From NCBI GenBank assembly GCA_030148425.1, contig JASBTM010000005.1, positions 62,001-126,000 of the forward strand: a stretch of DNA of 64,000 nt, read 5' to 3'. A model generated the notes under the pieces. That model was not told the origin of the DNA. It saw nothing but the letters and a program-made list of their open reading frames with translations, and did no database searches. The position numbers and the translations under genes are program-made. The number at the start of each line of letters is the position of its first letter. The stretch's first letter is position 1. Shown piece after piece: positions 1 through 64,000 of this stretch. Origin of the DNA: Hyphomicrobium sp. GTDB lineage: Bacteria > Pseudomonadota > Alphaproteobacteria > Rhizobiales > Hyphomicrobiaceae.

Positions 1-321
1 CAGCTCATCAAGGCGCAGACGCTCGGCGCATCGAGCATGCAGATCGCGTTACGCGTGGTGCTGCCGCAGACACTGCCGCGGCTCATGGATTCTGTTCGCT
101 TTGAAATTGGACCGGCGTGGCTCTTCTTGATCGCCGCGGAAGCGATCGCCGCCGACTCCGGCCTCGGGTATCGTATCTTTCTCGTCCGCCGCTATCTCTC
201 GATGGATGTGATCTTGCCTTACGTCGCCTGGATCACCCTTCTCGCTTTCCTCATGGATCTTGGCCTTCGCCTTCTGCAGCGGAAGGCGTTCCCGTGGTTC
301 GCGCAAGCGAGGGCTCAATGA
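1..321 (+). CDS. ABC transporter permease, C-terminal part (guanidine/urea uptake likely)
   Basis: The reading frame is open from base 1, so this is the last 106 residues of a gene that begins before the window. It has the end of a binding-protein-dependent permease domain of the nitrate/sulfonate/taurine type: an EAA-like loop near the left edge (GASSMQIALRVVLPQTLPRL) and later hydrophobic segments. The stop codon overlaps the start of the ATPase gene (ATGA), so the two are translationally coupled. Location ahead of the carboxylase and allophanate hydrolase suggests import of their substrate. The substrate itself is inferred only from context. Confidence 0.85.
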   Translation, partial: QLIKAQTLGASSMQIALRVVLPQTLPRLMDSVRFEIGPAWLFLIAAEAIAADSGLGYRIFLVRRYLSMDVILPYVAWITLLAFLMDLGLRLLQRKAFPWFAQARAQ

Positions 322-1151
322 ACGCAATCGTTTTCGACAAGGTCTGGAAAGAGTACGGCGACCACGTCGTTCTCGAACAGATCGACCTGACCATCGCGCC
401 GCGCGCTTTCGTGGCTCTTGTCGGGCCTTCGGGCTGTGGCAAGACCACGTTCCTGCGCATGCTTCTCGGCGAAGAGAAGCCGACGCGTGGAAACATCTTC
501 GTCGCGGGCAAACCGCTGAAGCCGGAGCCCGACGCAGATCGCGGCGTCGTGTTCCAACGCTACTCGGTCTTTCCGCACCTGACGGTTCTCGGCAACGTCG
601 TCGTTGGGCGCGAATTCGAGAAGTCTGGAGGGCTCGGCCGCCTTTTTGGATCCAAGCGGAAGCAAGCCGAAGAGGAAGCGCGCGAGCTGCTGACGGCCAT
701 CGGCCTCTCCGGCCACGAGTCGAAATATCCTGCCGCGCTGTCGGGTGGCATGCAACAGCGCCTCGCTCTCGCTCAGGCCCTGATGAGGCGGCCGAAAATC
801 CTACTTCTCGATGAACCGTTCGGCGCACTCGATCCGGGCATTCGGGCCGACATTCACGTTCTGATGCGCCGCATCTGGAATGAATCGGAATTGACGGTCG
901 TGATGGTGACACACGATCTCAGCGAAGCCTTCGCACTCGGCACCCGCATCATCGCGTTCGAGCGCCCGCGCAACCGCCCAGAAGAGTTGGAGCGATACGG
1001 CTCGCGACTGTCGGCCGACATCACGCCGGGCATGAACGGCGCGGCACTTCCGAAAGGCGCGACCATCACCAGGGACATCGAAGTTTGGCCGCCGAAGGTT
1101 GCCGGCTCGCCCAATGCCCCGGCGCACCAGGGATCGGCACCACGCACTTAG
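318..1151 (+). CDS. ABC transporter ATP-binding protein
   Basis: A 277-residue ATPase of the nitrate/sulfonate/taurine importer family. Walker A (GPSGCGKT) is at residues 36-43, the signature LSGGMQQR near 141 and Walker B (ILLLDEP) near 161, followed by the switch histidine in VTHD. I chose the ATG at 318 because it overlaps the permease stop and matches the family N-terminus; longer upstream starts would run inside the permease gene. It energises uptake for the downstream degradation enzymes. About 105 bases separate it from the next gene. Confidence 0.92.
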   Translation: MNAIVFDKVWKEYGDHVVLEQIDLTIAPRAFVALVGPSGCGKTTFLRMLLGEEKPTRGNIFVAGKPLKPEPDADRGVVFQRYSVFPHLTVLGNVVVGREFEKSGGLGRLFGSKRKQAEEEARELLTAIGLSGHESKYPAALSGGMQQRLALAQALMRRPKILLLDEPFGALDPGIRADIHVLMRRIWNESELTVVMVTHDLSEAFALGTRIIAFERPRNRPEELERYGSRLSADITPGMNGAALPKGATITRDIEVWPPKVAGSPNAPAHQGSAPRT

Positions 1152-1256
1152 CTCGCGAGCATTCCGCCAGGGACGACCCAGGGCGGCGATCGATAACCCG
1201 GGACGACCCGGACCGGCACGCAGAGTTCGCAATCGGGCCTGCGTTGGGAGTGAAAG

Positions 1257-1988
1257 ATGGGAAACCTAGTCTACAACGACACGCTGCCCGGAGGTAAGCA
1301 CTGGTCGCTGCTGATGCGGCGGAACATGCGGCTCAGGCTGACGGACGTCGAGGGCGGCGCCAACATCGGCATGCTGTTCTACAATCCACAAAACCTGCTC
1401 GAACGCTACAACGCTCCCGATACGCTCAAGTGCCAGCATACGTTCAAGCTGACCACAGGCCATTGCCTCTACTCCGACATGGGCCGCATCTTCTGCTCGA
1501 TCGTCGCCGATACGTTCGGCTGGCATGACGCCGTCACGGGCAATACGACGAAAGCCATCGTTGAACGCAAGTGGGGCGAGAAGAGCTATCAAGCAGCCCG
1601 CAATGACTGGCAGCAGAATGGTCACGACAGCTTTCTCGTCGAAGGGGCGAAATATGGCCTGACGCGGCGCGACCTTGCGGCGAACGTCAACTGGTTCAGT
1701 AAAATTGCCGTCGCCGAAAGCGGCGCCATGTCGCTCGATACGACCATCGCGAAGGCGGGAGCCCAAGTCGAGCTGCGCTTCGAGATGGACACGCTTGTCC
1801 TGTTTCATACGTGCCCGCACGCATTCAATCCGGCGAACAGCTATCCGCGCAAGTCTGCGCAATTCGAAATCTTCGAGGGACCGCCCGCGGCACTCGACGA
1901 TCCGGCCCGCCTTTCGCGCCCCGAAAACGAGCGCGGCTTTGAAAACAACCGGATCTTCCTTGCCGGCTGCTGCGAGGAGGCACACTGA
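1257..1988 (+). CDS. DUF1989 urea carboxylase-associated protein 1 (likely carboxyguanidine deiminase subunit)
   Basis: A 243-residue DUF1989 protein with the family features of a 'urea amidolyase-associated' first partner: an early [12 protein letters not shown]-type segment and a paired Cys/His-rich centre ([17 protein letters not shown]). It overlaps the next gene by one base (TGATG). Established knowledge: members of this pair encoded beside carboxylase and allophanate hydrolase were shown to be carboxyguanidine deiminase (CgdAB), acting between guanidine carboxylase and allophanate hydrolase. I infer the same role. Older databases call it only a urea carboxylase-associated protein. Which Cgd letter it corresponds to was not decided. 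Confidence 0.88.
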
Positions 1989-2635
1989 TGATCAAGGACA
2001 GCACGTTCCGCGACGCCGACGCGATTTACCGGCGCATCGTTCCGGCCGGTGACTATTGGATGCATATCGTCTGCGAAGGCGAGACGTTCCGCATTCTCGA
2101 TCTCGAAGGCAATCAAGCCGCCGATACTCTATTCTTCAACGCCGACGATCCAGGCGAGCGCTATTCCGCGTCCGACACCATTCGCGAGCAGGGCAACATC
2201 TACCTGACGGCCGGAACGGTTCTGCTGTCGGATCGCTGCCGCCCGATGCTGACGATTACCGCCGACACCGTCGGCCGCCACGATACGGTCGGCGGCGCCT
2301 GCGCGACCGAGAGCAACACTGTGCGCTATGCGCTCGACAAGAAGTCGATGCATGCCTGCCGCGACAGCTACATGCTCGCCATCGCGGAAAACGAGCACTA
2401 CGGGCTCTCGAAGCGTGACATCGGACACAACATCAACTTCTTCATGAATGTGCCTGTGACGCCCGACGGAGGCCTGACGTTCGAAGATGGCCTCTCCGGC
2501 CCCGGCAAGTATGTCGAGATGACCGCGCACATGAATGTCATCGTGCTGATCTCGAATTGCCCGCAGCTCAACAATCCGTGCAACGCCTACAATCCGACGC
2601 CGATTGAAGTGCTCATCTGGGCAAAGGGGGCGTAA
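1988..2635 (+). CDS. DUF1989 urea carboxylase-associated protein 2 (likely carboxyguanidine deiminase subunit)
   Basis: A 215-residue DUF1989 paralogue of the preceding gene. Shared features include the [13 protein letters not shown] segment and a late [17 protein letters not shown] stretch with conserved cysteines and asparagines. It starts one base inside the upstream stop codon and ends five bases before the carboxylase, so the two DUF1989 genes should be made together. They probably form the heteromeric carboxyguanidine deiminase, which releases ammonia and makes allophanate. The function comes from family knowledge and operon context, not from a motif I could verify. Confidence 0.88.
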
Positions 2636-2640
2636 CGCAC

Positions 2641-5600
2641 ATGTTCCGAAAAGTGCTGATCGCCAATCGCGGAGCTATCGCCTGCCGCATCATCCGTACG
2701 CTCGACCGAATGGGCATCGCAAGCGTCGCCGTTTATTCTGAAGCCGACCGCCATTCGATGCACGTGATGCAGGCTGGAGAAGCCGTCGCCATCGGCCCCT
2801 CGCCCGCAGCCGAAAGCTATCTGAAATACGACGTCATCCTTGAAGCCGCGAAAAAGACCGGTGCGGAAGCCATCCATCCGGGCTACGGCTTTCTATCGGA
2901 GAACCCGGATTTCGCCGAAGCGTGCGAGAAAGCGGGCATCGCCTTCATCGGCCCCAAAGCGCAGCACATGCGCGCCTTCGGCTTGAAGCACAAGGCGCGC
3001 GAACTTGCGCTCGAATCGAATGTGCCGCTCGCACCCGGCTCCGGCCTGATCCGCGACATCGAGCACGCCAAGAGCGAAGCGGCGCGCATCGGCTATCCGG
3101 TGATGATCAAGAGCACGGCGGGCGGCGGCGGCATCGGCCTGCAGCTCGTCTCGTCGGCAGAAGAGATCGCGCCGATGTTCGAGCGTGTCGAGCGCTTGGC
3201 GCGCAACAACTTCAAGGACGCGGGCATCTTCATCGAGAAGTACGTCGCGCGCGGCCGCCATATTGAAGTTCAGATCTTCGGCGACGGCAAAGGCAACGTC
3301 GTATCTCTCGGCGAACGCGATTGCTCGGCGCAGCGGCGCAATCAGAAGGTCATCGAGGAGACCCCTGCTCCGAACCTGCCCGAAGCGACGCGCGCGGCGC
3401 TGTGGGATACGGCCCGACGGCTCGGCCAGTCGGTCAACTACGAAAGCGCCGGCACCGTCGAATATCTCTACGATGCCGAGACGAACGAATTCTATTTCCT
3501 CGAGGTCAACACGCGCCTTCAGGTCGAGCACGGCGTGACGGAGGAAGTGGTTGGCGTCGACCTCGTCGAGTGGATGGTGCGGCAGGCGGCTCGCGCGTTC
3601 GAGCTTCCCGAGCAGAAAACCATCGTTCCGCGAGGCGCTTCGATCCAAGTGCGTCTCTACGCCGAAGATCCGGGCCGCGACTTCCGCCCTAGCTCGGGCC
3701 GCCTGACGGAAGTTGCATGGCCGGCCGATACGCGTATCGAGACGTGGGTGCAGAGCGGAGCGGAAGTCTCGCCATTCTACGATCCGATGATTGCGAAGAT
3801 CATCGTCAAAGGCGATACGCGCGCCGATGCGCTGTTGCGGCTGCAGACATCTCTTGCTGAAACGCGCATCGGCGGCCTCGAAACGAACCTCGACTATTTG
3901 CGCCAGTTATCGCGCTCCGAGGTATTCGCGGCCGGAGAAATGCTGACACGAACGTTGCAGACGTTCGCCTACAAGGCCGAGACCATCGAAGTTTTGTCGC
4001 CTGGCACTCAGACGACGATTCAAGATTGGCCCGGCCGCGTCGGTTATTGGGCCGTCGGCGTGCCACCGTCGGGGCCGATGGATCCGCTATCGCATCGCCT
4101 CGTCAATCGCCTGCTCGGCAACGATGATAGCGCGGCGACAATCGAGACGACGCTTTCGGGTCCGACGCTGCGCTTCAACACCGATACCGTCGTTTGTCTC
4201 GGCGGCGCCGAGCTTGCTGCGACGCTCGATGGCGCGCCAGTGCCCTATTGGCACCCCTTCGCCGTCAAGACCGGGCAGGTGCTGAAAGTCGGTGGCGTCA
4301 AAGGACCCGGCGTTCGTGCCTACATCGGCATCCGCGGCGGCATCGATGTTCCGTCCTACCTTGGCAGCAAGGCAACCTTTACGCTCGGCAAGTTCGGTGG
4401 GCATGGCGGCCGCGTGCTGATGACCGGCGATGTGCTGCACGTCGGGAGCGACGCAAAGCAGGACGCTGTGGCGGACCTTGCGGCAGATTTGAAGCCGCAC
4501 CTTACGCACGCGTGGGAGATTGGCGTCCTGTATGGTCCGCACGGCGCGCCGGACTTCTTTGCGCCGGACTACATCGACACCTTCTTCTCCTCGGATTGGG
4601 AAGTGCACTACAATTCCAATCCAACCGGTATTCGCCTGATCGGACCGAAGCCCGTTTGGGCGCGCACCGACGGCGGCGAAGCAGGGCTGCATCCAAGCAA
4701 CATCCACGACAACGCCTACGCTATCGGCTCGATCGACTTCACGGGCGACATGCCTGTGATCCTTGGTCCGGACGGGCCATCGCTGGGCGGCTTCGTCTGC
4801 CCGGCGACAATCGTGCAGGCCGAGCTTTGGAAGATGGGGCAGCTCCGACCCGGAGATAAAGTTCGCTTCGTGCGCCTTACTCCGGCGGCAGCGGCGGCGC
4901 GGCTCGCGAAGCAAGCGGAGGAAGTCACGTCGCTGAAATCTGTCTCGGCTCCGACGTTTCCGAACGGGAAATGGGGTGCCGACGACTGCATCATCGGCGG
5001 CCGCGACGCCGCAGGCGATAATCCGCGCGTCGTTTACCGGCGCGCAGGCGACGCTTACATGCTCGCCGAATACGGACCGATCGTGCTCGACTTCACGCTG
5101 CGGTTCCGCGCACATGCGCTGATGCTGGCTCTGCAGGAGCGGAAGCTTGCAGGCATCCTGGATCTGACACCGGGCATTCGCTCGCTACAGATCCACTACG
5201 ACGCTGCGATACTGCCAATCGAAGATCTTCTGGCGGAGCTTTCGGCTATCGAGGATACGCTCGGCGACCTGAGCGACATCGAGGTGCCGTCCCGTATCGT
5301 CCATCTGCCGCTGTCGTGGAACGACGCAGCAGTGCAGAAGACAATCGACAAGTACATGCAGGGCGTTCGCCCCGATGCACCGTGGTGCCCTTCGAACATC
5401 GAGTTCATTCGACGCATCAACGGACTCGATTCCATCGAGGACGTAAAACGCATCGTGTTCGACGCGACGTATGTCGTACTTGGTCTGGGCGACGTGTACC
5501 TTGGAGCCCCTGTCGCGACGCCCTTCGATCCGCGCCATCGCCTCGTCACGACGAAGTACAATCCGGCCCGAACCTGGACTCCCGATAACGTCGTCGGTAT

Positions 5601-6261
5601 CGGCGGCGCTTATATGTGCGTCTACGGCATGGAAGGTCCCGGCGGCTATCAGCTGTTCGGCCGGACGTGCCAAGTCTGGAACACGTATCGCACAACGGAT
5701 GTTTTCGAAGCTGGCTCGCCGTGGCTTCTGCGCTTCTTCGATCAGATCCGCTTTTATCCGGTGTCGAGCGACGAACTTCTTTCATTCCGCGACGGTTTTC
5801 TCGAAGGACAAGCGAGCGTAAAAATCGAGCCGGCGACGTTCAGCCTCAAAGGGTATCTGGCTTTCGCTGCTGAAAATGCCGAGGCCATCGCGACATTCAA
5901 AACGCGTCAGCAGGCTGCCTTCGAGGCCGAGAGAGCCCGCTGGCAGCAGAGCGATCAGGAAGGCGCGGCAAGTGCGCCGGACGATGCCGGCGATCAAGAT
6001 GGCGATGCCGTTCTCCCGCCCGGCGCGACGGCGGTCGAAAGTCCGGTTCCAGGCAGCGTCTGGAAGATTCTCGTCGAACCGGGCAAAGAAGTTTCGGAAG
6101 GTGAGACCTTGATCATCGTTGAATCCATGAAAATGGAAATGACGGTTTCGGCACCCGCGAGCGGCATCGTCCACGAAGTCAGATGTGCGGAAGGCCGCCC
6201 AGTTTCTCTCGGACAAACGCTCGTTATTTTGAAAGAACTGCAAGCGGAGGCGACTGCGTGA
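2641..6261 (+). CDS. uca: Urea carboxylase family biotin enzyme (urea or guanidine carboxylase)
   Basis: A single 1206-residue polypeptide with all urea carboxylase domains in order. Biotin carboxylase is at about 1-450 with the glycine-rich ATP loop [13 protein letters not shown]. An allophanate hydrolase subunit 2/KipA-like domain starts near 459 ([12 protein letters not shown]). A subunit 1/KipI-like domain covers about 790-1080 ([19 protein letters not shown]). A biotinyl domain ends the protein, with the ESMKMEM site and lysine about 1164. It carboxylates urea or guanidine using ATP and bicarbonate. The two DUF1989 partners favour guanidine as the physiological substrate. The separate allophanate hydrolase is the bacterial arrangement; yeast fuses the two. 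Confidence 0.95.
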
Positions 6262-8042
6262 CTCTATCGCTTGAAATCGGCAATCTTGCCGCGCTCTATT
6301 CCGAAGACAAAATCACGCCCGCAGAGGTGATCGACGAAGTCTATGCGCGTATCCATGCGAAGGGCGTGCATCCAGACTGGATCGCGCTCGTCGACAAGGA
6401 GGCCGCGAAAGATCGCGCTCGCCGGGCGCCGCGTGGACCGCTTTACGGCATTCCGTTTGCGGTCAAAGACAACATTGACGTTGCGGGTATGCCAACGACG
6501 TGCGCCTGCCCAGCCTTTGCCTATACGCCTGAACGGTCTGCGACCGTCGTCGAAAGGCTCGTCGCAGCCGGCGCCATCCTGATCGGCAAGACGAACCTCG
6601 ACCAATTCGCGACGGGGCTCAACGGCACGCGTTCGCCCTACGGCATTCCGGCGAACGTGTTCGACCCGGCGTACATTTCAGGTGGGTCGAGTTCGGGTTC
6701 AGCGGTTGCGGTCGCTGCCGGGTTGGTGTCGTTCTCGCTTGGAACCGACACCGCAGGCTCCGGCCGCGTTCCGGCTGCGTTCAATAACATCGTCGGCCTG
6801 AAACCGACGAAAGGCATCATCTCAACGCGCGGCGTCGTCCCAGCGTGCAAAAGCCAGGACGCGGTTTCGATCTTCGCGTCGACGGTCGCGGACGCCACGA
6901 AAGTCGCCGAGGTTGCCGCCGCCTTCGATAAGGAGGACTGTTTCTCGCGTGCCGACGCCCCGTCATTTGCGGTCGAAAGCATCGGACGGCCGCTGAAGGT
7001 CGGCATTCCGAATGCGCCGCTTTCCTTTTTCGAAGACAGCGAATATCGCCGTCTTTACCACCACACGATCGATCGGCTTGCGGGACTGGGCGTCGAAATC
7101 ACGCCCTTCAACTTCGCGCCGTTCCGCGATACCGCCGCGATGCTTTATGACGGGCCTTGGGTCGCCGAGCGCCTTTTTGCGATTGAGGATGTCAAGGAGC
7201 ACGATCTCAATCCGGTCGTTGGCGACATCGTGCGCGGTGGCAAGTCCAAGACGGCGCTGCAGACGTTCGAAAGCTTGTATCGCCTTGCCGAGCTTCGCCG
7301 TGCCGCCGACGCGGAATGGAAGCGCATGGATGTGATGGTGCTGCCGACGGCGGGCACGACCTACAAGATCAGCGATATGCTGGCCGATCCGATCCGGCTC
7401 AACTCGAACCTCGGCGCCTATACCAACTTCGTCAATCTGCTCGACCTTGCCGCACTCGCAGTTCCTGCGGGGTTCCGCGACGACGGAATTCCGTTCGGTG
7501 TCACGCTCATCGGTCAGGCGTTCTCCGACGGAAAGCTTGCAACGATCGGCGATGCCCTCCACCGGACGCTCCCCGATACCAAGCTCGGGGCGACACAGAT
7601 GTCTCTCGCAGATACCAAGCGGGTTTCGGCTCACCCGGCAAAAAAGAAGACCGTACAGGTTGCGGTCGTGGGTGCGCATCTCTCGGGCCAGCCGCTCAAC
7701 AGTCAGCTTACGGAGCGGAGCGCGATCTTCTGCGAGACCTCGCGGACCGCGGCCGGCTACCGGCTTTACGCACTGCCCGAGACGACCCCGCCGAAGCCGG
7801 GACTCGTCTATGAAGGCTCCGGTCCGGGCGCCATCGAAGTCGAGATCTGGGAAATGGACGATGCGGCTTTCGGGTCGTTCGTGGCCTTGATCCCGGCGCC
7901 TCTCGGCATCGGCACGCTGGTGCTCGAAGACGGACGCCAGGTCAAAGGCTTCGTGTGCGAGAGCCACGCCACGATTGGCGCGGAGGATATCACGAGCTAT
8001 GGCGGCTGGCGGTCCTGGCTCAGCCGGACGGCCATCGCCTGA
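6258..8042 (+). CDS. atzF: Allophanate hydrolase
   Basis: A 594-residue amidase-signature enzyme that cleaves allophanate to ammonia and CO2, the last step of the pathway encoded here. Lysine 70 (AVKDN), the serine run GGSSSGS at 142-148 and the GTDTAGS nucleophile near 168 form the Ser-cisSer-Lys triad. The C-terminal domain (about 460-594) is the allophanate hydrolase-specific tail. I chose GTG at 6258 because it overlaps the carboxylase stop (GTGA) and gives the usual family N-terminus; an ATG further upstream lies deep inside the carboxylase gene. It is the last gene of the operon. Confidence 0.94.
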
Positions 8043-8216
8043 TGCTGGTAATTTCGCAATTTGCCGCGAACACAGGGACTTAGGCGTCCTTACGCTCGGT
8101 GCGCGGCACGACTTGCGGAATGGATGACCCGCTCACCATATTCGTGTAGTATTTCATTCTGCAATTCGGCGCTCGATGCGCAATGAGACCGCTCCAAAGC
8201 GGCAAGCGAGGAAACG

Positions 8217-9035
8217 ATGCGGAAGATTGTCGGCGGCATACTCGGCGCCACGGCTATATTTGCGTTAGGCTTCAGTGCTTTCGCGGATGATGGCAGCGTC
8301 ACCGTTTCCAATCCTGCCGCCTGGGATGGCATCCGCAAGGAAGCGTTTGGAACGCGCGATATTCTCGACGGATCGGGCAAAATCAGTCTGGAAGCGCCAA
8401 AGCGCGCCGAAGATGCGGCGACCGTGCCGATTACCATCCGGCTGCCCGCAGGCTTCGCTGGCGAGGTGAAGACGCTAACAGTCGTCATCGATCAAAACCC
8501 AGCGCCTCTCGTCGGGACCTTCAAGTTCGGCGAAGCTGCAGGCTCCGGTGAGCGTGAGCTCGCGACTCGCGTCCGCGTCGATCAATATTCGGACATCCGC
8601 GCGATTGCCGAGACCGCCGATGGCAAGCTCTACATGACAACCGTTTTCGTGAAAGCTTCGGGCGGCTGCTCGGCCCCGGCGAGCAAGGATGCCGAAGAAG
8701 CCGCGAAGACGATGGGCAAGATGCATATAAAAACCGCCGCTGGCAAAGCCAACGATGGCAGCGAGCTTGCCCAGGTGATGCTGAAGCATCCCAACACGTC
8801 AGGAATGGCGATGGATCAGCTCACGCATGCGTATCCGCCTGCGCGCTTCATTCAGAAGCTCTCCGTCACGACCGGCGGAAAGATCGTTTTCACAATGGAA
8901 GGCGGCATCTCGATCAGCGAGAATCCAAACTTCCGCTTCACGTACAAAGGCAATCCGGCGGACGTGATGGACGTCACGGCTGAAGATTCCGCCGGTACGC
9001 AGTTCACCGGCCATTCGACACCGGGTCAGTCCTGA
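8217..9035 (+). CDS. Quinoprotein dehydrogenase-associated SoxYZ-like carrier protein
   Basis: A 272-residue secreted protein with a clear signal peptide (cleavage near ALGFSAFA-DD). The first half (about 25-150) resembles SoxY and ends in a GGCSAPA segment with cysteine 151, in the position of SoxY's carrier arm. The second half (about 165-265) resembles SoxZ, so the two chains are fused. Such fusions occur in methylotrophs near PQQ-dependent dehydrogenases, where the role is not settled. None of those genes is next to it here. The classical C-terminal GGCGG is absent because the cysteine is internal. A 174-base spacer precedes it, presumably with its own promoter. Confidence 0.85.
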   Translation: MRKIVGGILGATAIFALGFSAFADDGSVTVSNPAAWDGIRKEAFGTRDILDGSGKISLEAPKRAEDAATVPITIRLPAGFAGEVKTLTVVIDQNPAPLVGTFKFGEAAGSGERELATRVRVDQYSDIRAIAETADGKLYMTTVFVKASGGCSAPASKDAEEAAKTMGKMHIKTAAGKANDGSELAQVMLKHPNTSGMAMDQLTHAYPPARFIQKLSVTTGGKIVFTMEGGISISENPNFRFTYKGNPADVMDVTAEDSAGTQFTGHSTPGQS

Positions 9036-9063
9036 TCCTCGCGAAGCAAGTGCGCTGGCCGCC

Positions 9064-9894
9064 TCAGCTCAAGCTGACGTCGTAACCGAAGCGGTTGGCC
9101 ACCCAGTCGAGCGTCTCGCCTAGTTCCGAAGTAATGGACTTGAGATAAGCGATCTTGTCGGGATCGTTTTTATACTTGTGCAGCGACCGTGTATCGATGC
9201 GCCGAAGTCCGTGCATTGCTGATGCCGCGCGGCCCGAAGGCTTGAAAACAGCGGCCAAATTTTCTGGCGATGATGCGATCTCGAGGCTCAATTCGCGGGC
9301 AAGGGTGCTCTGCACGGTTTCGGCATCGGTCACCATGTCCTCATAGCGAACGATACTGAGGTTCTCCCGACAGCTTTCCATTGCGGCGCGCAGTGCCTGC
9401 ATCTCGCCGAGCCAACGCTTCGGGCTGATATGAAAGTCTCTCGCGCTCGTCGGGTTGTGGCTCGTCAGCACGTCGAAAGGGTGCCGTATAGCGTAAGCGA
9501 TCATGATGCGGGACGGAATTCGCGCCAGCCGCTCGTAGGATACGTTGTTCCTTTTGAGCACGAGCGTCTCGCCCGTTGTCGTTACCTGCCCGAATAGCTC
9601 GACGGGCACCTCCTTGGCGACGACGCAGGTGTCTTTGAAGGTCGCCATCAACCCGGTCAGCAGCCAGGTTCCCGATCGCCCACACCCCATGACGAACACG
9701 CGCCGAATAGGCCGCCTCTTGTCAATCTGCGCGAGGCGGGCCTCTAGCGCCCCACATTCCGCGAAGCGCGAGATGTGATTCTTCTTCAGCCGGAAGCTCA
9801 GCGGGAGAAGACGTGCGTCGCCGGACGTGTGGAATCTCAGCGCGGCATATTTCTGCAACCCCCACGCGAGCAGGGGATGGTGTGCTTGAATCAT
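9064..9894 (-). CDS. Sulfotransferase-like P-loop protein
   Basis: A 276-residue protein whose clearest motif is VFVMGCGRSGTWLLTGLM at about residues 67-84, the 5'-phosphosulfate-binding P-loop of PAPS-dependent sulfotransferases. A later arginine-serine region (AYAIRHPFDVLTSHN) fits the 3'-phosphate site. The acceptor substrate cannot be told from sequence. It points away from the methyltransferase gene, sharing a short upstream region with it. Such pairs often decorate surface polysaccharides or lipids, but nothing else here supports that. Confidence 0.75.
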   Translation of the reverse strand: MIQAHHPLLAWGLQKYAALRFHTSGDARLLPLSFRLKKNHISRFAECGALEARLAQIDKRRPIRRVFVMGCGRSGTWLLTGLMATFKDTCVVAKEVPVELFGQVTTTGETLVLKRNNVSYERLARIPSRIMIAYAIRHPFDVLTSHNPTSARDFHISPKRWLGEMQALRAAMESCRENLSIVRYEDMVTDAETVQSTLARELSLEIASSPENLAAVFKPSGRAASAMHGLRRIDTRSLHKYKNDPDKIAYLKSITSELGETLDWVANRFGYDVSLS

Positions 9895-10114
9895 TCTTCG
9901 TCCTGCTCTGATCTAATGCGGATTCGCGCAGCCGAATCCGCCGGCAAGATGGCAATGCGGTCTATGTCTCTTGGATAGATGGTGTGATGCCGCCCTTGCC
10001 GTATCCAAAGTGACATCTGGCAAGTTCGGAAAGCGGCCTCTGATGGCGGCTCAGAGGATGCGGCGGGGCGTCCATCTCATCCCACTTGCCTCAATGCGCG
10101 AAGGGGCTCGATTC

Positions 10115-10798
10115 ATGGCGGCAAACGCTATCAGCGGCGCGCTGAGGCAACTGTTCGGAATTCGTGCCCCAGCGGGCAAATACACCAACCTTACATACAC
10201 GGCGACGGCGATCGGCCGCGAAGAATACAAGAACCAGCTCGGCGGCGGCCGCGAAACATGGGACGCGCGGGGACGCTTCCAGCTCGACCTACTTCGAGCA
10301 CGGGGCCTGCTGCCGACGTCCACGCTTCTCGATATCGGCTGCGGTCCGCTGCGCGCCGGGGTCCAGTTCATTCGCTATCTCGACGCCGGCAATTACTTCG
10401 GCTTTGACTACAATGTGTCGTTCATCACAGCAGCCGAACGCGCCGTCACGGAGCATGGGCTTTCCACCAAGCAACCTTCCCTCGTCGCGCTGTCGGATTT
10501 TGAGATGAGCGGCATCCGCCGGACTTTCGACTACGCGATTGCCTTCTCGGTTCTCAATCACTGCAGTCCATCCCAGCGTCGGCTCTTCTTCAGCAACATC
10601 GGGCAGTGTCTTGCGCCTGGGGCGAAGCTTTTCATTTCCCACGCCCGATGGCTGAAAGAGGCCGATCTCGAGCGCGCCGGTCTGGTCATCAGCGAACGCT
10701 TCGGCGTTCACGATCTCGACCTTTCAGAGTATGGTTGGCAGCCTCCGGAGCAGCGCTTGGTTTGCCCGCTGTACGAGCTCGAGCGCCGCTCAGGCTGA
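10115..10798 (+). CDS. Class I SAM-dependent methyltransferase
   Basis: A 227-residue methyltransferase from this start. The SAM-binding motif LLDIGCGPLRAG is near residues 71-82, followed by the acidic FGFDYN strand and a typical AFSVLNHCSP motif IV/post-I region. The substrate is unknown. I prefer the ATG at 10115 because GAAGGGG lies eight bases upstream; in-frame ATGs at 10043 and 10094 and a TTG at 9971 would extend the N-terminus. It lies divergent to the sulfotransferase-like gene, and the pair may act on the same surface molecule. Confidence 0.75.
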   Translation: MAANAISGALRQLFGIRAPAGKYTNLTYTATAIGREEYKNQLGGGRETWDARGRFQLDLLRARGLLPTSTLLDIGCGPLRAGVQFIRYLDAGNYFGFDYNVSFITAAERAVTEHGLSTKQPSLVALSDFEMSGIRRTFDYAIAFSVLNHCSPSQRRLFFSNIGQCLAPGAKLFISHARWLKEADLERAGLVISERFGVHDLDLSEYGWQPPEQRLVCPLYELERRSG

Positions 10799-11005
10799 CA
10801 AGGATTGCGGCGGGCGCGGCGCCGCAGCCGGACTGTCATAAATCGCATTTTTCACGAATTTGAGGGACTTGGGCCCCCTCGAATCCGCCAACCCGTCGTA
10901 AGTGTTGAATTAATTGCGGTCCTGCCCTATTTCCCGCCACCAGCGCAGAATTTTTCGCGCTTGCTGGAGCCGGTATGACCGGCATTTCAACTCTGGGAGC
11001 GGCCG

Positions 11006-12220
11006 TTGGATAACGTACTCATCATCGGGGCAGGCGCTGCGGGCTCTGTCGTCGCGAAGAAATGCGCGATGAACCGCGATGTCTTCAAGAAGATCCATCT
11101 CGCGTCTCGCCGTCTCGAGAGCTGCAAAAAGGTTCAGGCGGAGTGCAAGACGCCGATCGACATCCATCAGCTCGATGCGGATAACGTCGCGGATACGGTC
11201 AAGCTTTTGAACGAGATCAAGCCCGATCTCGTCATCAACATGGCGCTGCCTTACCAGGATCTCGCGATCATGGACGCGTGCCTCGAAGCCGGCGTCCACT
11301 ACATGGATACGGCCAACTACGAGCCCCGCGACGAAGCCAAGTTCACCTACAAATATCAGTGGCCGTACCACGACAAGTTCAAGGCGAAGGGGCTGATGGC
11401 CGTGCTCGGCTGCGGCTTCGATCCCGGCGTCACGAACATCTTCTGCGCCTACGCGCAAGAGAACCTTTTCGACGAGATCCACACGATCGATATCATCGAC
11501 TGCAACGCCGGTAGCCACGGCAAGGCCTTCGCGACGAACTTCAACCCTGAGATCAATCTCCGGGAAGTGACCCAGCGCGGCAAATACTGGAAGGATGGCG
11601 AGTGGATCGAGATCGATGCGCTTTCGATCTCGACCATGATCGATTACCCCGAAGTCGGGCCGGTCAAATCCTACCTCATCTATCATGAGGAAGAGGAAAG
11701 CCTGGTCGAGAACATCAAGGGCCTGAAGCAGATCCGCTTCTGGATGACCTTCTCTGACAACTACATCAAGCATCTCGACGTGTTGCAGAACGTCGGCATG
11801 ACGCGCATCGATCCGGTCATGTACAAGGGCACGCCTGTCATCCCGATGGAATTCCTGAAGTCGGTGTTGCCTGAACCCTCTTCTCTTGCCGAAAACTACA
11901 CCGGCAAGACGTCGATCGGCGTCGTGCTGAAAGGCGAGAAGAAGGGCAAGAAGAAGCGCTACATGATCTGGAACGTCTGCGATCACGCCGAGACGAACAA
12001 GGAAGTCGGTGCGCAGGCCGTGTCCTACACGACCGGCGTTCCGCCTGTCGTCGGCGCGATCATGATGTTCAAAGGCATCTGGAAGGGTCAGGGCGTGTTC
12101 AACGTCGAGCAGCTGCCGCCCGAGCCGTTCCTCGAAGAGCTTTCCGAGCAGGGCCTGCCCTGGCACGCGAAGGAAATCGACAAGGCGGATCAGAAGAAGC
12201 TGTTCGCGGTCGAGACCTGA
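11006..12220 (+). CDS. Carboxy(nor)spermidine dehydrogenase, saccharopine dehydrogenase family
   Basis: A 404-residue enzyme starting at TTG, with GGGAG upstream. The dinucleotide-binding loop GAGAAG is at residues 8-13. The sequence follows the LYS1/saccharopine dehydrogenase-like branch (DTANYEPRDEAKF, GCGFDPGVTNIFCAY). Family knowledge: it condenses L-aspartate semialdehyde with putrescine (or diaminopropane) using NADPH to form carboxyspermidine (or carboxynorspermidine). The decarboxylase that completes the route is 470 bases downstream. Spermidine is the likelier product in alphaproteobacteria. Its stop overlaps the next gene's start. Confidence 0.9.
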   Translation: MDNVLIIGAGAAGSVVAKKCAMNRDVFKKIHLASRRLESCKKVQAECKTPIDIHQLDADNVADTVKLLNEIKPDLVINMALPYQDLAIMDACLEAGVHYMDTANYEPRDEAKFTYKYQWPYHDKFKAKGLMAVLGCGFDPGVTNIFCAYAQENLFDEIHTIDIIDCNAGSHGKAFATNFNPEINLREVTQRGKYWKDGEWIEIDALSISTMIDYPEVGPVKSYLIYHEEEESLVENIKGLKQIRFWMTFSDNYIKHLDVLQNVGMTRIDPVMYKGTPVIPMEFLKSVLPEPSSLAENYTGKTSIGVVLKGEKKGKKKRYMIWNVCDHAETNKEVGAQAVSYTTGVPPVVGAIMMFKGIWKGQGVFNVEQLPPEPFLEELSEQGLPWHAKEIDKADQKKLFAVET

Positions 12221-12657
12221 TGAGCGAAGCCGAGATCCTTTCGATCAGGAACGAACTGACCGGCATTGTCGTGTCGGTCTTTTCCGTAAGTTTCGGAATG
12301 ATCTCGGCTTACATCGCCGGTTTGTGGCTCTTTCTTCGTGAGGCGCCCATTTCATTGCGCCTGCTCGCATTCACGATGCTCACATTCGGTTTGGCTTTCA
12401 TGGGCGCGCTGACGTGGGGGCTTAACGATCTCCTCGTCGGAACAGAGCAGGCTTGGTCGAAGCTCGCGACACATGCGAGCGAGATCTCCGGTTTTGGCAA
12501 TGCTCGGCCGCCCTGGCTGCATGGCCTCACACTCTATGAAGCAGCGGTCCTTCTTGGCGGCGTGGCATTCGGGGCCATATACGTGTCGCTTGCCTACCTT
12601 ACATTTCTCTATAAGTGGCCCGGTGCAACAGCGGGGCCTATCCGCGTCTCGCCGTAA
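12220..12657 (+). CDS. Small membrane protein of the polyamine operon
   Basis: A 145-residue protein I do not recognise. It has three to four hydrophobic segments, near residues 14-38, 45-66 and 108-132. The start ATG shares a base with the stop codon of the dehydrogenase gene, so it is translationally coupled into the polyamine operon, and its end lies just before the decarboxylase. No catalytic motif is visible. It could be a polyamine transport or membrane accessory protein, but only position suggests this. Confidence 0.65.
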   Translation: MSEAEILSIRNELTGIVVSVFSVSFGMISAYIAGLWLFLREAPISLRLLAFTMLTFGLAFMGALTWGLNDLLVGTEQAWSKLATHASEISGFGNARPPWLHGLTLYEAAVLLGGVAFGAIYVSLAYLTFLYKWPGATAGPIRVSP

Positions 12658-12689
12658 CCCGGCTTCTCTCAACTCATTGGTGGCTGGAA

Positions 12690-13859
12690 GTGTCCGATCT
12701 ATCCAAGATGAATCTGCAGTCGTTCGATTGGGCGCAATCTATCGCGACGCCCGCTTATGTGCTCGACGTTGCGGCACTGAAGCGCAATCTCGCGCGCGCC
12801 GCCGAGGTGAAACGTGAAGCGGGCTGCAAAATCCTGCTCGCGACTAAGGCGTTCGCGCTCCCGGCAGCTTTCCCGATCATCCGCGAAGTGCTGGACGGCA
12901 CGACGGCAAGCGGCGAATACGAAGCCCGCCTCGGATACGAAGAGTTCGGCAAGGAAGTCCACGTCTACTCGCCCGCGTACGCGCCCGGCGAAGTCGAGCG
13001 GCTGACGAAGCTTGCCCAGCACATCTATTTCAACTCGCCGGAGCAGATCGAAAAGAACCTGGCGGCCATCCGCAAGCATCCGGGCCTGAAGGTCGGGATC
13101 CGGGTCAATCCGGGCTTCTCGAACGCGACCCTTGGCGGCGCGCTGTACGATCCATGCGCACCCTTCTCGCGTTTCGGCGCGACGCGCGACATGCTCGACC
13201 GGGTGCCGTGGGACGAGGTCGAGATTCTGCATACGCATGCTCTTTGCGAGTCGGGCGACGAAGGCTCCGTTGGGCTCATCGAGCATGTCGGACGCACCTT
13301 GGGTGACTACGTCCGCCGCGTCAAAGTCGTGAACTTCGGCGGCGGACACTTCATCAATAGGCCGGGCTACGACATCGGGAAGCTGATCGCCGCGATCAAG
13401 GCTTTCAAAACGGAGTTCAATGTCGACGTCGTGCTGGAACCCGGTGCGGGTCTCGTCGTTGACACAGGGTATCTCGTCGGATCCGTGCTCGATTTTCACC
13501 ACAACGATAAGAACATCGCGATTTTGGATGCCTCAGCCTCGACGCACATGCCGGACGTGCTGGAAGTGCCTTACACGCCCAAAGTCGTGGGCGCGGCCGA
13601 GCCCGGCCAGAAGGCGCACGATTATATCCTCGGAGGCAAAACCTGCATGACCGGCGATATCATCGGGGAGTATTCGTTCGACAAGCCACTGAACGTTGGA
13701 GATCGCATCATTTTTACGGACATGATGCAATATTCCTTCGTCAAGAATAACACCTTCAACGGCGTCCCATTGCCCGACCTGGCAGTCCTCGACGAGAATG
13801 GGGAATATCGCGTCGTTCGATCATTTGGCTACGATGAGTTCCGGCACCGGCTCGGCTAA
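12690..13859 (+). CDS. nspC: Carboxynorspermidine/carboxyspermidine decarboxylase
   Basis: A 389-residue PLP-dependent alanine racemase-fold decarboxylase. The PLP lysine is about residue 53 (LATKAF), the phosphate-binding GGGHFINRPGYD follows, and the cysteine of KTCMTGD is about residue 319. It decarboxylates carboxyspermidine (or carboxynorspermidine) to the free polyamine, completing the route begun by the dehydrogenase. I chose GTG at 12690; ATG at 12708 is also possible and gives 383 residues, nearer the family norm. Longer starts would overlap the membrane protein gene. Confidence 0.92.
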   Translation: MSDLSKMNLQSFDWAQSIATPAYVLDVAALKRNLARAAEVKREAGCKILLATKAFALPAAFPIIREVLDGTTASGEYEARLGYEEFGKEVHVYSPAYAPGEVERLTKLAQHIYFNSPEQIEKNLAAIRKHPGLKVGIRVNPGFSNATLGGALYDPCAPFSRFGATRDMLDRVPWDEVEILHTHALCESGDEGSVGLIEHVGRTLGDYVRRVKVVNFGGGHFINRPGYDIGKLIAAIKAFKTEFNVDVVLEPGAGLVVDTGYLVGSVLDFHHNDKNIAILDASASTHMPDVLEVPYTPKVVGAAEPGQKAHDYILGGKTCMTGDIIGEYSFDKPLNVGDRIIFTDMMQYSFVKNNTFNGVPLPDLAVLDENGEYRVVRSFGYDEFRHRLG

Positions 13860-13936
13860 AAGCTCAGCCGGCGGCCTACCTTCGACTGCTTGGAACTTCG
13901 CTGGAAAGGGCCTATGAAGTGTCGAAGCGGGGTGCC

Positions 13937-16591
13937 ATGAAATCAGAAAATCCTAAACCGGTTCTGCTTGCGGATTATCGTCTCCCGGATTTTCTGATCG
14001 ATACGGTCGATCTCGATATCGCCCTTGGACCAACGAAGACGCGCGTGACGTCGAAGCTTTCGGTTCGGCGAAATCCTGCATCCACGTCGACGGGCAAAGT
14101 GCCGTTGAAGCTCGACGGCGAGCTTCTAAAGCTTGAGAGCGTCGCGCTCGACGGCAAGAAGCTCAAACCGTCGGCATACCGTGTCGGAGAGACGAACCTT
14201 ACCATTCTCGCGCCACCGAAAGAGCCGTTCAGGCTCGAGGTGGTGACGACGATCAATCCCAAGGCGAACACGGCGCTTCAGGGGATTTATCTGTCGCGCG
14301 GCGTCTATTGCTCGCAATGCGAGGCGCAAGGCTTCCGGCGCATTACGTATTTCCTCGACCGCCCCGACGTTCTCGCGACCTACACGGTGCGCCTCGAAGC
14401 CGACATCAAGACAGCCCCTGTTCTGCTTGCCAACGGCAACCCGGTCTCGCGCGGGACGCTCGCCGGAGGGGAACGCCATTTCGCCGTCTGGGAAGACCCG
14501 CATCCTAAGCCCTCCTACCTGTTCGCCATCGTCGGCGGAGACCTATCTTCGATCGCTTCGACGTTCGTCACCGGGTCCGGCCGCGAGATCGACCTTCGTA
14601 TCTACGTCGAGCACGGCAAGGAATCCCGCGCGCATTGGGCGATGGAATCGCTGAAGCGCGCCATGCGTTGGGACGAGACGCGCTTCGGCCGCGAGTATGA
14701 TCTCGATGTGTTCAATATTGTCGCCGTGTCCGACTTCAACATGGGCGCGATGGAGAACAAGGGCCTCAACATCTTCAACGACCGCCTCATTCTAGCCTCG
14801 CCCGATACCGCGACGGACGCGAACTACGAATCCATCGAGAGCGTTGTTGCGCACGAATACTTCCATAACTGGACGGGTAACCGCATCACCTGTCGCGACT
14901 GGTTCCAGCTGTGTTTGAAGGAAGGTCTGACCGTCTTCCGCGACCAGGAATTCTCCGCCGACCAGCGCAGCGCCACCGTGCAGCGCATCGGCGACGTCAG
15001 ACAATTAAAAGCCCTGCAGTTCCCGGAAGACCAAGGTCCGCTTGCTCATCCCGTGCGTCCGGAAAGCTATGTCGAGATCAACAACTTCTATACGCCGACC
15101 GTCTACGAGAAGGGCGCGGAAGTCGTTCGCATGATCAAGACGATCCTCGGGTCGGAGAAATTCCGCGCCGGCATGGACCTCTATTTCGACCGCCATGACG
15201 GCCAAGCCGTCACCATCGAAGATTTCATCGCCTGCTTCGCCGACGCGAGCGGCCAGGACTTCTCCCAGTTTCACCGCTGGTACTCACAAGCCGGGACGCC
15301 CGAACTCGTCTGCAACCTCACTTACGACAAGCGGAAGAAATCGGCTGAACTGACTGTCCATCAGGTGTTGAAGCCGTCGCCGGGGAAAGCCAAGAAGCAG
15401 CCTTACTTCATTCCGATCAGCATGGCGCTGCTCGGCGAGAACGGCAAAGAGATGGATCTCGAAGTCGAGGGAGGCACGAAGATCCGCGACGGCGTGATGG
15501 CTGTTACCGAGCGGACGACCAGCTTCAAGTTCAAGGGCGTCACTTCGCGGCCGGTCCCGTCGCTGCTGAGAGGGTTTTCGGCCCCCGTTACGATCAACAT
15601 GCCGCTGACGGATCAAGATCTGGCGTTCCTGATGCATCACGACAGCGATCTATTCAATCGCTGGCAATCGACCAACGCTTACGCGACGCGCAGCGTGTTG
15701 GCACTGCTCGACGCTAAGAGACCGAAGTCCGTCGTTACGGCAAAGGCGCAAAAGCTTACCGAAGCTTTGGAATTCGCCCTTCGCGATCCGGGCCTCGACA
15801 ATGCGTACAAGGCCGAGCTTCTGAAGCTGCCGTCGGTTGCGGATGTGGCGCGCGAAAAGGCGACGAAGGTCGATCACGCCGCTATTTTCGATGCACACCG
15901 CACGTTCAGCCGCACGATCGGCGAAAAGCTTGCGGACGATCTCGAAGAAATGTACGCCGCGTCGCGCGAGAAAAAGTTTTCACCCGCCGCGAGCGACGCC
16001 GGCCGCCGCGCCTTGCGCAATGCCGCGCTCACGCTGCTGACGACGCGGGAGAGGGACGAAGACTTCGCGCGGCTCGAAGCGCATTATCGCAATGCCACCA
16101 ACATGACGGATGCATGCCACGCCATGTTTCTCATTGCGGGCGTAGACGCTCCGGGACGCGCCAGTGTGCTCGGTAATTTCTTCGACCGCTGGAAAGACGA
16201 TCATCTCGTCATCGACATGTGGTTTGCGGCCCAGGCTCAGTCGCCACGACCGCAAACGCTCGATGAAGTCATGGCACTCTGCGAGCATCCGCTCTTCCGG
16301 ATCACGACGCCGAATAAAGTCCGTGCGCTGATCGGAACATTCGCATTGGGCAATCCGCTTCAGTTCAACCGCCCCGACGGCGCAGGGTACGCGTTTCTGG
16401 CCGACAAGGTGCTCGAGATCGATCCGCTCAATCCGCAGGTCGCCGCCCGCATGCTCGGCGCATTTCGCAGCTATCGAGCGCTTGAGCCCAAGAGAAAGAG
16501 CTCGGCAAAGGCGGAGCTGAAGCGTGTCGCAGCTGCGCCGAGGCTTTCCCGCGACTGCCTCGAAATGGTGACGCGGATGCTCGACGACTGA
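13937..16591 (+). CDS. pepN: Aminopeptidase N
   Basis: An 884-residue M1 zinc aminopeptidase of the E. coli PepN type. The exopeptidase motif GAMEN is at residues 270-274. The zinc site HEYFH is at 306-310, with the third ligand glutamate 329. It removes N-terminal residues from peptides in the cytoplasm. Length matches the family. I chose ATG at 13937, which has AGCGGGG upstream, over the GTG at 13919. It follows nspC by about 80 bases and could share transcription with it. Confidence 0.95.
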   Translation: MKSENPKPVLLADYRLPDFLIDTVDLDIALGPTKTRVTSKLSVRRNPASTSTGKVPLKLDGELLKLESVALDGKKLKPSAYRVGETNLTILAPPKEPFRLEVVTTINPKANTALQGIYLSRGVYCSQCEAQGFRRITYFLDRPDVLATYTVRLEADIKTAPVLLANGNPVSRGTLAGGERHFAVWEDPHPKPSYLFAIVGGDLSSIASTFVTGSGREIDLRIYVEHGKESRAHWAMESLKRAMRWDETRFGREYDLDVFNIVAVSDFNMGAMENKGLNIFNDRLILASPDTATDANYESIESVVAHEYFHNWTGNRITCRDWFQLCLKEGLTVFRDQEFSADQRSATVQRIGDVRQLKALQFPEDQGPLAHPVRPESYVEINNFYTPTVYEKGAEVVRMIKTILGSEKFRAGMDLYFDRHDGQAVTIEDFIACFADASGQDFSQFHRWYSQAGTPELVCNLTYDKRKKSAELTVHQVLKPSPGKAKKQPYFIPISMALLGENGKEMDLEVEGGTKIRDGVMAVTERTTSFKFKGVTSRPVPSLLRGFSAPVTINMPLTDQDLAFLMHHDSDLFNRWQSTNAYATRSVLALLDAKRPKSVVTAKAQKLTEALEFALRDPGLDNAYKAELLKLPSVADVAREKATKVDHAAIFDAHRTFSRTIGEKLADDLEEMYAASREKKFSPAASDAGRRALRNAALTLLTTRERDEDFARLEAHYRNATNMTDACHAMFLIAGVDAPGRASVLGNFFDRWKDDHLVIDMWFAAQAQSPRPQTLDEVMALCEHPLFRITTPNKVRALIGTFALGNPLQFNRPDGAGYAFLADKVLEIDPLNPQVAARMLGAFRSYRALEPKRKSSAKAELKRVAAAPRLSRDCLEMVTRMLDD

Positions 16592-16797
16592 GGGGTCGAA
16601 ACGAGCATTTTAGCCACAGCCGAGCGCCGTTCTGCTCAGCCCGCCGACATGGCGACAAAATTGATTCCAAAGCGATTTTTTCTCCCTCGACAGGTGAGTC
16701 GCAAATCGGCGAATGTCGAATCATTGCTTGGGGACATGATCGTCCTCGGCCGTTGGGGCGGGGCGATTCGATCAAAAATCATCGGGGGAATTTGGGG

Positions 16798-17853
16798 ATG
16801 GCTCGGACTTGGTCCGTTCCTCAACGAGGAAGTATTGCCGCGTTTGGCGAGCACGTATCGCGCCAGGGAGGCTCGGCTGTCGGGCTGTCCGCCGGTCGTG
16901 GCGGCGTCGGGCATCGCGGCGTGCTTCTTCTGCTCGCAGCTGCCCTGACGGCAGCAGGCGCCCTGGTTCCGCATCTGAATTCCGAACTTATGTCGACAAT
17001 GCTCTTTGGAGCTGGCGCAGGGCTGGCAGCCCTCGTCGTCGTTCTCCCGTGGCCGCTTATCGCCCGCAATGAAGGTGACGCCCCTCCGCATCGTCACCAG
17101 CATTCGGAAGCCAAGGGAGCATTCTCCGGCGAGAATTCGCGCCAAGTCCGCTTCCCCGAGCTTCTTGCTGCCCCAGCCGTCGAGCGAAGCATCGACCGAG
17201 CCGCGTGGGCGAAGCTCACCGCTCATATGAGCCATGAGCTTCGGACCCCGCTCAACGCCGTTCTGGGCTTCTCGGAAATCATGACGAAGGAAGTTTTCGG
17301 ACCTCTCGGTTCCGGTTACGACACCTACGCCCGGGACATTCACAGCAGCGGCCGCAACCTGCTGAAGTCGGCGGAGGACGCTCTCGCTATTACCGCCCTC
17401 CTGACAGCTTCGGAGCGCAAGCGCGTCGGTGCGACCAGCCGAATTAAGGCGGTTGTCGACGATGCCTGCGCGTTCGCCGCTCCAGATCTCGCCGCAAGAT
17501 CGATTGCGATAGACCTCGGCCTGGTCGGCGATGCCGAGGTCATGGGCGACCATCAGGCGACGCGCCAGATACTCATCAATCTCATTGCCGAAGCCAGCCG
17601 TAGCTCGACGCCGGGGGCAACCCTCCGCATCGACACGAAAGCCGCTTCCGAGGCAATCGACCTGTCGCTCACCTTGCTTGCGGGTGGCCCTGGAGCGCCG
17701 TCCGAAGACGGCTTCGCAATCATCCTGGCGCGGACGCTCTGCGAGCTCTCCGGCGCGGAGCTGACGCTCGGCGGCTCGACCGAAAGCGGCGAATGGATAT
17801 GGAAGGTACGGCTACTGCGCGCCGTTCAGCCAGACCTCTTTGCGGCGGCCTGA
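16798..17853 (+). CDS. Sensor histidine kinase-like protein with degenerate ATP-binding domain
   Basis: A 351-residue protein. The ATG at 16798 has a strong GGGG ribosome-binding site. Two hydrophobic segments (about residues 43-62 and 68-88) anchor it. A HisKA dimerisation domain follows with the phospho-acceptor in MSHELRTPLN, histidine about 146. The ATP-binding half is odd: where the N-box normally reads NLxxNA it has NLIAEASRSS, and no DxGxG G1 box is visible. It may not bind ATP and may act as a phosphotransfer or regulatory partner. No response regulator is adjacent. Confidence 0.78.
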   Translation: MARTWSVPQRGSIAAFGEHVSRQGGSAVGLSAGRGGVGHRGVLLLLAAALTAAGALVPHLNSELMSTMLFGAGAGLAALVVVLPWPLIARNEGDAPPHRHQHSEAKGAFSGENSRQVRFPELLAAPAVERSIDRAAWAKLTAHMSHELRTPLNAVLGFSEIMTKEVFGPLGSGYDTYARDIHSSGRNLLKSAEDALAITALLTASERKRVGATSRIKAVVDDACAFAAPDLAARSIAIDLGLVGDAEVMGDHQATRQILINLIAEASRSSTPGATLRIDTKAASEAIDLSLTLLAGGPGAPSEDGFAIILARTLCELSGAELTLGGSTESGEWIWKVRLLRAVQPDLFAAA

Positions 17854-17876
17854 ACAGCACCCTCGATTCAAACGCC

Positions 17877-18395
17877 TCAGTTGGGCTTATCGTCGTTCGG
17901 CTCGGGCGGTGGCGGCATCACGATCTTTATGTGCCGTTTCTCACGCCACTTCTGCAGGAGCTTGCGCTCGTCGTGCGTCAGATCTCCCGCCGTGTCGGCG
18001 ACGCTGTTGTAGATGGCGTTCTTAAAGCTATCCTCCGACGCCCGAAGCGCCATCAGGGCCGCCAGAAATTTAGCTTTGTCGAAGGGTTCGTCGTCCAGCA
18101 AGTTGTTAGCTTCGATCCAGTTTTTCCGGACATCGGCGCGCAGATCCTTCATCGACGCCCTCGCTGCCAGAATCTTTTCCTTTATGACGCCCTGGCGGTC
18201 GGGCGCCAACTTGTCGACGAAGCCGAGGAAGCCTTTGTCTGGCGGGGGCGGTCCCACCTCTTCGAAGTGTCGGTGCCAAACGGCGGCTAGGATAACACCG
18301 ACGAACAGAAGATTGACGGCCAGAGATGCGATAAGGCCAGGGTAAAGGTATCGCGAGCGATCCGTTGGCATAGAATGATTGACCTCGACCGTCAC
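17877..18395 (-). CDS. Periplasmic heavy-metal sensor-type protein (Spy/CnrX-like fold)
   Basis: A 172-residue protein with a cytoplasmic N-terminus, one membrane anchor (about residues 19-41) and a helical periplasmic domain of the metal-resistance/CnrX group, with the pattern LAPDRQGVIKEKI and LTHDERKLLQKW. It overlaps the anti-sigma-like gene by four bases (ATGA), so it is the third gene of the ECF sigma operon. By analogy with CnrYXH it could sense periplasmic metal or misfolding and release the sigma factor. The ligand cannot be told. An alternative start at Met9 is possible. Confidence 0.8.
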   Translation of the reverse strand: MTVEVNHSMPTDRSRYLYPGLIASLAVNLLFVGVILAAVWHRHFEEVGPPPPDKGFLGFVDKLAPDRQGVIKEKILAARASMKDLRADVRKNWIEANNLLDDEPFDKAKFLAALMALRASEDSFKNAIYNSVADTAGDLTHDERKLLQKWREKRHIKIVMPPPPEPNDDKPN

Positions 18396-18901
18396 AGCAG
18401 ATCCTCATCCACGAAGCTGTCGCCGTCATCCGTCAACGCGATCTGCTTGCTGCTGGACGAGGACGCGTTAGCGCTGCCGAGCAGAACGTCGGCAGTGGAA
18501 TTGAACATGTTGAGCTGACCGGCGAAAACGCCGAGCACCAGCGAGGCCGCAAGCGCCGTAGCCGCGAGGCCGTGATGGTTGCGGATGCCCGACCAGAGCG
18601 CTCCCGTGCTTTTGCCGCCGCCTCCTCCGCTTGCGACGAGACGGGGCTGGCGCTCAGCGGCAGCGACGATCCGATCACTCAAATTGGCCAGACGTGCAGC
18701 ATCGTACTGCGGTGCGATATCGAGCAGCTGATCGAATGCCTCGGCATCTTTCAGCATCTTCTGGGCATCGGGGCTTCCGGCGATGAAGCCAGACAGCGCG
18801 AGGCGCAGGGGAGCGGGCCATCGCGTACGGTCTGCGCCGTACGTATCGAGTGCCGCTTCCAGCTTATCAAGCCCGACCGGGCTCGAACCATTGCGTGACA
18901 T
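18392..18901 (-). CDS. Anti-sigma factor-like single-pass membrane protein
   Basis: A 169-residue protein with a cytoplasmic N-terminal half (LEAALDTYGADRTRWP), a glycine-rich linker near 93-97, one transmembrane segment (about 109-130) and a short serine-rich periplasmic tail. It lacks the zinc anti-sigma HxxxCxxC motif. Position directly after an ECF sigma gene and before a periplasmic sensor supports an anti-sigma role; this is inference from order and topology. The gap to the sigma gene is 21 bases. Confidence 0.7.
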   Translation of the reverse strand: MSRNGSSPVGLDKLEAALDTYGADRTRWPAPLRLALSGFIAGSPDAQKMLKDAEAFDQLLDIAPQYDAARLANLSDRIVAAAERQPRLVASGGGGGKSTGALWSGIRNHHGLAATALAASLVLGVFAGQLNMFNSTADVLLGSANASSSSSKQIALTDDGDSFVDEDLL

Positions 18902-18922
18902 CTTCCTGCCGTCTCCCGCACT

Positions 18923-19555
18923 TCAGGGCTCGCTGTCGTGACGCAGCGACTCCCATTCCGATTTTAAATCTGCCTTCAATTGCCGCCGAGCCCGGCTCAG
19001 CAGCGACTCCACCGCTTCATCCGATACTCCCATCAGCTGACCGATCTCGATCTGACTGAGACCCTCGAAGTGAAAGAGAGTCAGCGCCAGCCGTTGCCGG
19101 TCGGGCAGTTTCTGCATCGCCGCTTCGACGCGGCGTTGTGTATCCTGGCTCTCGAGGCCGGCCAGCTGCTTCGCCGGCTCAGGCACCTCGGGCAATTCTT
19201 CGACCACCGTCACTCGTCCCTGACCGCGCATACGGTCGAGGCAGAGATTAGAAACCACTCGGCGCAGCCAAGGGCGCACGCCCATGGGGCCGATTTCGAG
19301 CGTCCCGCTCGACCGCCAGAGCCGCAAGAATGCTTCCTGCGCCACATCCTCCGCCTCCGCATCATCCCGCAGCATCCGACGCGCCACGGAGACAATGCTG
19401 CCGAGATGGCGCGCCATCAGCAGACGAAACGCACTGCCGTCGCCTTTACCAACGGCGGCAACGAGAGCGGCCTCATCGGCACGGGTCTCGGCTGCCGGCC
19501 GTGGCGCGGCTGGGCTGCCATCGGTCCTCGTCGCCGCCACTAGTCCCCTCGACAT
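18923..19555 (-). CDS. ECF-type RNA polymerase sigma factor
   Basis: A 210-residue group 4 sigma factor. Region 2 includes DAEDVAQEAFLRLW for core binding and -10 recognition. Region 4 is a helix-turn-helix (FEGLSQIEIGQLMGVSDEAVESLLSRARR) for the -35 element. I chose ATG at 19555; an in-frame start at 19585 adds ten residues. It heads an operon with an anti-sigma-like and a CnrX-like gene. I searched the upstream bases for an ECF promoter by eye and found none I would defend. Confidence 0.92.
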   Translation of the reverse strand: MSRGLVAATRTDGSPAAPRPAAETRADEAALVAAVGKGDGSAFRLLMARHLGSIVSVARRMLRDDAEAEDVAQEAFLRLWRSSGTLEIGPMGVRPWLRRVVSNLCLDRMRGQGRVTVVEELPEVPEPAKQLAGLESQDTQRRVEAAMQKLPDRQRLALTLFHFEGLSQIEIGQLMGVSDEAVESLLSRARRQLKADLKSEWESLRHDSEP

Positions 19556-19678
19556 CTTGTTCGCCTGCCTTGCGCTCCAACGCATCGAAGGCTTGCCGTG
19601 TCAGGGCTCGCTTTTCGTGTCGGTCATTCGCAAGAACGTCGTAACTTGCCACAATCCGTCGCCGGTACGCAAAGTCAC

Positions 19679-22627
19679 CTAAGCGATAAGACGGTTAAAG
19701 GCAGCGTGGACGTTCGCAAGCGTCTGTTTCAGCTTTATTTCCAGGTCTTCGAACGATGTTGCTTCGCCAGATCGGACAAGAAGCGATTTCATCCCTTCCG
19801 GGGCCGACTCCGGGTCGAAAGGGCCCTCGATGGTCAGCCGGAGCACCTGCGTCAAGTCGTGCAGCAACTGGCCCGCGGCCGCAAGCGTGCGATGGTCTGC
19901 CTCGTCGATCAGGCCTTCCGATGCTGCCTGAGAGATCACAGCCAGGGTCGATTGACTGAGGATTGCCGGATGATCGGCCGCGCAAATGAGTTGCAGATAC
20001 TGAACGATAAATTCGATGTCGACGAGGCCGCCCCTGACTTGCTTCAAGTCCCAGATGTCTGTCGTCGCCTTCTCGGCCTCGATGCGGCGGCGCATATCGA
20101 GAACGTCAGCAGCGATCTTGGATCGGTCCCGCTTCGAAATCAGAACGCGGCGGATTTCGGCTTCGACGCGCTTCCCGAGGTCGGCTGACCCGGCGATGAC
20201 GCGGGCGCGGGTCAACGCCATGTGTTCCCACGTCCAAGCTTCCTGCGTCTGATAATTAGTGAAGCTCGACAACCTCGTTGCGACAGGCCCCTTCTGACCG
20301 GACGGACGCAGGCGCATATCGACGTCGTAAAGGGCGCCTTCCGCCGTCCGCGCCGAGATGGCGGTGATGAGGCGCTGCGTCAGCCGGGCGTAATACTGCT
20401 GCGGAGCAAGCGGCTTCCGGCCATCCGACTGTTCTGCGTCGGGATCGAAATCGTAAATCAGGATCAGATCGACATCCGACGTCGCGGTCATTTCGCGGCC
20501 ACCGAGCTTGCCCATGGCAACGACGACCGCGCCGCCTCCCAGCACGCGCCCATAGTCGTCTTCCATCTCGCGCGTCACTTCGGCGAGCAGAGCTGCGATC
20601 AAATGCTGAGCGATGGTCGCATAGGCAACGCCCGCTTCGGCGGCTGAAATGCTGCCCGCCAGAATTCTCACGCCGATCAGAAATGTCTGCTCGCTGCCAA
20701 TCCGCCGCGCCGTATCGAGAATCTCCTGCATCGGATCGCCGACACTCGTCGCGCGGGCGGTCGCGAAGGCGGCCGTCACCACATCGTCGATCGCCGCTCC
20801 GTTCGGATCGCCGCCCAGCACCTGAGGATCGAGCACCGCATCGAGCAAGCGGCGGCGGCGCGAGAGAATGTGCGCCAAGCGCGGCGCGGACCCCATGATG
20901 TCTGCGAAAAGGCGGATCAGGCCTGGTTGCGCCTTGAGCAGCGAAAAAAGCTGCACGCCTGACGGCAGCTCGGCAAGAAAGCGATCGAAGCTTGCGATAG
21001 CGCCATCCGGGTCGACCGTATCGGCCAGCGCTTCGATCAGAAGCGGCTGAACTTCAGTGAGCCGCTCCCGCGCCCGCGGCGAGCGTACAACCGGTGCGCG
21101 GCCATGATGCCAGCCGCGCACGATGGCGAGAACCTGCGCCGGCTGCGAATAGCCGAGGCGCTGCAGTTCTTCGAGTGTCCGCGGATCGTCTTTCGCGCCC
21201 GCAAATACCAAATTGGAACCGCCAGAAGAGAGCTGCGGCGCTTCCTCAAACAGTCCGTGATAATGTTTCTCGACCGTCTCCAAGACGGGCTTCAGATGAG
21301 CTGAAAACTCAGCAGTGTCCGCATAGCCCGCGAACCGCGCGAAGGCTTCGAGCGCATTCGGTTCTGATGGCACTTCGTGTGTCTGCTCGTCGGCCACCAT
21401 CTGCAGGCGGTGCTCCAGCCTGCGGAGATAGCGATAGGCTTGATCGAGATCGGCACGAACTTCCGCCTTCACCCATCCGCGCTGCTCCAGCGCGGCCAGC
21501 GCATCGAGCGTCGCGCAGACGCGCAAATCGGACTGGCGTCCGCCCGCGATCAGCTGCTGCGTCTGGACGAAAAATTCAATTTCGCGAATACCGCCGCGCC
21601 CGAGTTTGAGATTTTGTCCCGCAACGGAAATCGGGCCAATGTCCTTGTGCGCGTGGATCTGGCGCTTCATCGCGTGAATATCGGCGATTGCCGCGAAGTC
21701 GAGATACTTGCGCCAGATGAACGGCGACAGCTCGGACACGAACTCGGCACCCGCCTCAAGATCGCCTGCCACGGGGCGCGCCTTGATCATCGCAGCGCGC
21801 TCCCAATTCTGCCCGACCGTCTCGTAGTAATTATGAGCTGCGACCGTCGAGAGCGCGATCTGCGTTGCGCCCGCGTCGGGACGGAGGCGCAGGTCGGTGC
21901 GAAACACGTAGCCATCCGGCGTGCGCTCATCGAGAAGCAGCACGAGATCGCGCGTCAGCCTGACGAAGAACGACTGAACATCGCCGTCGCCCACGAGCCG
22001 CGATTTCTCGCGGTCGAAGAAGACAATGAGATCGACGTCGCTGGAATAGTTGAGTTCGAACGCGCCATGCTTGCCCATGGCAAGGACGAAGTAACCAGAT
22101 TGCGCTTCAGGACTTTCCGGTTCCGCCGGACGCCACTGGCCGCGCTGCGCGGCCGTCCGAAACAGGAAGCGGACGGCGGAGCCGACGGCGGCATCTGCGC
22201 ATTCCGATAGCGTGTGGGTAACTGTCATTACCGGCCAGACGCCCGCAAGATCGGCGAGCGCCGTCAGCAGCGCGACCTCCGACTTGTAGAGACGAAGCGC
22301 GCGCTTGGCGGCGGGCATATCGGCCGCCACGCTCATCGCGGCGATCAGGTCCCGGGTGAGAGCCTCGAACCTCAGACCCGGAGCATCCGTCAGAATGCGC
22401 GCGAGGCGGGCGTGATCGCGCGTCGCGAGCGTCGTCAAATAGGGCGAGCCTTCGAGCACACCCGTCAGGAGCTTCGCGACTTTGGCGTCGCCGAGCAGAA
22501 CGGCGAGTTCGGGCGGCGCTTCGGCTTTTAGCGCGTCAAAGCGTTCAGCGCCCCGCCCGTTGGCTGACGCTTGCGGCCACTCCGCGATGCGGGCTGCGAG
22601 GCTCTGTTGTGAAATTTGCTGGTCCAT
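19679..22627 (-). CDS. glnE: Bifunctional [glutamine synthetase] adenylyltransferase/adenylyl-removing enzyme
   Basis: A 982-residue GlnE, full length. It has two nucleotidyltransferase domains, each with a G-K-x-G...D-V-D-L signature: LNYSSDVDLIVFFD in the N-terminal half and MTATSDVDLILIYD in the C-terminal half. These are the deadenylylating and adenylylating centres that set glutamine synthetase activity under PII control. I chose ATG at 22627, four bases after the end of the kinase gene; a longer frame reads back into that gene. It is the last gene in a run starting at the ccm genes or the protease. Confidence 0.95.
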   Translation of the reverse strand: MDQQISQQSLAARIAEWPQASANGRGAERFDALKAEAPPELAVLLGDAKVAKLLTGVLEGSPYLTTLATRDHARLARILTDAPGLRFEALTRDLIAAMSVAADMPAAKRALRLYKSEVALLTALADLAGVWPVMTVTHTLSECADAAVGSAVRFLFRTAAQRGQWRPAEPESPEAQSGYFVLAMGKHGAFELNYSSDVDLIVFFDREKSRLVGDGDVQSFFVRLTRDLVLLLDERTPDGYVFRTDLRLRPDAGATQIALSTVAAHNYYETVGQNWERAAMIKARPVAGDLEAGAEFVSELSPFIWRKYLDFAAIADIHAMKRQIHAHKDIGPISVAGQNLKLGRGGIREIEFFVQTQQLIAGGRQSDLRVCATLDALAALEQRGWVKAEVRADLDQAYRYLRRLEHRLQMVADEQTHEVPSEPNALEAFARFAGYADTAEFSAHLKPVLETVEKHYHGLFEEAPQLSSGGSNLVFAGAKDDPRTLEELQRLGYSQPAQVLAIVRGWHHGRAPVVRSPRARERLTEVQPLLIEALADTVDPDGAIASFDRFLAELPSGVQLFSLLKAQPGLIRLFADIMGSAPRLAHILSRRRRLLDAVLDPQVLGGDPNGAAIDDVVTAAFATARATSVGDPMQEILDTARRIGSEQTFLIGVRILAGSISAAEAGVAYATIAQHLIAALLAEVTREMEDDYGRVLGGGAVVVAMGKLGGREMTATSDVDLILIYDFDPDAEQSDGRKPLAPQQYYARLTQRLITAISARTAEGALYDVDMRLRPSGQKGPVATRLSSFTNYQTQEAWTWEHMALTRARVIAGSADLGKRVEAEIRRVLISKRDRSKIAADVLDMRRRIEAEKATTDIWDLKQVRGGLVDIEFIVQYLQLICAADHPAILSQSTLAVISQAASEGLIDEADHRTLAAAGQLLHDLTQVLRLTIEGPFDPESAPEGMKSLLVRSGEATSFEDLEIKLKQTLANVHAAFNRLIA

Positions 22628-22631
22628 CGTC

Positions 22632-24077
22632 TCATTGTGCAGCAATACCGGCCGCGGCGACACCCTGCCCTTCCGCAGTGGCAATGAGGCATTTGCTCGA
22701 CAGCAGCAAGACGACCTTCAACCCAGGATAATTGTCTTCGAGGCGGACCTCGCCGTGATGGAGGCGTGCGACCGCCGCCACCAAGCTCAGCCCAAGACCC
22801 GTGCCGGGCTTCGTCCGGCTCGCTTCGAGGCGTACGAAACGCTTCAAAGCCCGCTCACGATCGGCTTCGGTGATGCCGGGTCCATGGTCGCCCACCGAAA
22901 TCGCGGGCTGGCCGTCGAGACGATAGGCCCGGACCGTTATGGTGCTACCCGGTTCACCGCCGCGCGAATACTTGATGGCATTGTCGATCAAATTGGCCAT
23001 GGCCTGGCCGATCAACTGCCTGTTGCCGCACACAAAGACGCCCTGCTCAACTTCGATCGCAAGCGCGAAACCGGCCTCTTCCGCCGCTGGCGAATAAAGC
23101 TCGCTGACGTCGGCGACGAGCCGACCGAGATCGAATGTCTCCGTACTGTCTTCCAGCGGCCCGGCTTCAAGGCGTGCGATCAGCAGCAGGGCGTTGAACG
23201 TCTTGATGAGTTCGTCCGCCTTTTCGATCGTGCGTTCGAGGCCTTCGCGATAAGCATCCTCGCCGCGAGAATCGCGCAAGGCCGCTTCCGCCGAATTGCG
23301 CAAGCGATTGAGCGGGGTCTTCAGATCGTGCGCGATATTGTCGGAAACCTCGCGCAAGCCGTTCATCAGGCTTTCGATGCGATCGAGCATCTCGTTGAGA
23401 TTGCTTGCGAGCCCATCAAGTTCTCCGCCGCGGCCCGTGGTCGGGATACGCTGCGAGAGGTCACCGTCCATGATCTGGCGGCTGGTCGCGGTGATCTGAT
23501 CCATGCGGTTGACGATCCGGCGGCTGACCGCCAGGCCGCCGAGAAGACCGACGATGGAAAGAAGGCCGAAGCCTAGAAGAAACACCGAGCGGATCGAATT
23601 CGCGAAAGCGCGCTGATCTTCGACGTCGCGGCCGACAATCAGACGAAGGTCGGGGCCGAGATCGACGGGAATTGCGACCGCGAGGTGGGCGGGGCCGTCG
23701 CCTTCCGACGGCTGATAGCTGAAAACGCCGCCGTGTCCGTCCGTATCGAGTTCCGGTGGAATGCGATTGAGATTACCGGCGATCTTCGAACCGCTGGTGT
23801 CGGCGAGATAGTAGAGACCGAGGCCCTCCGGGCGAGACAACGCCGTTACCGTCTCGATGAGCTTCCCTTGCCCTCCGACTTTCAACTCGGACGACAGGAT
23901 GCGCGACTCGGCGGTCAGGGTCGCGAGCACCTGATCGGTGAAAAGCTTGTTCGTCTGCCAGAATAGGAAGCCCACGACAACAGCCGCCGCGAACAGAAAG
24001 AACGCGACGGCGAGCGCGCTCAATCCGAAGGCAGTGGTCGATGCCGCTTTGGCGATGCGATCAAGCAGGGCCGTCAC
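22632..24077 (-). CDS. Two-component sensor histidine kinase
   Basis: A 481-residue membrane kinase. TM1 is near residues 17-38 and TM2 near 155-178, with a periplasmic domain between. HAMP follows (about 180-235). The H-box is NIAHDLKTPLNRL and the N-box NLIDNAIKYS. G-boxes are VGDHGPGI and GTGLGLSLV. GTG at 24077 overlaps the response regulator stop by 17 bases. It phosphorylates the regulator encoded just upstream. Adjacency to the Do-family protease suggests envelope stress, but no specific signal is visible. Confidence 0.92.
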   Translation of the reverse strand: MTALLDRIAKAASTTAFGLSALAVAFFLFAAAVVVGFLFWQTNKLFTDQVLATLTAESRILSSELKVGGQGKLIETVTALSRPEGLGLYYLADTSGSKIAGNLNRIPPELDTDGHGGVFSYQPSEGDGPAHLAVAIPVDLGPDLRLIVGRDVEDQRAFANSIRSVFLLGFGLLSIVGLLGGLAVSRRIVNRMDQITATSRQIMDGDLSQRIPTTGRGGELDGLASNLNEMLDRIESLMNGLREVSDNIAHDLKTPLNRLRNSAEAALRDSRGEDAYREGLERTIEKADELIKTFNALLLIARLEAGPLEDSTETFDLGRLVADVSELYSPAAEEAGFALAIEVEQGVFVCGNRQLIGQAMANLIDNAIKYSRGGEPGSTITVRAYRLDGQPAISVGDHGPGITEADRERALKRFVRLEASRTKPGTGLGLSLVAAVARLHHGEVRLEDNYPGLKVVLLLSSKCLIATAEGQGVAAAGIAAQ

Positions 24078-24741
24078 GAATTGTGTATCCTGCGCCCCGA
24101 ACCGTGTGCAGCAGCGGCTTGTCGAAGTTCTTGTCGATCTTCGCCCGCAGCCGGGAGACATGCACATCGATCACGTTGGTTTGCGGATCGAAATGATAAT
24201 CCCAGACATGTTCGAGAAGCATCGTGCGGGTGACGACCTGACCGGCATGCTGCATCAGATATTCGAGCAACCGATACTCACGCGGCTGAAGCAGAATGTG
24301 CTCGCCGCCCCGTGTCACGCGATGCGAAAGCCTGTCCAATACGAGATCGCCGACGGAATAGCGCGTCTGCTGCTCTTCCGGAGCAGTCCGCCGCCCAAGC
24401 GCTTCGACTCGTGCCAGAAGCTCCGAATAGGCGTAAGGCTTCGTCAGATAATCGTCGCCGCCTGCACGCAAGCCTTTGACCCGGTCATCGACCTCGCCCA
24501 GCGCCGACAAGATCAGCACCGGCGTCCGGTTGCCTTCGGTCCGAAGCGACTTGATGAGGGAGAGACCGTCGAGGCGGGGAAGCATCCGGTCGACGATCAG
24601 GACATCGTAAGCGCCGTCTGCCGCCAACGACAGACCAGCCTCGCCATCATGCGCCAGATCGGCCGTATGGCCGTTCTCTTTCAGAGATTTCTGCAGGAAG
24701 AGCGCGGTTTCCTTATCGTCTTCAATTACGAGCACGCGCAT
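24061..24741 (-). CDS. OmpR-family response regulator
   Basis: A 226-residue regulator. The receiver domain has acidic pocket EDD at 7-9, phospho-acceptor aspartate in DVLIVDRMLP near 51 and lysine in LTKPY. The C-terminal winged helix carries LLQPREYRLLEYL and the DNA-contact end VHVSRLRAKID, VRGAGYTIRD. I chose ATG at 24741, which gives the canonical MRVLVIEDD start. It lies 120 bases after the protease gene and overlaps the kinase, so the three probably form a unit. Confidence 0.93.
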   Translation of the reverse strand: MRVLVIEDDKETALFLQKSLKENGHTADLAHDGEAGLSLAADGAYDVLIVDRMLPRLDGLSLIKSLRTEGNRTPVLILSALGEVDDRVKGLRAGGDDYLTKPYAYSELLARVEALGRRTAPEEQQTRYSVGDLVLDRLSHRVTRGGEHILLQPREYRLLEYLMQHAGQVVTRTMLLEHVWDYHFDPQTNVIDVHVSRLRAKIDKNFDKPLLHTVRGAGYTIRDGPA

Positions 24742-24861
24742 GATTTGTGTCCGACCTTCGTCCTCACTCCGCTCACTGTTTAACCGGCTATCCCCCAAAC
24801 GTCGAGGCAGCCCCGCCGTTTGAAAGACGGAGCTGCCCGAATTCGTCATGGCGCGTTAACC

Positions 24862-26454
24862 TCAACCTTTTTTGGTCAACTGGACGGCGACGAAGCGCTT
24901 CTGATCCGACGACTTGATGTGGAGCAGAACGGCGGTGCGCTTCAGGTCCTGTGCCTTCTTGATGCCCGTGATGACATCGTCTGGCGAAGTGACGGCCTGG
25001 CCGGAAACCTCCAGAATGACGTCGCCAGGCTTCAGGCCCTTCTCGGCGGCATCCGAAGACGGATCAACTTCGGCGATAGCGACGCCTTCGGCGTTCTTAC
25101 CGGAGCGGGCGGGCATCAGGGTGATGCCGAGTTGGCTCAGGTCGACGGACTTGCTGTCGTCGTCGTTGTTGTTGCCGTTGTTGTCGTCATCGTTGTTGTC
25201 GCCGCTCATCGCAGCTTCGGCGTTCTTCGGGAAGAGACCGAGCTTTACCTTGATCGCCTGCTCGGAATTGTTGCGCCAGACTTTGACGTCGACGCTCGTA
25301 TCCGGCGAGAGTTCCGCGATCTTGCGAGCAAGGTCACGGCTGTCGGCGATCTTGTCACCATTGACCTGGATGATCGCGTCCTGGGCCTTGATGCCCGACT
25401 TCGCGGCCGGACCGTTCGGCGTTACCTCGCTGACGAGCGCGCCATGGGCATCCGAAAGGCCGATGCTTGCAGCGGTATCTTCGTCGACGTTCTGAATCTT
25501 GACGCCAAGCCAGCCGCGATTGACGGTGCCGCCGGCTTTTAGCTGCTTGACGACTTCGCTGACGGTCTTGGCCGGCACGGCGAACGCGATACCGACGTTG
25601 CCGCCCGAAGGCGAGAAGATCGCTGTGTTTACGCCGATGACGTCGCCATCGATGTTGACAGTCGGACCGCCGGAGTTGCCGCGGTTTACGGCGGCGTCGA
25701 TCTGAAGATAATCGTAGGGACCGGAGCCGATGTCACGGGCGAGAGCCGAGACGATGCCCGCGGTTACAGTGCCGCCGAGACCGAACGGATTGCCGACAGC
25801 CAGCGCCCAGTCACCGACGCGCGGCTCTTTCTCGGAAAGCTTGATCGTCGGGAAGGTCTTCGTGCTCTCGATCTTGATGAGCGCGATGTCGGTGCGCGGA
25901 TCGGTGCCGATAAGCTTGGCATCGTACTTCGTCTCATCGTTATCGAAGGTGACCTGGATCTTGGTCGCGCCGTCGATGACGTGATTGTTCGTGACGACAT
26001 AGCCGTCCGACGAGATCACGAAGCCCGAGCCCTGGCCCTGAACGATCTTGGGTTTCGCTTCCTGGCCAAATTCCTTCGGCAAATTCTTGAAGAAGTCGTG
26101 GAGCGGGTGATCAGGCGGCAGATCGGGAAGAGAGAAATTCTTCTCGCCCTTCTTGCCCTTGTCCCCTTTGTCGCCCTTTTCGTTCGAGGCGAGCTTCGAG
26201 GCGCCGCCGTCATTGACGACGGAGACTGAAACAACAGCAGGCTTCACCTTGTCGACGATATCGGCAAACGATAGCGGCGCGCGGCCGAATGGCGTCTGAA
26301 TGGTCTGCGCGCCGGACTCGGCGCGAACGGGATGCGACGGCACGAGAAGGCCAAGTCCCGCGACGGCAACGGCCGTCATCGCAATCGATGCGGGCGCGAT
26401 CTTCGAAGTTACTTTTGAGTGAGAGTTCGTAGACAAGCGGTGCGGAAATCGCAT
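24862..26454 (-). CDS. degP: Do-family periplasmic serine protease/chaperone (DegP/HtrA)
   Basis: A 530-residue HtrA protease with an N-terminal signal/anchor (about 15-45). The catalytic triad is in TNNHVIDG, DPRTDIALIK and NRGNSGGP. Two PDZ domains follow. Between them lies an unusual Asn/Asp-only stretch (DNNDDDNNGNNNDDD). A Lys/Gly-rich loop (KGDKGDKGKKGEK) precedes the protease core. It degrades or refolds misfolded envelope proteins. I chose ATG at 26454 because it begins just before the signal segment. It lies 127 bases after ccmH and directly ahead of the two-component genes. Confidence 0.94.
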   Translation of the reverse strand: MRFPHRLSTNSHSKVTSKIAPASIAMTAVAVAGLGLLVPSHPVRAESGAQTIQTPFGRAPLSFADIVDKVKPAVVSVSVVNDGGASKLASNEKGDKGDKGKKGEKNFSLPDLPPDHPLHDFFKNLPKEFGQEAKPKIVQGQGSGFVISSDGYVVTNNHVIDGATKIQVTFDNDETKYDAKLIGTDPRTDIALIKIESTKTFPTIKLSEKEPRVGDWALAVGNPFGLGGTVTAGIVSALARDIGSGPYDYLQIDAAVNRGNSGGPTVNIDGDVIGVNTAIFSPSGGNVGIAFAVPAKTVSEVVKQLKAGGTVNRGWLGVKIQNVDEDTAASIGLSDAHGALVSEVTPNGPAAKSGIKAQDAIIQVNGDKIADSRDLARKIAELSPDTSVDVKVWRNNSEQAIKVKLGLFPKNAEAAMSGDNNDDDNNGNNNDDDSKSVDLSQLGITLMPARSGKNAEGVAIAEVDPSSDAAEKGLKPGDVILEVSGQAVTSPDDVITGIKKAQDLKRTAVLLHIKSSDQKRFVAVQLTKKG

Positions 26455-26581
26455 CCCAGGGTCTCCAGCTGAAAGGCAGGCTTCGCGAGCCTTACAACGA
26501 CGCGTAGCGGAGACGGGGTTACGGCAGCATGTCAGGGACGTTAACTGTTGGTAATCTAAGGCCCCTGCGGGCTCGTGCGGG

Positions 26582-27064
26582 TCACTGATCCTTGGCCGCA
26601 AGGATCTCGTCGAGCTTGGCTTTTTCCTGCGCGCTCAGCGGAGCGGCGGCTGCGGTCGTGACGGGCCGCGTCGCCCTGAAGACGAGGACAAGACCGCCGA
26701 GCAGCACAAGAACGGGCGTCAGCCAGAGAAGCAGCGTCGAAAGTTCGAAACGCGGCTTCAACAGCACAAATTCACCGTAGCGGGTGACGACGTAATCAAG
26801 CACCTGGGCGTCATTATCGTGCGCCATGATCCGCTCGCGCACGAGGCGGCGAAGATCGCCCGCAAGCGGCGCGTCGCTGTCATCGATCGATTGGTTCTGG
26901 CAGACGAGGCAGCGCAGCTCCGCCGAAATCGTGCGGGCGCGTTTTTCGAGCGTGGGGTCGGCCAGCATCTCGCCGGGTTGAACGGCGTATGCCAGCGGGG
27001 CAGCCACCAGAGCTGCCCATATCGTCAATGCGGCGGTAGCGACGATCTTGCGCACGATAGTCAC
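26582..27064 (-). CDS. ccmH: Cytochrome c-type biogenesis protein CcmH (Ccl2/CycL)
   Basis: A 160-residue protein with a signal peptide, the redox motif LRCLVCQNQ used to reduce apocytochrome c cysteines, and one C-terminal membrane anchor near residues 110-130. It works in the periplasm with CcmF in the haem ligation complex. Its start overlaps the ccmF stop by four bases (ATGA). Confidence 0.94.
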   Translation of the reverse strand: MTIVRKIVATAALTIWAALVAAPLAYAVQPGEMLADPTLEKRARTISAELRCLVCQNQSIDDSDAPLAGDLRRLVRERIMAHDNDAQVLDYVVTRYGEFVLLKPRFELSTLLLWLTPVLVLLGGLVLVFRATRPVTTAAAAPLSAQEKAKLDEILAAKDQ

Positions 27065-29040
27065 TCCGCCGGAACCGGCGCCGCGAGGCGATGTCGCGAC
27101 GGAGCGCCGACCCGCAGACGACGATCGGAGAGCGAGATGCCGCCGCCGAGGAACATGATCAACGCACCTAGCCAGATGAAACGGACGAGCGGATTAAAGT
27201 ACGCGCGAACCGCGTATCCTCCGCCCGGCTGCGCGTCTCCGATGACGACGTAAAGATCGCCTCGCCAAGAGGCATGAATTCCCGCTTCAGTCGTCGGCTG
27301 TGGCGGCGCATCGTAAAGGCGCTTGGATGGCTGTAGGCGGGCGACGGCCGCGCCATTCCTGGTCACGGCGAAGTCGGCGATGTCTTCACTGTAGTTCGGG
27401 CCGCGAGCGCGTTCGACGCCCGTGAACGCCACGTCGTAGCCGTCGACAGATACTTTCTCGCCGGGCTTCATCGCCAGGATATGCTCTTCCCGGTAGGCAC
27501 TCGTCGCGATGATGCCGACCACGAGCATGCCGACGCCGAAGTGCGCGAACAGAGTGCCGTATGCCGAGCGCGGCAGGTTCGTTGCGCGCCGGGCGATTTC
27601 ATCGAGACCGGCCGAACCCACTTTCACGCGGCTTGCCCACTCAATGACCGCGCCTGCCATCACGTAGACGCCGAGCGCTATTCCGAATGGCGCCAGCCAA
27701 GGCCCGCGATGCTCGACGGCATAAACCGCTACGACGGCAACGAGCGCTGCCAGAAACGCCAACGACAGGCGCTGCATCGCGCCGAGAAAATCGCCGCGCT
27801 TCCAGGCGAGCAGCGGACCAACGGGAAGCGCGATCAGCAGCGGGATCATCAACGGGCCAAACGTCATGTTGAAGAACGGCGGTCCGACCGAAATTTTCTC
27901 GCCTGTCAGGCCTTCGAGCGCCATCGGGTAGAGCGTGCCGACTAGGACGGTCGCCGTCGCGGTGACGAGCAGCAGATTATTCAGAACGAGCGAGCCTTCG
28001 CGGCTGATCGGCTGAAAAAGGCTACCCGCCTGCATGTCCTTCGCGCGGAGGGCGAAGAGCGCGAGGCCTCCGCCTGTAAACAGCACGAGGATCGCAAGGA
28101 TGAATACCCCGCGCGCAGGATCGACCGCGAACGAGTGCACGGACGTCAGCACGCCGGAACGGACGATAAACGTGCCCATCAGCGACAGCGAGAACGTCAG
28201 GATCGCGAGCAACACCGTCCAAATCTTAAGCGCTTCACGCTTTTCCATCACGAGCGCGGAATGCAGAAGGGCGGTGCCTGCGAGCCAGGGCATGAACGAT
28301 GCGTTCTCGACCGGGTCCCAGAACCACCAGCCGCCCCAGCCGAGTTCGTAATAAGCCCACCACGATCCCATCGCGATGCCGATTGTCAGGAACATCCACG
28401 CGGCGAGCGTCCACGGCCTCACCCAGCGCGCCCAGGCGGCATCGATGCGGCCTTCGATCAGCGCCGCGATGGCGAACGAGAAGGCAATCGAGAAGCCGAC
28501 GTAGCCCGTGTAGAGGAACGGCGGATGGAAGGCGAGCGCGGGATCCTGCAGGATCGGGTTCAAGCCGCGGCCGTCCGACGGCGCCGGGTCGAGGCGCAGA
28601 AACGGATTGGACGTCAGCAGCGAGAAGAGAAGGAACGCGACCGCAATCGACGCCTGCACCGAGAGAACGCGCGCCTTGAGCGTCGGCGGGAGATTGTTGC
28701 CGAAGAGGGCGACGGCCGCACCGAACAGCGCCAGGATCAGCACCCAGAGCAGCATCGAGCCTTCATGATTGCCCCAGACACCCGCCATTTTATAAATGAG
28801 CGGCTTGGTCGAATGCGAATTCTCGGCGACGTTAAGAACGGAAAAATCCGACGTCACATAGGCGTGCATCAGCGCGAAGAACGCGAGCGCGATCAGCAGG
28901 AACTGCGAGAGGGCTGCGGGCTCGGCGACACGCATCATGCGTTCGTCGCGAATGGCGGCGCCGAACATCGGCACCACGACCTGCACGACCGCGACAAGCA
29001 GGGCGAGTATGAGAGCAAAGTGTCCGAGTTCGACGATCAC
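27061..29040 (-). CDS. ccmF: Haem lyase subunit CcmF (CycK)
   Basis: A 659-residue polytopic membrane protein with many hydrophobic segments. The haem-handling WWD motif reads WGGWWFWDPVENASFMPWL near residue 240. Conserved histidines and a periplasmic loop before the last membrane segment match the family. It transfers haem from CcmE to apocytochromes. It sits 12 bases after ccmE in the ccmI-E-F-H order usual for alphaproteobacteria (cycHJKL). Confidence 0.96.
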   Translation of the reverse strand: MIVELGHFALILALLVAVVQVVVPMFGAAIRDERMMRVAEPAALSQFLLIALAFFALMHAYVTSDFSVLNVAENSHSTKPLIYKMAGVWGNHEGSMLLWVLILALFGAAVALFGNNLPPTLKARVLSVQASIAVAFLLFSLLTSNPFLRLDPAPSDGRGLNPILQDPALAFHPPFLYTGYVGFSIAFSFAIAALIEGRIDAAWARWVRPWTLAAWMFLTIGIAMGSWWAYYELGWGGWWFWDPVENASFMPWLAGTALLHSALVMEKREALKIWTVLLAILTFSLSLMGTFIVRSGVLTSVHSFAVDPARGVFILAILVLFTGGGLALFALRAKDMQAGSLFQPISREGSLVLNNLLLVTATATVLVGTLYPMALEGLTGEKISVGPPFFNMTFGPLMIPLLIALPVGPLLAWKRGDFLGAMQRLSLAFLAALVAVVAVYAVEHRGPWLAPFGIALGVYVMAGAVIEWASRVKVGSAGLDEIARRATNLPRSAYGTLFAHFGVGMLVVGIIATSAYREEHILAMKPGEKVSVDGYDVAFTGVERARGPNYSEDIADFAVTRNGAAVARLQPSKRLYDAPPQPTTEAGIHASWRGDLYVVIGDAQPGGGYAVRAYFNPLVRFIWLGALIMFLGGGISLSDRRLRVGAPSRHRLAAPVPAE

Positions 29041-29052
29041 GGCATTGTCCTT

Positions 29053-29523
29053 CTAAGGCATCTCGGCCTTCAATTGCCCCGGATGCGCGCTTGCGCCGAG
29101 CTTCACGCCCTTCGCTTCCAGCGCCTTGGCGACGTCGCGGGGCATGTAATTTTCATCGTGTTTCGCAAGTACCGTGTCGGCCTTAAACTCGCCGTTGCCG
29201 TCGAGCACGCCTTCCGCAACGACTCCCTGCCCTTCCTTGAAAAGGTCCGGCAGCACGCCCGTGAACGATACGGGAATTTCTTTCAACGTATCCGTCACCT
29301 TGAATGAAATCGTCGTGCCCTGACCGCGAACAACGGAGCCCTGCTCGACCAAGCCGCCGAGGCGAATGCGCTGACCGGCCGGCACGCCCTTTTCCACGAT
29401 GTCGCTCGGCGTGTGAAAGAAGACGATGCTGTCCTTCAAGGCAAAGAGCACGAGGATGAGCGCCAATCCTAGGATCGCGACCCCGCCGCCGATCATTACT
29501 CCGCGTTTCTGCTTGCGTGTCAT
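29053..29523 (-). CDS. ccmE: Cytochrome c-type biogenesis haem chaperone CcmE (CycJ)
   Basis: A 156-residue membrane-anchored haem chaperone. An N-terminal anchor (about 10-30) is followed by an OB-fold domain. The covalent haem histidine lies in VLAKHDENYMP, with tyrosine four residues later. I chose ATG at 29523 (MTRKQKRG), the usual family start; the frame is open further into ccmI. Confidence 0.95.
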   Translation of the reverse strand: MTRKQKRGVMIGGGVAILGLALILVLFALKDSIVFFHTPSDIVEKGVPAGQRIRLGGLVEQGSVVRGQGTTISFKVTDTLKEIPVSFTGVLPDLFKEGQGVVAEGVLDGNGEFKADTVLAKHDENYMPRDVAKALEAKGVKLGASAHPGQLKAEMP

Positions 29524-29551
29524 GCGGGATACCTGAACCGTCTCTCTAATA

Positions 29552-30742
29552 TCAACTTCCAAGGCCGAGCTGCCGCGCCAGGTCCTCGACCTGGGCGAGC
29601 CCAACCTCATTGCCCTTCAGATTGGTGCGGGCATCATTCAAGGCTTTGACGGCGTCGTCATGGCGGCCGAGGACCTGATAGGCGCGAATGAGCTTCACCC
29701 ATCCGGCAGCGTCGCTGCCATCCGCCTTAAGTCGGGCGGCGAGGCCATCGACCATACTCGTAATAAACGCCTGACGGTCCTGGGGACTCATCGACATGAC
29801 GGCGGAGGCGTCGGGACCGCCGGGTGCCCCCTGCGGTGCTGCTGGAGCCGGAGTACCGGCGGGCGCAGTCTCGGCGACCGTCTTGTTATTGGCAGCGGCG
29901 CCGGCCGCAGGAGCGAGATTCGCCAGCCTCTCCTCGAGCACCTTGCGCCACGGCGCATCCTCCGGCGCTTTATCGAGGAGGCTCTTATAGTCGGCGGCGG
30001 CCTCGGCTAGGTGGCCGTCCTGCTCCTTCGCCAGCGCCAGCCAAATGCGCGGCTCGATTGCTTGCGGCTCAAGGACGAGAACACGCTGCAGCGCTTTGCG
30101 CGCATCGTCAGGAACGATGCCGTTCTCTAGGCGAATGCGGGCGTTCGCGAAGTCTTGCAGGCGCTTCGGATTTTCGCCCAGAAGATTGACCGCTTTGCGA
30201 TAGGATTCGGCGGCATCCTCGTAGCGCCCCATTGCAGAGTACACCGGCGCGATCACATCCCAGCCCATGCCGTCTTCGGGATGCTCGCGGAGGCGCTGCT
30301 CGACCTTGGCGATGAGATCGTTAGGTTTGCTCGCCTCGGACGCTTCGGCTATCCGCTCACTAAGGGGCTGTGCCGGCATTCCGGGCGCCCCATAAGCGAG
30401 GTAAAGGCCCAAGCTGACGACTGGCAGCGCGATAGCCGTTGCGATCGTGACCGGTGTTACGAATCGATTGCGCGCCGAGGCCCGCAACGGGGAATCAGAC
30501 TTCTCATTGTCTTGCGTTACGCGAAGAAGCCGGCGCGCGATTTCAGTCCGCGCGCTTTCTGCTTCATTGGCGGCGATGGCGCCGCGCGCTTCGTCGGCGG
30601 CGATCTCTTTGAGCTGATCCTTGTAGACGGCGACGTCCGCATCCGCGATGCCGCCCGGCGTGATCGGCTGGCGCATCAGCGGCCGCATGATGACCAGCGT
30701 CACGCCGGCCACGAGTCCAGCCACTAAAATCCAAAAAACCAT
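29552..30742 (-). CDS. ccmI: Cytochrome c-type biogenesis protein CcmI (CycH)
   Basis: A 396-residue apocytochrome c chaperone. Two transmembrane segments lie at the N-terminus (MVFWILVAGLVAG and near residue 100). A periplasmic TPR region (about 145-290) contains repeats such as GMGWDVIAPVYSAMGRYEDA, and an Ala/Pro linker leads to a C-terminal domain. ATG at 30742 gives the family's typical hydrophobic start. First gene of the ccmIEFH run. Confidence 0.92.
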   Translation of the reverse strand: MVFWILVAGLVAGVTLVIMRPLMRQPITPGGIADADVAVYKDQLKEIAADEARGAIAANEAESARTEIARRLLRVTQDNEKSDSPLRASARNRFVTPVTIATAIALPVVSLGLYLAYGAPGMPAQPLSERIAEASEASKPNDLIAKVEQRLREHPEDGMGWDVIAPVYSAMGRYEDAAESYRKAVNLLGENPKRLQDFANARIRLENGIVPDDARKALQRVLVLEPQAIEPRIWLALAKEQDGHLAEAAADYKSLLDKAPEDAPWRKVLEERLANLAPAAGAAANNKTVAETAPAGTPAPAAPQGAPGGPDASAVMSMSPQDRQAFITSMVDGLAARLKADGSDAAGWVKLIRAYQVLGRHDDAVKALNDARTNLKGNEVGLAQVEDLARQLGLGS

Positions 30743-30878
30743 CGCCTTGCGATCCTCGATCTTTGTGGAGGGAATAGGATCGCGCGCCCGTCCAGGCAAG
30801 CAGACAAAGCTAATGGCAGCCCTTCTGTCGCGGACCGGTTAAATTATGGAAATGTTTCGGGCTCTTTGCTGCGGTGCG

Positions 30879-31355
30879 TCAGCCAACGCTCTGCCACGAG
30901 CCGTCAGAGCCCCGGCAAGCAGTACCGCGCATCTGCTTCGGCTTGCCATCGATGTAAACCGTGTGGGTGTAATCCCGGCAATCGGCCACGCCGCGCTTGT
31001 AAGGACGGCTCGGAACAACTTCGCCGTAATTCCCAGTGTCGGGGTCGCGCCATTGCCGCGAAATGCCGGACTGGCCACGCTCAAGAGCATCGAATTCGGC
31101 TTCCTGGGCGTAGCGCCGGTCACGCTCGTCCATGCTTTTGCCGATCTGGCTTCCGACGACGCCGCCGATGACTGCGCCGGCTAGCGTCGTGGCGACCTTA
31201 CCGTCGCCCTTGCCAACTGCGTTGCCCAGAAGGCCGCCGGTAATACTGCCGATCACGAGGCCGGTATTGGTATTGTCTACCCCGCCCTGACCGTTGCTGC
31301 ATGCCCCCAGAAAAGCGACTGCCAGAAGCGGCAGCGTGAAGCGCGCGATGCGCAT
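30879..31355 (-). CDS. Outer-membrane lipoprotein with glycine-zipper domain
   Basis: A 158-residue lipoprotein. The signal peptide ends in the lipobox LGAC. A glycine-zipper segment (about residues 35-75; GSITGGLLGNAVGKG and TTLAGAVIGGVVGSQIGK) follows, then a cysteine-containing C-terminal domain with DYTHTVYIDGK. This layout matches rickettsial 17 kDa antigen-like envelope lipoproteins. I chose ATG at 31355, which has GGGG upstream, over the ATG at 31367. Confidence 0.82.
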   Translation of the reverse strand: MRIARFTLPLLAVAFLGACSNGQGGVDNTNTGLVIGSITGGLLGNAVGKGDGKVATTLAGAVIGGVVGSQIGKSMDERDRRYAQEAEFDALERGQSGISRQWRDPDTGNYGEVVPSRPYKRGVADCRDYTHTVYIDGKPKQMRGTACRGSDGSWQSVG

Positions 31356-31517
31356 GGTAAACCCCATTGTCGGTTCATCCCCTGGCGCCGCTTTTGCCCC
31401 ACCGGCGCATAGTCCCGATCATTGGCTAGACCGATATTGTGCCTTCGACAAGGCGGAAATCCACCACAATTTGGGCAAATCCCCATCGCAATGGGATGAT
31501 GCGGTGCGAAAGTTTGC

Positions 31518-32897
31518 TCAGGCCGCGGGCAAATCGAGAACAGCCTTCAGTCCACCGTGCTGGGAGGCGTCGAGCCGCAGCTTGCCGCGGTATGACGACG
31601 CCAAATCGCTCACGATCGACAGTCCCAGGCCGGAGCCGGGCTTTGTCTCGTCCAGACGCAAACCGCGTTTGCCGATTTTGGCGCGCTGTTCGGCCGAGAG
31701 CCCGGGGCCGTCGTCCTCTACGGTGATCCGGAGCCGCCGCCGCATGGTCGTATCTTGATTATTGACGGTCGCCGCCAAAAAGACCCGGCTTTTCCCCCAC
31801 TTGCAGGCGTTGTCGAGAAGGTTACCGAGCATTTCCTCGAGGTCCTGCTTTTCCCCTTGGAACTTGACGCCGGGCTGGACCGAGAAATCGATCGCGATGC
31901 CCTTATCTTGATGGATGCGCTCAAGCGCCCTGACGAGCGGCTCGGCGGTCTGTTCGACGGGCGTGACGCGGCCGATGGTGTTCGAGCGCGCGGCGATGCG
32001 GGCGCGATCCAGGTAAAGGGTGATCTGGTCGCGCATCAGGTGCGCCTGCTCGGCGACCTTGCCGCCGAATGCGCTTTCTTCCCCGCGCGCTTCATTGGTG
32101 ATGACGGCCAGCGGCGTCTTGAGCGCATGCGCGAGATTGCCGACCTGAGTGCGGGCGCGGTCGATGATGTCCTGGTTGGACTCGATCAGCGCGTTGAGCT
32201 CCGACTGCAGCGGTTCGATCTCGGCAGGAAGCTTGCCTTCGAGGCGTTCCGCGTGGCCCGACCGGATGCTCGCAAGGCTTTTTTCGACGCGTCTCAACGG
32301 CAGGAGACCGAAGCGGACCTGAAACACCGTCGCGGCCAATAGGCCAAGTCCGACAAGGGCCAGCGCGCTCGTCAAGCGCGTGCGGAACTTCGCGACGGTC
32401 GCCTCGAACCAGTCCATCGGTCCGGCGACAATGATGGAATATTTCGTCTTGTCGGGATCATGACCGGGGGAATCGATAAATTCGAGGATGCGGATGGTCG
32501 TGCCGGTCGGGCCGGGAACGTTCATCCAGCGGGTCCCGGTATCGTCGGTCGGGAACTTCCGGTCATAGGGGGATGGCAACACCGCAGTGGCCAAAGAGGG
32601 AGAGACGAGAGTACGGCCGGGGGCGCCGTCGATGGGGCGGATCTGCCAATACCAGCCTGACTGGGTCACTTCGAACAGCGGCTCGTAAAGATTCGGCGGA
32701 ATGACGGGCTCGTCGCCCATCGTGCTCATGCTGTCGATCGTGATTTGCGTCAGAAGCTTCTTGAGCTGGGCGTCGAAGCTCAGCTGCACGTCTTCCCGGT
32801 AGAGCGCGTAAATGATGTAGCCCGCCAGCGGCAGGGCAAGAAGGGTCCATGCCGCCGAAGTCGCAAAGAGGCGCAGTGCAAGTGAATTAAGCCTCAT
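31518..32897 (-). CDS. feuQ: Sensor histidine kinase FeuQ/PhoQ-like
   Basis: A 459-residue inner-membrane kinase. TM1 is near residues 8-30 and TM2 near 178-200, with a periplasmic sensor domain between. The H-box is GNLAHALKTPLAVI, N-box NLLDNACKWG and G-box DDGPGLS. The sequence resembles the PhoQ/FeuQ branch of rhizobial kinases, which respond to envelope or osmotic conditions. It overlaps feuP by 11 bases. It ends about 160 bases from the start of the glycine-zipper lipoprotein gene on the same strand. Confidence 0.88.
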   Translation of the reverse strand: MRLNSLALRLFATSAAWTLLALPLAGYIIYALYREDVQLSFDAQLKKLLTQITIDSMSTMGDEPVIPPNLYEPLFEVTQSGWYWQIRPIDGAPGRTLVSPSLATAVLPSPYDRKFPTDDTGTRWMNVPGPTGTTIRILEFIDSPGHDPDKTKYSIIVAGPMDWFEATVAKFRTRLTSALALVGLGLLAATVFQVRFGLLPLRRVEKSLASIRSGHAERLEGKLPAEIEPLQSELNALIESNQDIIDRARTQVGNLAHALKTPLAVITNEARGEESAFGGKVAEQAHLMRDQITLYLDRARIAARSNTIGRVTPVEQTAEPLVRALERIHQDKGIAIDFSVQPGVKFQGEKQDLEEMLGNLLDNACKWGKSRVFLAATVNNQDTTMRRRLRITVEDDGPGLSAEQRAKIGKRGLRLDETKPGSGLGLSIVSDLASSYRGKLRLDASQHGGLKAVLDLPAA

Positions 32898-33558
32898 CCG
32901 GTCCTTGGCTCATGCGGTATCCAAGACCGCGGACCGTCTGGATCACGTCGCCTGGAATCTTCTTCCGCAGTCGGCCGATAAATACTTCGATCGTGTTCGA
33001 ATCGCGATCAAAATCCTGATCGTAAAGATGTTCGACCAATTCGGTGCGAGAGACGACCCGGCCGTTGTGATGCATCAGATAGGCGAGCAGGCGAAATTCG
33101 TGCGAGGTGAGCTTGACCGGATTGCCCTCGCAGGTGACGCGCGCCGATTTGGTGTCGAGGCGGATCGGCCCGCATTCGATCTCGGATTTCGCATGCCCCG
33201 ACGCCCGGCGGACCTGGGCGCGGACCCGGGCCAGAAGTTCCTCGATATGGAAGGGTTTCGCGAGGTAGTCGTCGGCCCCGGCGTCCATGCCCGCAACCTT
33301 GTCGCTCCAGCGATCGCGCGCCGTCAGGATGATGACCGGCATCTTGCGGTCGCTGCGGCGCCACTGCTCGAGGACCGAAATTCCGTCGATTTTCGGCAGG
33401 CCGATATCCAGAATGACGATGTCGTAAGGCTCGGTATCGCCAAGGAAATAGCCTTCCTCACCATCGGCTGCCGTATCGACCGCAAAACCGGCGTCGGAGA
33501 GCGCCGTGGAGAGCTGCCGGTTCAGGTCTTTGTCGTCCTCGACTACCAGTGCGCGCAC
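32887..33558 (-). CDS. feuP: Response regulator FeuP/PhoP-like
   Basis: A 223-residue OmpR-family regulator. The receiver starts VRALVVEDD with phospho-acceptor in DIVILDIGLP near residue 51. The winged helix has VKLTSHEFRLLAYLMHH and ends VRGLGYRMS. Strong resemblance to FeuP (TEPYD...LDIGLP, HLYDQDFDRDSNTIEVF). I chose GTG at 33558, which has AAGGGGAGGGA upstream; the frame is open further but that region encodes the PepSY-like gene in another frame. Confidence 0.92.
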   Translation of the reverse strand: MRALVVEDDKDLNRQLSTALSDAGFAVDTAADGEEGYFLGDTEPYDIVILDIGLPKIDGISVLEQWRRSDRKMPVIILTARDRWSDKVAGMDAGADDYLAKPFHIEELLARVRAQVRRASGHAKSEIECGPIRLDTKSARVTCEGNPVKLTSHEFRLLAYLMHHNGRVVSRTELVEHLYDQDFDRDSNTIEVFIGRLRKKIPGDVIQTVRGLGYRMSQGPDEA

Positions 33559-33635
33559 GGGCGTATCCCTCCCCTTCTGAGTGCAACTGCGGGTTATAGG
33601 ATGACTTAAGGCGAATGCCACCCGCTGAGAGCCGC

Positions 33636-33926
33636 CTAGCGGCTCTTGGCAGTCATAACGACTGACCTCAGCTGTCCCGTCGGACTTCGGATGACCAGAT
33701 GATAAATATATCCGTCGGCCGAGCGGCAAAGCGTGGTCTTGACGAGCACGCCTATGCCATCCGCGGCAAGAGAGCGGGACACCTCTTCCACCGTTATCAG
33801 GTTCTCTTGCCGAACGATTTGACCGGCCATGCCCCAATCGGTCAGGCAATCGAGGGCGCAAACGGGGGCACACGGCAGCGAGATCGCCGCAGCCACCACA
33901 GCCCCTGCTTTTGCCAATGCTACCAT
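33636..33926 (-). CDS. Small PepSY-like periplasmic protein
   Basis: A 96-residue secreted protein with a signal peptide (to about residue 24, VCA-LD), then one PepSY-like unit with a YIYHLVIRSPTGQLRSVVM strand pattern and two cysteines. PepSY-like proteins often precede PhoP/PhoQ-type operons and are thought to modulate signalling or peptidases. Here it is directly upstream of feuP-feuQ on the same strand, separated by 77 bases. Confidence 0.75.
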   Translation of the reverse strand: MVALAKAGAVVAAAISLPCAPVCALDCLTDWGMAGQIVRQENLITVEEVSRSLAADGIGVLVKTTLCRSADGYIYHLVIRSPTGQLRSVVMTAKSR

Positions 33927-34011
33927 GCCTGTCTTCCGGAAAGTCCTCAGTCCTAAGATTATCCGGTTGAATGGCCGATGAATACGGGTGGGAGAGCCCT
34001 CCCGATCGCAA

Positions 34012-34272
34012 TTAATTCTTGCTGAGGCTCAGTATGGTTGACGCCTTGAAGCGCCCATAGATCGCAAGCCCGGTGCCTACGAGACCTGCGATGGCCTGCG
34101 CGGCCGATATCGCCTGATCGCCGAAAGTCTGAATGACGTCAGCCGGCAGACTGACGCCGATCACAGGCCCTATCAGAGGGAGCACGGTCGCCGCCGCGGT
34201 GATCAGCGTGCCCCATAATGTCCGGGATTGGGCCCACCATTTGGTCGGGTCGGTCGTCGTTGTATCGCTCAT
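34012..34272 (-). CDS. Holin-like membrane protein from an internal in-frame start
   Basis: Possible separate 86-residue product read from the ATG at 34272 inside the endolysin frame. Upstream bases AAAGGAAACACGCCA give a good ribosome-binding site, and the encoded N-terminus (MSDTTTTDPTKWW) looks like a natural gene start. Two hydrophobic segments and a Lys/Arg tail fit a holin. In related loci endolysin and holin are separate genes. Here no stop codon divides them, so it may be made both fused and alone. Confidence 0.45.
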   Translation of the reverse strand: MSDTTTTDPTKWWAQSRTLWGTLITAAATVLPLIGPVIGVSLPADVIQTFGDQAISAAQAIAGLVGTGLAIYGRFKASTILSLSKN

Positions 34273-35313
34273 TGGCGTGTTTCCTTTCGCGTTTTGTGAA
34301 GGTTCGAGTAGTCCGCGCGTGATGCCGCCGGCGGAGGCCCACGACTTACCGAGGGCCAGGGTCGCGTCGACGCGTTTCAGCCAGCCGCGTCCGAAGCGCC
34401 AGAAATGCGGGAGAGCGCGATAGCGGGCGCGGCGGATTTCGGCATAGCTCTCGATGAGATCGAGCACGTTGCGCGCGCCGACAGCGCCGAGAGTCTCGGG
34501 GCCGATTTCGCCGTCGACCGTTACGTCCGCGGCCTGCTGCAACATGCGGCTCGCGGCGCCGACGCCGTGATTTACGGCGGCATCGAAATGCATGAGCGTC
34601 AACGGAGCGGTGAATGCAGGGCAGTCCGCGGGCTCGAAATACCGGCGACGGTAGATCGCTGCCACGGCGTCGTCCGGGATGGATTTCAATTCCGCGATCA
34701 GGCGATCGCGAGAACCTGCATCGAGCGTTTGGCCTTTGAAGGCGGCGTAAACCTCAAGCGTGACGCCCTTGTTGGTGGGGCCGCCAGGGTCGTAAGGGTC
34801 GTTCGTGAATCCGCCCTCCATTTCGAGGACGTGTGCGAGCGCCTTCGAAAAGATGCCGTCGTCAACGGCAGCGCTCACCGCTTCCGCTTGATCCTTCGGC
34901 CAACGCAGACCGAGCAGCCGAGCTTTGTCGAACGCCGCTACCGTCACCGCGTCGTTTTGATTGCCGCCCAGAAGAAAGAGCTTGTTCTCTGCTTCGCCGA
35001 GCACGAACCCTACATGCCCGGTCGTCGGATCATCGCCGCGCGAGAATACAGCGATAGCGCCGAGCCGCGCTTCGTTCAGCGCCGTCCCCCAATCGAGATA
35101 GGACCTCGCGAGCAGCGAGCCCGTGCCGGAGATGCTCGCGCGTTTGAGCATCGCGCCGACGAACGCCGCGCACCACGGCGTCGTTTCGGTTTTAATGTCA
35201 TCGTCGCCCGCGTCCCGGAAATAACGCAGAATCTCGGGCGCATTCGCATCGCCTGGAATTTCGCGCACGCCGAGTTCGGCCCACGCAGCTTGGAGCCACG
35301 CTGGTTGTTCCAT
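34012..35313 (-). CDS. Endolysin (CHAP-like + GH108 + PG-binding) fused to holin-like tail
   Basis: A 433-residue four-part protein. Residues 1-145 resemble the TIGR02594 cysteine peptidase-like lysin domain (TTPWCAAFVG, GHVGFVLG). Residues 155-255 are GH108 muramidase with the EMEGGF catalytic motif. A PG_binding_3 domain follows (VTVDGEIGPETLGAV). The last 86 residues form a holin-like unit with two hydrophobic segments. An internal ATG at 34272 with AAAGGA nine bases upstream could give the holin part separately. It lies at the end of the gene transfer agent relic and looks intact, so it may still lyse cells or have been domesticated. Confidence 0.82.
   Translation of the reverse strand: MEQPAWLQAAWAELGVREIPGDANAPEILRYFRDAGDDDIKTETTPWCAAFVGAMLKRASISGTGSLLARSYLDWGTALNEARLGAIAVFSRGDDPTTGHVGFVLGEAENKLFLLGGNQNDAVTVAAFDKARLLGLRWPKDQAEAVSAAVDDGIFSKALAHVLEMEGGFTNDPYDPGGPTNKGVTLEVYAAFKGQTLDAGSRDRLIAELKSIPDDAVAAIYRRRYFEPADCPAFTAPLTLMHFDAAVNHGVGAASRMLQQAADVTVDGEIGPETLGAVGARNVLDLIESYAEIRRARYRALPHFWRFGRGWLKRVDATLALGKSWASAGGITRGLLEPSQNAKGNTPMSDTTTTDPTKWWAQSRTLWGTLITAAATVLPLIGPVIGVSLPADVIQTFGDQAISAAQAIAGLVGTGLAIYGRFKASTILSLSKN
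34273..34290 (-). promoter_or_regulatory. Internal ribosome-binding site ahead of the holin-like segment
   Basis: On the minus strand, AAAGGA lies nine bases before the in-frame ATG at 34272 inside the endolysin gene. This decides whether the holin-like part can be translated by itself. Confidence 0.5.
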
Positions 35314-35344
35314 AACTTCTCTCTTTGATTTTCCGCCAAGCAGC

Positions 35345-35437
35345 CGTCATCCCGGCGGAGGCCGGGATCCAGACAACGAATTTTCATTCGCGATGTTGAT
35401 GCTTGCCTGGGTGCCGACCTTCGTCGGCATGACGGTG
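35345..35437. repeat. Pair of GTCAT-CCCGGC palindromic modules
   Basis: Left module CGTCATCCCGGCGGAGGC at 35345-35362, continuing CGGGATCC, and right module GTGCCGACCTTCGTCGGCAT at 35411-35430 in the opposite sense, continuing GACGG. They share the dispersed repeat core (CCCGGC-loop-GCCGGG-ATGAC). The pair fills most of the spacer between the baseplate relic and the endolysin gene. Confidence 0.7.
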
Positions 35438-35457
35438 GTGTGGCGCTATGGCCCGCT

Positions 35458-37330
35458 TCAGATAATTGCTGCTCTCGCGGCGCCGCGGCCGAAGAGGACG
35501 TTCGTCTGATAGATCCTGACGGAGAGGCTCGACTGCACGTTGCCAAAGTCTGCAATCTGATTGGCGCTGCTGTAGACGACGCTCGGCGAGGATGTCGTCA
35601 GCGTCCGCTTTACGATTGCGCCATCGAGAATATCGATCTCGTAGCTCTCGCTTTCCTCTCCTAACGGCACCTCGGGAAGCTCCCAATTGTCACCGCCAGC
35701 GCGCGTCCGCCGGATCCAGGTGAGCCCGACGTCTCCCGAAGTGCGCCTCGCTTTGACGTGCACGGGCGATAGCGGCCTAAGTCCCAAGGCTTGGTAGGCG
35801 AACGACTGAGTGACATACGATGCATCACCGATATCGCGGTTGCCCGGACCGCAGCGCCAATTGAGTGCGATTTTCCGCTCGCTTTCCTGCAACGGAACGC
35901 GCGTCACGCTGCCGTCAAGCAGAACGAACTGTGCGTCGCTCGCCAGCATTCCTACCATCGCGCCTTCGGTCCCGAACTGACCTCGCAATAGCCCACTCAG
36001 GCGATAAGTTCGCGTATCGACAAGCTCTGCGGTCTGGAACTGAATGATTTCCCAATCGCCGCTTGCATTACGAAGCCCGATGACGCGTCGTAGCCCGCAC
36101 TCCATTGCGGCAGGTCCATCAGCGCAACACCGGGCGAGCCGATCTGGACAAGCGGTGGTGGCGTTGCGGTTCGCGACGGCACGTCGATCTGATCGTAAAC
36201 GCTCGGGTCGATGGAAAGCGCTTGAACATCGCGCACGCCATGCTCGGAAACGTCGGTGAGACGCAACAATCGGCTGCGACCCGCGATATTCGCCGCAACG
36301 ATGTCGCCCGGTTCGAGGGCTAGCGCGGAGGGCGGCAGTTTGAACGTCGCGGACTCACGCGTCGCCCACGTCTCGTAGAGCCAGCTTTCGACCATTGCGC
36401 CCGCAAGGCCATCATCGAGGACGATGGGAAGGTCGGCTTCGGCTATTCGCCCGCTTGCGCCGGTAAGACGGCGCGCCTCGACAACCGCTTGCGGATAATC
36501 ATCGATGCTCGAGATGTAGCGAACCTTCGCCGAAGCTGGCAGATCGGTCTCCTGCGCGCGGGTCAGCTCATAAAGCGCATCGCCCGCGTCTTCCTCAACA
36601 AGGTCGTCTGGGCCGAGCGATATCGCAGGCGCGGCGCGGCCGCGATGGCGAAACACTATTCTGCCGCTGCTCTCGACGCTGTCGAAGAAGTAAGCCAATT
36701 CCAGCGGCTGGATCGCGTCGCGCGCCGCCATCGTGCGATCGATAACGTAGCCCGGCACGGTTCCTGTCAGTCCGGAAGCGTCGAATTCGGAGAAGCCCTG
36801 CTCGGTCAGGATCGCGGAGACGACTTCATTCAACGCAGCGCCGCCGAGGCGGCCATTGATCCAGTGACCGTGCTCCCAATTTTCGCCGTCGCCCCAGTAA
36901 GTGGTGGCCGATGGGAATGCCGGGAATGGCCGCGCGTCCCAGCAATAGACGTGGACGTGCGCAAGATCGACCATGCGTTGCCCGGTCACCGTCGAAACGG
37001 GATTGATACCCGCGACGTATCCCGGTTTGCTCCAATCGAATGCATCGGTCAGAACTTGGCGGTGACGTGCCTGCATCAGATCATCGCGAAAGCCGCGCGA
37101 ATAATAGGGATAAGCCGATTCCGAACTCTTCGGATCGACGAAGACGTTGGGCTGATTTGCGCCCTTGTCGACCGCCGGACACCCGATCTCCATAAGCCAG
37201 AAGGGCTTCGATTGCGGAATCCACGATGTCGGCGTTCCGCTTTCAACGCCGCCCGGACGATTGAAATGGCGGTTGCTCCACCAGGACAGAATATCCTTGT
37301 AGCGGAACACCCACGACTTGCCGTACGCAG
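35458..37330 (-). pseudogene. Gene transfer agent gp15-type baseplate/host-specificity protein, truncated and frameshifted
   Basis: Two reading frames together encode the C-terminal half of the RcGTA gp15-like protein (large multidomain baseplate protein with a TIM-barrel region). The first frame (to about 36100) begins in mid-domain at AYGKSWVFRYKD, continues SWWSNRHFNRPGGVES and CPAVDKGANQPNVF, and ends in a stop at 35997. The second frame (36105-35458) resumes with SGDWEIIQFQTAEL and LSGLLRGQFGTEG. Some 65-70 residues expected between the two are missing and the frame changes there. The N-terminal half is gone. The fragment abuts the terminase fragment near 37330. Confidence 0.85.
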
Positions 37331-37636
37331 ACGCGTGGCGCATCTCCGAGACGAAGCGCGAACTGCAGCATATCCCACGCCTTCTCCGCGCCGCGCCACT
37401 TCGCGAGTTCGTCGCACCAAGCGGCCGTGAACTGCGGACCGCGCAGCGCTTCGGCTTCATCCGCCGAGAACAATTCCGCGACTGCGCCGCTCGGCCACGT
37501 GAGGCGGCGTTTCGACGGTTCGAACACGGGCCGTTCGTGCGGCGGATGAATCGCGAGCAAACCCGATTGCCCTTCGATCATCACGTTGCGGACGTCGCCC
37601 AGAGTCTTGCCGACGAGGGCTATTCTTGTTTGTTGC

Positions 37637-37690
37637 GCTCGGCGACTCGCGTTCCGCGAGCCGGCCACCGAGCGCGGGCTTGCGTCGTCT
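37637..37690 (-). repeat. In-frame coding repeat, copy 3 (terminase fragment)
   Basis: About 54 bases with nested palindrome: outer arms GCTCGG...CCGAGC and inner CTCGCG...CGCGAG. Encodes DDASPRSVAGSRNASRRA on the minus strand, matching the peptide of copies 1 and 2. It directly adjoins copy 2 as a tandem pair. Confidence 0.65.
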
Positions 37691-37757
37691 TTCTTGGTTT
37701 GCGCATTGCGATCCTTCTGCGGAGAGCTGGCCGTAGCGGGCGCACCTGGGTCTTCGC
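37691..37757 (-). repeat. In-frame coding repeat, copy 2 (terminase fragment)
   Basis: Aligns with copy 1, sharing GAGCTGGCCG and TGGGTCTTCG. Encodes GEDPGAPATASSPQKDRNAQ on the minus strand. Its stem is weaker than in the other copies. Confidence 0.65.
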
Positions 37758-37858
37758 CGTTACACGCGAGGCTCCTCACCCATTCGGCACCGGCTCGGGT
37801 CTTACCCGAACCGCGGCCGCCGAGAAGCAGCCAGACTCTCCAAGCCGTTCCCGTGGCT

Positions 37859-37960
37859 GTCATCCCGGGCGAGCCTTCTTGCGAGACCCGGGACCCAGAG
37901 CTTTCTTCTGCATCCGGGAACCTGGATCCCGGCTCTTCGCTGCGCTTCGTCCGGGATGAC
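37859..37960. repeat. 102-base palindromic element inserted in the terminase fragment
   Basis: Perfect 10-base terminal inverted repeats (GTCATCCCGG and CCGGGATGAC) bound a GC-rich body containing further GATCCCGG and ACCCGGGA palindromes. It lies between the codons for DQLAPP and WRVWLLLGG and is read through in frame as about 40 foreign residues including SEEPGSRFPDAEESSGSRV. The ends are the same family as the dispersed CCCGGC-type modules elsewhere in the window. Confidence 0.8.
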
Positions 37961-38047
37961 AAGATTTGGAGTGGTGGAGCCAATTGATCGTCCCGCGCCC
38001 AGATTTCCCAATCATGAGCGATGAACTCCAGCTCTTCGCGCGTCAGC

Positions 38048-38542
38048 TCATTCAGATCTTCGGCTAGGCGCCCGCTTGCGATTGAGGCGCTCAAGACGTT
38101 CCGCAATTTCGCGGCGTAGGTCTTCCGCATGGGCGAGTGCCTCCTTGCTCTTGGCATTCCCGCCCGTCGACTTTTGCTTCGTCATCTCGCGTTGCATCTC
38201 AACGGCTTTCTCCAGGGCATTGACCATCTGCGACAGAGCACGCGACGCGCGCTCGCGATCTTGCGACGTGAGGCCCTTTTGCTTCTCGAGCTTCGTCAGT
38301 TCGCTGTCGATCGTGTTGTAGACGCGCTGAACGAGGGATCTCTTTGTCGGCGGTTTGGTTTTTGGTGGCGCGCTGCGACTCCGCTGCGCGGAGCTGGCCG
38401 CAGCGCGCGGGCTTGGGTCTTCGTTCGAGGCGATCGATAAGGCTTCTGACTTTTTTGTCTTTGCCGGTTTCGACGTGGCACGCTTCGCCTTCGTGGCGCT
38501 CGCTGCCGTCTTCGTCGCGCGAGCATCCGATGCCGCTGCCAT
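38048..38542 (-). CDS. Gene transfer agent small terminase-like protein with repeat insertion
   Basis: A 164-residue protein from ATG at 38542 (the frame is open to 38581). The second half (LVQRVYNTIDSELTKLEKQKG, then DRERASRALSQMVNALEKAVEM) resembles the small protein that precedes the large terminase in alphaproteobacterial GTA clusters. The first half is a low-complexity Ala/Lys/Thr tract, interrupted near residues 40-65 by the EDPSPRAAASSAQRSRSAP repeat peptide (copy 1). It overlaps the terminase start. The role is inferred from position and weak resemblance. Confidence 0.6.
   Translation of the reverse strand: MAAASDARATKTAASATKAKRATSKPAKTKKSEALSIASNEDPSPRAAASSAQRSRSAPPKTKPPTKRSLVQRVYNTIDSELTKLEKQKGLTSQDRERASRALSQMVNALEKAVEMQREMTKQKSTGGNAKSKEALAHAEDLRREIAERLERLNRKRAPSRRSE
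38359..38425 (-). repeat. In-frame coding repeat, copy 1 (small terminase-like gene)
   Basis: Nested palindrome with outer arms GCGCTGCG...CGCAGCGC and inner arms CTCCGC...GCGGAG. Read on the minus strand it encodes EDPSPRAAASSAQRSRSAP. It shares its core with the two tandem copies about 640 bases away in the next gene. Confidence 0.7.
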
Positions 38543-39026
38543 CAGCCGCCGACCTTTTTCGAATTTTGAAGGGATCCGCAATATGCGAGCGCGATGAGGC
38601 CGAAGCTGTCGAACCGGTGTCTCACACTTTTCGCGTTATACAGAAATGATGCCCGAGAAGCGTCGCGCTGTCAATTGCAAAATCACATAAGCTATTGAAA
38701 ATAAAAGAATTAAATTGCTTTCCGTAGCCAACCTGAAATTATAACCCGCACGCCAATGACGGGGATAAGTTTCGCGAAATTTCTTCGCTATGGCTCAAGC
38801 TGGGAGAAAGTCCTCAAGGCCAAGCACCGCTTATGCCGGTCGTCGCCGTGGATGGCCGCCTTCGCGGCCATGACGTTGTGGAGAGCTTCTCGATAAAACC
38901 GTCATCCCGGCGAAGGCCGGGATCTGTCCAGGCTGGAATATTCCCGGCAACCATCCGCTTGGAGGAACCCCAGCCTACGCAGGTCGACAGGTCCTGGAGT
39001 TCGCGGTAGCGGCCGGCGAGCGCGGG
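38543..39026. other. Intergenic region with AT-rich stretch and composite repeat
   Basis: No gene seen. Bases about 38680-38745 are AT-rich, unlike the surroundings, and probably hold the promoter for the leftward gene transfer agent relic. A GGGGATAAGTTT element at 38761-38772 matches the sequence found in the inverted repeat near 48060. A composite palindromic repeat occupies 38838-38986. Confidence 0.6.
38838..38986 (-). repeat. Composite palindromic repeat, copy 1
   Basis: Read on the minus strand: a 50-base module containing AAGCGGATGGTTGCCGGGAA, then module A (GATCCCGGCCTTCGCCGGGA), a spacer, then module B (GTCATGGCCGCGAAGGCGGC). Same order and spacing as copies 2-4 on the plus strand. 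Copies 1 and 2 also share the extra 50-base module. Confidence 0.8.
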
Positions 39027-39551
39027 TTATTTCGCGGATTTGCGCGGCGCGGGATTTGCGGCGGGCTTGCGGGACGAGCGTGGTGGAGCTTCAGCCTCCA
39101 CCGGCAAATCCGGAATGATGTACTTCAGATAATTCTGTTGCTTCACACGGCGTTCGCTCATGGCGAAGCTGCGGACGGAGATGCCTGCCTGATGCACCGT
39201 TTCGGGCGTGCCGGAGACGAGCGGATGCCACCACGGCAGGTCGCCGCGGTCGCCCACGATGCGGTAGGCGCACGTCTTCGGCAGCCACGACAATTCACGC
39301 GCGCGGGCGATGTCGATTTCGAGGCAATCCGGCATCTTCTGGAAGCGGTTGGGATAATCCCGGCAGCGGCAGGTACGGACGTCGAGCATCCCGCACGCGA
39401 GCCGTGTCAGGTAGATCTCCGCTGTATCCTCGTCCTCGAGCTTGACCAGGCAGCAGCGCCCGCAGCCGTCGCACAGTGCCTCCCACTCCTCGCGGTTCAT
39501 CTCCTCGAGGGTTTTGGTGCGCCAGAACGGTGGATCGTTGCCGTCCAACAT
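39027..39551 (-). CDS. YcgN-family cysteine cluster protein (UPF0260)
   Basis: A 174-residue protein with the family's cysteine clusters: [14 protein letters not shown] near residue 27 and [17 protein letters not shown] near 53, plus LPKTCAYR. These probably bind a metal, but the biochemical role of the family is unknown. The C-terminal 25 residues are a Pro/Ala/Lys tail beyond the usual domain. I chose ATG at 39551 ([10 protein letters not shown]), which matches the family start. Confidence 0.85.
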
Positions 39552-39765
39552 CAGATGTTGCTCTTCCCTTCTGCAAGCTCTCGGGATAACCACAATTTTG
39601 TCGACTTGCGACGCCTAACGTCGCCAAACTCGGCTGGCGGCGCATTCGGTGGAACGCGTCGCAATTGGTGTTGCGAATAAGACTCTCGCTATAAGGGCTT
39701 AAGCCCGCGTCTCACGCGTGACAAGAGCGACTTAACGGTTCGGCGCGGGCAAGGGGTAGCGCTTC

Positions 39766-42078
39766 TTGAACGACTGGTTTCACAAGCAGGGCGGCCGGGA
39801 TCGTTTTATCGATTGGCTAGCGCTTGATTCGAAGCTCAACTCTACGCTGGGCGACGCGTGGTCGCGGATCAAGGATTACTGGAACGCGGGCTCGAGCTAT
39901 TTCGCGCGGTTCCAGCTTGTCGGCTGGCGGCGGCTGCTGAACGAATTCGCGTCCGAAAGCCTGACGATGCTCTTCGGCGGCTTCGTCGTGCTCTACGGGC
40001 TGGCGCTTCCGGCTTTCCAGGAGTTCGACGAAAGCAAGTTCCTGACCGGTCGCTATGCCGTCAAGTTCCTCGACGTCAACGGCAACGAGATCGGCAAGCG
40101 CGGCATCCTGCATAACGATTCTGTTCCGCTCGACGAAATCCCGGATGTTCTGATCAAGGCGACGCTCGCGACGGAAGACCGGCGCTTCTTCGAGCATTAC
40201 GGCGTCGACGTGCTTGGCACGCTGCGTGCGCTCGTTACCAACGTGCAAGCGAACGAAGTCGTGCAAGGCGGCTCGACCTTGACGCAGCAGCTCGCGAAAA
40301 ATCTCTTCCTCTCGTCGGAGCGATCGCTGCAGCGAAAGGTCAAGGAGCTGTTTCTCTCGTTCCTGCTTGAAAGCCGCTATTCGAAACGCGAGATCCTGAA
40401 GCTGTATTTCGATCGCGCGTACATGGGCGGCGGTACGTTCGGCGCGGAAGCTGCGTCGCAATACTATTTCGGCAAGTCCGTGCGCGACATTAGCATGGCG
40501 GAAGCGGCAGTGCTTGCGGGCCTCTTCAAAGCGCCGACGAAATACTCGCCGCTGGTCGATCTCGCGGCGTCGCGCGCGCGCACCAATCAGGTGCTCGATA
40601 ACCTCGTCGAGGCCGGATACTACACGGCTGGGCAAGTGCACGCCGCGCGCATCAATCCGGCGAAAATCGTCGAAGCGCGCGCGACGACGAGCCCCGACTG
40701 GTTCCTCGACTGGGCGTACGAAGAAGTTCAGCGTATCGCCGACGGCAAGAACCAATACGTGCTCACGGCACGCACGACCGTCGATCTTACGCTGCAGCGA
40801 CAAGCCGAGGAGGCGCTCGCTGCGTCGCTGCGCAAGGAAGGGCGAAGCAACAATTTCCACTCCGGCGCCATTGTCGTAATGGAGACGGACGGCAAAGTGC
40901 GCGCGATCGTCGGAGGTCCGGATTACGGCGAAAGCCAATTCAACCGCGCGACGCACGCCAAGCGTCAGCCGGGCTCGTCCTTCAAAGTGTACGTCTATGC
41001 TACGGCGATGGAGAACGGCTTCACGCCCGAGACAATGGTGCGCGACGCATCACGGTCGTGCGGAAACTGGTCGCCATCGAACTACGGCGGCGGCGGCGGG
41101 TCGGGCGCGCGCATTCCGCTCTGGAACGCCCTCGCCCGCTCGCTCAACACTGTCGCCACCGAGCTGTCGTTCGTCGTCGGCCGCGAGAAGGTGATCGAGA
41201 TGACCAAGCGGCTCGGCATCGAGGGCGTGAAGAAGACGTGCTCGATGGCGCTCGGCGACGGCGGCATCACGGTGCTCGAGCATACGGGCGGGTTCGCTAC
41301 GTTCGCGAACGGCGGCAAGCTCGCCAAGCCCTACGGCATTCTCGACATCACGACCTCGAAGGGCGATCTGCTCTACTCGCGCGAACGCGACGAGCCCCCC
41401 GCGCCGCAAGTCCTCTCGCGCCATGTGGCGGAAGAAATGAACGTCATGCTCAACCGCGTCGTGACGGAAGGCACCGGCGGCATGGCCAATCTCGATTTCA
41501 CCAACGTCGCGGGCAAGACCGGAACATCGACCGGCCCGAAGGACGCGTGGTTCATGGGCTTCACAGGCAAATACGTGGCGGGCGTGTGGGTCGGCAACGA
41601 CGACAACAGGCCGATGCGCATGGGCGTCACAGGCGGTCATCAGGCGGCCCCCATCTGGCATGATCTCATGACGGTCGCGCACGCCGACATGAACATTCCA
41701 ACCATCCCGGGTCTCGCGCCGCATCCGAAACAAGTGGAAGAGCAACAACGCCTCGCGGAGATCAGGGCGCAGCAAGTGGCGGCGGGGCTCGCACCGATCC
41801 AGACGGACGCCTCGAAACCGCAAAGCATCATGCCGCCGAAGACGCGCGAAGCTTTGAAGATGCTTGTCTCCGCATTGCGAAAGGCGAACGGAGAGCCGGC
41901 CGCGCCGCCGGAAGCACCGCACGTTCCGCAACACGAAGACCCGAAGCAAGCGCCGCAGCCGGTCAACCGTCCCGACCGGCGCGCAACGCTGTTCGATACC
42001 TCGCACGACGATCTCTCGATACCGGCCTCAGCGCCGCCTCCGCCGGGACAGCAAGCGTCTCCCACGGCGTTGCCCTGA
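39766..42078 (+). CDS. Class A penicillin-binding protein 1A (glycosyltransferase/transpeptidase)
   Basis: A 770-residue bifunctional peptidoglycan synthase. One membrane anchor is near residues 60-80. The GT51 domain has catalytic glutamate about 137 in EDRRFFEHYG, then GGSTLTQQLAKNLFL. The transpeptidase has nucleophile serine about 404 in SSFK, the SLN motif in ARSLNTVA, and KTGTS at about 584. A Pro/Ala-rich tail follows 680. The start is TTG with GGGG about nine bases upstream; no better start precedes the anchor. Confidence 0.93.
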   Translation: MNDWFHKQGGRDRFIDWLALDSKLNSTLGDAWSRIKDYWNAGSSYFARFQLVGWRRLLNEFASESLTMLFGGFVVLYGLALPAFQEFDESKFLTGRYAVKFLDVNGNEIGKRGILHNDSVPLDEIPDVLIKATLATEDRRFFEHYGVDVLGTLRALVTNVQANEVVQGGSTLTQQLAKNLFLSSERSLQRKVKELFLSFLLESRYSKREILKLYFDRAYMGGGTFGAEAASQYYFGKSVRDISMAEAAVLAGLFKAPTKYSPLVDLAASRARTNQVLDNLVEAGYYTAGQVHAARINPAKIVEARATTSPDWFLDWAYEEVQRIADGKNQYVLTARTTVDLTLQRQAEEALAASLRKEGRSNNFHSGAIVVMETDGKVRAIVGGPDYGESQFNRATHAKRQPGSSFKVYVYATAMENGFTPETMVRDASRSCGNWSPSNYGGGGGSGARIPLWNALARSLNTVATELSFVVGREKVIEMTKRLGIEGVKKTCSMALGDGGITVLEHTGGFATFANGGKLAKPYGILDITTSKGDLLYSRERDEPPAPQVLSRHVAEEMNVMLNRVVTEGTGGMANLDFTNVAGKTGTSTGPKDAWFMGFTGKYVAGVWVGNDDNRPMRMGVTGGHQAAPIWHDLMTVAHADMNIPTIPGLAPHPKQVEEQQRLAEIRAQQVAAGLAPIQTDASKPQSIMPPKTREALKMLVSALRKANGEPAAPPEAPHVPQHEDPKQAPQPVNRPDRRATLFDTSHDDLSIPASAPPPPGQQASPTALP

Positions 42079-42104
42079 TACGGATGCAATAGGAAACCAG
42101 CGAC

Positions 42105-42758
42105 GTGGCATCGATCGAAGCCGAGCCAGCAGCCCCAACGAGACTGAGCGTGCTACGCACGATCGTCGCGATTCTGGTGCGCGCGATCACGGTTCTGATG
42201 GTGCTCGCTCTTGCCGTTGCGACTGGCTTATGGACCAGCCGCTATATGATAGATCGCGGCTCTCCGCTTTCTTCAGATAGATACGGGCCTTGGCTGCAAT
42301 GGCGCGATGTCGGACGCGCGGCGGCCGACCCTTATACGAAGGCGCACGTGATCGCGACAGGCAAGCTCAGGATTTCCGCCGACAGCGCTGGCGTCTTCGA
42401 GGCGAGTACGGATTCGCAGGGCGCGCGACTGCACTCGTCGTGCAGCTACGTCATCGACGGCGCCAACATGCGCGGACTGTGGTGGAGTCTCGCCGTCTTC
42501 GACGCGCGCGGAAATCTCATCGCGAACGACGCCGATCGCTACGAGTTCACGGCCGACACCATCGCCCCCAATCCGAGCGGATCGTTCGTCGTTTCGCTCG
42601 GGCGCGACGCGCGTCCCGGCAACTGGCTGCCGACGAGCGGCGCGGGACGTCTCGTCCTCGTCTTCACCGTGCTCGATCCCGCGACCGGTCTGTCGTCAGA
42701 AGAGCGCGCGGAGCGCAACAAACATCTACCGGTTATCAAACGCGAGGGCTGCTCATGA
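42105..42758 (+). CDS. DUF1214 domain membrane-anchored protein
   Basis: A 217-residue protein with one N-terminal transmembrane segment (about 20-45) and a DUF1214 beta-rich domain (YGPWLQWRDVGRAAADPYTKAH; WWSLAVFDARGNLI). Function of the domain is unknown; it usually occurs with DUF1254, sometimes in one chain. Here the DUF1254-like partner is the next gene, overlapping by four bases (ATGA). It follows the penicillin-binding protein gene by 26 bases, so all three may be cotranscribed. Confidence 0.8.
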   Translation: MASIEAEPAAPTRLSVLRTIVAILVRAITVLMVLALAVATGLWTSRYMIDRGSPLSSDRYGPWLQWRDVGRAAADPYTKAHVIATGKLRISADSAGVFEASTDSQGARLHSSCSYVIDGANMRGLWWSLAVFDARGNLIANDADRYEFTADTIAPNPSGSFVVSLGRDARPGNWLPTSGAGRLVLVFTVLDPATGLSSEERAERNKHLPVIKREGCS

Positions 42759-43312
42759 AGCTGCTCAGAAACTTCGATTGGCGGCTGCTCGCGATCTTTT
42801 TTCTGCTTGCCGGGATCGTGCATCTCGTCGTCACGTTCCTCGCTGTCAACGATACGCGCCGATCTGCGTATTCTCGCCTGACACAGGAATTCACGAAGAA
42901 TACGATGACAATCGCGGACGCCGTGGCGCCCCACCATCAGCCGCTGCCGTTCTTGGCGCCAGATGCGCGCTACGCCTTCTGCCCGTTCGAAACGAAGGAT
43001 GGCACGATGCGCGTGCGTGCGCTGCTTCCCGATCTCGGCTGGACCGTCGGGGTCTATGCGCCAGACGGAACAAACCTCTATTTCGCTGCCGCCTCAGCGG
43101 ACCGCGAGACGACCATCGATCTGTCCATCGTGCCTTCGGATGATCGCTTCATGGGATTGCCCGTCACGACAGCTGCGAACGTCGATCCGCAGCAGACAAT
43201 CGCGGCGGCGAAGGGCTTGATCGTCGTCCGTGCGCCCGACAAGGGCGACCCCTATCGCGCCGATGAACTCGCGGCGCTGGCCAAGGCAACCTGCCGCCGC
43301 GAGGGTGCGTGA
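42755..43312 (+). CDS. DUF1254 domain membrane-anchored protein
   Basis: A 185-residue protein with an N-terminal membrane segment (about 10-30) and a DUF1254-like domain (DARYAFCPFETKDGTMRVRA; LGWTVGVYAPDGTNLYF). I chose ATG at 42755, which overlaps the DUF1214 gene stop; the longer open frame upstream lies within that gene. Role unknown. Confidence 0.8.
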   Translation: MKLLRNFDWRLLAIFFLLAGIVHLVVTFLAVNDTRRSAYSRLTQEFTKNTMTIADAVAPHHQPLPFLAPDARYAFCPFETKDGTMRVRALLPDLGWTVGVYAPDGTNLYFAAASADRETTIDLSIVPSDDRFMGLPVTTAANVDPQQTIAAAKGLIVVRAPDKGDPYRADELAALAKATCRREGA

Positions 43313-43384
43313 TTCTGATCGAAGCCATGTCATTCTCGGACTCGTCCCGAAGATCCATTTGACATGGCGCGCGCGGCCCGGAGG

Positions 43385-43407
43385 ATCCTCGGCCAGAAGC
43401 CGAGGAT
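43385..43407. repeat. Perfect 9-base stem hairpin
   Basis: ATCCTCGGC and GCCGAGGAT with a CAGAA loop, 73 bases after the DUF1254 gene. No T-tract follows, so it is not a classical terminator. It could stabilise or end transcripts. Confidence 0.55.
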
Positions 43408-43443
43408 GACAGTGAAGAGGCACCGGCAATTGCCTTCCAAGAC

Positions 43444-43600
43444 CGTCGTTCCTGCGTAGTCAGGGGTTCGCCGAAGCGGATGGTTGCCGGAAATCGTCCG
43501 GCCTGGACAGATCCCGGCCTTCGCCGGGATGACGGCAGAGTTGAGAGGACCCTCGCTCTCCAACGTCATGGCCGCGAAGGCGGCCATCCACGGCAACGAT
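43444..43600 (+). repeat. Composite palindromic repeat, copy 2
   Basis: Contains the extra module AAGCGGATGGTTGCCGGAAA, then module A (GATCCCGGCCTTCGCCGGGA) at 43511-43530 and module B (GTCATGGCCGCGAAGGCGGC) at 43565-43584. It is the reverse complement of copy 1 over its full length. Confidence 0.8.
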
Positions 43601-43754
43601 CAGCACACACCGTGGTTCGGCTTTCCGGATACCGGTCGCGCCTTCTCCGGGATGAGCGAGGTTTCGGAATGACGTCGGAGCGAGATCATTGTCATCCTCT
43701 GGCTCGTACCGAGGATCACAGTCGGAATTCATTTCCCGTCAAGCGTGAGCAGGC

Positions 43755-43940
43755 TCAGCTTTCCAGCTCGGGCTCTTCGCTGTGCCGCTTCGACTTCCTC
43801 TGATCTTCGGCGTCTCCGTCCCGTTCGTAGCGCACGCCCGGGAACAAAACGATTTCCGCAGATGAAGCCGCTTCGCAGGCCGCAAGAACTGATGCAGCGG
43901 CCGGTCTCGGTGCAAACTTGAATTCCAATATCGTTGCCAT
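43755..43940 (-). CDS. Small conserved hypothetical protein
   Basis: A 61-residue protein (MATILEFKFAPRP...) with an IVLFPGVRYER motif. This short motif near the middle of tiny charged proteins recurs in Rhizobiales genomes as far as I recall, which is why I count it as real. Function unknown. The frame is open upstream to 44018; the ATG at 43940 gives the typical MATxxxF start. Confidence 0.55.
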   Translation of the reverse strand: MATILEFKFAPRPAAASVLAACEAASSAEIVLFPGVRYERDGDAEDQRKSKRHSEEPELES

Positions 43941-44141
43941 GCGCAATCCCCCAAGGGTCGCGAACGTCGCTCGCGCCATGCGGCATTCCCCGCCGTAATG
44001 GCTCCCGCCACGGGACATGAGACACGAAACGAAAGGTGGCGAGTATGCGCTGTTGCCGCCAGAATCATCGCATCATACGAATTACAGGCGTCGTCGAGTT
44101 AACGAATTGTAAACACGAAACGCACGAGCGCCCGAGTGTTG

Positions 44142-44486
44142 CTATTTCATCAATTCGTCGCCGAGGAAGTGGCGGCCTTCGCGATCCTCGATCTCAACCA
44201 CCCAGATGTCGCTGTCGAATCCCGCTTCGCGTTTCAGCATCTCGTCGGCTTCGGCCTCCGGCACGAACTCGCTCTTGAAGCGCGACACCCAGCGCCTATC
44301 GATGTCGGCTTCGTCGAGTCCCGCAGGCGCAGGTGAAAAGACGGCCGCCATTTTGTCAGGGCGCACGATCTTGATGAAAATCGCTCCGGCGTCGTCGTCG
44401 CCGTGACGCGCGATAACGCCCATCGCGCCGTTGTAGACGCAGCGGCGAAGGTAAGCCTTGATCCAGATTTCCGATTTGAGGCGCAT
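44142..44486 (-). CDS. DUF1491 family protein
   Basis: A 114-residue protein matching the DUF1491 pattern: start MRLKSEIWIKAYLRRC, middle ARHGDDDAGAIFIKI, and an acidic C-terminal half with IDRRWVSRFKSEF and DIWVVEIEDREGRHFLGDE. Found mainly in alphaproteobacteria; function unknown. Followed on the same strand by the peptidoglycan-binding protein end 33 bases away. Confidence 0.85.
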   Translation of the reverse strand: MRLKSEIWIKAYLRRCVYNGAMGVIARHGDDDAGAIFIKIVRPDKMAAVFSPAPAGLDEADIDRRWVSRFKSEFVPEAEADEMLKREAGFDSDIWVVEIEDREGRHFLGDELMK

Positions 44487-44519
44487 CGATCCACGTTAGC
44501 AGGCGAAGAACGAAAATCG

Positions 44520-45245
44520 CTAGCGCTTCGATGCCTTCGCGACAGCTTCGCGACGCGCTTTCGGTTCGCTTTGCAGACGGAGCAGGCGGCTTTCCATCGG
44601 GCCTGAGATGCGGCCGCTGACCTTCAGCTTCTGATCGGTTTCGAATTCGCGGACAGCGCGCGAGAACTCGGGCGTCAACGCGGCGCCCGGCACGCCGGTC
44701 TGATAGCCGAGCGCGGAGAGCTGCTGCTTCACCGTACGCACGAGGCTTTCGCCGTCGGGCGACATCGTCCTACCGGGGCGAGCGGCGTTGGATGGCAGCG
44801 AAGAGCTGCCGAGAATGAGCTGGCTCAGGAGCTGGTCGCTCGGTTGGCCCGTCAACACCAAGCCGTTGTCGTATTCATAAGCGAAGACCGCCGCGCGCGT
44901 GACGAGTCCAAGGACGCCGTCGGCCGGACCGGCATCGTAATTGATGTTGTTGAGCTCGCGCTGCACGCCCTTCGTGATGTCGGCGCGGTCGGCGTCGTCG
45001 CTGACGCTCCCCGGACCCGGAGGCAGGACGGCGTCGGCGGCGTTCTGCTGCGTGCCCGGACCCGGCGACGTCGGCCCGAGCGCCAAGCCCGGCCCGTCGA
45101 CCCATGAAGTCCGGTCGGTGATGCCGCCGGTTTCGATCGCACTGCCTTTGCCGCCCGTATTCTGAAAGACAAACATGTTCAGTGCGACGCTCGTGGTCGC
45201 CAGTAGCGACAAGACGGCTGCGAGCTTTAGGTCCCTCTCGGTCAT
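44520..45245 (-). CDS. Membrane-anchored protein with two peptidoglycan-binding domains
   Basis: A 241-residue protein. One N-terminal anchor (about residues 8-27), a flexible Gly/Pro-rich linker (28-88), then two PG_binding_1-type repeats: KGVQRELNNINYDAGPADGVLG near 92 and VKQQLSALGYQTGVPGAALTPE near 172. Probably tethers to the cell wall in the periplasm. No catalytic domain is seen. Confidence 0.82.
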   Translation of the reverse strand: MTERDLKLAAVLSLLATTSVALNMFVFQNTGGKGSAIETGGITDRTSWVDGPGLALGPTSPGPGTQQNAADAVLPPGPGSVSDDADRADITKGVQRELNNINYDAGPADGVLGLVTRAAVFAYEYDNGLVLTGQPSDQLLSQLILGSSSLPSNAARPGRTMSPDGESLVRTVKQQLSALGYQTGVPGAALTPEFSRAVREFETDQKLKVSGRISGPMESRLLRLQSEPKARREAVAKASKR

Positions 45246-45504
45246 GCTGCCCGTTCCCTTGTTGCCCCCGCCGGCGAGTATCGCGGTCAGCCGTTAAGAC
45301 CTCCTTAACCGTCGGCCTTAACCGTTCAAAAACGCGTCGATTAAATCGATAAAATTTGAAGCAAATGCAGCTCAAATTGTGCGGCGCGGGCTAGCTTAAC
45401 CTTGATGCGGGGATGCTATCGATGTGTGTGAGGGATGATCCCTCGTTCAATCCGCTTCCCGCGCCGACACCTCAGATCGGCCGGCAGACGCGAAGGTTTG
45501 TGTT

Positions 45505-45900
45505 ATGGGTTTGTTGCGTATTGCCACAGTCGTCGCGATCGGGGTCGCCCTGCTTCCCTCCGACAAGGAGCAGCAGCAGCGGCTTTACGAGCGTGCCGGC
45601 GCGAGCGCCGAATGGGTCATCACGTTTTGCGACCGGAACACCACCGTCTGCGCGAAAAGCGCTGAGTTGTGGACCCAATTCGTCGCCAAGGCTCAATTCG
45701 GCGCCCAGCTCGCTTACGATATGGCCCGCGAGCGCTACGCCAATTCGGGCGCCATGAGCAACGCGAGCCTCAGGCTCGACGATACGAAAGGCAGCGGCGG
45801 CGTCGCCCCGGCCATGCTCGAACGCGACAGCGGCACTCTGACGCCGTTCGATAAAGCCCCCGATTGGCGCGGCAAACGGCCGAACCACAACGGCGTCTAA
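45505..45900 (+). CDS. DUF5330 family protein
   Basis: A 131-residue protein with a short hydrophobic N-terminus (MGLLRIATVVAIGVALLP) and a DUF5330-like core with two cysteines in WVITFCDRNTTVCAKS. Function unknown. The 258-base spacer before it holds no gene I can support, and presumably the promoters for it and for the divergent peptidoglycan-binding protein. Confidence 0.75.
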   Translation: MGLLRIATVVAIGVALLPSDKEQQQRLYERAGASAEWVITFCDRNTTVCAKSAELWTQFVAKAQFGAQLAYDMARERYANSGAMSNASLRLDDTKGSGGVAPAMLERDSGTLTPFDKAPDWRGKRPNHNGV

Positions 45901-46009
45901 GCCGCGAGCGGGTCTCTGTCCGCTTCCGGCCTTGCCCTTTCCCTGCCCGGCCACCTATGTGTAGGTAAAGCGATCCGCTCGTGTTGCGGATCAAAGCCGG
46001 GCGATCCTC

Positions 46010-46441
46010 ATGAGCATCGAAGACATTCGCGCCGATTTCGCGCTCCTCGACGAATGGGAGGATCGCTACCGCTATGTCATTGAACTCGGTCGCGCGTTGC
46101 CACCCTTCCCGAACGAATTACGGACGGATGCCAACAAGGTGCGCGGCTGCGCGAGCCAGGTGTGGCTCGCGACTCGCCGCGTCGGCGATCCGGGCCAGCC
46201 GAGTTCCGGCGACACACTTGAAATGCAGGGAATGAGCGACGCGCACATCGTCCAAGGTCTCGTCGCGCTGCTCTTCATCATTTACCAGGGCAAGACGCTC
46301 GACGAGATCGTGAAGACGGACGCCGAGGGCATCTTCGCGAGTCTCGGCCTGAAAGAACATCTGACACCGCAGCGTTCCAACGGTCTCGCCTCGATGGTCA
46401 AGCGGATCAGAGCCGACGCGTCGCAAATGCTCGCGGTGTAA
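46010..46441 (+). CDS. sufE: Cysteine desulfuration protein SufE
   Basis: A 143-residue sulfur acceptor for the cysteine desulfurase SufS in iron-sulfur cluster assembly. The sulfur-carrying cysteine is 47 in KVRGCASQVW. Other family features are FALLDEWEDRYRYVIELG at the start and GLKEHLTPQRSNGL near the end. No other suf genes are adjacent, a common situation in this class. Confidence 0.94.
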   Translation: MSIEDIRADFALLDEWEDRYRYVIELGRALPPFPNELRTDANKVRGCASQVWLATRRVGDPGQPSSGDTLEMQGMSDAHIVQGLVALLFIIYQGKTLDEIVKTDAEGIFASLGLKEHLTPQRSNGLASMVKRIRADASQMLAV

Positions 46442-46527
46442 GACTTCTTCTTCCGGCTCGAAACAAGCGCCCCGATGGTGCGGATCACTCTCATTGCCGC
46501 GAAGGCGTGGATCCGTTCGATCATCAT

Positions 46528-46626
46528 GCCTGGACAGATCCCGGCCTTCGCCGGGATGACGGTAGTGTTGGGAGAGCTATCGCTTCCGCAACGTCATGGC
46601 CGCGAAGGCGGCCATCCAAGGCGACG
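46528..46626 (+). repeat. Composite palindromic repeat, copy 3
   Basis: TGCCTGGACAG, then module A (GATCCCGGCCTTCGCCGGGA), spacer TAGTGTTGGGAGAGCTATCG, then module B (GTCATGGCCGCGAAGGCGGC). Lacks the 50-base extra module of copies 1 and 2. Confidence 0.8.
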
Positions 46627-46672
46627 ATTCGGCACCCAGACAGCAGGCGACATGCGCGGTGGTGAGGGTTGA

Positions 46673-46765
46673 CTGGGTCCCGGCCTTCGCCGGGATGACG
46701 GTGTTGTTGGGAGGGCTATCTCTCCACAACGTCATGGCCGCGGAGGCGGCCATCCACGACAACGA
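46673..46765 (+). repeat. Composite palindromic repeat, copy 4
   Basis: Module A (TCCCGGCCTTCGCCGGGATG), spacer TGTTGTTGGGAGGGCTATCT, and module B (GTCATGGCCGCGGAGGCGGC). The spacer matches copy 3 closely, and this copy follows it in tandem. Confidence 0.8.
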
Positions 46766-46926
46766 TCTGCATGCTAGGTGTTTCGGTAGACCCCCGCTGA
46801 GTGAAGCGAAGACATGGGAACCAAACTTCGTGCGCGACGGAAGCCCTGGGTTTTGCAAGATGGCTTGCCGGGATGCCAACTTGGCAGCTTCGTCAGCGAG
46901 ACGTCATTTGGAAATGGCCAGCGCGA

Positions 46927-47505
46927 TCACAGAAGCCCTGGATCGATTTCGGGGCGATAGTCGCCTGCGCCCCAATGGCGGATGCGCACTGGCTCGTCGC
47001 GTCTTTCCGCAATTACAGACGGCAGCATTCCGTAGTGCCGGGCGAGCTGGCGAAGCGCGATCTGCAATATGATCTTGCCGGACCTCTGCGGCCAGCCGCC
47101 CGCCTTTTCGCTCGCCTCAAGCCCTTTCAAATGACAGCACACGTCGATCAACACGCCCGCAAGGTCAGGCCCGACGGCTGCGAGCGCACGCTTCACTCTT
47201 TCGTGCGCAGCGACGACGGAGTCGCGGATATCGGGGCCGATGTCGGGAGCACCTCTGCCGCCACCACCGCCCGACAGGAACAGCGACCAGTTCGTCGTCG
47301 TTCGCGGCGTCATTTGCGCGAACCAGAAATCGGCGCGAAGCTTTTCACCAGCATCGAACTCGGCGTGCGTCAGCATCGGCTGGCCGTCTTTGTCCTTGCG
47401 GCGCGCGAGCCACGCGAGCGGGCTTTCGGATAAATTGCGCTGCGGCGCCGCAACAGACTGCTCTTTCGACGATACGCGAGCGCGGCGCTGAGTTCTTACA
47501 GCCAT
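46927..47505 (-). CDS. DUF6456-type conserved protein
   Basis: A 192-residue protein with an N-terminal SPLAWLARRKDKDGQPML segment and a helical core (FDAGEKLRADFWFAQMTPR; LIDVCCHLKGLEASEKAGGWP; ALRQLARHYGM). In alphaproteobacteria this type of protein is commonly encoded after a small DnaA-domain regulator, as here (10-base overlap). The repeated RADF/RQLARHYG pattern suggests a helix-turn-helix DNA-binding fold. Function unknown. Confidence 0.75.
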   Translation of the reverse strand: MAVRTQRRARVSSKEQSVAAPQRNLSESPLAWLARRKDKDGQPMLTHAEFDAGEKLRADFWFAQMTPRTTTNWSLFLSGGGGGRGAPDIGPDIRDSVVAAHERVKRALAAVGPDLAGVLIDVCCHLKGLEASEKAGGWPQRSGKIILQIALRQLARHYGMLPSVIAERRDEPVRIRHWGAGDYRPEIDPGLL

Positions 47506-48026
47506 TCGTGATCCTCAATTCCAGTAGATGTATGCATTCGGTCATGGAGCTGCGCGCGATGGACGAGCGTCGGCAAAGCCCAGCTCAGGACGTCGAGCGC
47601 GCGATCGAAATTCGGATTGTCCCGGCGATATTCGACTTTGAGGCACGCGTGCGCGACCGTGGTGCGATCACGTCCGAACATCACGCCTACCTCCGTCAGC
47701 GACATCGCGCAGCAGACGTGCGCGAGGTACATCGCGACTTGCCGTGCCTCGGCAATATCGCGGACGCCGCGCGTGCCGCTCCAGAGATATTCAGAGTGGA
47801 CGCCGAAGACGGTCGAAATGGCGAGATCGATCGCAAGGCGCCTCTGATCGTAGCCGAGACGCGGTTGTATTTCGGCGCACGCAACGCTCCGATGGCGCAT
47901 CTTGCGTGCGGCAGAAAGCGAAGCCTGTAACATCAGTTCTTCCGGTGGTCCGACGGCCGTTCGCTTGGCGCCGGCAGTCGCGGCGGTGAGAACAAACGCT
48001 TTTGTCGATCGCTGCAGTTGTGACAT
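47496..48026 (-). CDS. Small regulator with DnaA C-terminal (domain IV) helix-turn-helix
   Basis: A 176-residue protein. Residues about 88-134 match the DnaA box-binding domain, including the signature EVGVMFGRDRTTVAHACLK. There is no AAA+ domain, so it is not the initiator. It likely binds DnaA-box-like sites. I chose ATG at 48026; the open frame continues upstream but crosses the inverted repeat that I take as its operator. It overlaps the DUF6456-type gene by ten bases. Confidence 0.85.
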   Translation of the reverse strand: MSQLQRSTKAFVLTAATAGAKRTAVGPPEELMLQASLSAARKMRHRSVACAEIQPRLGYDQRRLAIDLAISTVFGVHSEYLWSGTRGVRDIAEARQVAMYLAHVCCAMSLTEVGVMFGRDRTTVAHACLKVEYRRDNPNFDRALDVLSWALPTLVHRAQLHDRMHTSTGIEDHEWL

Positions 48027-48055
48027 CTCGGAGTAGAATACGGGCGGCGCAACAG

Positions 48056-48127
48056 GCGGGGATAAGTTTTTTTGGGGTCTTTCGATCTTCACCCTGTTGT
48101 ACGGGGACGCCCAAAAGTTATCCCCGC
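48056..48127. promoter_or_regulatory. Inverted repeat with DnaA-box-like cores (putative operator)
   Basis: Left arm GCGGGGATAAGTTTT (48056-48070) and right arm AAAAGTTATCCCCGC (48113-48127) match at 14 of 15 positions, 42 bases apart. Each has a core close to the DnaA box (TTATCCCCG versus TTATCCACA). The pair lies between the DnaA-domain gene and a divergent gene, so autoregulation is plausible. Confidence 0.65.
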
Positions 48128-48156
48128 GGCGCGCGCGTACTTCACAATCGCTCGCC

Positions 48157-48537
48157 ATGATGAAGCGCGTTTCGAAACGAGACAGGAAGCCGCCGGCCGA
48201 TACATGGTCGGGCAATCGTCGCAATTCAGAGTCCAGTTCGCAGGAGGATGCCCTGCGATGTTTACCGATCTGGCCGAAAGATCTGAACGACCGCTCGCTC
48301 GCTGGCCGCAGAAATCTTGTTGCGATCATCGAACGGGAAGTGCGGAAGGAACGACGCCTCGGACTTGCGCGCCATCGTTCGTACGATATCGCCCGGCACG
48401 CAAAGCTCGCGCAGCTGCTGAAGGACGAACGCCGTCAGCTTCTGATGCTCGATCGTGCGGAGTGTCGTGCACCTGCGCGCCGCACGGCAGAGGCCGGCAA
48501 GCGAAATGCGTTAATCCAGGAATCGTTTCCCGATTGA
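48157..48537 (+). CDS. Hypothetical basic protein divergent to the DnaA-domain gene
   Basis: A 126-residue Arg/Lys-rich protein from ATG at 48157; the frame is open from a TTG at 48097. Its centre (LNDRSLAGRRNLVAIIEREV; GLARHRSYDIARHAKLAQLL) has the heptad spacing of a helical protein. I have only a vague memory of similar short proteins in related genomes. No convincing ribosome-binding site is seen, so it could be spurious. Confidence 0.45.
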   Translation: MMKRVSKRDRKPPADTWSGNRRNSESSSQEDALRCLPIWPKDLNDRSLAGRRNLVAIIEREVRKERRLGLARHRSYDIARHAKLAQLLKDERRQLLMLDRAECRAPARRTAEAGKRNALIQESFPD

Positions 48538-48562
48538 GAGGGAAAAAATTACCGCCGTGAGA

Positions 48563-48970
48563 CTAGCGCTCGCGGCGAGTGCCGAGACCCATTTTCTTCG
48601 CGAGCTGCGAACGCGCGTTCGCGTAGTTCGGCGCGACCATCGGATAGTCGGGCGGCAGGCCCCACTTCTCGCGGTACTCTTCCGGTGACAAGTTGTAGTG
48701 CGTCCGCAGATGCCGCTTCAGCGATTTGAACTTTTTGCCGTCTTCGAGGCAGATGATGAAGTCCGGCATGACCGACTTCTTGACGGCGATTTTCGGCTTG
48801 GACTCTTCCCGCTCCGGCGGTGCAGACCGTCCGGCAGCACGGCTCAACGCCGCGTGCGTCTCGGCGATTAGGTTCGGAAGCTCGGTGGAGGAAATTTCGT
48901 TATTACTGACGTAGGCCGCTACGATGGTCGCGGTGATCGTCACGAGCTCAGGCTGGGCTGAACTGTCCAT
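48563..48970 (-). CDS. mucR: MucR/Ros family transcriptional regulator
   Basis: A 135-residue regulator with the Ros/MucR zinc-finger domain: [20 protein letters not shown], then [18 protein letters not shown]. Family members silence AT-rich promoters and control exopolysaccharide, motility and cell-cycle genes in alphaproteobacteria. In this copy the first part reads C-x5-KFKSLKRH, so the finger has one cysteine and histidines, as in MucR. I chose ATG at 48970. Palindromes in its upstream region suggest autoregulation. Confidence 0.92.
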
Positions 48971-49301
48971 GCGCTTGTCTTCCGCCTCTTCCGCCGGCCG
49001 ATGACCGGCCCCCGACCGTCCGTCCATATCGACTTTCCGCCGCTACGTTGCCCCAACAAAGGCCGTTGGATTTCTCTGCGATATGAGCGTCGAAAGCGCT
49101 TTCAACTCGCTTTCACTTGCGAAAGCTTTGACTACAGGATCTCTGCATTGTCAATCTCGCCTCCTGATTAGATTACGACATCGCTAATTCTTGGCGACAT
49201 GCATGTTTCATTTGGTCATTACTCCCCCGTTGACGCATGCACGCAGGCGGCGGAGAAACGTCGCCCTGATCATTTAACCAAGCTCGAAGGTAAGCATTCC
49301 G
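48971..49301. other. Divergent intergenic region between mucR and the S9 peptidase
   Basis: No gene seen. Contains palindromes made of GAAAGC/GCTTTC units at 49092-49126 and AT-rich stretches (about 49130-49230). Probably carries both promoters and MucR sites. Confidence 0.5.
49092..49126. promoter_or_regulatory. GAAAGC/GCTTTC palindrome cluster (putative mucR operator)
   Basis: GAAAGCGCTTTC (49092-49103, perfect palindrome) is followed by a second inverted pair GCTTTC (49109-49114) and GAAAGC (49121-49126). It lies about 120 bases upstream of mucR. Confidence 0.5.
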
Positions 49302-51470
49302 ATGACCGGCCCCATCACCGCCACGACGAACGCATCTTCGGGTGCCGACGATATCTCGCCGCCCTCGCCACCCATCGCGCGGCGCCTGCCGGTCGTCTCG
49401 GCCCACCATGGCGTTACGCTGACCGACGACTACGCGTGGATACGGGCGGAGAACTGGCAGGAGGTGATGCGCCAGCCGCAAGCGCTTGCCGGACATATCC
49501 GCCACCATCTCGATGCGGAGAACGCCTACACCAAAGCCGTTCTCGCGGACAACGAGCCGCTCCAGGAGACGCTCTTCAAAGAAATGAAGGCCCGTCTCAA
49601 GGAAGACGACAGCCAAGTGCCGCAACCAGATGGGCCGTTCGAGTATTTTCCCCGTTTCGTCAAAGGCGGCCAATACGCTCAGCTCTGCCGCATACCGCGC
49701 GGCGGCCCGGCAGATGATGTCGCGATCTTGTTGGACGGCAACGCAGAGGCCGAAGGCAAGAGCTACTGGGATCTCGGCGCGACGGCGCGTACGGGCGATC
49801 ACAAGCTGCTCGCATATGCGACGGACGACAAGGGTTCGGAGCTTTACACCGTCCGCATCCGCGATCTCGATACCGGCAAGGACCTGGCGGACGAGATCCC
49901 CGATACGCATGGCGCGCTCGAATGGTCGAGCGACGGACGCACGCTCTTCTACATCAAGGTCGACGAGCATCAGCGCCCGCTCTTCGTCTACAGCCATCTG
50001 CTCGGCACGTCCGCATCCCAAGACAAGCTCGTTTATACGGAAAAGGATTCCGGCTTCTTTGTCGGACTTTCATCGACGCAATCGAAGAAGTTCATCCTCA
50101 TCGACATTCACGATCACGAGACGAGCGAAGTCCATCTGATCGATGCCGACGATCCCGCTGCGCCTCCCCGTTTGGTCGCGGCGCGCAAGGTCGGGCACGA
50201 ATACGGCGTCGAACATCATCGGTCGCTGCTGATCATCACCACGAATTCAAACGGTGCCGAGGACTTCCGCGTCGTCACGACGCCGGTGCACGCAACGGGC
50301 GAAGAGAACTGGAGCGAGATCGTTCCGTACAAACCGGGGCGGCTGATCCTCGACGTCGGCGTCTACGGGCATTTCATGACGCGTCTCGAACGCGAGGATA
50401 GTCTACCGCGCATCGTCATCACGCCGATCAACGCAAATGCGGGCGGCGAATTTCTAGACGCCGACGGCGAGCACAACATCGCCTTCGCAGAAGAGGCTTA
50501 TGCGCTCGGACTTTCGTCGGGCTACGAATTCGAGACGACGCGCATCCGCTTCACCTATTCGTCGCTGACAACGCCGGCGGAGACTTACGACTACGATATG
50601 GCGACGCGCGAGCGGACGCTCAGAAAGCGTCAGGAAGTTCCGAGTGGGCACAATCCGGCAGACTACGTCACGCGCCGCCTGCTCGCCCCCGCGAAGGACG
50701 GCGCGCTCGTTCCGGTGACGCTGCTCTACAAGAAAACCGCGCCGCTCGACGGCTCCGCGCCCCTGTTCCTTTATGGCTATGGCGCCTATGGCATCGCGAT
50801 GCCGGCGTCGTTCTCGACCGCGCGGCTGTCGCTGGTGGATCGCGGTTTCATCTTCGCCATCGCGCACATTCGCGGCGGCAAGGACAAGGGGTATCGCTGG
50901 TACTCCGACGGCAAGATGAAGAAGAAGAAAAACACCTTCACCGACTTCATCGCGGCGGGCGAACATCTCATCGCCGAAGGCTTCACGCAGCGCGGCCGCA
51001 TCGTCGCCAACGGCGGCTCGGCGGGCGGCATGCTGATGGGCGCGATTGCCAACATGGCGCCGGATCTGTTTCTGGCGATCATCGCGGACGTGCCATTCGT
51101 CGACGTGTTGAACACGATGCTCGACAAAAATCTGCCGCTGACGCCGCCGGAATGGCCGGAATGGGGAAATCCGCTCGCGAGCAAGGACGACTTCGATTAC
51201 ATCCGGAGCTACTCGCCCTACGATAATGTCGAAGCGAAAGACTATCCGCACATCCTCGCTCTTGCCGGTCTCACCGATCCACGCGTGACGTACTGGGAGC
51301 CGGCGAAGTGGATCGCGAAGATGCGGGCGCTCAACACGAGCGACAATCTCGTGCTGCTGAAGACGAACATGGGTGCGGGTCATGGCGGCGCTTCCGGCCG
51401 TTTCGACGGCTTGAAAGACACCGCGTTCAACTATGCCTTTGCGATCAAGGTGGCGGGACTTGAAACCTAG
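49302..51470 (+). CDS. S9 family oligopeptidase (protease II-like)
   Basis: A 722-residue prolyl-oligopeptidase family enzyme. The N-terminal beta-propeller spans about residues 90-430. The C-terminal alpha/beta hydrolase has nucleophile serine about 573 in GGSAGGMLMG, with the aspartate in LTDPRV and the histidine in GAGHGG. This fits oligopeptidase B, which cleaves peptides after basic residues. No signal peptide. An intrinsic terminator overlaps its stop codon. Confidence 0.92.
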   Translation: MTGPITATTNASSGADDISPPSPPIARRLPVVSAHHGVTLTDDYAWIRAENWQEVMRQPQALAGHIRHHLDAENAYTKAVLADNEPLQETLFKEMKARLKEDDSQVPQPDGPFEYFPRFVKGGQYAQLCRIPRGGPADDVAILLDGNAEAEGKSYWDLGATARTGDHKLLAYATDDKGSELYTVRIRDLDTGKDLADEIPDTHGALEWSSDGRTLFYIKVDEHQRPLFVYSHLLGTSASQDKLVYTEKDSGFFVGLSSTQSKKFILIDIHDHETSEVHLIDADDPAAPPRLVAARKVGHEYGVEHHRSLLIITTNSNGAEDFRVVTTPVHATGEENWSEIVPYKPGRLILDVGVYGHFMTRLEREDSLPRIVITPINANAGGEFLDADGEHNIAFAEEAYALGLSSGYEFETTRIRFTYSSLTTPAETYDYDMATRERTLRKRQEVPSGHNPADYVTRRLLAPAKDGALVPVTLLYKKTAPLDGSAPLFLYGYGAYGIAMPASFSTARLSLVDRGFIFAIAHIRGGKDKGYRWYSDGKMKKKKNTFTDFIAAGEHLIAEGFTQRGRIVANGGSAGGMLMGAIANMAPDLFLAIIADVPFVDVLNTMLDKNLPLTPPEWPEWGNPLASKDDFDYIRSYSPYDNVEAKDYPHILALAGLTDPRVTYWEPAKWIAKMRALNTSDNLVLLKTNMGAGHGGASGRFDGLKDTAFNYAFAIKVAGLET

Positions 51471-51498
51471 AGGGGGACTTCCCCCTCTTCGTATTTTT
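51469..51498 (+). terminator. Intrinsic terminator of the S9 peptidase gene
   Basis: Stem AGAGGGGG/CCCCCTCT with loop ACTT, then a T-rich tail (TCGTATTTTT). The stem begins within the stop codon. Confidence 0.85.
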
Positions 51499-51646
51499 AA
51501 GACAAATTAGTTGCTTTCTAATGCTCGACAAACCTGGATGAGCAGATAATATCTGCACACTGAGCTATTCCTCACTCAAAGTCGAAACTGACTCTTCTTC
51601 CCATCCTACCGCCTGGACAGTCCAGCGGCAGTTCCGGAGATTCAGC

Positions 51647-52231
51647 ATGTCGCGTCTTTCGACCTTCTTCCACTCCAAGCATAATCAAACCGCTACGATC
51701 GCTGCTCTTGCGATTTCACTTTCCGTGGCAGGAGGCATCGCGCTCGCCGCACCCGACAAGTACAGCGTGAAAGTTCCAGGCGGTCTCGCGTTCTCCGAAT
51801 TCAGAGGATACGAAGACTGGCAGAGCGTCGCCGTCAGCCAGACCGAAAGCGCGATGGCTGTCATCCTCGCCAATCCAATCATGATCGAAGCCTATCGCGC
51901 GGGCATTCCCGACAACGGGAAGCCGTTCCCCGAGGGTTCCAAGATCGCGAAGATCCATTGGAAGCCGACGCAGAGCAAGGACTCACCCTCGCCTGCGACC
52001 GTGCCTGGCGAACTGCTCAACGTCGACTTCATCGTGAAGGACAGCAAGCGTTTCGCGGACAGCGGTGGATGGGGTTATGCCGCGTTCAACTACGATACGG
52101 CGACCGATTCATTCTCGCCCGCAACGGCATCGGATTCACCGCCGCAGGAGAACGACGCTAAGTGCGGGTTCGCCTGCCACACCATCGTGCAGGCGAAAGA
52201 TTTTATTTTTACGGCGTATCCGAAGAGATAA
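51647..52231 (+). CDS. Cytochrome P460 family protein
   Basis: A 194-residue secreted protein (signal peptide to about residue 34, GIALA-AP). The body resembles cytochrome P460-type proteins (EFRGYEDWQSVAVSQTES; ANPIMIEAYRAGIP). The haem attachment near the C-terminus reads C-GFA-CH (cysteines 173 and 177, histidine 178), which is CX3CH and not CX2CH. P460 haems oxidise hydroxylamine or nitric oxide in some bacteria; this branch is uncharacterised as far as I know. The ccm genes in this window would mature it. Confidence 0.85.
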   Translation: MSRLSTFFHSKHNQTATIAALAISLSVAGGIALAAPDKYSVKVPGGLAFSEFRGYEDWQSVAVSQTESAMAVILANPIMIEAYRAGIPDNGKPFPEGSKIAKIHWKPTQSKDSPSPATVPGELLNVDFIVKDSKRFADSGGWGYAAFNYDTATDSFSPATASDSPPQENDAKCGFACHTIVQAKDFIFTAYPKR

Positions 52232-52323
52232 AGGACAGCGCCGCTCGCGGCCAGCACCTTAGGCGCAATGTTCTCGCCAGGAAGTGCCCCCTGCTTCCTC
52301 ATTGTCGTCTCTCCCACAGAAAC

Positions 52324-52355
52324 AAAAAAAGGCCCGCGGATCGCGGACCTTTCAT
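52324..52355. terminator. Bidirectional intrinsic terminator
   Basis: Stem AAAGGCCCGCG...CGCGGACCTTT with A-rich left and T-rich right flanks. It lies between the P460 gene (plus) and the pentapeptide-repeat gene (minus), serving both. Confidence 0.85.
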
Positions 52356-52381
52356 TCTGAGCCGTGGCCTCGCCGGTTGGC

Positions 52382-53158
52382 TTATGGCGCAAGGCCTTTT
52401 GCCTTGTCGCGATTCTTCGCGTCTTTGAAGTTCTTGACCCCGCTGACGTTTGCGGACGTGAAATCGGCGTCCAGAAGATTTGCTCCGCGAAAATCGGCGC
52501 CCTCGAAGTTGGAACCGCCAAGCTCGGCATCGTCCAGGTTGGCGTCTGTGAAGTCTGCTCCCTTCAACGACGAGAACTCGATCAGAACGCGGCGCATGTT
52601 TGCTTCGCGGAACGACGCTCCGTCGAGGGTCGAGTTGCGGAACGTTCCCCGCATCAGTCCCATCGACTGATTGGCTTCGTTGGGCGACAGGTCTGCCTTT
52701 TCGAAGTTTGCGTTTCGCAGGCTGGCCTTGCTGAAATCGGCCGCGACATGGGCTTTGGAAAAATCCGCGCGTTCGAGATCGGCATTTTGAAGCTGGGTTT
52801 GAAACAGGCTTGCGCCCCTCAACTTCGCGCCCACCCATTTCGAGTTCAAGGACCAGGCGGAATCCAGATTGACGCCATCGAGGTTCGAATTTGAGAAGTC
52901 GGTACGCATAAGACGCGCCGCCTGGAGATTAACGCGATGAAGGTCCATGTTGGACAGGTCCAGGCCGTTGAGCGCCTTACCGGAGAGATCGAGCTTTTCG
53001 CCCTCCTTCAGCTTTCCGAGAGCGGCAGCGACATCCGCGCGGCTCATCTCAGCCTTCGTATACGCGTCGGAGCTGAAATCGACCATGTCGGTCATGCTCT
53101 GCGCAAAGAGAGCGGGCGCACCCAAAATCGCGAAACTTAAAAATGCAATCAATCGCAT
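52382..53158 (-). CDS. Secreted pentapeptide-repeat protein
   Basis: A 258-residue protein with a signal peptide (to about residue 19, LFA-QS) and pentapeptide repeats from about 55 to 250 of the A(D/N)Lxx type (LDLSNMDLHRVNLQAARL; NADLERADFSKAHV; GADFRGANLLDADF). These fold into a right-handed beta-helix. Being exported, it is unlike the DNA gyrase-protecting members. Function unknown. I chose ATG at 53158. Confidence 0.85.
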   Translation of the reverse strand: MRLIAFLSFAILGAPALFAQSMTDMVDFSSDAYTKAEMSRADVAAALGKLKEGEKLDLSGKALNGLDLSNMDLHRVNLQAARLMRTDFSNSNLDGVNLDSAWSLNSKWVGAKLRGASLFQTQLQNADLERADFSKAHVAADFSKASLRNANFEKADLSPNEANQSMGLMRGTFRNSTLDGASFREANMRRVLIEFSSLKGADFTDANLDDAELGGSNFEGADFRGANLLDADFTSANVSGVKNFKDAKNRDKAKGLAP

Positions 53159-53293
53159 CGCTTTAACGCTCCAAGAATTGGCCTTTGCGAGAGAAGAAGT
53201 CGCGCTGACAAGAAGTTCGGGCCAGCCGTCGCAAATGTTACCAGGAGCTCGATCTTTACCGCGCAATTGGCGCGTTGCTCACCCCCAAAAACA

Positions 53294-53325
53294 AAAAAGG
53301 CCCGCATATAGCGGGCCTTTCGTTT
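53294..53325 (-). terminator. Intrinsic terminator of the membrane protein gene
   Basis: Stem AAAGGCCCGC...GCGGGCCTTT with loop ATATA, A-tract on the left (T-tract when read leftward). It ends transcription from the gene at 53339-54673. Confidence 0.85.
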
Positions 53326-53338
53326 CTAGAAGCAGCGC

Positions 53339-54673
53339 TTAGGCTGCAACCGTGCCGAAGGTAGGCGATTTCGTAGCCTCCTCGAGTGCCATATCGGATT
53401 TGAGTGCGATACCACGATAGACGTTCTTTCCGCCGATCTTTTCCTTTTTTATGCCAAGTTCGTCGAACTCGCGGGAAAACCAGACTCTCGTTGCGTAGTC
53501 TCGCTTGGTTTCATCACACCAGTCACAGTAGCTATCGTAAAGCTCGTTTGCAGTGACACTCGAATCGTCATTAGCCTCGATTTTCTCCTTGTAGAAACGT
53601 TCGGTGTTATTCTCGGGGACGAGACGCGCAACTGGCGCCACGACCTTGCTTTCGACGACCTTCGTCTCAACCTGATGCACTTCTGCGGGCTGAGCTTCGA
53701 TCGCTCGCACCGGGACAACGGGGGCTTCGAGAGCGATCTCGAGCGACCTGTTGTCGTTGGCGCCGGAACGCGGCTTTTTCGTTTGCGCGATAACCGGTGT
53801 GAGCACCGGAACCGCCACCGCTGCCGCAGCGGTGCCTCCTTCGGTCGACGCCAGTTTCGGCGTGACGAGGTTGGGCTGGCGATCATACAGACGCCATTGG
53901 CTGAATGCGACGTACATGCCGAATCCAGACCCGATCTCGAGCAGCAGGGCGACGAACAACGTCAATCCCATCTGCACGTTTTCGATCTTCACGCTTGGAA
54001 AGAACGCGTTCGCAAGCTCGGTCAGAACCTTTGCCTGCGGGTCGGCTTCCGACATCGCAGACGTGCCTGCGGTCGCATCGATCTTCGACTTGAGCTCTGA
54101 GATACGCGCATCTGCTTGCTTTGCTGAGCTTGCGGATGCGAGTTCGGCGTCAAGAGAGGTCAACTGCTGGCAGAATGTCCGCTCGGATTTCGAGCTGACT
54201 TCCTTACAGCCGTTCGACCACTGCCAGGCCTTCTGCAGCTTCATGCCATCGATCTCGCTCTGCACAGCCTCATACGGGCGATGCTGCGGGATCCATCCGG
54301 CTTGCTCCTCGGCGCGTTTCAGCTCGCTTCTCAGATCCTGATAAGCTTGCGCTTCCTGCGCACGATGCCCGGTCGTATCGAAGCGGTTCAACGCTGCGTG
54401 ACCAAGCGCGGAGGTCATCGAGTAGGCCGAAACGACCACCCAGACCAGTGCGGATGCTGCCGCTTGCGACCACATTCGATTGCGGACTGCGGCAAAGAAG
54501 AAAAACGGTACAAGAGCTTTCATGCAGTCGGCGGCAGCGGACGCTGCACCGTAGATTTGGCCATCGAGCTCGGTTCGTCCGAGACTGAAGCCAAAACGCC
54601 AGTTCATAGCAGCGGAAACGGCGAGTAATACGCCTGCTGCCAGAACCCCCAACACGCCTAAAACGTGTCTCAT
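53339..54673 (-). CDS. Membrane protein with coiled coil and primase-tail-like winged helix
   Basis: A 444-residue protein. Three hydrophobic segments lie near residues 5-23, 40-62 and 70-92. A predicted coiled-coil/helical region (100-215) contains several cysteines, and a fourth membrane segment is at about 232-255. An Ala/Val/Pro linker leads to a cytoplasmic C-terminal domain (about 365-430) with VTANELYDSYCDWCDETKRD, TRVWFSREFDELGI and NVYRGIAL. This pattern resembles the winged-helix tail of phage/plasmid D5-type primase-helicases. I do not recognise the family; a DNA-tethering or plasmid-related role is inference. Confidence 0.75.
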   Translation of the reverse strand: MRHVLGVLGVLAAGVLLAVSAAMNWRFGFSLGRTELDGQIYGAASAAADCMKALVPFFFFAAVRNRMWSQAAASALVWVVVSAYSMTSALGHAALNRFDTTGHRAQEAQAYQDLRSELKRAEEQAGWIPQHRPYEAVQSEIDGMKLQKAWQWSNGCKEVSSKSERTFCQQLTSLDAELASASSAKQADARISELKSKIDATAGTSAMSEADPQAKVLTELANAFFPSVKIENVQMGLTLFVALLLEIGSGFGMYVAFSQWRLYDRQPNLVTPKLASTEGGTAAAAVAVPVLTPVIAQTKKPRSGANDNRSLEIALEAPVVPVRAIEAQPAEVHQVETKVVESKVVAPVARLVPENNTERFYKEKIEANDDSSVTANELYDSYCDWCDETKRDYATRVWFSREFDELGIKKEKIGGKNVYRGIALKSDMALEEATKSPTFGTVAA

Positions 54674-55411
54674 CGTGTGCCCTCTCCTGTGGAAGACCGA
54701 TCAGATACTCAAAATACTGGACCGGCCATTTCGTTGTGGCCCCACGCCCGAGGGTGACGCAGGCCAAGCTCCAGAACGCGAAACGGGCATGACTGCGAAG
54801 GTACCCCGTCCGATCGACTGTGAGCTCCGAGTGCCATCCCCATGGCATCGGCAGACGAACGACGTAGATACTGCACAATCACGCATACCAGAGCCGCCAC
54901 ACTCGCTTCCGACTGCAAGCCGCCGCCACGATTTCGCCGCAAGAAATCAAGGTGGAAAACTTTATCTGCACTGCCGGAACACGGGTGGAAAACTTACTCG
55001 AATTAAACTCCCCTCTCTCTCAGCCGTAGCTGAGTCGTTGGGGGATGTGAATCCGAATTGATAGCGGAATCAGAATTCTAGAAAGCCGTGCTCAACGTGA
55101 CGCGGGCGTCATATGACAGTCTCCACAGGTACGGCGCATCGGTTGAAAAGTGGCGGTTATCAAGAGGTTTTGCACCGGTCCCGCAGGCTCCGCTCAAGGC
55201 GTCAATTGTGGCAACCGCGTGCTCGGACCGTTTTCAACGCCCCGAGGACATGAGCTTTCGGCATAGGCGCTAACCGCGACGCGACGCATTTGCCGTTTAC
55301 CAAAGGCATCGAGTTGGGGCATTGTCTCTCGTGTTGGCCTAGCACCCTACTGCCGGGTCGTGCCGGCTGTTTCGAGTGTTGCAGCACAGGGAAGTTGGTG
55401 GAGTTCGAGTC
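54674..55411. other. 738-base region without a supportable gene
   Basis: Between a leftward and a rightward gene. Open frames here lack ribosome-binding sites and family features. A 12-base direct repeat (54951-54962 and 54984-54995) and a dense AT-rich patch near 55000-55080 are the only features seen. It may hold promoters for both flanking genes or a decayed gene. Confidence 0.5.
54951..54995. repeat. Direct repeat GGTGGAAAACTT spaced by 33 bases
   Basis: Two exact copies, at 54951-54962 and 54984-54995. The 33-base period is about three helical turns, so a dimeric or cooperative protein could bind one DNA face. Confidence 0.55.
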
Positions 55412-56590
55412 ATGCCGCGCCCGGGCATATTGCTGCTTCTCTCTGGAGGCGTTGCGCTCTCGGCTTATGTGCAGCTGCCGCCAGATTCTGATGTCTCGCG
55501 CGATCTCGCGGAGATCACGCGCATCTCGGCGGCTCCCGATCGAAGTCAGCAAAGCGACGAAGTCATCCGCTCGTTCGCGCCGGCAAATCTGGCTTCGCCA
55601 GTCCGCGAGCGCGCTGTCGCCGCGGCCGACGTAGGCGAAAGCGCGCCGCGAGCCGTTGCCCTGGTCAGAAGCGGAACCTGGTCGACGGTGGTCACGTCGG
55701 AGCCGTCCGCTGCTTCGCCCATAAGATCGTCGCGCGCTGCCGACAGCGCAACGCGGAACCAGCTTGCGCACGATCTGCAGCAGGAGCTGCAGCGGGTCGG
55801 CTGCTATCAGGGCGAGATCACCGGCACCTGGAATGCCGCGACCCGGCGCGCGATGGCCGCCTTCATGGACCGGGCGAACTCGGTGCTTCCTTACGATCAG
55901 CCCGATTACGTGCTGCTCGCTCTAGTTCAGAGCCATCAGGAGATCGCCTGCGCGGCGGAGTGTCCGGCTGGGCAGGTTCAGGAGAGCGGCAACCGGTGCG
56001 TGCCGCGCGCCGTCGTTGCGCAGGCGGCCAAGAAATCGAAGCGGCTTGAAGATCGCCGCATTGCGGAGGAGCGGCTTGCCGCCAACGAACCGCGGCAGGC
56101 AGCGTCCGAGCCTGAAGTTCTTCCGTGGTTGAAGCACGAAGCTGCGACCCTGCCGCCCGCGCAGATCGCTATCGCCCCTCGTCCGAACCCGCTGCCGGGC
56201 CGCATGTCTATTGGTGGCCCACAGGTGGAAGCGGTTGCCGCGCCAGAGCCGCTTACGAGTTCGCTCCTGCCGCCGGTCATCGCGATGCCGAATAATACTG
56301 CGCCAGACAATGCCGCTGCGAACCGAGGCAACAAAGTCGCGGCGCTTCAGTTCGATCCCGATGCCGACGACCTTTCGGATGATAGCGGCGTCATTCCTGA
56401 TAATAGCGTGCCCGCAGCCGCGGACGCGACCTTCGAGGTTCCGAAACAGAGAAAATCGCGGCGCTCCGACAAGGAGAGCCGCCCCCGCCGCGATAATACG
56501 TATGCATCCGCCGGGCGGCGGCGGCACGGCGATCCGCGCCCCGGCACCGCGCGCTACAATCTGATGCAATCGCTCGGCGGCATCTATTGA
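55412..56590 (+). CDS. Peptidoglycan-binding domain protein
   Basis: A 392-residue protein. N-terminal hydrophobic signal (PGILLLLSGGVALSAYV). A PG_binding_1-type domain at about 125-185 (LQQELQRVGCYQGEITGTWNAATRRA) with a nearby cysteine pair (CAAECPAGQVQESGNRC). The rest is a low-complexity Ala/Pro/Glu region and a basic C-terminus. Domain function is cell-wall binding; overall role unknown. ATG at 55412 has GGTGGAG upstream. It overlaps cutA tail-to-tail by seven bases. Confidence 0.78.
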   Translation: MPRPGILLLLSGGVALSAYVQLPPDSDVSRDLAEITRISAAPDRSQQSDEVIRSFAPANLASPVRERAVAAADVGESAPRAVALVRSGTWSTVVTSEPSAASPIRSSRAADSATRNQLAHDLQQELQRVGCYQGEITGTWNAATRRAMAAFMDRANSVLPYDQPDYVLLALVQSHQEIACAAECPAGQVQESGNRCVPRAVVAQAAKKSKRLEDRRIAEERLAANEPRQAASEPEVLPWLKHEAATLPPAQIAIAPRPNPLPGRMSIGGPQVEAVAAPEPLTSSLLPPVIAMPNNTAPDNAAANRGNKVAALQFDPDADDLSDDSGVIPDNSVPAAADATFEVPKQRKSRRSDKESRPRRDNTYASAGRRRHGDPRPGTARYNLMQSLGGIY

Positions 56591-56973
56591 CGGCCAGCCG
56601 TTCGCGTATTGCCTCTGACCCAGGCAAGATAATCGGCACTCCCGCCCACGACCGGAATGACGAGCACCCCGGGCGTTTCGTACGGATGGTTGGCAACGAT
56701 ATACGCGACGGCGCGGTCGGCTCCCTCCGCGGCGAGCTTGGCGGTCATCAGGGTTTCGTCCGCCGTCTCCATCTTGCCTTGCCAAACAAAGACCGACGTT
56801 ACCGACGCCAGAACGTTGACGGCCGCGGCGAGCCCGTGCTCGACCAGACCGCGTGCGGCGGCCATGGCCGTTTCCCGGCTTGGGAATGTCGCGTAAATCA
56901 TCACGACGCCATCGGCTGGCGGAGCGGCGCGCTCTCCGCTATCCCGCAAGGGGGGCTTGTTGTTTCCCAGCAC
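56584..56973 (-). CDS. cutA: Divalent cation tolerance protein CutA
   Basis: A 129-residue CutA1 protein. The core begins near residue 24 (VMIYATFPSRETAMA) and has VFVWQGKMETADETLM and HPYETPGVLVIPV, where the histidine-proline-tyrosine-glutamate motif lies. It forms a small trimer; metal tolerance was the original phenotype but the function is unclear. GTG at 56973 has a strong GGGAGGGAAG site ten bases away; ATG at 56901 would give a shorter, also acceptable protein. Confidence 0.92.
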   Translation of the reverse strand: MLGNNKPPLRDSGERAAPPADGVVMIYATFPSRETAMAAARGLVEHGLAAAVNVLASVTSVFVWQGKMETADETLMTAKLAAEGADRAVAYIVANHPYETPGVLVIPVVGGSADYLAWVRGNTRTAGRQ

Positions 56974-57029
56974 TTGAGCGAGCTTCCCTCCCCTGCTTGC
57001 TGCGACTGACCAAGACGTGAAGGCGATTG

Positions 57030-57812
57030 ATGGCGAAAGAAAAACCGAAGTTCGACCGCATCGCCTTCGTCGCGAGCGAGGTGCCAGAAGCGCTCGAAGC
57101 CCAGCAGGCCCTGATCCGGCGCTACGGTGAAACGGAACCGGCAGAGGCCGACGTCATCGTTGCGCTTGGCGGCGACGGCTTCATGTTGCAGACGCTACAC
57201 CGTTTTATCAACGACCGAATTCCGATCTACGGCATGAACCGGGGCTCGGTCGGCTTTCTGATGAACGACTACAAGGAAGACGCGTTGATCGAGAGGCTGT
57301 CGGCTGCCGAGACGAGCCGCATTCATCCGTTGTCGATGATCGCGACGGACGCCAACGGCAAGGCGTACAAGAGCCTTGCGATCAATGAGATCTCGTTGTT
57401 TCGGCAGCGCTATCAGGCCGCCAAGTTGCGGATCGCCATCGACGACAAGGTGCGGCTCGAGGAGTTGATCTGCGACGGCATCCTGGTTTCGACACCGGCC
57501 GGGTCGACGGCCTATAACCTTTCGGCGCACGGCCCTATTCTGCCGATCAAGTCGTCGCTGCTGGCCGTCACACCGATCAGCCCGTTCCGGCCGAGGCGAT
57601 GGCGCGGCGCCATCGTTCCGAACAAGGTGCGCATCGCGATCTCGGTCATGGAGCACGAGAAGCGGCCGGTCAGCGCCGTGGCGGATCACTTCGAGACGCG
57701 CAATGTCATCAAGGTCGAGGTCGAACAGGCCCGCGCCGTCGAGCTTTTCATGATGTTCGACCGCGAGCACGGGCTGGAAGAGCGCGTGCTGGCCGAGCAG
57801 TTTAGATATTGA
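57030..57812 (+). CDS. nadK: NAD kinase
   Basis: A 260-residue kinase making NADP from NAD. The GGDG motif is at residues 47-50 and the second conserved segment is [14 protein letters not shown]. Small size and [11 protein letters not shown] fit the alphaproteobacterial type. I chose ATG at 57030, which has GAAGG upstream; a TTG three bases earlier is the alternative. Confidence 0.95.
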
Positions 57813-58006
57813 GAGATCTCGTGGCTGGCGCATGCACCGCACAGCGGAGTCGCCTGCCACAATCAAAAACCGACTGGCCCTCCAACGCTGCCTTTAAGCA
57901 CGCGCAGAGGGCCATGATGTGGTTTGAAATGGTGCGCTCTCGATTTCCCGGCCGGCGGTGCTGATCCCGCGACTCCCCGAATCAAGTTTGCAACCACGCA
58001 TTGGCC

Positions 58007-58038
58007 TAGTGTGGCACCCTATGGTTAACGCCACACTA
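58007..58038. repeat. Perfect 9-base inverted repeat
   Basis: TAGTGTGGC (58007-58015) and GCCACACTA (58030-58038) with a 14-base loop. It lies 19 bases beyond the end of the nitroreductase gene on its 3' side. No T-run follows, so it is more likely a protein site or an RNA 3' structure than a terminator. Confidence 0.55.
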
Positions 58039-58056
58039 ATGGCTGCCGTCAGGCGA

Positions 58057-58632
58057 TTAGGCCTGCCAATGCTGAACAAGAGCCTCGAGTTTCGGACGCT
58101 CGCGCTCCTCGGGCTTCTCCATCGGGGTGCCGATGTGAATAAAGCCCGCGATTTTCTCGTGCTCGGCAAGACCAAAAGCCTCGCGGACCGTCGGGCTGTA
58201 AGCAATCCACTCGCTGAGCCACGATGTTCCGAAACCCAGCGCATTGGCTGCCAGACACATGTTGAAGCAAAGAGCGCCGACCGAAAGCACCTGCTCCCAC
58301 TCGGGCGCGCCCGGCCGCGCTTTCACCGACGAAATGACCGCGATGACCATCGGCGCCCGCGTGAAGCGCGCACGCTCCATGTCCAAGCGCACATGCGACG
58401 GCGGCTCGCGCTCTTCCTTCTCGCAGGCCTTGGCGAAGATCTCACCAGCGGCAGCGCGGGCGTCGCCCTCGAAAATGATGAAGCGCCAGGGAGACAGCTT
58501 TTTGTGATCTGGGACGCGGGTTCCGACCGTAAGAATCTTGTTGAGTTCTTCGGGCGTTGGCGCGGGTGCGGCGAGCCGGTCCGGCTTGACCGAACGTCTT
58601 GCCGCAAGAAATTCAAAAAATGCGGTATTCAT
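58057..58632 (-). CDS. Nitroreductase family flavoprotein
   Basis: A 191-residue FMN-dependent reductase of the YdjA-like small subfamily. Start pattern FLAARRSVKPDRLAAPAP, FMN contacts in RVPDHKKLSPWRFI, a central GALCFNMCLAANALGFGTSW and the C-terminal GFIHIGTP. Substrate unknown; such enzymes reduce nitro compounds or quinones using NAD(P)H. Confidence 0.9.
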   Translation of the reverse strand: MNTAFFEFLAARRSVKPDRLAAPAPTPEELNKILTVGTRVPDHKKLSPWRFIIFEGDARAAAGEIFAKACEKEEREPPSHVRLDMERARFTRAPMVIAVISSVKARPGAPEWEQVLSVGALCFNMCLAANALGFGTSWLSEWIAYSPTVREAFGLAEHEKIAGFIHIGTPMEKPEERERPKLEALVQHWQA

Positions 58633-58749
58633 GCCTTGTTCCGTGCTTTTGCGTGCCCGTCTCGCTATACGAGGCTACCTGCTGACACAAGCTGTCCGTT
58701 ACGATCAGAGTCGGCATAACGAGACGACAAAGGGCGGCGTGGGGGAGAG

Positions 58750-60678
58750 ATGCGCCTGGAATTCTTGAGATTTATTGCAGTCGCCGGATTTGCTGCGGGC
58801 GCCTTCGTCGCGGGGAGCGCCGCCGCGCTCGCCGAAGAGGCTCCAACGGCGATGATCATTCTCGATGGCTCGGGCTCGATGTGGGGACGCCTCGCACCTG
58901 AGAACAGCGCTAAAATCGACATCGTGCGCGATAAGCTCGGGGGCATTCTCGCGACGCCGTCATCCGCGCGGGTTGGTCTGATCTCGTTCGGACATCGACG
59001 TCGCGGCGACTGTAACGACGTCGAGTTGATCGCCGGACCGGACCGGCCTCGTCAGGATGTTCTCGAACCGATCGCGAAGCTCAATCCGAGAGGGCCTGGA
59101 CCGGTGACGGCCGCCCTCAAGATGGCGGCGGACGCCATCGGACAATCGCGCCCGGCGCAGATCCTGGTGGTTGCAGATAACGCGGACAACTGCCGTCAGG
59201 ATTCCTGTGCGATGGCGCGCGAGATCGCCAGCGGCGCTCCGGGTGTCGCTATCCAGGTTATCGGCATCGGAATTCCAGCCAATGAGCGTCCCCGCCTTGC
59301 CTGCGTTGCAGAGGCGACCGGCGGCCGCTTCTACGATATTGCAGATTCGAATGGTCTCAACGCCGCGCTCGATGAAGCGACGCGGCTCGCCATGGTCTCA
59401 CCCGGTGCTGTCGCTGGCGGGAGCGTGACTGGCCCAGCTTCGGCTCCGCCGCCACCGGCCGGCGCTTCGCTCCGTGCTTCAGCCGCTCTGGTAGAGGGCG
59501 GCCCACTTCTCAAAGTCCCGCTGACGTGGCGGTTCTATAAAGCGGGCGGAAAGGACGTGCTCGGCCAGGGTGTCGATCATGATATCTCGGTCAAGCTCGC
59601 TGCGGGCGACTACGACATCGAAGCCGAACTCGGCGGCATCAAGGCACGACGGACGATCACGGTCGTCGATGGCGAGGCCCAGAGCATCATCATGCCTCTC
59701 GATGCCGCTCACCTTGTCGTGCGAGCCGCTGCCGCCAAGGGCGCGCCCCCTTCCCCGAGCGCCGTGCTGACGCTGTCGTCGGGAGGCGAGCCGGTTTCGG
59801 TCCAGCGCGGCGGCGCGATGGATGCATACCTCAAGCCTGCGGACTACAGTTTGGTTGTCGTCGACGGGGCGGCGCGCTCCACGCAAGCGCTGAGCCTTGC
59901 GGCGGGCGATGACAAGCCGGTCGATGTTGCCCTCTCCGCCGGACTTCTCAAGATCTCTGCAGCGGCCGCAGACGGCAAACCACTGAGCGACGTGCTGCTG
60001 ACCGTCGATACGGACGATCCTGAAAGCCCCAATGGGCGGCGCGAAGTTGCGCGATCACGCAGCCCGGAGGCAAGTTTCACCCTGTCAGAGGGCACATACT
60101 ACATCGGGGCGCAATCGAGCAGCGGCAGCATCAGCAAGCGCATCGGCATCGGCGCGGGACAGACCGTGACGGAAGCGCTGGCCGTGAAGCTGGTACCTGT
60201 GGCGATCTCGGCGCTCATCGCGGGCGCACCGCCGAAGGCCGATCAGAATATATTCTATCGCGTCGATCGGATCGATGGTGACCGCATCAGCATTGCGCGT
60301 GCCATCGGTCCGGCGCTGACTCTCGATTTGTCGCCGGGGCGTTACCGGATCACGGCGTCGTTGGCCGTCTCGCATCTCTCGGCATCGAAAGAAATCGTCG
60401 TCGATGGCGGCAAGCCGGAAAAGGCGATCATCGACATCGCTTCGGGAGAAGTGAATTTCGTGCCCGCAGCGGGCGCCGTCCCGGCGTTCGGTGACGTGTA
60501 CTGGGAAGTGTCGGACACCACCGGCATGCCGATCTGGCGCGCGACGGGATCGGAAGCGACAGCCGTTCTCGCGCCGGGCCAATACACGGTGCGCTTCGAT
60601 GTTCGCAACGCGCATGGGAAGGCGGCGTTCGAGGTTCGTGCCGGAGAAAGCCAAAAGATTGAGATTGGACCCGGATGA
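58750..60678 (+). CDS. Secreted VWA-domain protein with C-terminal beta repeats
   Basis: A 642-residue exported protein (signal peptide to about residue 28, AALA-EE). The VWA domain (about 32-215) has an intact MIDAS motif, DGSGSMW from residue 39, and VLISFGHR/ VVADNADNC features. The rest (about 240-640) is four or five beta-sandwich-like units with repeated GDYDIEAE, PADYSLVV, PGRYRITAS and PGQYTVRF turns. Likely binds a periplasmic or surface partner through metal. Its stop overlaps the next gene (ATGA). Confidence 0.85.
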   Translation: MRLEFLRFIAVAGFAAGAFVAGSAAALAEEAPTAMIILDGSGSMWGRLAPENSAKIDIVRDKLGGILATPSSARVGLISFGHRRRGDCNDVELIAGPDRPRQDVLEPIAKLNPRGPGPVTAALKMAADAIGQSRPAQILVVADNADNCRQDSCAMAREIASGAPGVAIQVIGIGIPANERPRLACVAEATGGRFYDIADSNGLNAALDEATRLAMVSPGAVAGGSVTGPASAPPPPAGASLRASAALVEGGPLLKVPLTWRFYKAGGKDVLGQGVDHDISVKLAAGDYDIEAELGGIKARRTITVVDGEAQSIIMPLDAAHLVVRAAAAKGAPPSPSAVLTLSSGGEPVSVQRGGAMDAYLKPADYSLVVVDGAARSTQALSLAAGDDKPVDVALSAGLLKISAAAADGKPLSDVLLTVDTDDPESPNGRREVARSRSPEASFTLSEGTYYIGAQSSSGSISKRIGIGAGQTVTEALAVKLVPVAISALIAGAPPKADQNIFYRVDRIDGDRISIARAIGPALTLDLSPGRYRITASLAVSHLSASKEIVVDGGKPEKAIIDIASGEVNFVPAAGAVPAFGDVYWEVSDTTGMPIWRATGSEATAVLAPGQYTVRFDVRNAHGKAAFEVRAGESQKIEIGPG

Positions 60679-61736
60679 CCAACGTCATGCGCAAAGTTTC
60701 CCTGTCGCGGGGCCGACTGTCGTTCGGCGCCATCGTCGCCGCTGTGCTGACGGGTGTCTTGCTGTCGATTGCCGCTGCGACGGCGTCGTTCGCTGAAGAG
60801 CCGATCCCCGATGGCCCAGCGCCTGCGCCATGGGGGCCAGTTGGCGACAAGCGGAAAAACACGACGACGGTCGAGCGCGCGAAAATGAAGGGCTCGGGCG
60901 TCAAGCTCGTGGCGCTGCTTACGGGCGACGGGCAGCAGATCGAACAAGGCGTTATCTGGCGCGTGTTTCAGTCACCAGGATCGGCGGGAAAATCCAAGCT
61001 CCTGATGCAATCGCGCGAGGCGAGCCCGTTCCTCAAGCTTCCTCCCGGCGACTACATGGTCAATGCTGCCTTCGGCCGGGCGAACCTGACGCGCAAGATT
61101 TCTGTAAAGGCCGATGGTCCCCCTTTCGAAGCGTTCGTTTTAAACGCGGGTGGATTTCGGCTTGCGGCTCTTATCGGCGGCAAGGTGGCACCGCCCGGCG
61201 CGGTCAACTATTCGATCTATTCCGACGACCGCGACGAGGCCGAAGGCACCGCCGCGATTATCAGCGGCGCCAAGCCGAACCTGATCATCCGGCTCAACTC
61301 CGGAATTTATCGCGTGGTTTCCATCTACGGCGACGCAAACGCAAAGATTGAAACCGACGTGACGGTCGAAGCCGGAAAGCTGACGGAAACGACGATTACT
61401 CACACCGGCGGCAAGGCGACGTTCAAGCTCGTCACACGCACGGGCGGCGAGGCCATGCCCGACACGCGGTGGACGATCCAGACCGACGACGGCGAGACGG
61501 TCAAGGAAAGTGTCGGCGCGCTTCCAACGCACGTCCTGGCGCCCGGAAAATATCTCGTCACCGCCTCGTCGGGCGGTCACATTTTCCAGAGCAATTTCGA
61601 AATTCAGGACGGAGACAATATCAGCGTCGAAGTTCTGATGGCGGCGACCAATGAGGCGGGCAACGGCATCTCAAGCGGAGCGACGACCATCGCGCCGACG
61701 ACCGGCGGCCTTCCGATGGGTTTCAGAAATCAGTGA
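60675..61736 (+). CDS. Secreted beta-repeat protein related to the tail of the VWA protein
   Basis: A 353-residue exported protein. A signal segment covers about 20-40 (VLTGVLLSIAAATASFAEE). The body has repeats like those in the upstream VWA protein: LPPGDYMVNAAFG, LNSGIYRVVSIYG and LAPGKYLVTASSG. So it looks like a partner derived from the same repeat units but without the VWA domain. Function unknown. It overlaps the VWA gene by four bases and the next gene tail-to-tail by 14. Confidence 0.78.
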   Translation: MTNVMRKVSLSRGRLSFGAIVAAVLTGVLLSIAAATASFAEEPIPDGPAPAPWGPVGDKRKNTTTVERAKMKGSGVKLVALLTGDGQQIEQGVIWRVFQSPGSAGKSKLLMQSREASPFLKLPPGDYMVNAAFGRANLTRKISVKADGPPFEAFVLNAGGFRLAALIGGKVAPPGAVNYSIYSDDRDEAEGTAAIISGAKPNLIIRLNSGIYRVVSIYGDANAKIETDVTVEAGKLTETTITHTGGKATFKLVTRTGGEAMPDTRWTIQTDDGETVKESVGALPTHVLAPGKYLVTASSGGHIFQSNFEIQDGDNISVEVLMAATNEAGNGISSGATTIAPTTGGLPMGFRNQ

Positions 61737-62301
61737 GCACCCAGTCCGTGGGGCAACCGTTTTCGCGCATTCGTCGCTCCACCTGCGCGTGCTGCGCCTG
61801 GTCTCCGCCTTCGAGGAAAGCCGATCGCGCCATCTGCCATTGCTCGCACGCGCTCGTCAGATCTCCGGCGGAATAGGCCTCTTCTCCGAGAGCGAGGCGC
61901 GCGGCGGCATGCGCTGCAGGCGGCCCATGAAGCGCGCCGTTTCCTGCAGCCGACCTTAGCGCCGACATGCGCTCGCCGCTGTTTCCCTGACGGCCATGGG
62001 CAGCGGCAAGGTCGAAATAAAGACCCGAGAGCGCGGTCTTGCGGCCATCCGCTGTCGCTGCCTCGATCTTCTTCAGGATTGTATCGACGCTTTCGAGCTG
62101 CACGGGTGGCGCGAGATCGACCGCCGGAAGAGCGGCAGAAGATTGCGTTTCAGGAACGGCGCGAAATGGTTCGATTGTCCCACCACGCGCCCCAGGCAAC
62201 GCGCCTCGTTTGTATCTGTAGCTGCCCCACCAAAGCCGGAGGAGCGTCAGCAAAACCGCGACGGGGATCAGGAAGGCGATCGTTTCGATCAGCGCCGTCA
62301 T
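61723..62301 (-). CDS. Membrane-anchored hypothetical protein with helical repeats
   Basis: A 192-residue protein with one N-terminal membrane segment (about residues 5-24) and a cytoplasmic or periplasmic helical domain (LYFDLAAAHGRQGNSGERMS; ARLALGEEAYSAGDLTSACEQWQMA) that reads like one or two TPR units. Unknown function. Its end overlaps the upstream partner's end by 14 bases. Confidence 0.65.
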   Translation of the reverse strand: MTALIETIAFLIPVAVLLTLLRLWWGSYRYKRGALPGARGGTIEPFRAVPETQSSAALPAVDLAPPVQLESVDTILKKIEAATADGRKTALSGLYFDLAAAHGRQGNSGERMSALRSAAGNGALHGPPAAHAAARLALGEEAYSAGDLTSACEQWQMARSAFLEGGDQAQHAQVERRMRENGCPTDWVLTDF

Positions 62302-62370
62302 CTGGTCTCATTCCCCATCGTCACCGCTCCCCGAATTTGCAAGCCCGCCAGTCCCCCGGCAGCCAACTTA

Positions 62371-63408
62371 TCAGCGGAAGGGTATCGCGTACATGAGGCC
62401 ACCCTTGCTCCACAACGCATTGAGGCCGCGATCGAGCTTCAATGAGGAATTCTGGCCGAGCGTGCGCTCGAAAATCTCGCCGTAGTTTCCGACTTGCTTG
62501 ATGATCTGGTAACCCCAGTCGCGCGGCAGACCGAGCGGCGCGCCTAGATCGGCATCGAGCCCGAGGAAGCGGCGCACCTCGTGGGATGGCGACGACCTCA
62601 TGGAGTCGATATTGTCGCTCGTGATGTTCAACTCTTCCGCGGCGACAAGGGCCATCGCGGTCCAGCGCACGATCGCAAACCAACCGTCGTCACCGACCCT
62701 GACCGCCGGCCCGTAAGGCTCCTTGCTGATCATCTCCGGGAGCAGCATCTGATCGGCGCCGTTCGCCAAGCGGCTCTTCTCATACCCGAGCAGCGTCATG
62801 TCGCCAGTCAGCACCGTGCAACCGCCCGCCGAATACGTCTTGACCAGCTCATCCCAGCGATCCGACTGAATGCGCTGGTAGCGCATCTTGCGGCCACCGA
62901 AGTAATCGGCGATGGCGGACTCGTCGCTCGAATCCGCCAAGACGCAGATCGAAGCGCCCGACAGCTCCAGGACGCTCGCAATCGAATGATTGCGCGGAAT
63001 CATGAAGCCCTGACCGTCATAATAGAGTGCGCCTGTGAAGCGGGCGCCGAGATCTGTGTCGCGTGTCAACGTCCAGGTCGCGGCACCGAGCAGAACGTCC
63101 ACCTCGTCTTCCTGCAACGACTTGAAGCGGTCAGCGGCGCTCAAGCTCAGGAATTTGACGGCATCCCGATTGCCGAAAACGGCCGCGGCCAACGCGGAGC
63201 AGAATTCGACGTCCAGGCCTTTCCACGTGCCGCGAGGCGTGACCTCGCTGAAGCCGGCAGCATGATCCGTCACGCCGCACACGATCTTGCCGCGTGCGCG
63301 CACAGCGTCGAGAATATTCATTGGCGCGCTTATCGCTTCGGACGCCGAGCCGATGCCAGCGACGACCAGCGAAAGCGCCGCGATCAGAGCCCGCATTGCA
63401 ATCATCAT
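62371..63408 (-). CDS. Amino acid ABC transporter substrate-binding protein
   Basis: A 345-residue exported binding protein of the AapJ/general amino acid type: signal peptide to about residue 28, then ILDAVRARGKIVCGVTDHAAGF, GTWKGLDVEFCSALAAAVFG and WTLTRDTDLGARFTG. The C-terminal end has GQNSSLKLDRGLNALW as in AapJ. Ligand inferred as an amino acid. No permease or ATPase gene is adjacent. ATG at 63408 begins the signal peptide; the longer open frame is not needed. Confidence 0.88.
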   Translation of the reverse strand: MMIAMRALIAALSLVVAGIGSASEAISAPMNILDAVRARGKIVCGVTDHAAGFSEVTPRGTWKGLDVEFCSALAAAVFGNRDAVKFLSLSAADRFKSLQEDEVDVLLGAATWTLTRDTDLGARFTGALYYDGQGFMIPRNHSIASVLELSGASICVLADSSDESAIADYFGGRKMRYQRIQSDRWDELVKTYSAGGCTVLTGDMTLLGYEKSRLANGADQMLLPEMISKEPYGPAVRVGDDGWFAIVRWTAMALVAAEELNITSDNIDSMRSSPSHEVRRFLGLDADLGAPLGLPRDWGYQIIKQVGNYGEIFERTLGQNSSLKLDRGLNALWSKGGLMYAIPFR

Positions 63409-63601
63409 CTGCGCGCTTCCGACCTGTGCATTACCCAAATCTCTTCTTTCATGACAGGAAGCAGGAGATAACAACGGGCCACCGGCGCAATTGTCCGAAT
63501 AAGCGCTGCCAGACATCTCGCGTCAGCGCGTAATGGTCAAGGCCTTGACCGGGCACCAAACTTGCGTCACGACGGCCAAACCCCGCCCGGAGTAGTTTAG
63601 A

Positions 63602-64000
63602 ATGACTGTAAAAGATGATGGCCCCGAGGGCGGAGAGCGTCCCGAGACCGAAGTCGTGCACTTCGGCCGCAAGCCATTCGAACAGCACGGGTTCGTCAAC
63701 ACACCCGTCTACAGGGGCTCGACCGTTCTTTATCCGACGCTCGACGCTCTTCATGCGCGGACCCAGCCCTATACTTATGGCAGGCGCGGCACCCCGACAA
63801 CTCATGCGCTCGAAGAGGCCATCACGCATCTCGCGGGAGGCGCCGCGACGATTTTGACTTCGTCTGGCCTTGCGGCAATCTCAACGGCGATCCTCGCTTT
63901 CGCGCAAGGCGGCGATCACATCCTGATGGTCGACAACATTTATCAGCCCGGGCGGGCTTTCGCCGAAAAAATGCTGAAGCGTCTCGGCATCGAGACTACC
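63602..64000 (+). CDS. metC: Cystathionine beta-lyase, N-terminal part
   Basis: The first 133 residues of a PLP-dependent Cys/Met metabolism enzyme; the gene runs past the window edge. Features include VVHFGRKPFEQHGFVNTPVYRGST, YTYGRRGTPTTHALEEAI and LTSSGLAAIS. These fit cystathionine beta-lyase of the alphaproteobacterial type. The PLP lysine lies beyond the window, so the exact reaction is not certain. Divergent to the binding-protein gene. Confidence 0.85.
   Translation, partial: MTVKDDGPEGGERPETEVVHFGRKPFEQHGFVNTPVYRGSTVLYPTLDALHARTQPYTYGRRGTPTTHALEEAITHLAGGAATILTSSGLAAISTAILAFAQGGDHILMVDNIYQPGRAFAEKMLKRLGIETT

Follow-up and report, generated by a model that had tools for sequence, protein, structure and literature searches.

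The window analysed here is a stretch of 64,000 nucleotides (G000:C8:62001-126000) from a Hyphomicrobium genome assembly, G000, which comprises 3.72 Mb in 17 contigs and is 85.9% complete. Between positions 34012 and 38581 it carries a GTA remnant consisting of an ORF upstream of terL, the N-terminal half of terL, megatron pieces in two ORFs and a further ORF. No capsid or portal genes were found in the window between the terL and megatron fragments. The broken GTA terL ORF (37243..38157, minus strand) matches Terminase_6N with an E-value of 1.7e-17 over profile positions 2-130 of 215, i.e. its N-terminal half only, and its end is overlapped in another frame by a GTA megatron fragment (35997..37460, minus strand; positions 601-1013 of 1299 in NF048004). 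The terL of the window is thus a remnant, and its in-frame repeat copies alone are therefore no proof of protein tolerance. The four closest named relatives of the terL piece are Hyphomicrobium metagenome-assembled genomes, with 93, 90, 82 and 74% identity. The ORF upstream of terL (38048..38581, minus strand) has no Pfam or NCBIfam match and, from its position, is probably the GTA small terminase; its C-terminal half is conserved at 11 of 18 same-genus loci, the motif search returning none at the remaining 7.

Three copies of a palindromic repeat lie in these two ORFs, all on the minus strand. Copy 1 (37625..37678; G000:C8:99625-99678) and copy 3 (38359..38411; C8:100359-100411) match the family covariance model with 69.1 bits (E 1.8e-18) and 66.8 bits (E 1.0e-17), respectively, and copy 2 (37691..37744), which immediately precedes copy 1 when terL is read 5' to 3', is a decayed match of 25.9 bits (E 2.6e-4). 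A preliminary description of this DNA had reported three related copies, read in a common frame within two different genes, with stems that are preserved although the arms differ. Copies 1 and 3 do lie where it placed them, carry the arms it quoted and pair despite their different arms; the two hosts, 38048-38581 and 37243-38157, are indeed distinct ORFs, the latter a broken terL, and the three copies share one frame of the element. All three are recognisable as relatives, but copy 2, for which pairing was never claimed, is decayed and folds no better than shuffled sequences (z +1.06). The RNA fold of copy 3 beats its shuffles (z -3.85), and that of copy 1 as first cut (37637-37690, with one arm clipped) falls within them (z -0.60). 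Copy 1 is in frame in terL at linker site 2, before RIALVGKT, and an in-frame copy occupies the same site in the relative L125/L272. Copy 3 is read in frame within the low-complexity N-terminal portion of its host; judged by the peptide, a copy is present at this place in 5 of 11 same-genus loci (L259, L261, L262, L264 and L267) and absent in the other 6. The G000 codon scores upstream of the terL copies and copy 3 are not clearly coding (-0.3, 2.4 and -4.6). A second, different palindromic repeat (TGTCATCCCGGG ... CCGGGATGACA; 37858..37961, an inverted repeat without assigned strand) has more copies in the genome and fits the description of CGTC/TGTC REPs in PMC3733652. Located at linker site 1, where relatives hold the main element, it contains no stop in the terL frame.

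The main element constitutes a palindrome family with a unit of about 50 nt that is multi-copy in G000. BLAST searches at E ≤ 1 recovered 21 matches for copy 3 and 23 for copy 1, of which the weakest are short and partial. Among 32 loci listed, L019, L022, L024, L042 and L045 were omitted as short partial matches, and four of the 27 extracted loci (L020, L032, L038 and L043, truncated or shifted) were omitted from the first alignment, from which copy 2 is also absent. The covariance model was built on the resulting 23 aligned copies and spans 54 positions including the tail. The further copies anticipated from a genome-wide search with such a model do exist: at least 70 matches at E ≤ 0.1 were recovered in G000 (150 of 4403 first-look candidates scored; best E 3e-20), and 22 of 22 Hyphomicrobium genomes contain matches at E ≤ 1e-4. 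At the same threshold, with at most 96 candidates scored per genome, matches were detected in at least 6 of 14 genomes from other genera of the same family and in 0 of 24 genomes from other families of the order. An order-wide draw, with at most 19 candidates scored per genome, yielded matches at E ≤ 1e-6 in at least 10 of 297 genomes, i.e. 5 of the genus, 4 of other genera of the family and 1 of another family (G074, a single match). All per-genome copy numbers are lower bounds. At one G000 locus (L084; G000:C5:304900-324400), 13 model matches are clustered within 17 kb, one of them in frame near the UvrA C-terminus. An Rfam scan of window positions 36000-40000 returned no family at E ≤ 0.1, and a literature search, with most subscription papers outside its reach, found no description of this Hyphomicrobium repeat family.

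The element folds into a hairpin of about 40 nt, formed by a 9-bp outer stem, a conserved GCCGG/T internal loop, a 6-bp inner stem and a 3-nt loop, followed by a CAA(A/T)CAAA tail (e.g. CAAACAAA). Its sequence-conserved portion is CG-GCCGG-CTC...GAG-T-CG, and the GC content of the copies is 56-80%. In the 23 aligned copies 93.5% of stem cells pair, with 83 double-changed cells compared to 28.9 +/- 3.8 in shuffles and at most 28 when partners are slid. The larger alignment, of the best 150 of 151 matches (146 distinct), was fitted to the model and hence favours the structure; here 95.2% of cells pair and 452 are double-changed, compared to 119.4 +/- 14.1 in shuffles and at most 115 with slid partners. 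The covariation thus exceeds what GC content predicts. The outer left arm takes 65 different sequences in the 150 copies, 107 of which are without an outer mispair, and changes in the outer stem are mostly double. The outer stem includes 24 G-T, 18 A-C and 34 otherwise mismatched cells as compared to 1227 Watson-Crick cells, and the inner stem 23 G-T, 10 A-C and 43 otherwise mismatched cells. Wobble pairs are not clearly preferred in the outer stem and are somewhat preferred in the inner stem. These mismatch counts are compatible with either an RNA-level or a DNA-level cause of the covariation and do not decide between the two. The motif GAGTCG is present in 127 of 150 copies, with a window background of 1.8 GANTC sites per kb. 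GAGTC is a GANTC (CcrM) site inside the conserved core (columns 40-44 of the 150-copy alignment). According to the column counts of the same alignment, the consensus has no unpaired GTAG or CGTC end motif, its ends reading CCG and CAA(A/T)CAAA.

Genes in G000 were called with our own codon-usage caller, trained on the window (called coding fraction 0.87). After removal of one of the 70 matches as an overlapping duplicate, 69 distinct copies were located, 5 within called genes, 1 at a gene 3' end and 63 in intergenic space, the latter between convergent (32), unidirectional (25) or divergent (6) genes; these 63 include the two copies in the broken terL, which the caller missed. Counted by hand, about 8 of the 69 copies lie in reading frames and the remainder are intergenic. 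The in-frame copies are the two in terL and those in the ORF upstream of terL, MazG, IleRS, UvrB, the UvrA C-terminus and an N-terminal stretch of a HAD-like protein. In a first scan of flanking codon scores, both sides were clearly coding only for MazG, IleRS and UvrB. IleRS (TIGR00392) and MazG (NF007113) were identified above cut-off; UvrB and UvrA were identified by Pfam, with NF003673 below cut-off for UvrB because the locus cuts the gene. The HAD-like host scores 25.4 bits against a Pfam cut-off of 27 and has an uncertain start, which may lie after the element. In UvrB and UvrA, for which only G000 was read, the copies sit in C-terminal tails. The family is consequently mostly REP-like and not protein-coding, in contrast to the mainly coding family portrayed in the preliminary description.

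Comparison of host genes across relatives establishes that conserved proteins exist both with and without the insert. Model matches within the ORF occur at a single loop in 12 of 22 same-genus loci for IleRS and in 14 of 21 for MazG, and within the TerL ORF in 18 of the 19 same-genus loci examined; L246 and, in the TerL set, L267 yielded no motif. The TerL genes of L272 and L273 are truncated, and the pieces L274-L284, in some cases the second fragment of one gene, were left out. The IleRS insert maps between residues 415 and 419 of chain 8c9e, and the segment from TPQWF to NRIxGM spans 57-143 residues across 21 loci of the genus (no segment was obtained from L219 and L246), compared to 45-50 residues in ten, 54 in two and 57 in one of 13 loci from other genera. 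In G033 (L286), which belongs to another genus of the family, a copy-like insert is seen at the IleRS loop, with a segment of 54 residues. A single IleRS match was detected in G000 and in each of the single-contig, 100%-complete genomes G007 and G008, in all cases with the insert, and the insert-bearing gene must hence serve. The MazG insert maps between residues 178 and 189 of 3cra, in a loop flanked by KEEIxEFEE and EEFGD, which we take to be the loop between the two acidic motifs of MazG. Long open terL genes are found in the relatives L126, L127 and L128 (591, 554 and 514 codons between stops), with in-frame copies at the linker before GGRGSGKT and, in L126 and L127, also before RIALVGKT; the terL genes of L147, L144, L130 and L129 have no such insert stretch in the alignment. 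A PDB sequence search with TerL gave no match. In an AlphaFold2 model of the L127 TerL (44 sequences, mean pLDDT 81.6, 315 of 541 residues at 90 or above), residues 55-98 and most of 134-184, i.e. the insert regions, are predicted with pLDDT under 50.

The loops of IleRS, MazG and TerL have been reoccupied across the genus in both orientations, and those of IleRS and TerL are in some loci filled by other repeats. The IleRS loops of L238, L241, L242, L243, L244 and L245, from six other genomes, contain different repeats, with peptides like SLSPRGEAGAARAGEG and PPHPNPLPKGRG, and L245 also shows a short tandem expansion. The 83 in-ORF matches of the three genes divide into 35 in frame +0, 31 in -1, 13 in +2 and 4 in others. 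These counts lack independence, orthologous sites being related by descent; in addition, L212 and L232 are counted on both strands and the first L208 match lies on the mirror strand of its core. The encoded peptides resemble APSGRLAERESEGAIK (+0), LLAPGDSPAESRPPGA (-1) and SPRPAAGSRNASRRAPTK (+2). Two of the four off-frame matches begin at model position 5 and two span 55 and 56 nt; their peptides are those of the main frames. A single uniform frame for the family, shared as it is by the three window copies, is ruled out, as copies inside genes occupy both orientations and essentially three frames out of six. Across 128 full-length copies the used frames contain stops in 8 (+0), 6 (-1) and 14 (+2) copies and the unused frames -0 and +1 in 35 and 28, respectively; the unused frame -2 is open in 123 copies but consists of 31% bulky residues, as compared to 13 (+0), 17.5 (-1) and 8% (+2) in the used frames, of which -1 is itself fairly bulky. 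Such frame use suggests that stops and bulky peptides are selected against. Inversion about the outer-stem centre keeps the length and converts +0 to -1, according to arithmetic by hand on the model columns, and it is between these two frames that copies alternate at the loops of IleRS, MazG and TerL site 1.

Several comparisons indicate turnover at occupied sites. When the IleRS site state (plus, minus, other repeat or decayed, with labels assigned by eye) is placed on a tree of 21 proteins, built with the insert removed and without G013, 10 changes are required, where the minimum is 3 and the shuffled mean 11.8. The sister genomes G001 and G003 have different repeats at the IleRS site, and the two-element MazG array of G008 scores 66 against the reverse-complemented G017 array, compared to 16 in the same direction. 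The G016 core is the exact reverse complement of the G012 core; taken alone this is weak as an inversion, as the core is found in 4 of 150 rows including that of G012 itself. The second unit (41 nt) of the G017 array recurs exactly in the TerL of L255. Together, the shared core and the recurring unit make reinsertion possible instead of in-place inversion.

Based on these observations, we consider it probable that the elements are REP-like selfish palindromes of Hyphomicrobium and some relatives, which are tolerated in flexible loops and undergo rewriting of arms and core through template switching. The element would spread as selfish DNA through an inferred mobilising activity, and insertions that break frame or fold would be lost, leaving loop insertions in tolerable frames to survive. 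The arms would remain complementary while their sequence changes because, through template switching during replication, one arm is copied onto its partner, and the same process could also flip the core in place, keeping the length and swapping frame +0 for -1. Template switching is a likely cause of the arm covariation: in yeast coding DNA it reportedly homogenises arms and inverts spacers (PMC8604942), and it is also reported to maintain hairpins (PMC8794818). Against this explanation, no transposition or template-switch event was directly seen in the genomes compared. A stronger version, in which the in-gene copies form an invertible loop-diversifying system with the core or a two-element array flipping in place by template switching, appears to us rather doubtful. 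If true, the palindromes would be standing mutators of essential-enzyme loops, swapping one peptide for another with the reading frame kept, and the well-kept GAGTC, as a GANTC methylation site, might tie loop flipping to replication and methylation.

The principal competitor to selfish palindromes tolerated in loops is that the element is kept for its RNA hairpin, as a 3'-end stabiliser or terminator, with compensation selected in RNA and the in-gene copies being accidental. The location of 57 of the 63 intergenic copies between convergent or unidirectional genes, a bias like that described for REPs in PMC3733652, makes a role at mRNA 3' ends possible, and the very strong covariation and the inner-stem excess of wobble over A-C cells (23 to 10) accord with it. 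Nevertheless, outer-stem wobble is little commoner than A-C (24 to 18), the changes there are mostly double, the IleRS and MazG copies occur in both orientations relative to the mRNA, and wobble and A-C cells number 3 and 4 in IleRS and 4 and 4 in MazG, though these numbers are very small. Overall, we regard an RNA function as a possible but less likely origin of the family. Of the selection on structure combined with tolerance in protein that was suggested in the preliminary description, the tolerance is upheld by in-frame inserts in conserved proteins, and the mismatch counts speak neither for nor against selection at the RNA level. Mobilisation as a standard REP system by a RAYT (Y1 transposase) would account for a short palindrome with an intergenic bias and clustered copies; we consider it very unlikely, as the Y1 transposase PF01797 was not found in G000 and was detected in only 1 of the 22 genus genomes (G021, 27.9 bits), although the element is present in 22 of 22, and as the consensus lacks a GTAG or CGTC tag. 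Chance pairing in GC-rich, low-complexity sequence, to which the high GC content and the z-score of copy 1 as first cut might point, is ruled out as the source of the stems by the shuffles, the slid partners and the 24 match-free genomes from other families, and we give it practically no weight.

The in-gene sites allow two further readings. Each might represent a single old, vertically inherited insertion whose differences reflect only drift, in line with the sharing of sites across the genus and with the decayed-looking IleRS copies of G014, G009 and G016 (judged by eye). The scatter of orientation and repeat type on the IleRS tree, with its 10 changes for a minimum of 3 (shuffled mean 11.8), the differing repeats of the sisters G001 and G003 and the inverted MazG arrays of G008 and G017 render this improbable. 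The encoded peptide could also be a useful module under positive selection, given that GRLxExES, GDSPxxSRPP and AAGSRNASRxxxTK recur in unrelated proteins. Since different peptides alternate at one site, relatives have other repeats or plain linkers, and the TerL insert regions are predicted to be disordered, we find such a benefit hard to credit.

The best-known protein-coding palindromes are those of Rickettsia and Wolbachia, whose genomes are reduced and under weak selection, a circumstance usually offered in explanation. Here, a free-living genus holds them in IleRS, MazG and a terminase of phage origin. Among 22 related genomes the same loops are variously occupied, vacant, inverted or taken by other repeats, which is unusually good comparative material. 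Two questions thereby become testable: by what route DNA palindromes enter genes and evolve within them, and whether covariation in a stem necessarily reflects RNA selection.

With the palindromic elements of Rickettsia (RPE), which go back to Ogata et al. (2000, 2002) and are taken here as relayed in PMC2229807 and PMC10969869, the Hyphomicrobium element shares an alphaproteobacterial host and the in-frame presence of palindromes in unrelated conserved genes, here IleRS, MazG, UvrB, UvrA and TerL. The likeness to RPE drawn in the preliminary description thus holds for insertion into conserved proteins but not for size or genic share: RPE measure about 150 bp, and nearly half of their copies lie inside ORFs (PMC10969869), as compared to about 50 nt and about 8 of 69 copies in frames. 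In further contrast to RPE, the Hyphomicrobium host is free-living, the arms are almost free in sequence, and the same loop is reused in either orientation. The GTAG/CGTC REPs (Di Nocera et al. 2013, PMC3733652) are likewise short palindromes, mostly downstream of genes with some intragenic, and the intergenic preference for convergent or unidirectional genes in G000 (57 of 63) agrees with them. REPs within uvrA, uvrB and tRNA synthetase genes of other bacteria are reported in the same paper, so the kind of element is already known; CGTC families are described there as mostly alphaproteobacterial and apparently without a dedicated transposase. Hyphomicrobium is not named in the main text of PMC3733652. 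Unlike these REPs, the present element has no unpaired GTAG/CGTC end motif and forms a two-stem hairpin with a GCCGG/T internal loop. Because it differs in length, genic share, end tag and transposase, it is filed neither as an RPE nor as a GTAG/CGTC REP.

A kept GANTC site, here GAGTCG in 127 of 150 copies, is shared with the Caulobacter CcrM-associated intergenic repeats (CIR), which according to PMC2229807 are about 110 bp long, intergenic and two-armed, as opposed to about 50 nt and partly genic. MITEs are A+T-rich according to the same paper, in contrast to the 56-80% GC of the Hyphomicrobium copies. Template switching of the kind described in PMC8604942 and PMC8794818 would account for arms that change in compensating blocks and for cores inverted in place within coding DNA, but the cases in these papers concern inverted repeats of yeast genes and RNA genes, not a dispersed bacterial element, and the spacer inversions in the yeast study (PMC8604942) changed 2-5 bp. 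In conclusion, the element is a real, strongly covarying palindrome family, a minority of whose copies lie in frame in flexible loops of core proteins, and represents a variant of the protein-coding palindrome theme.
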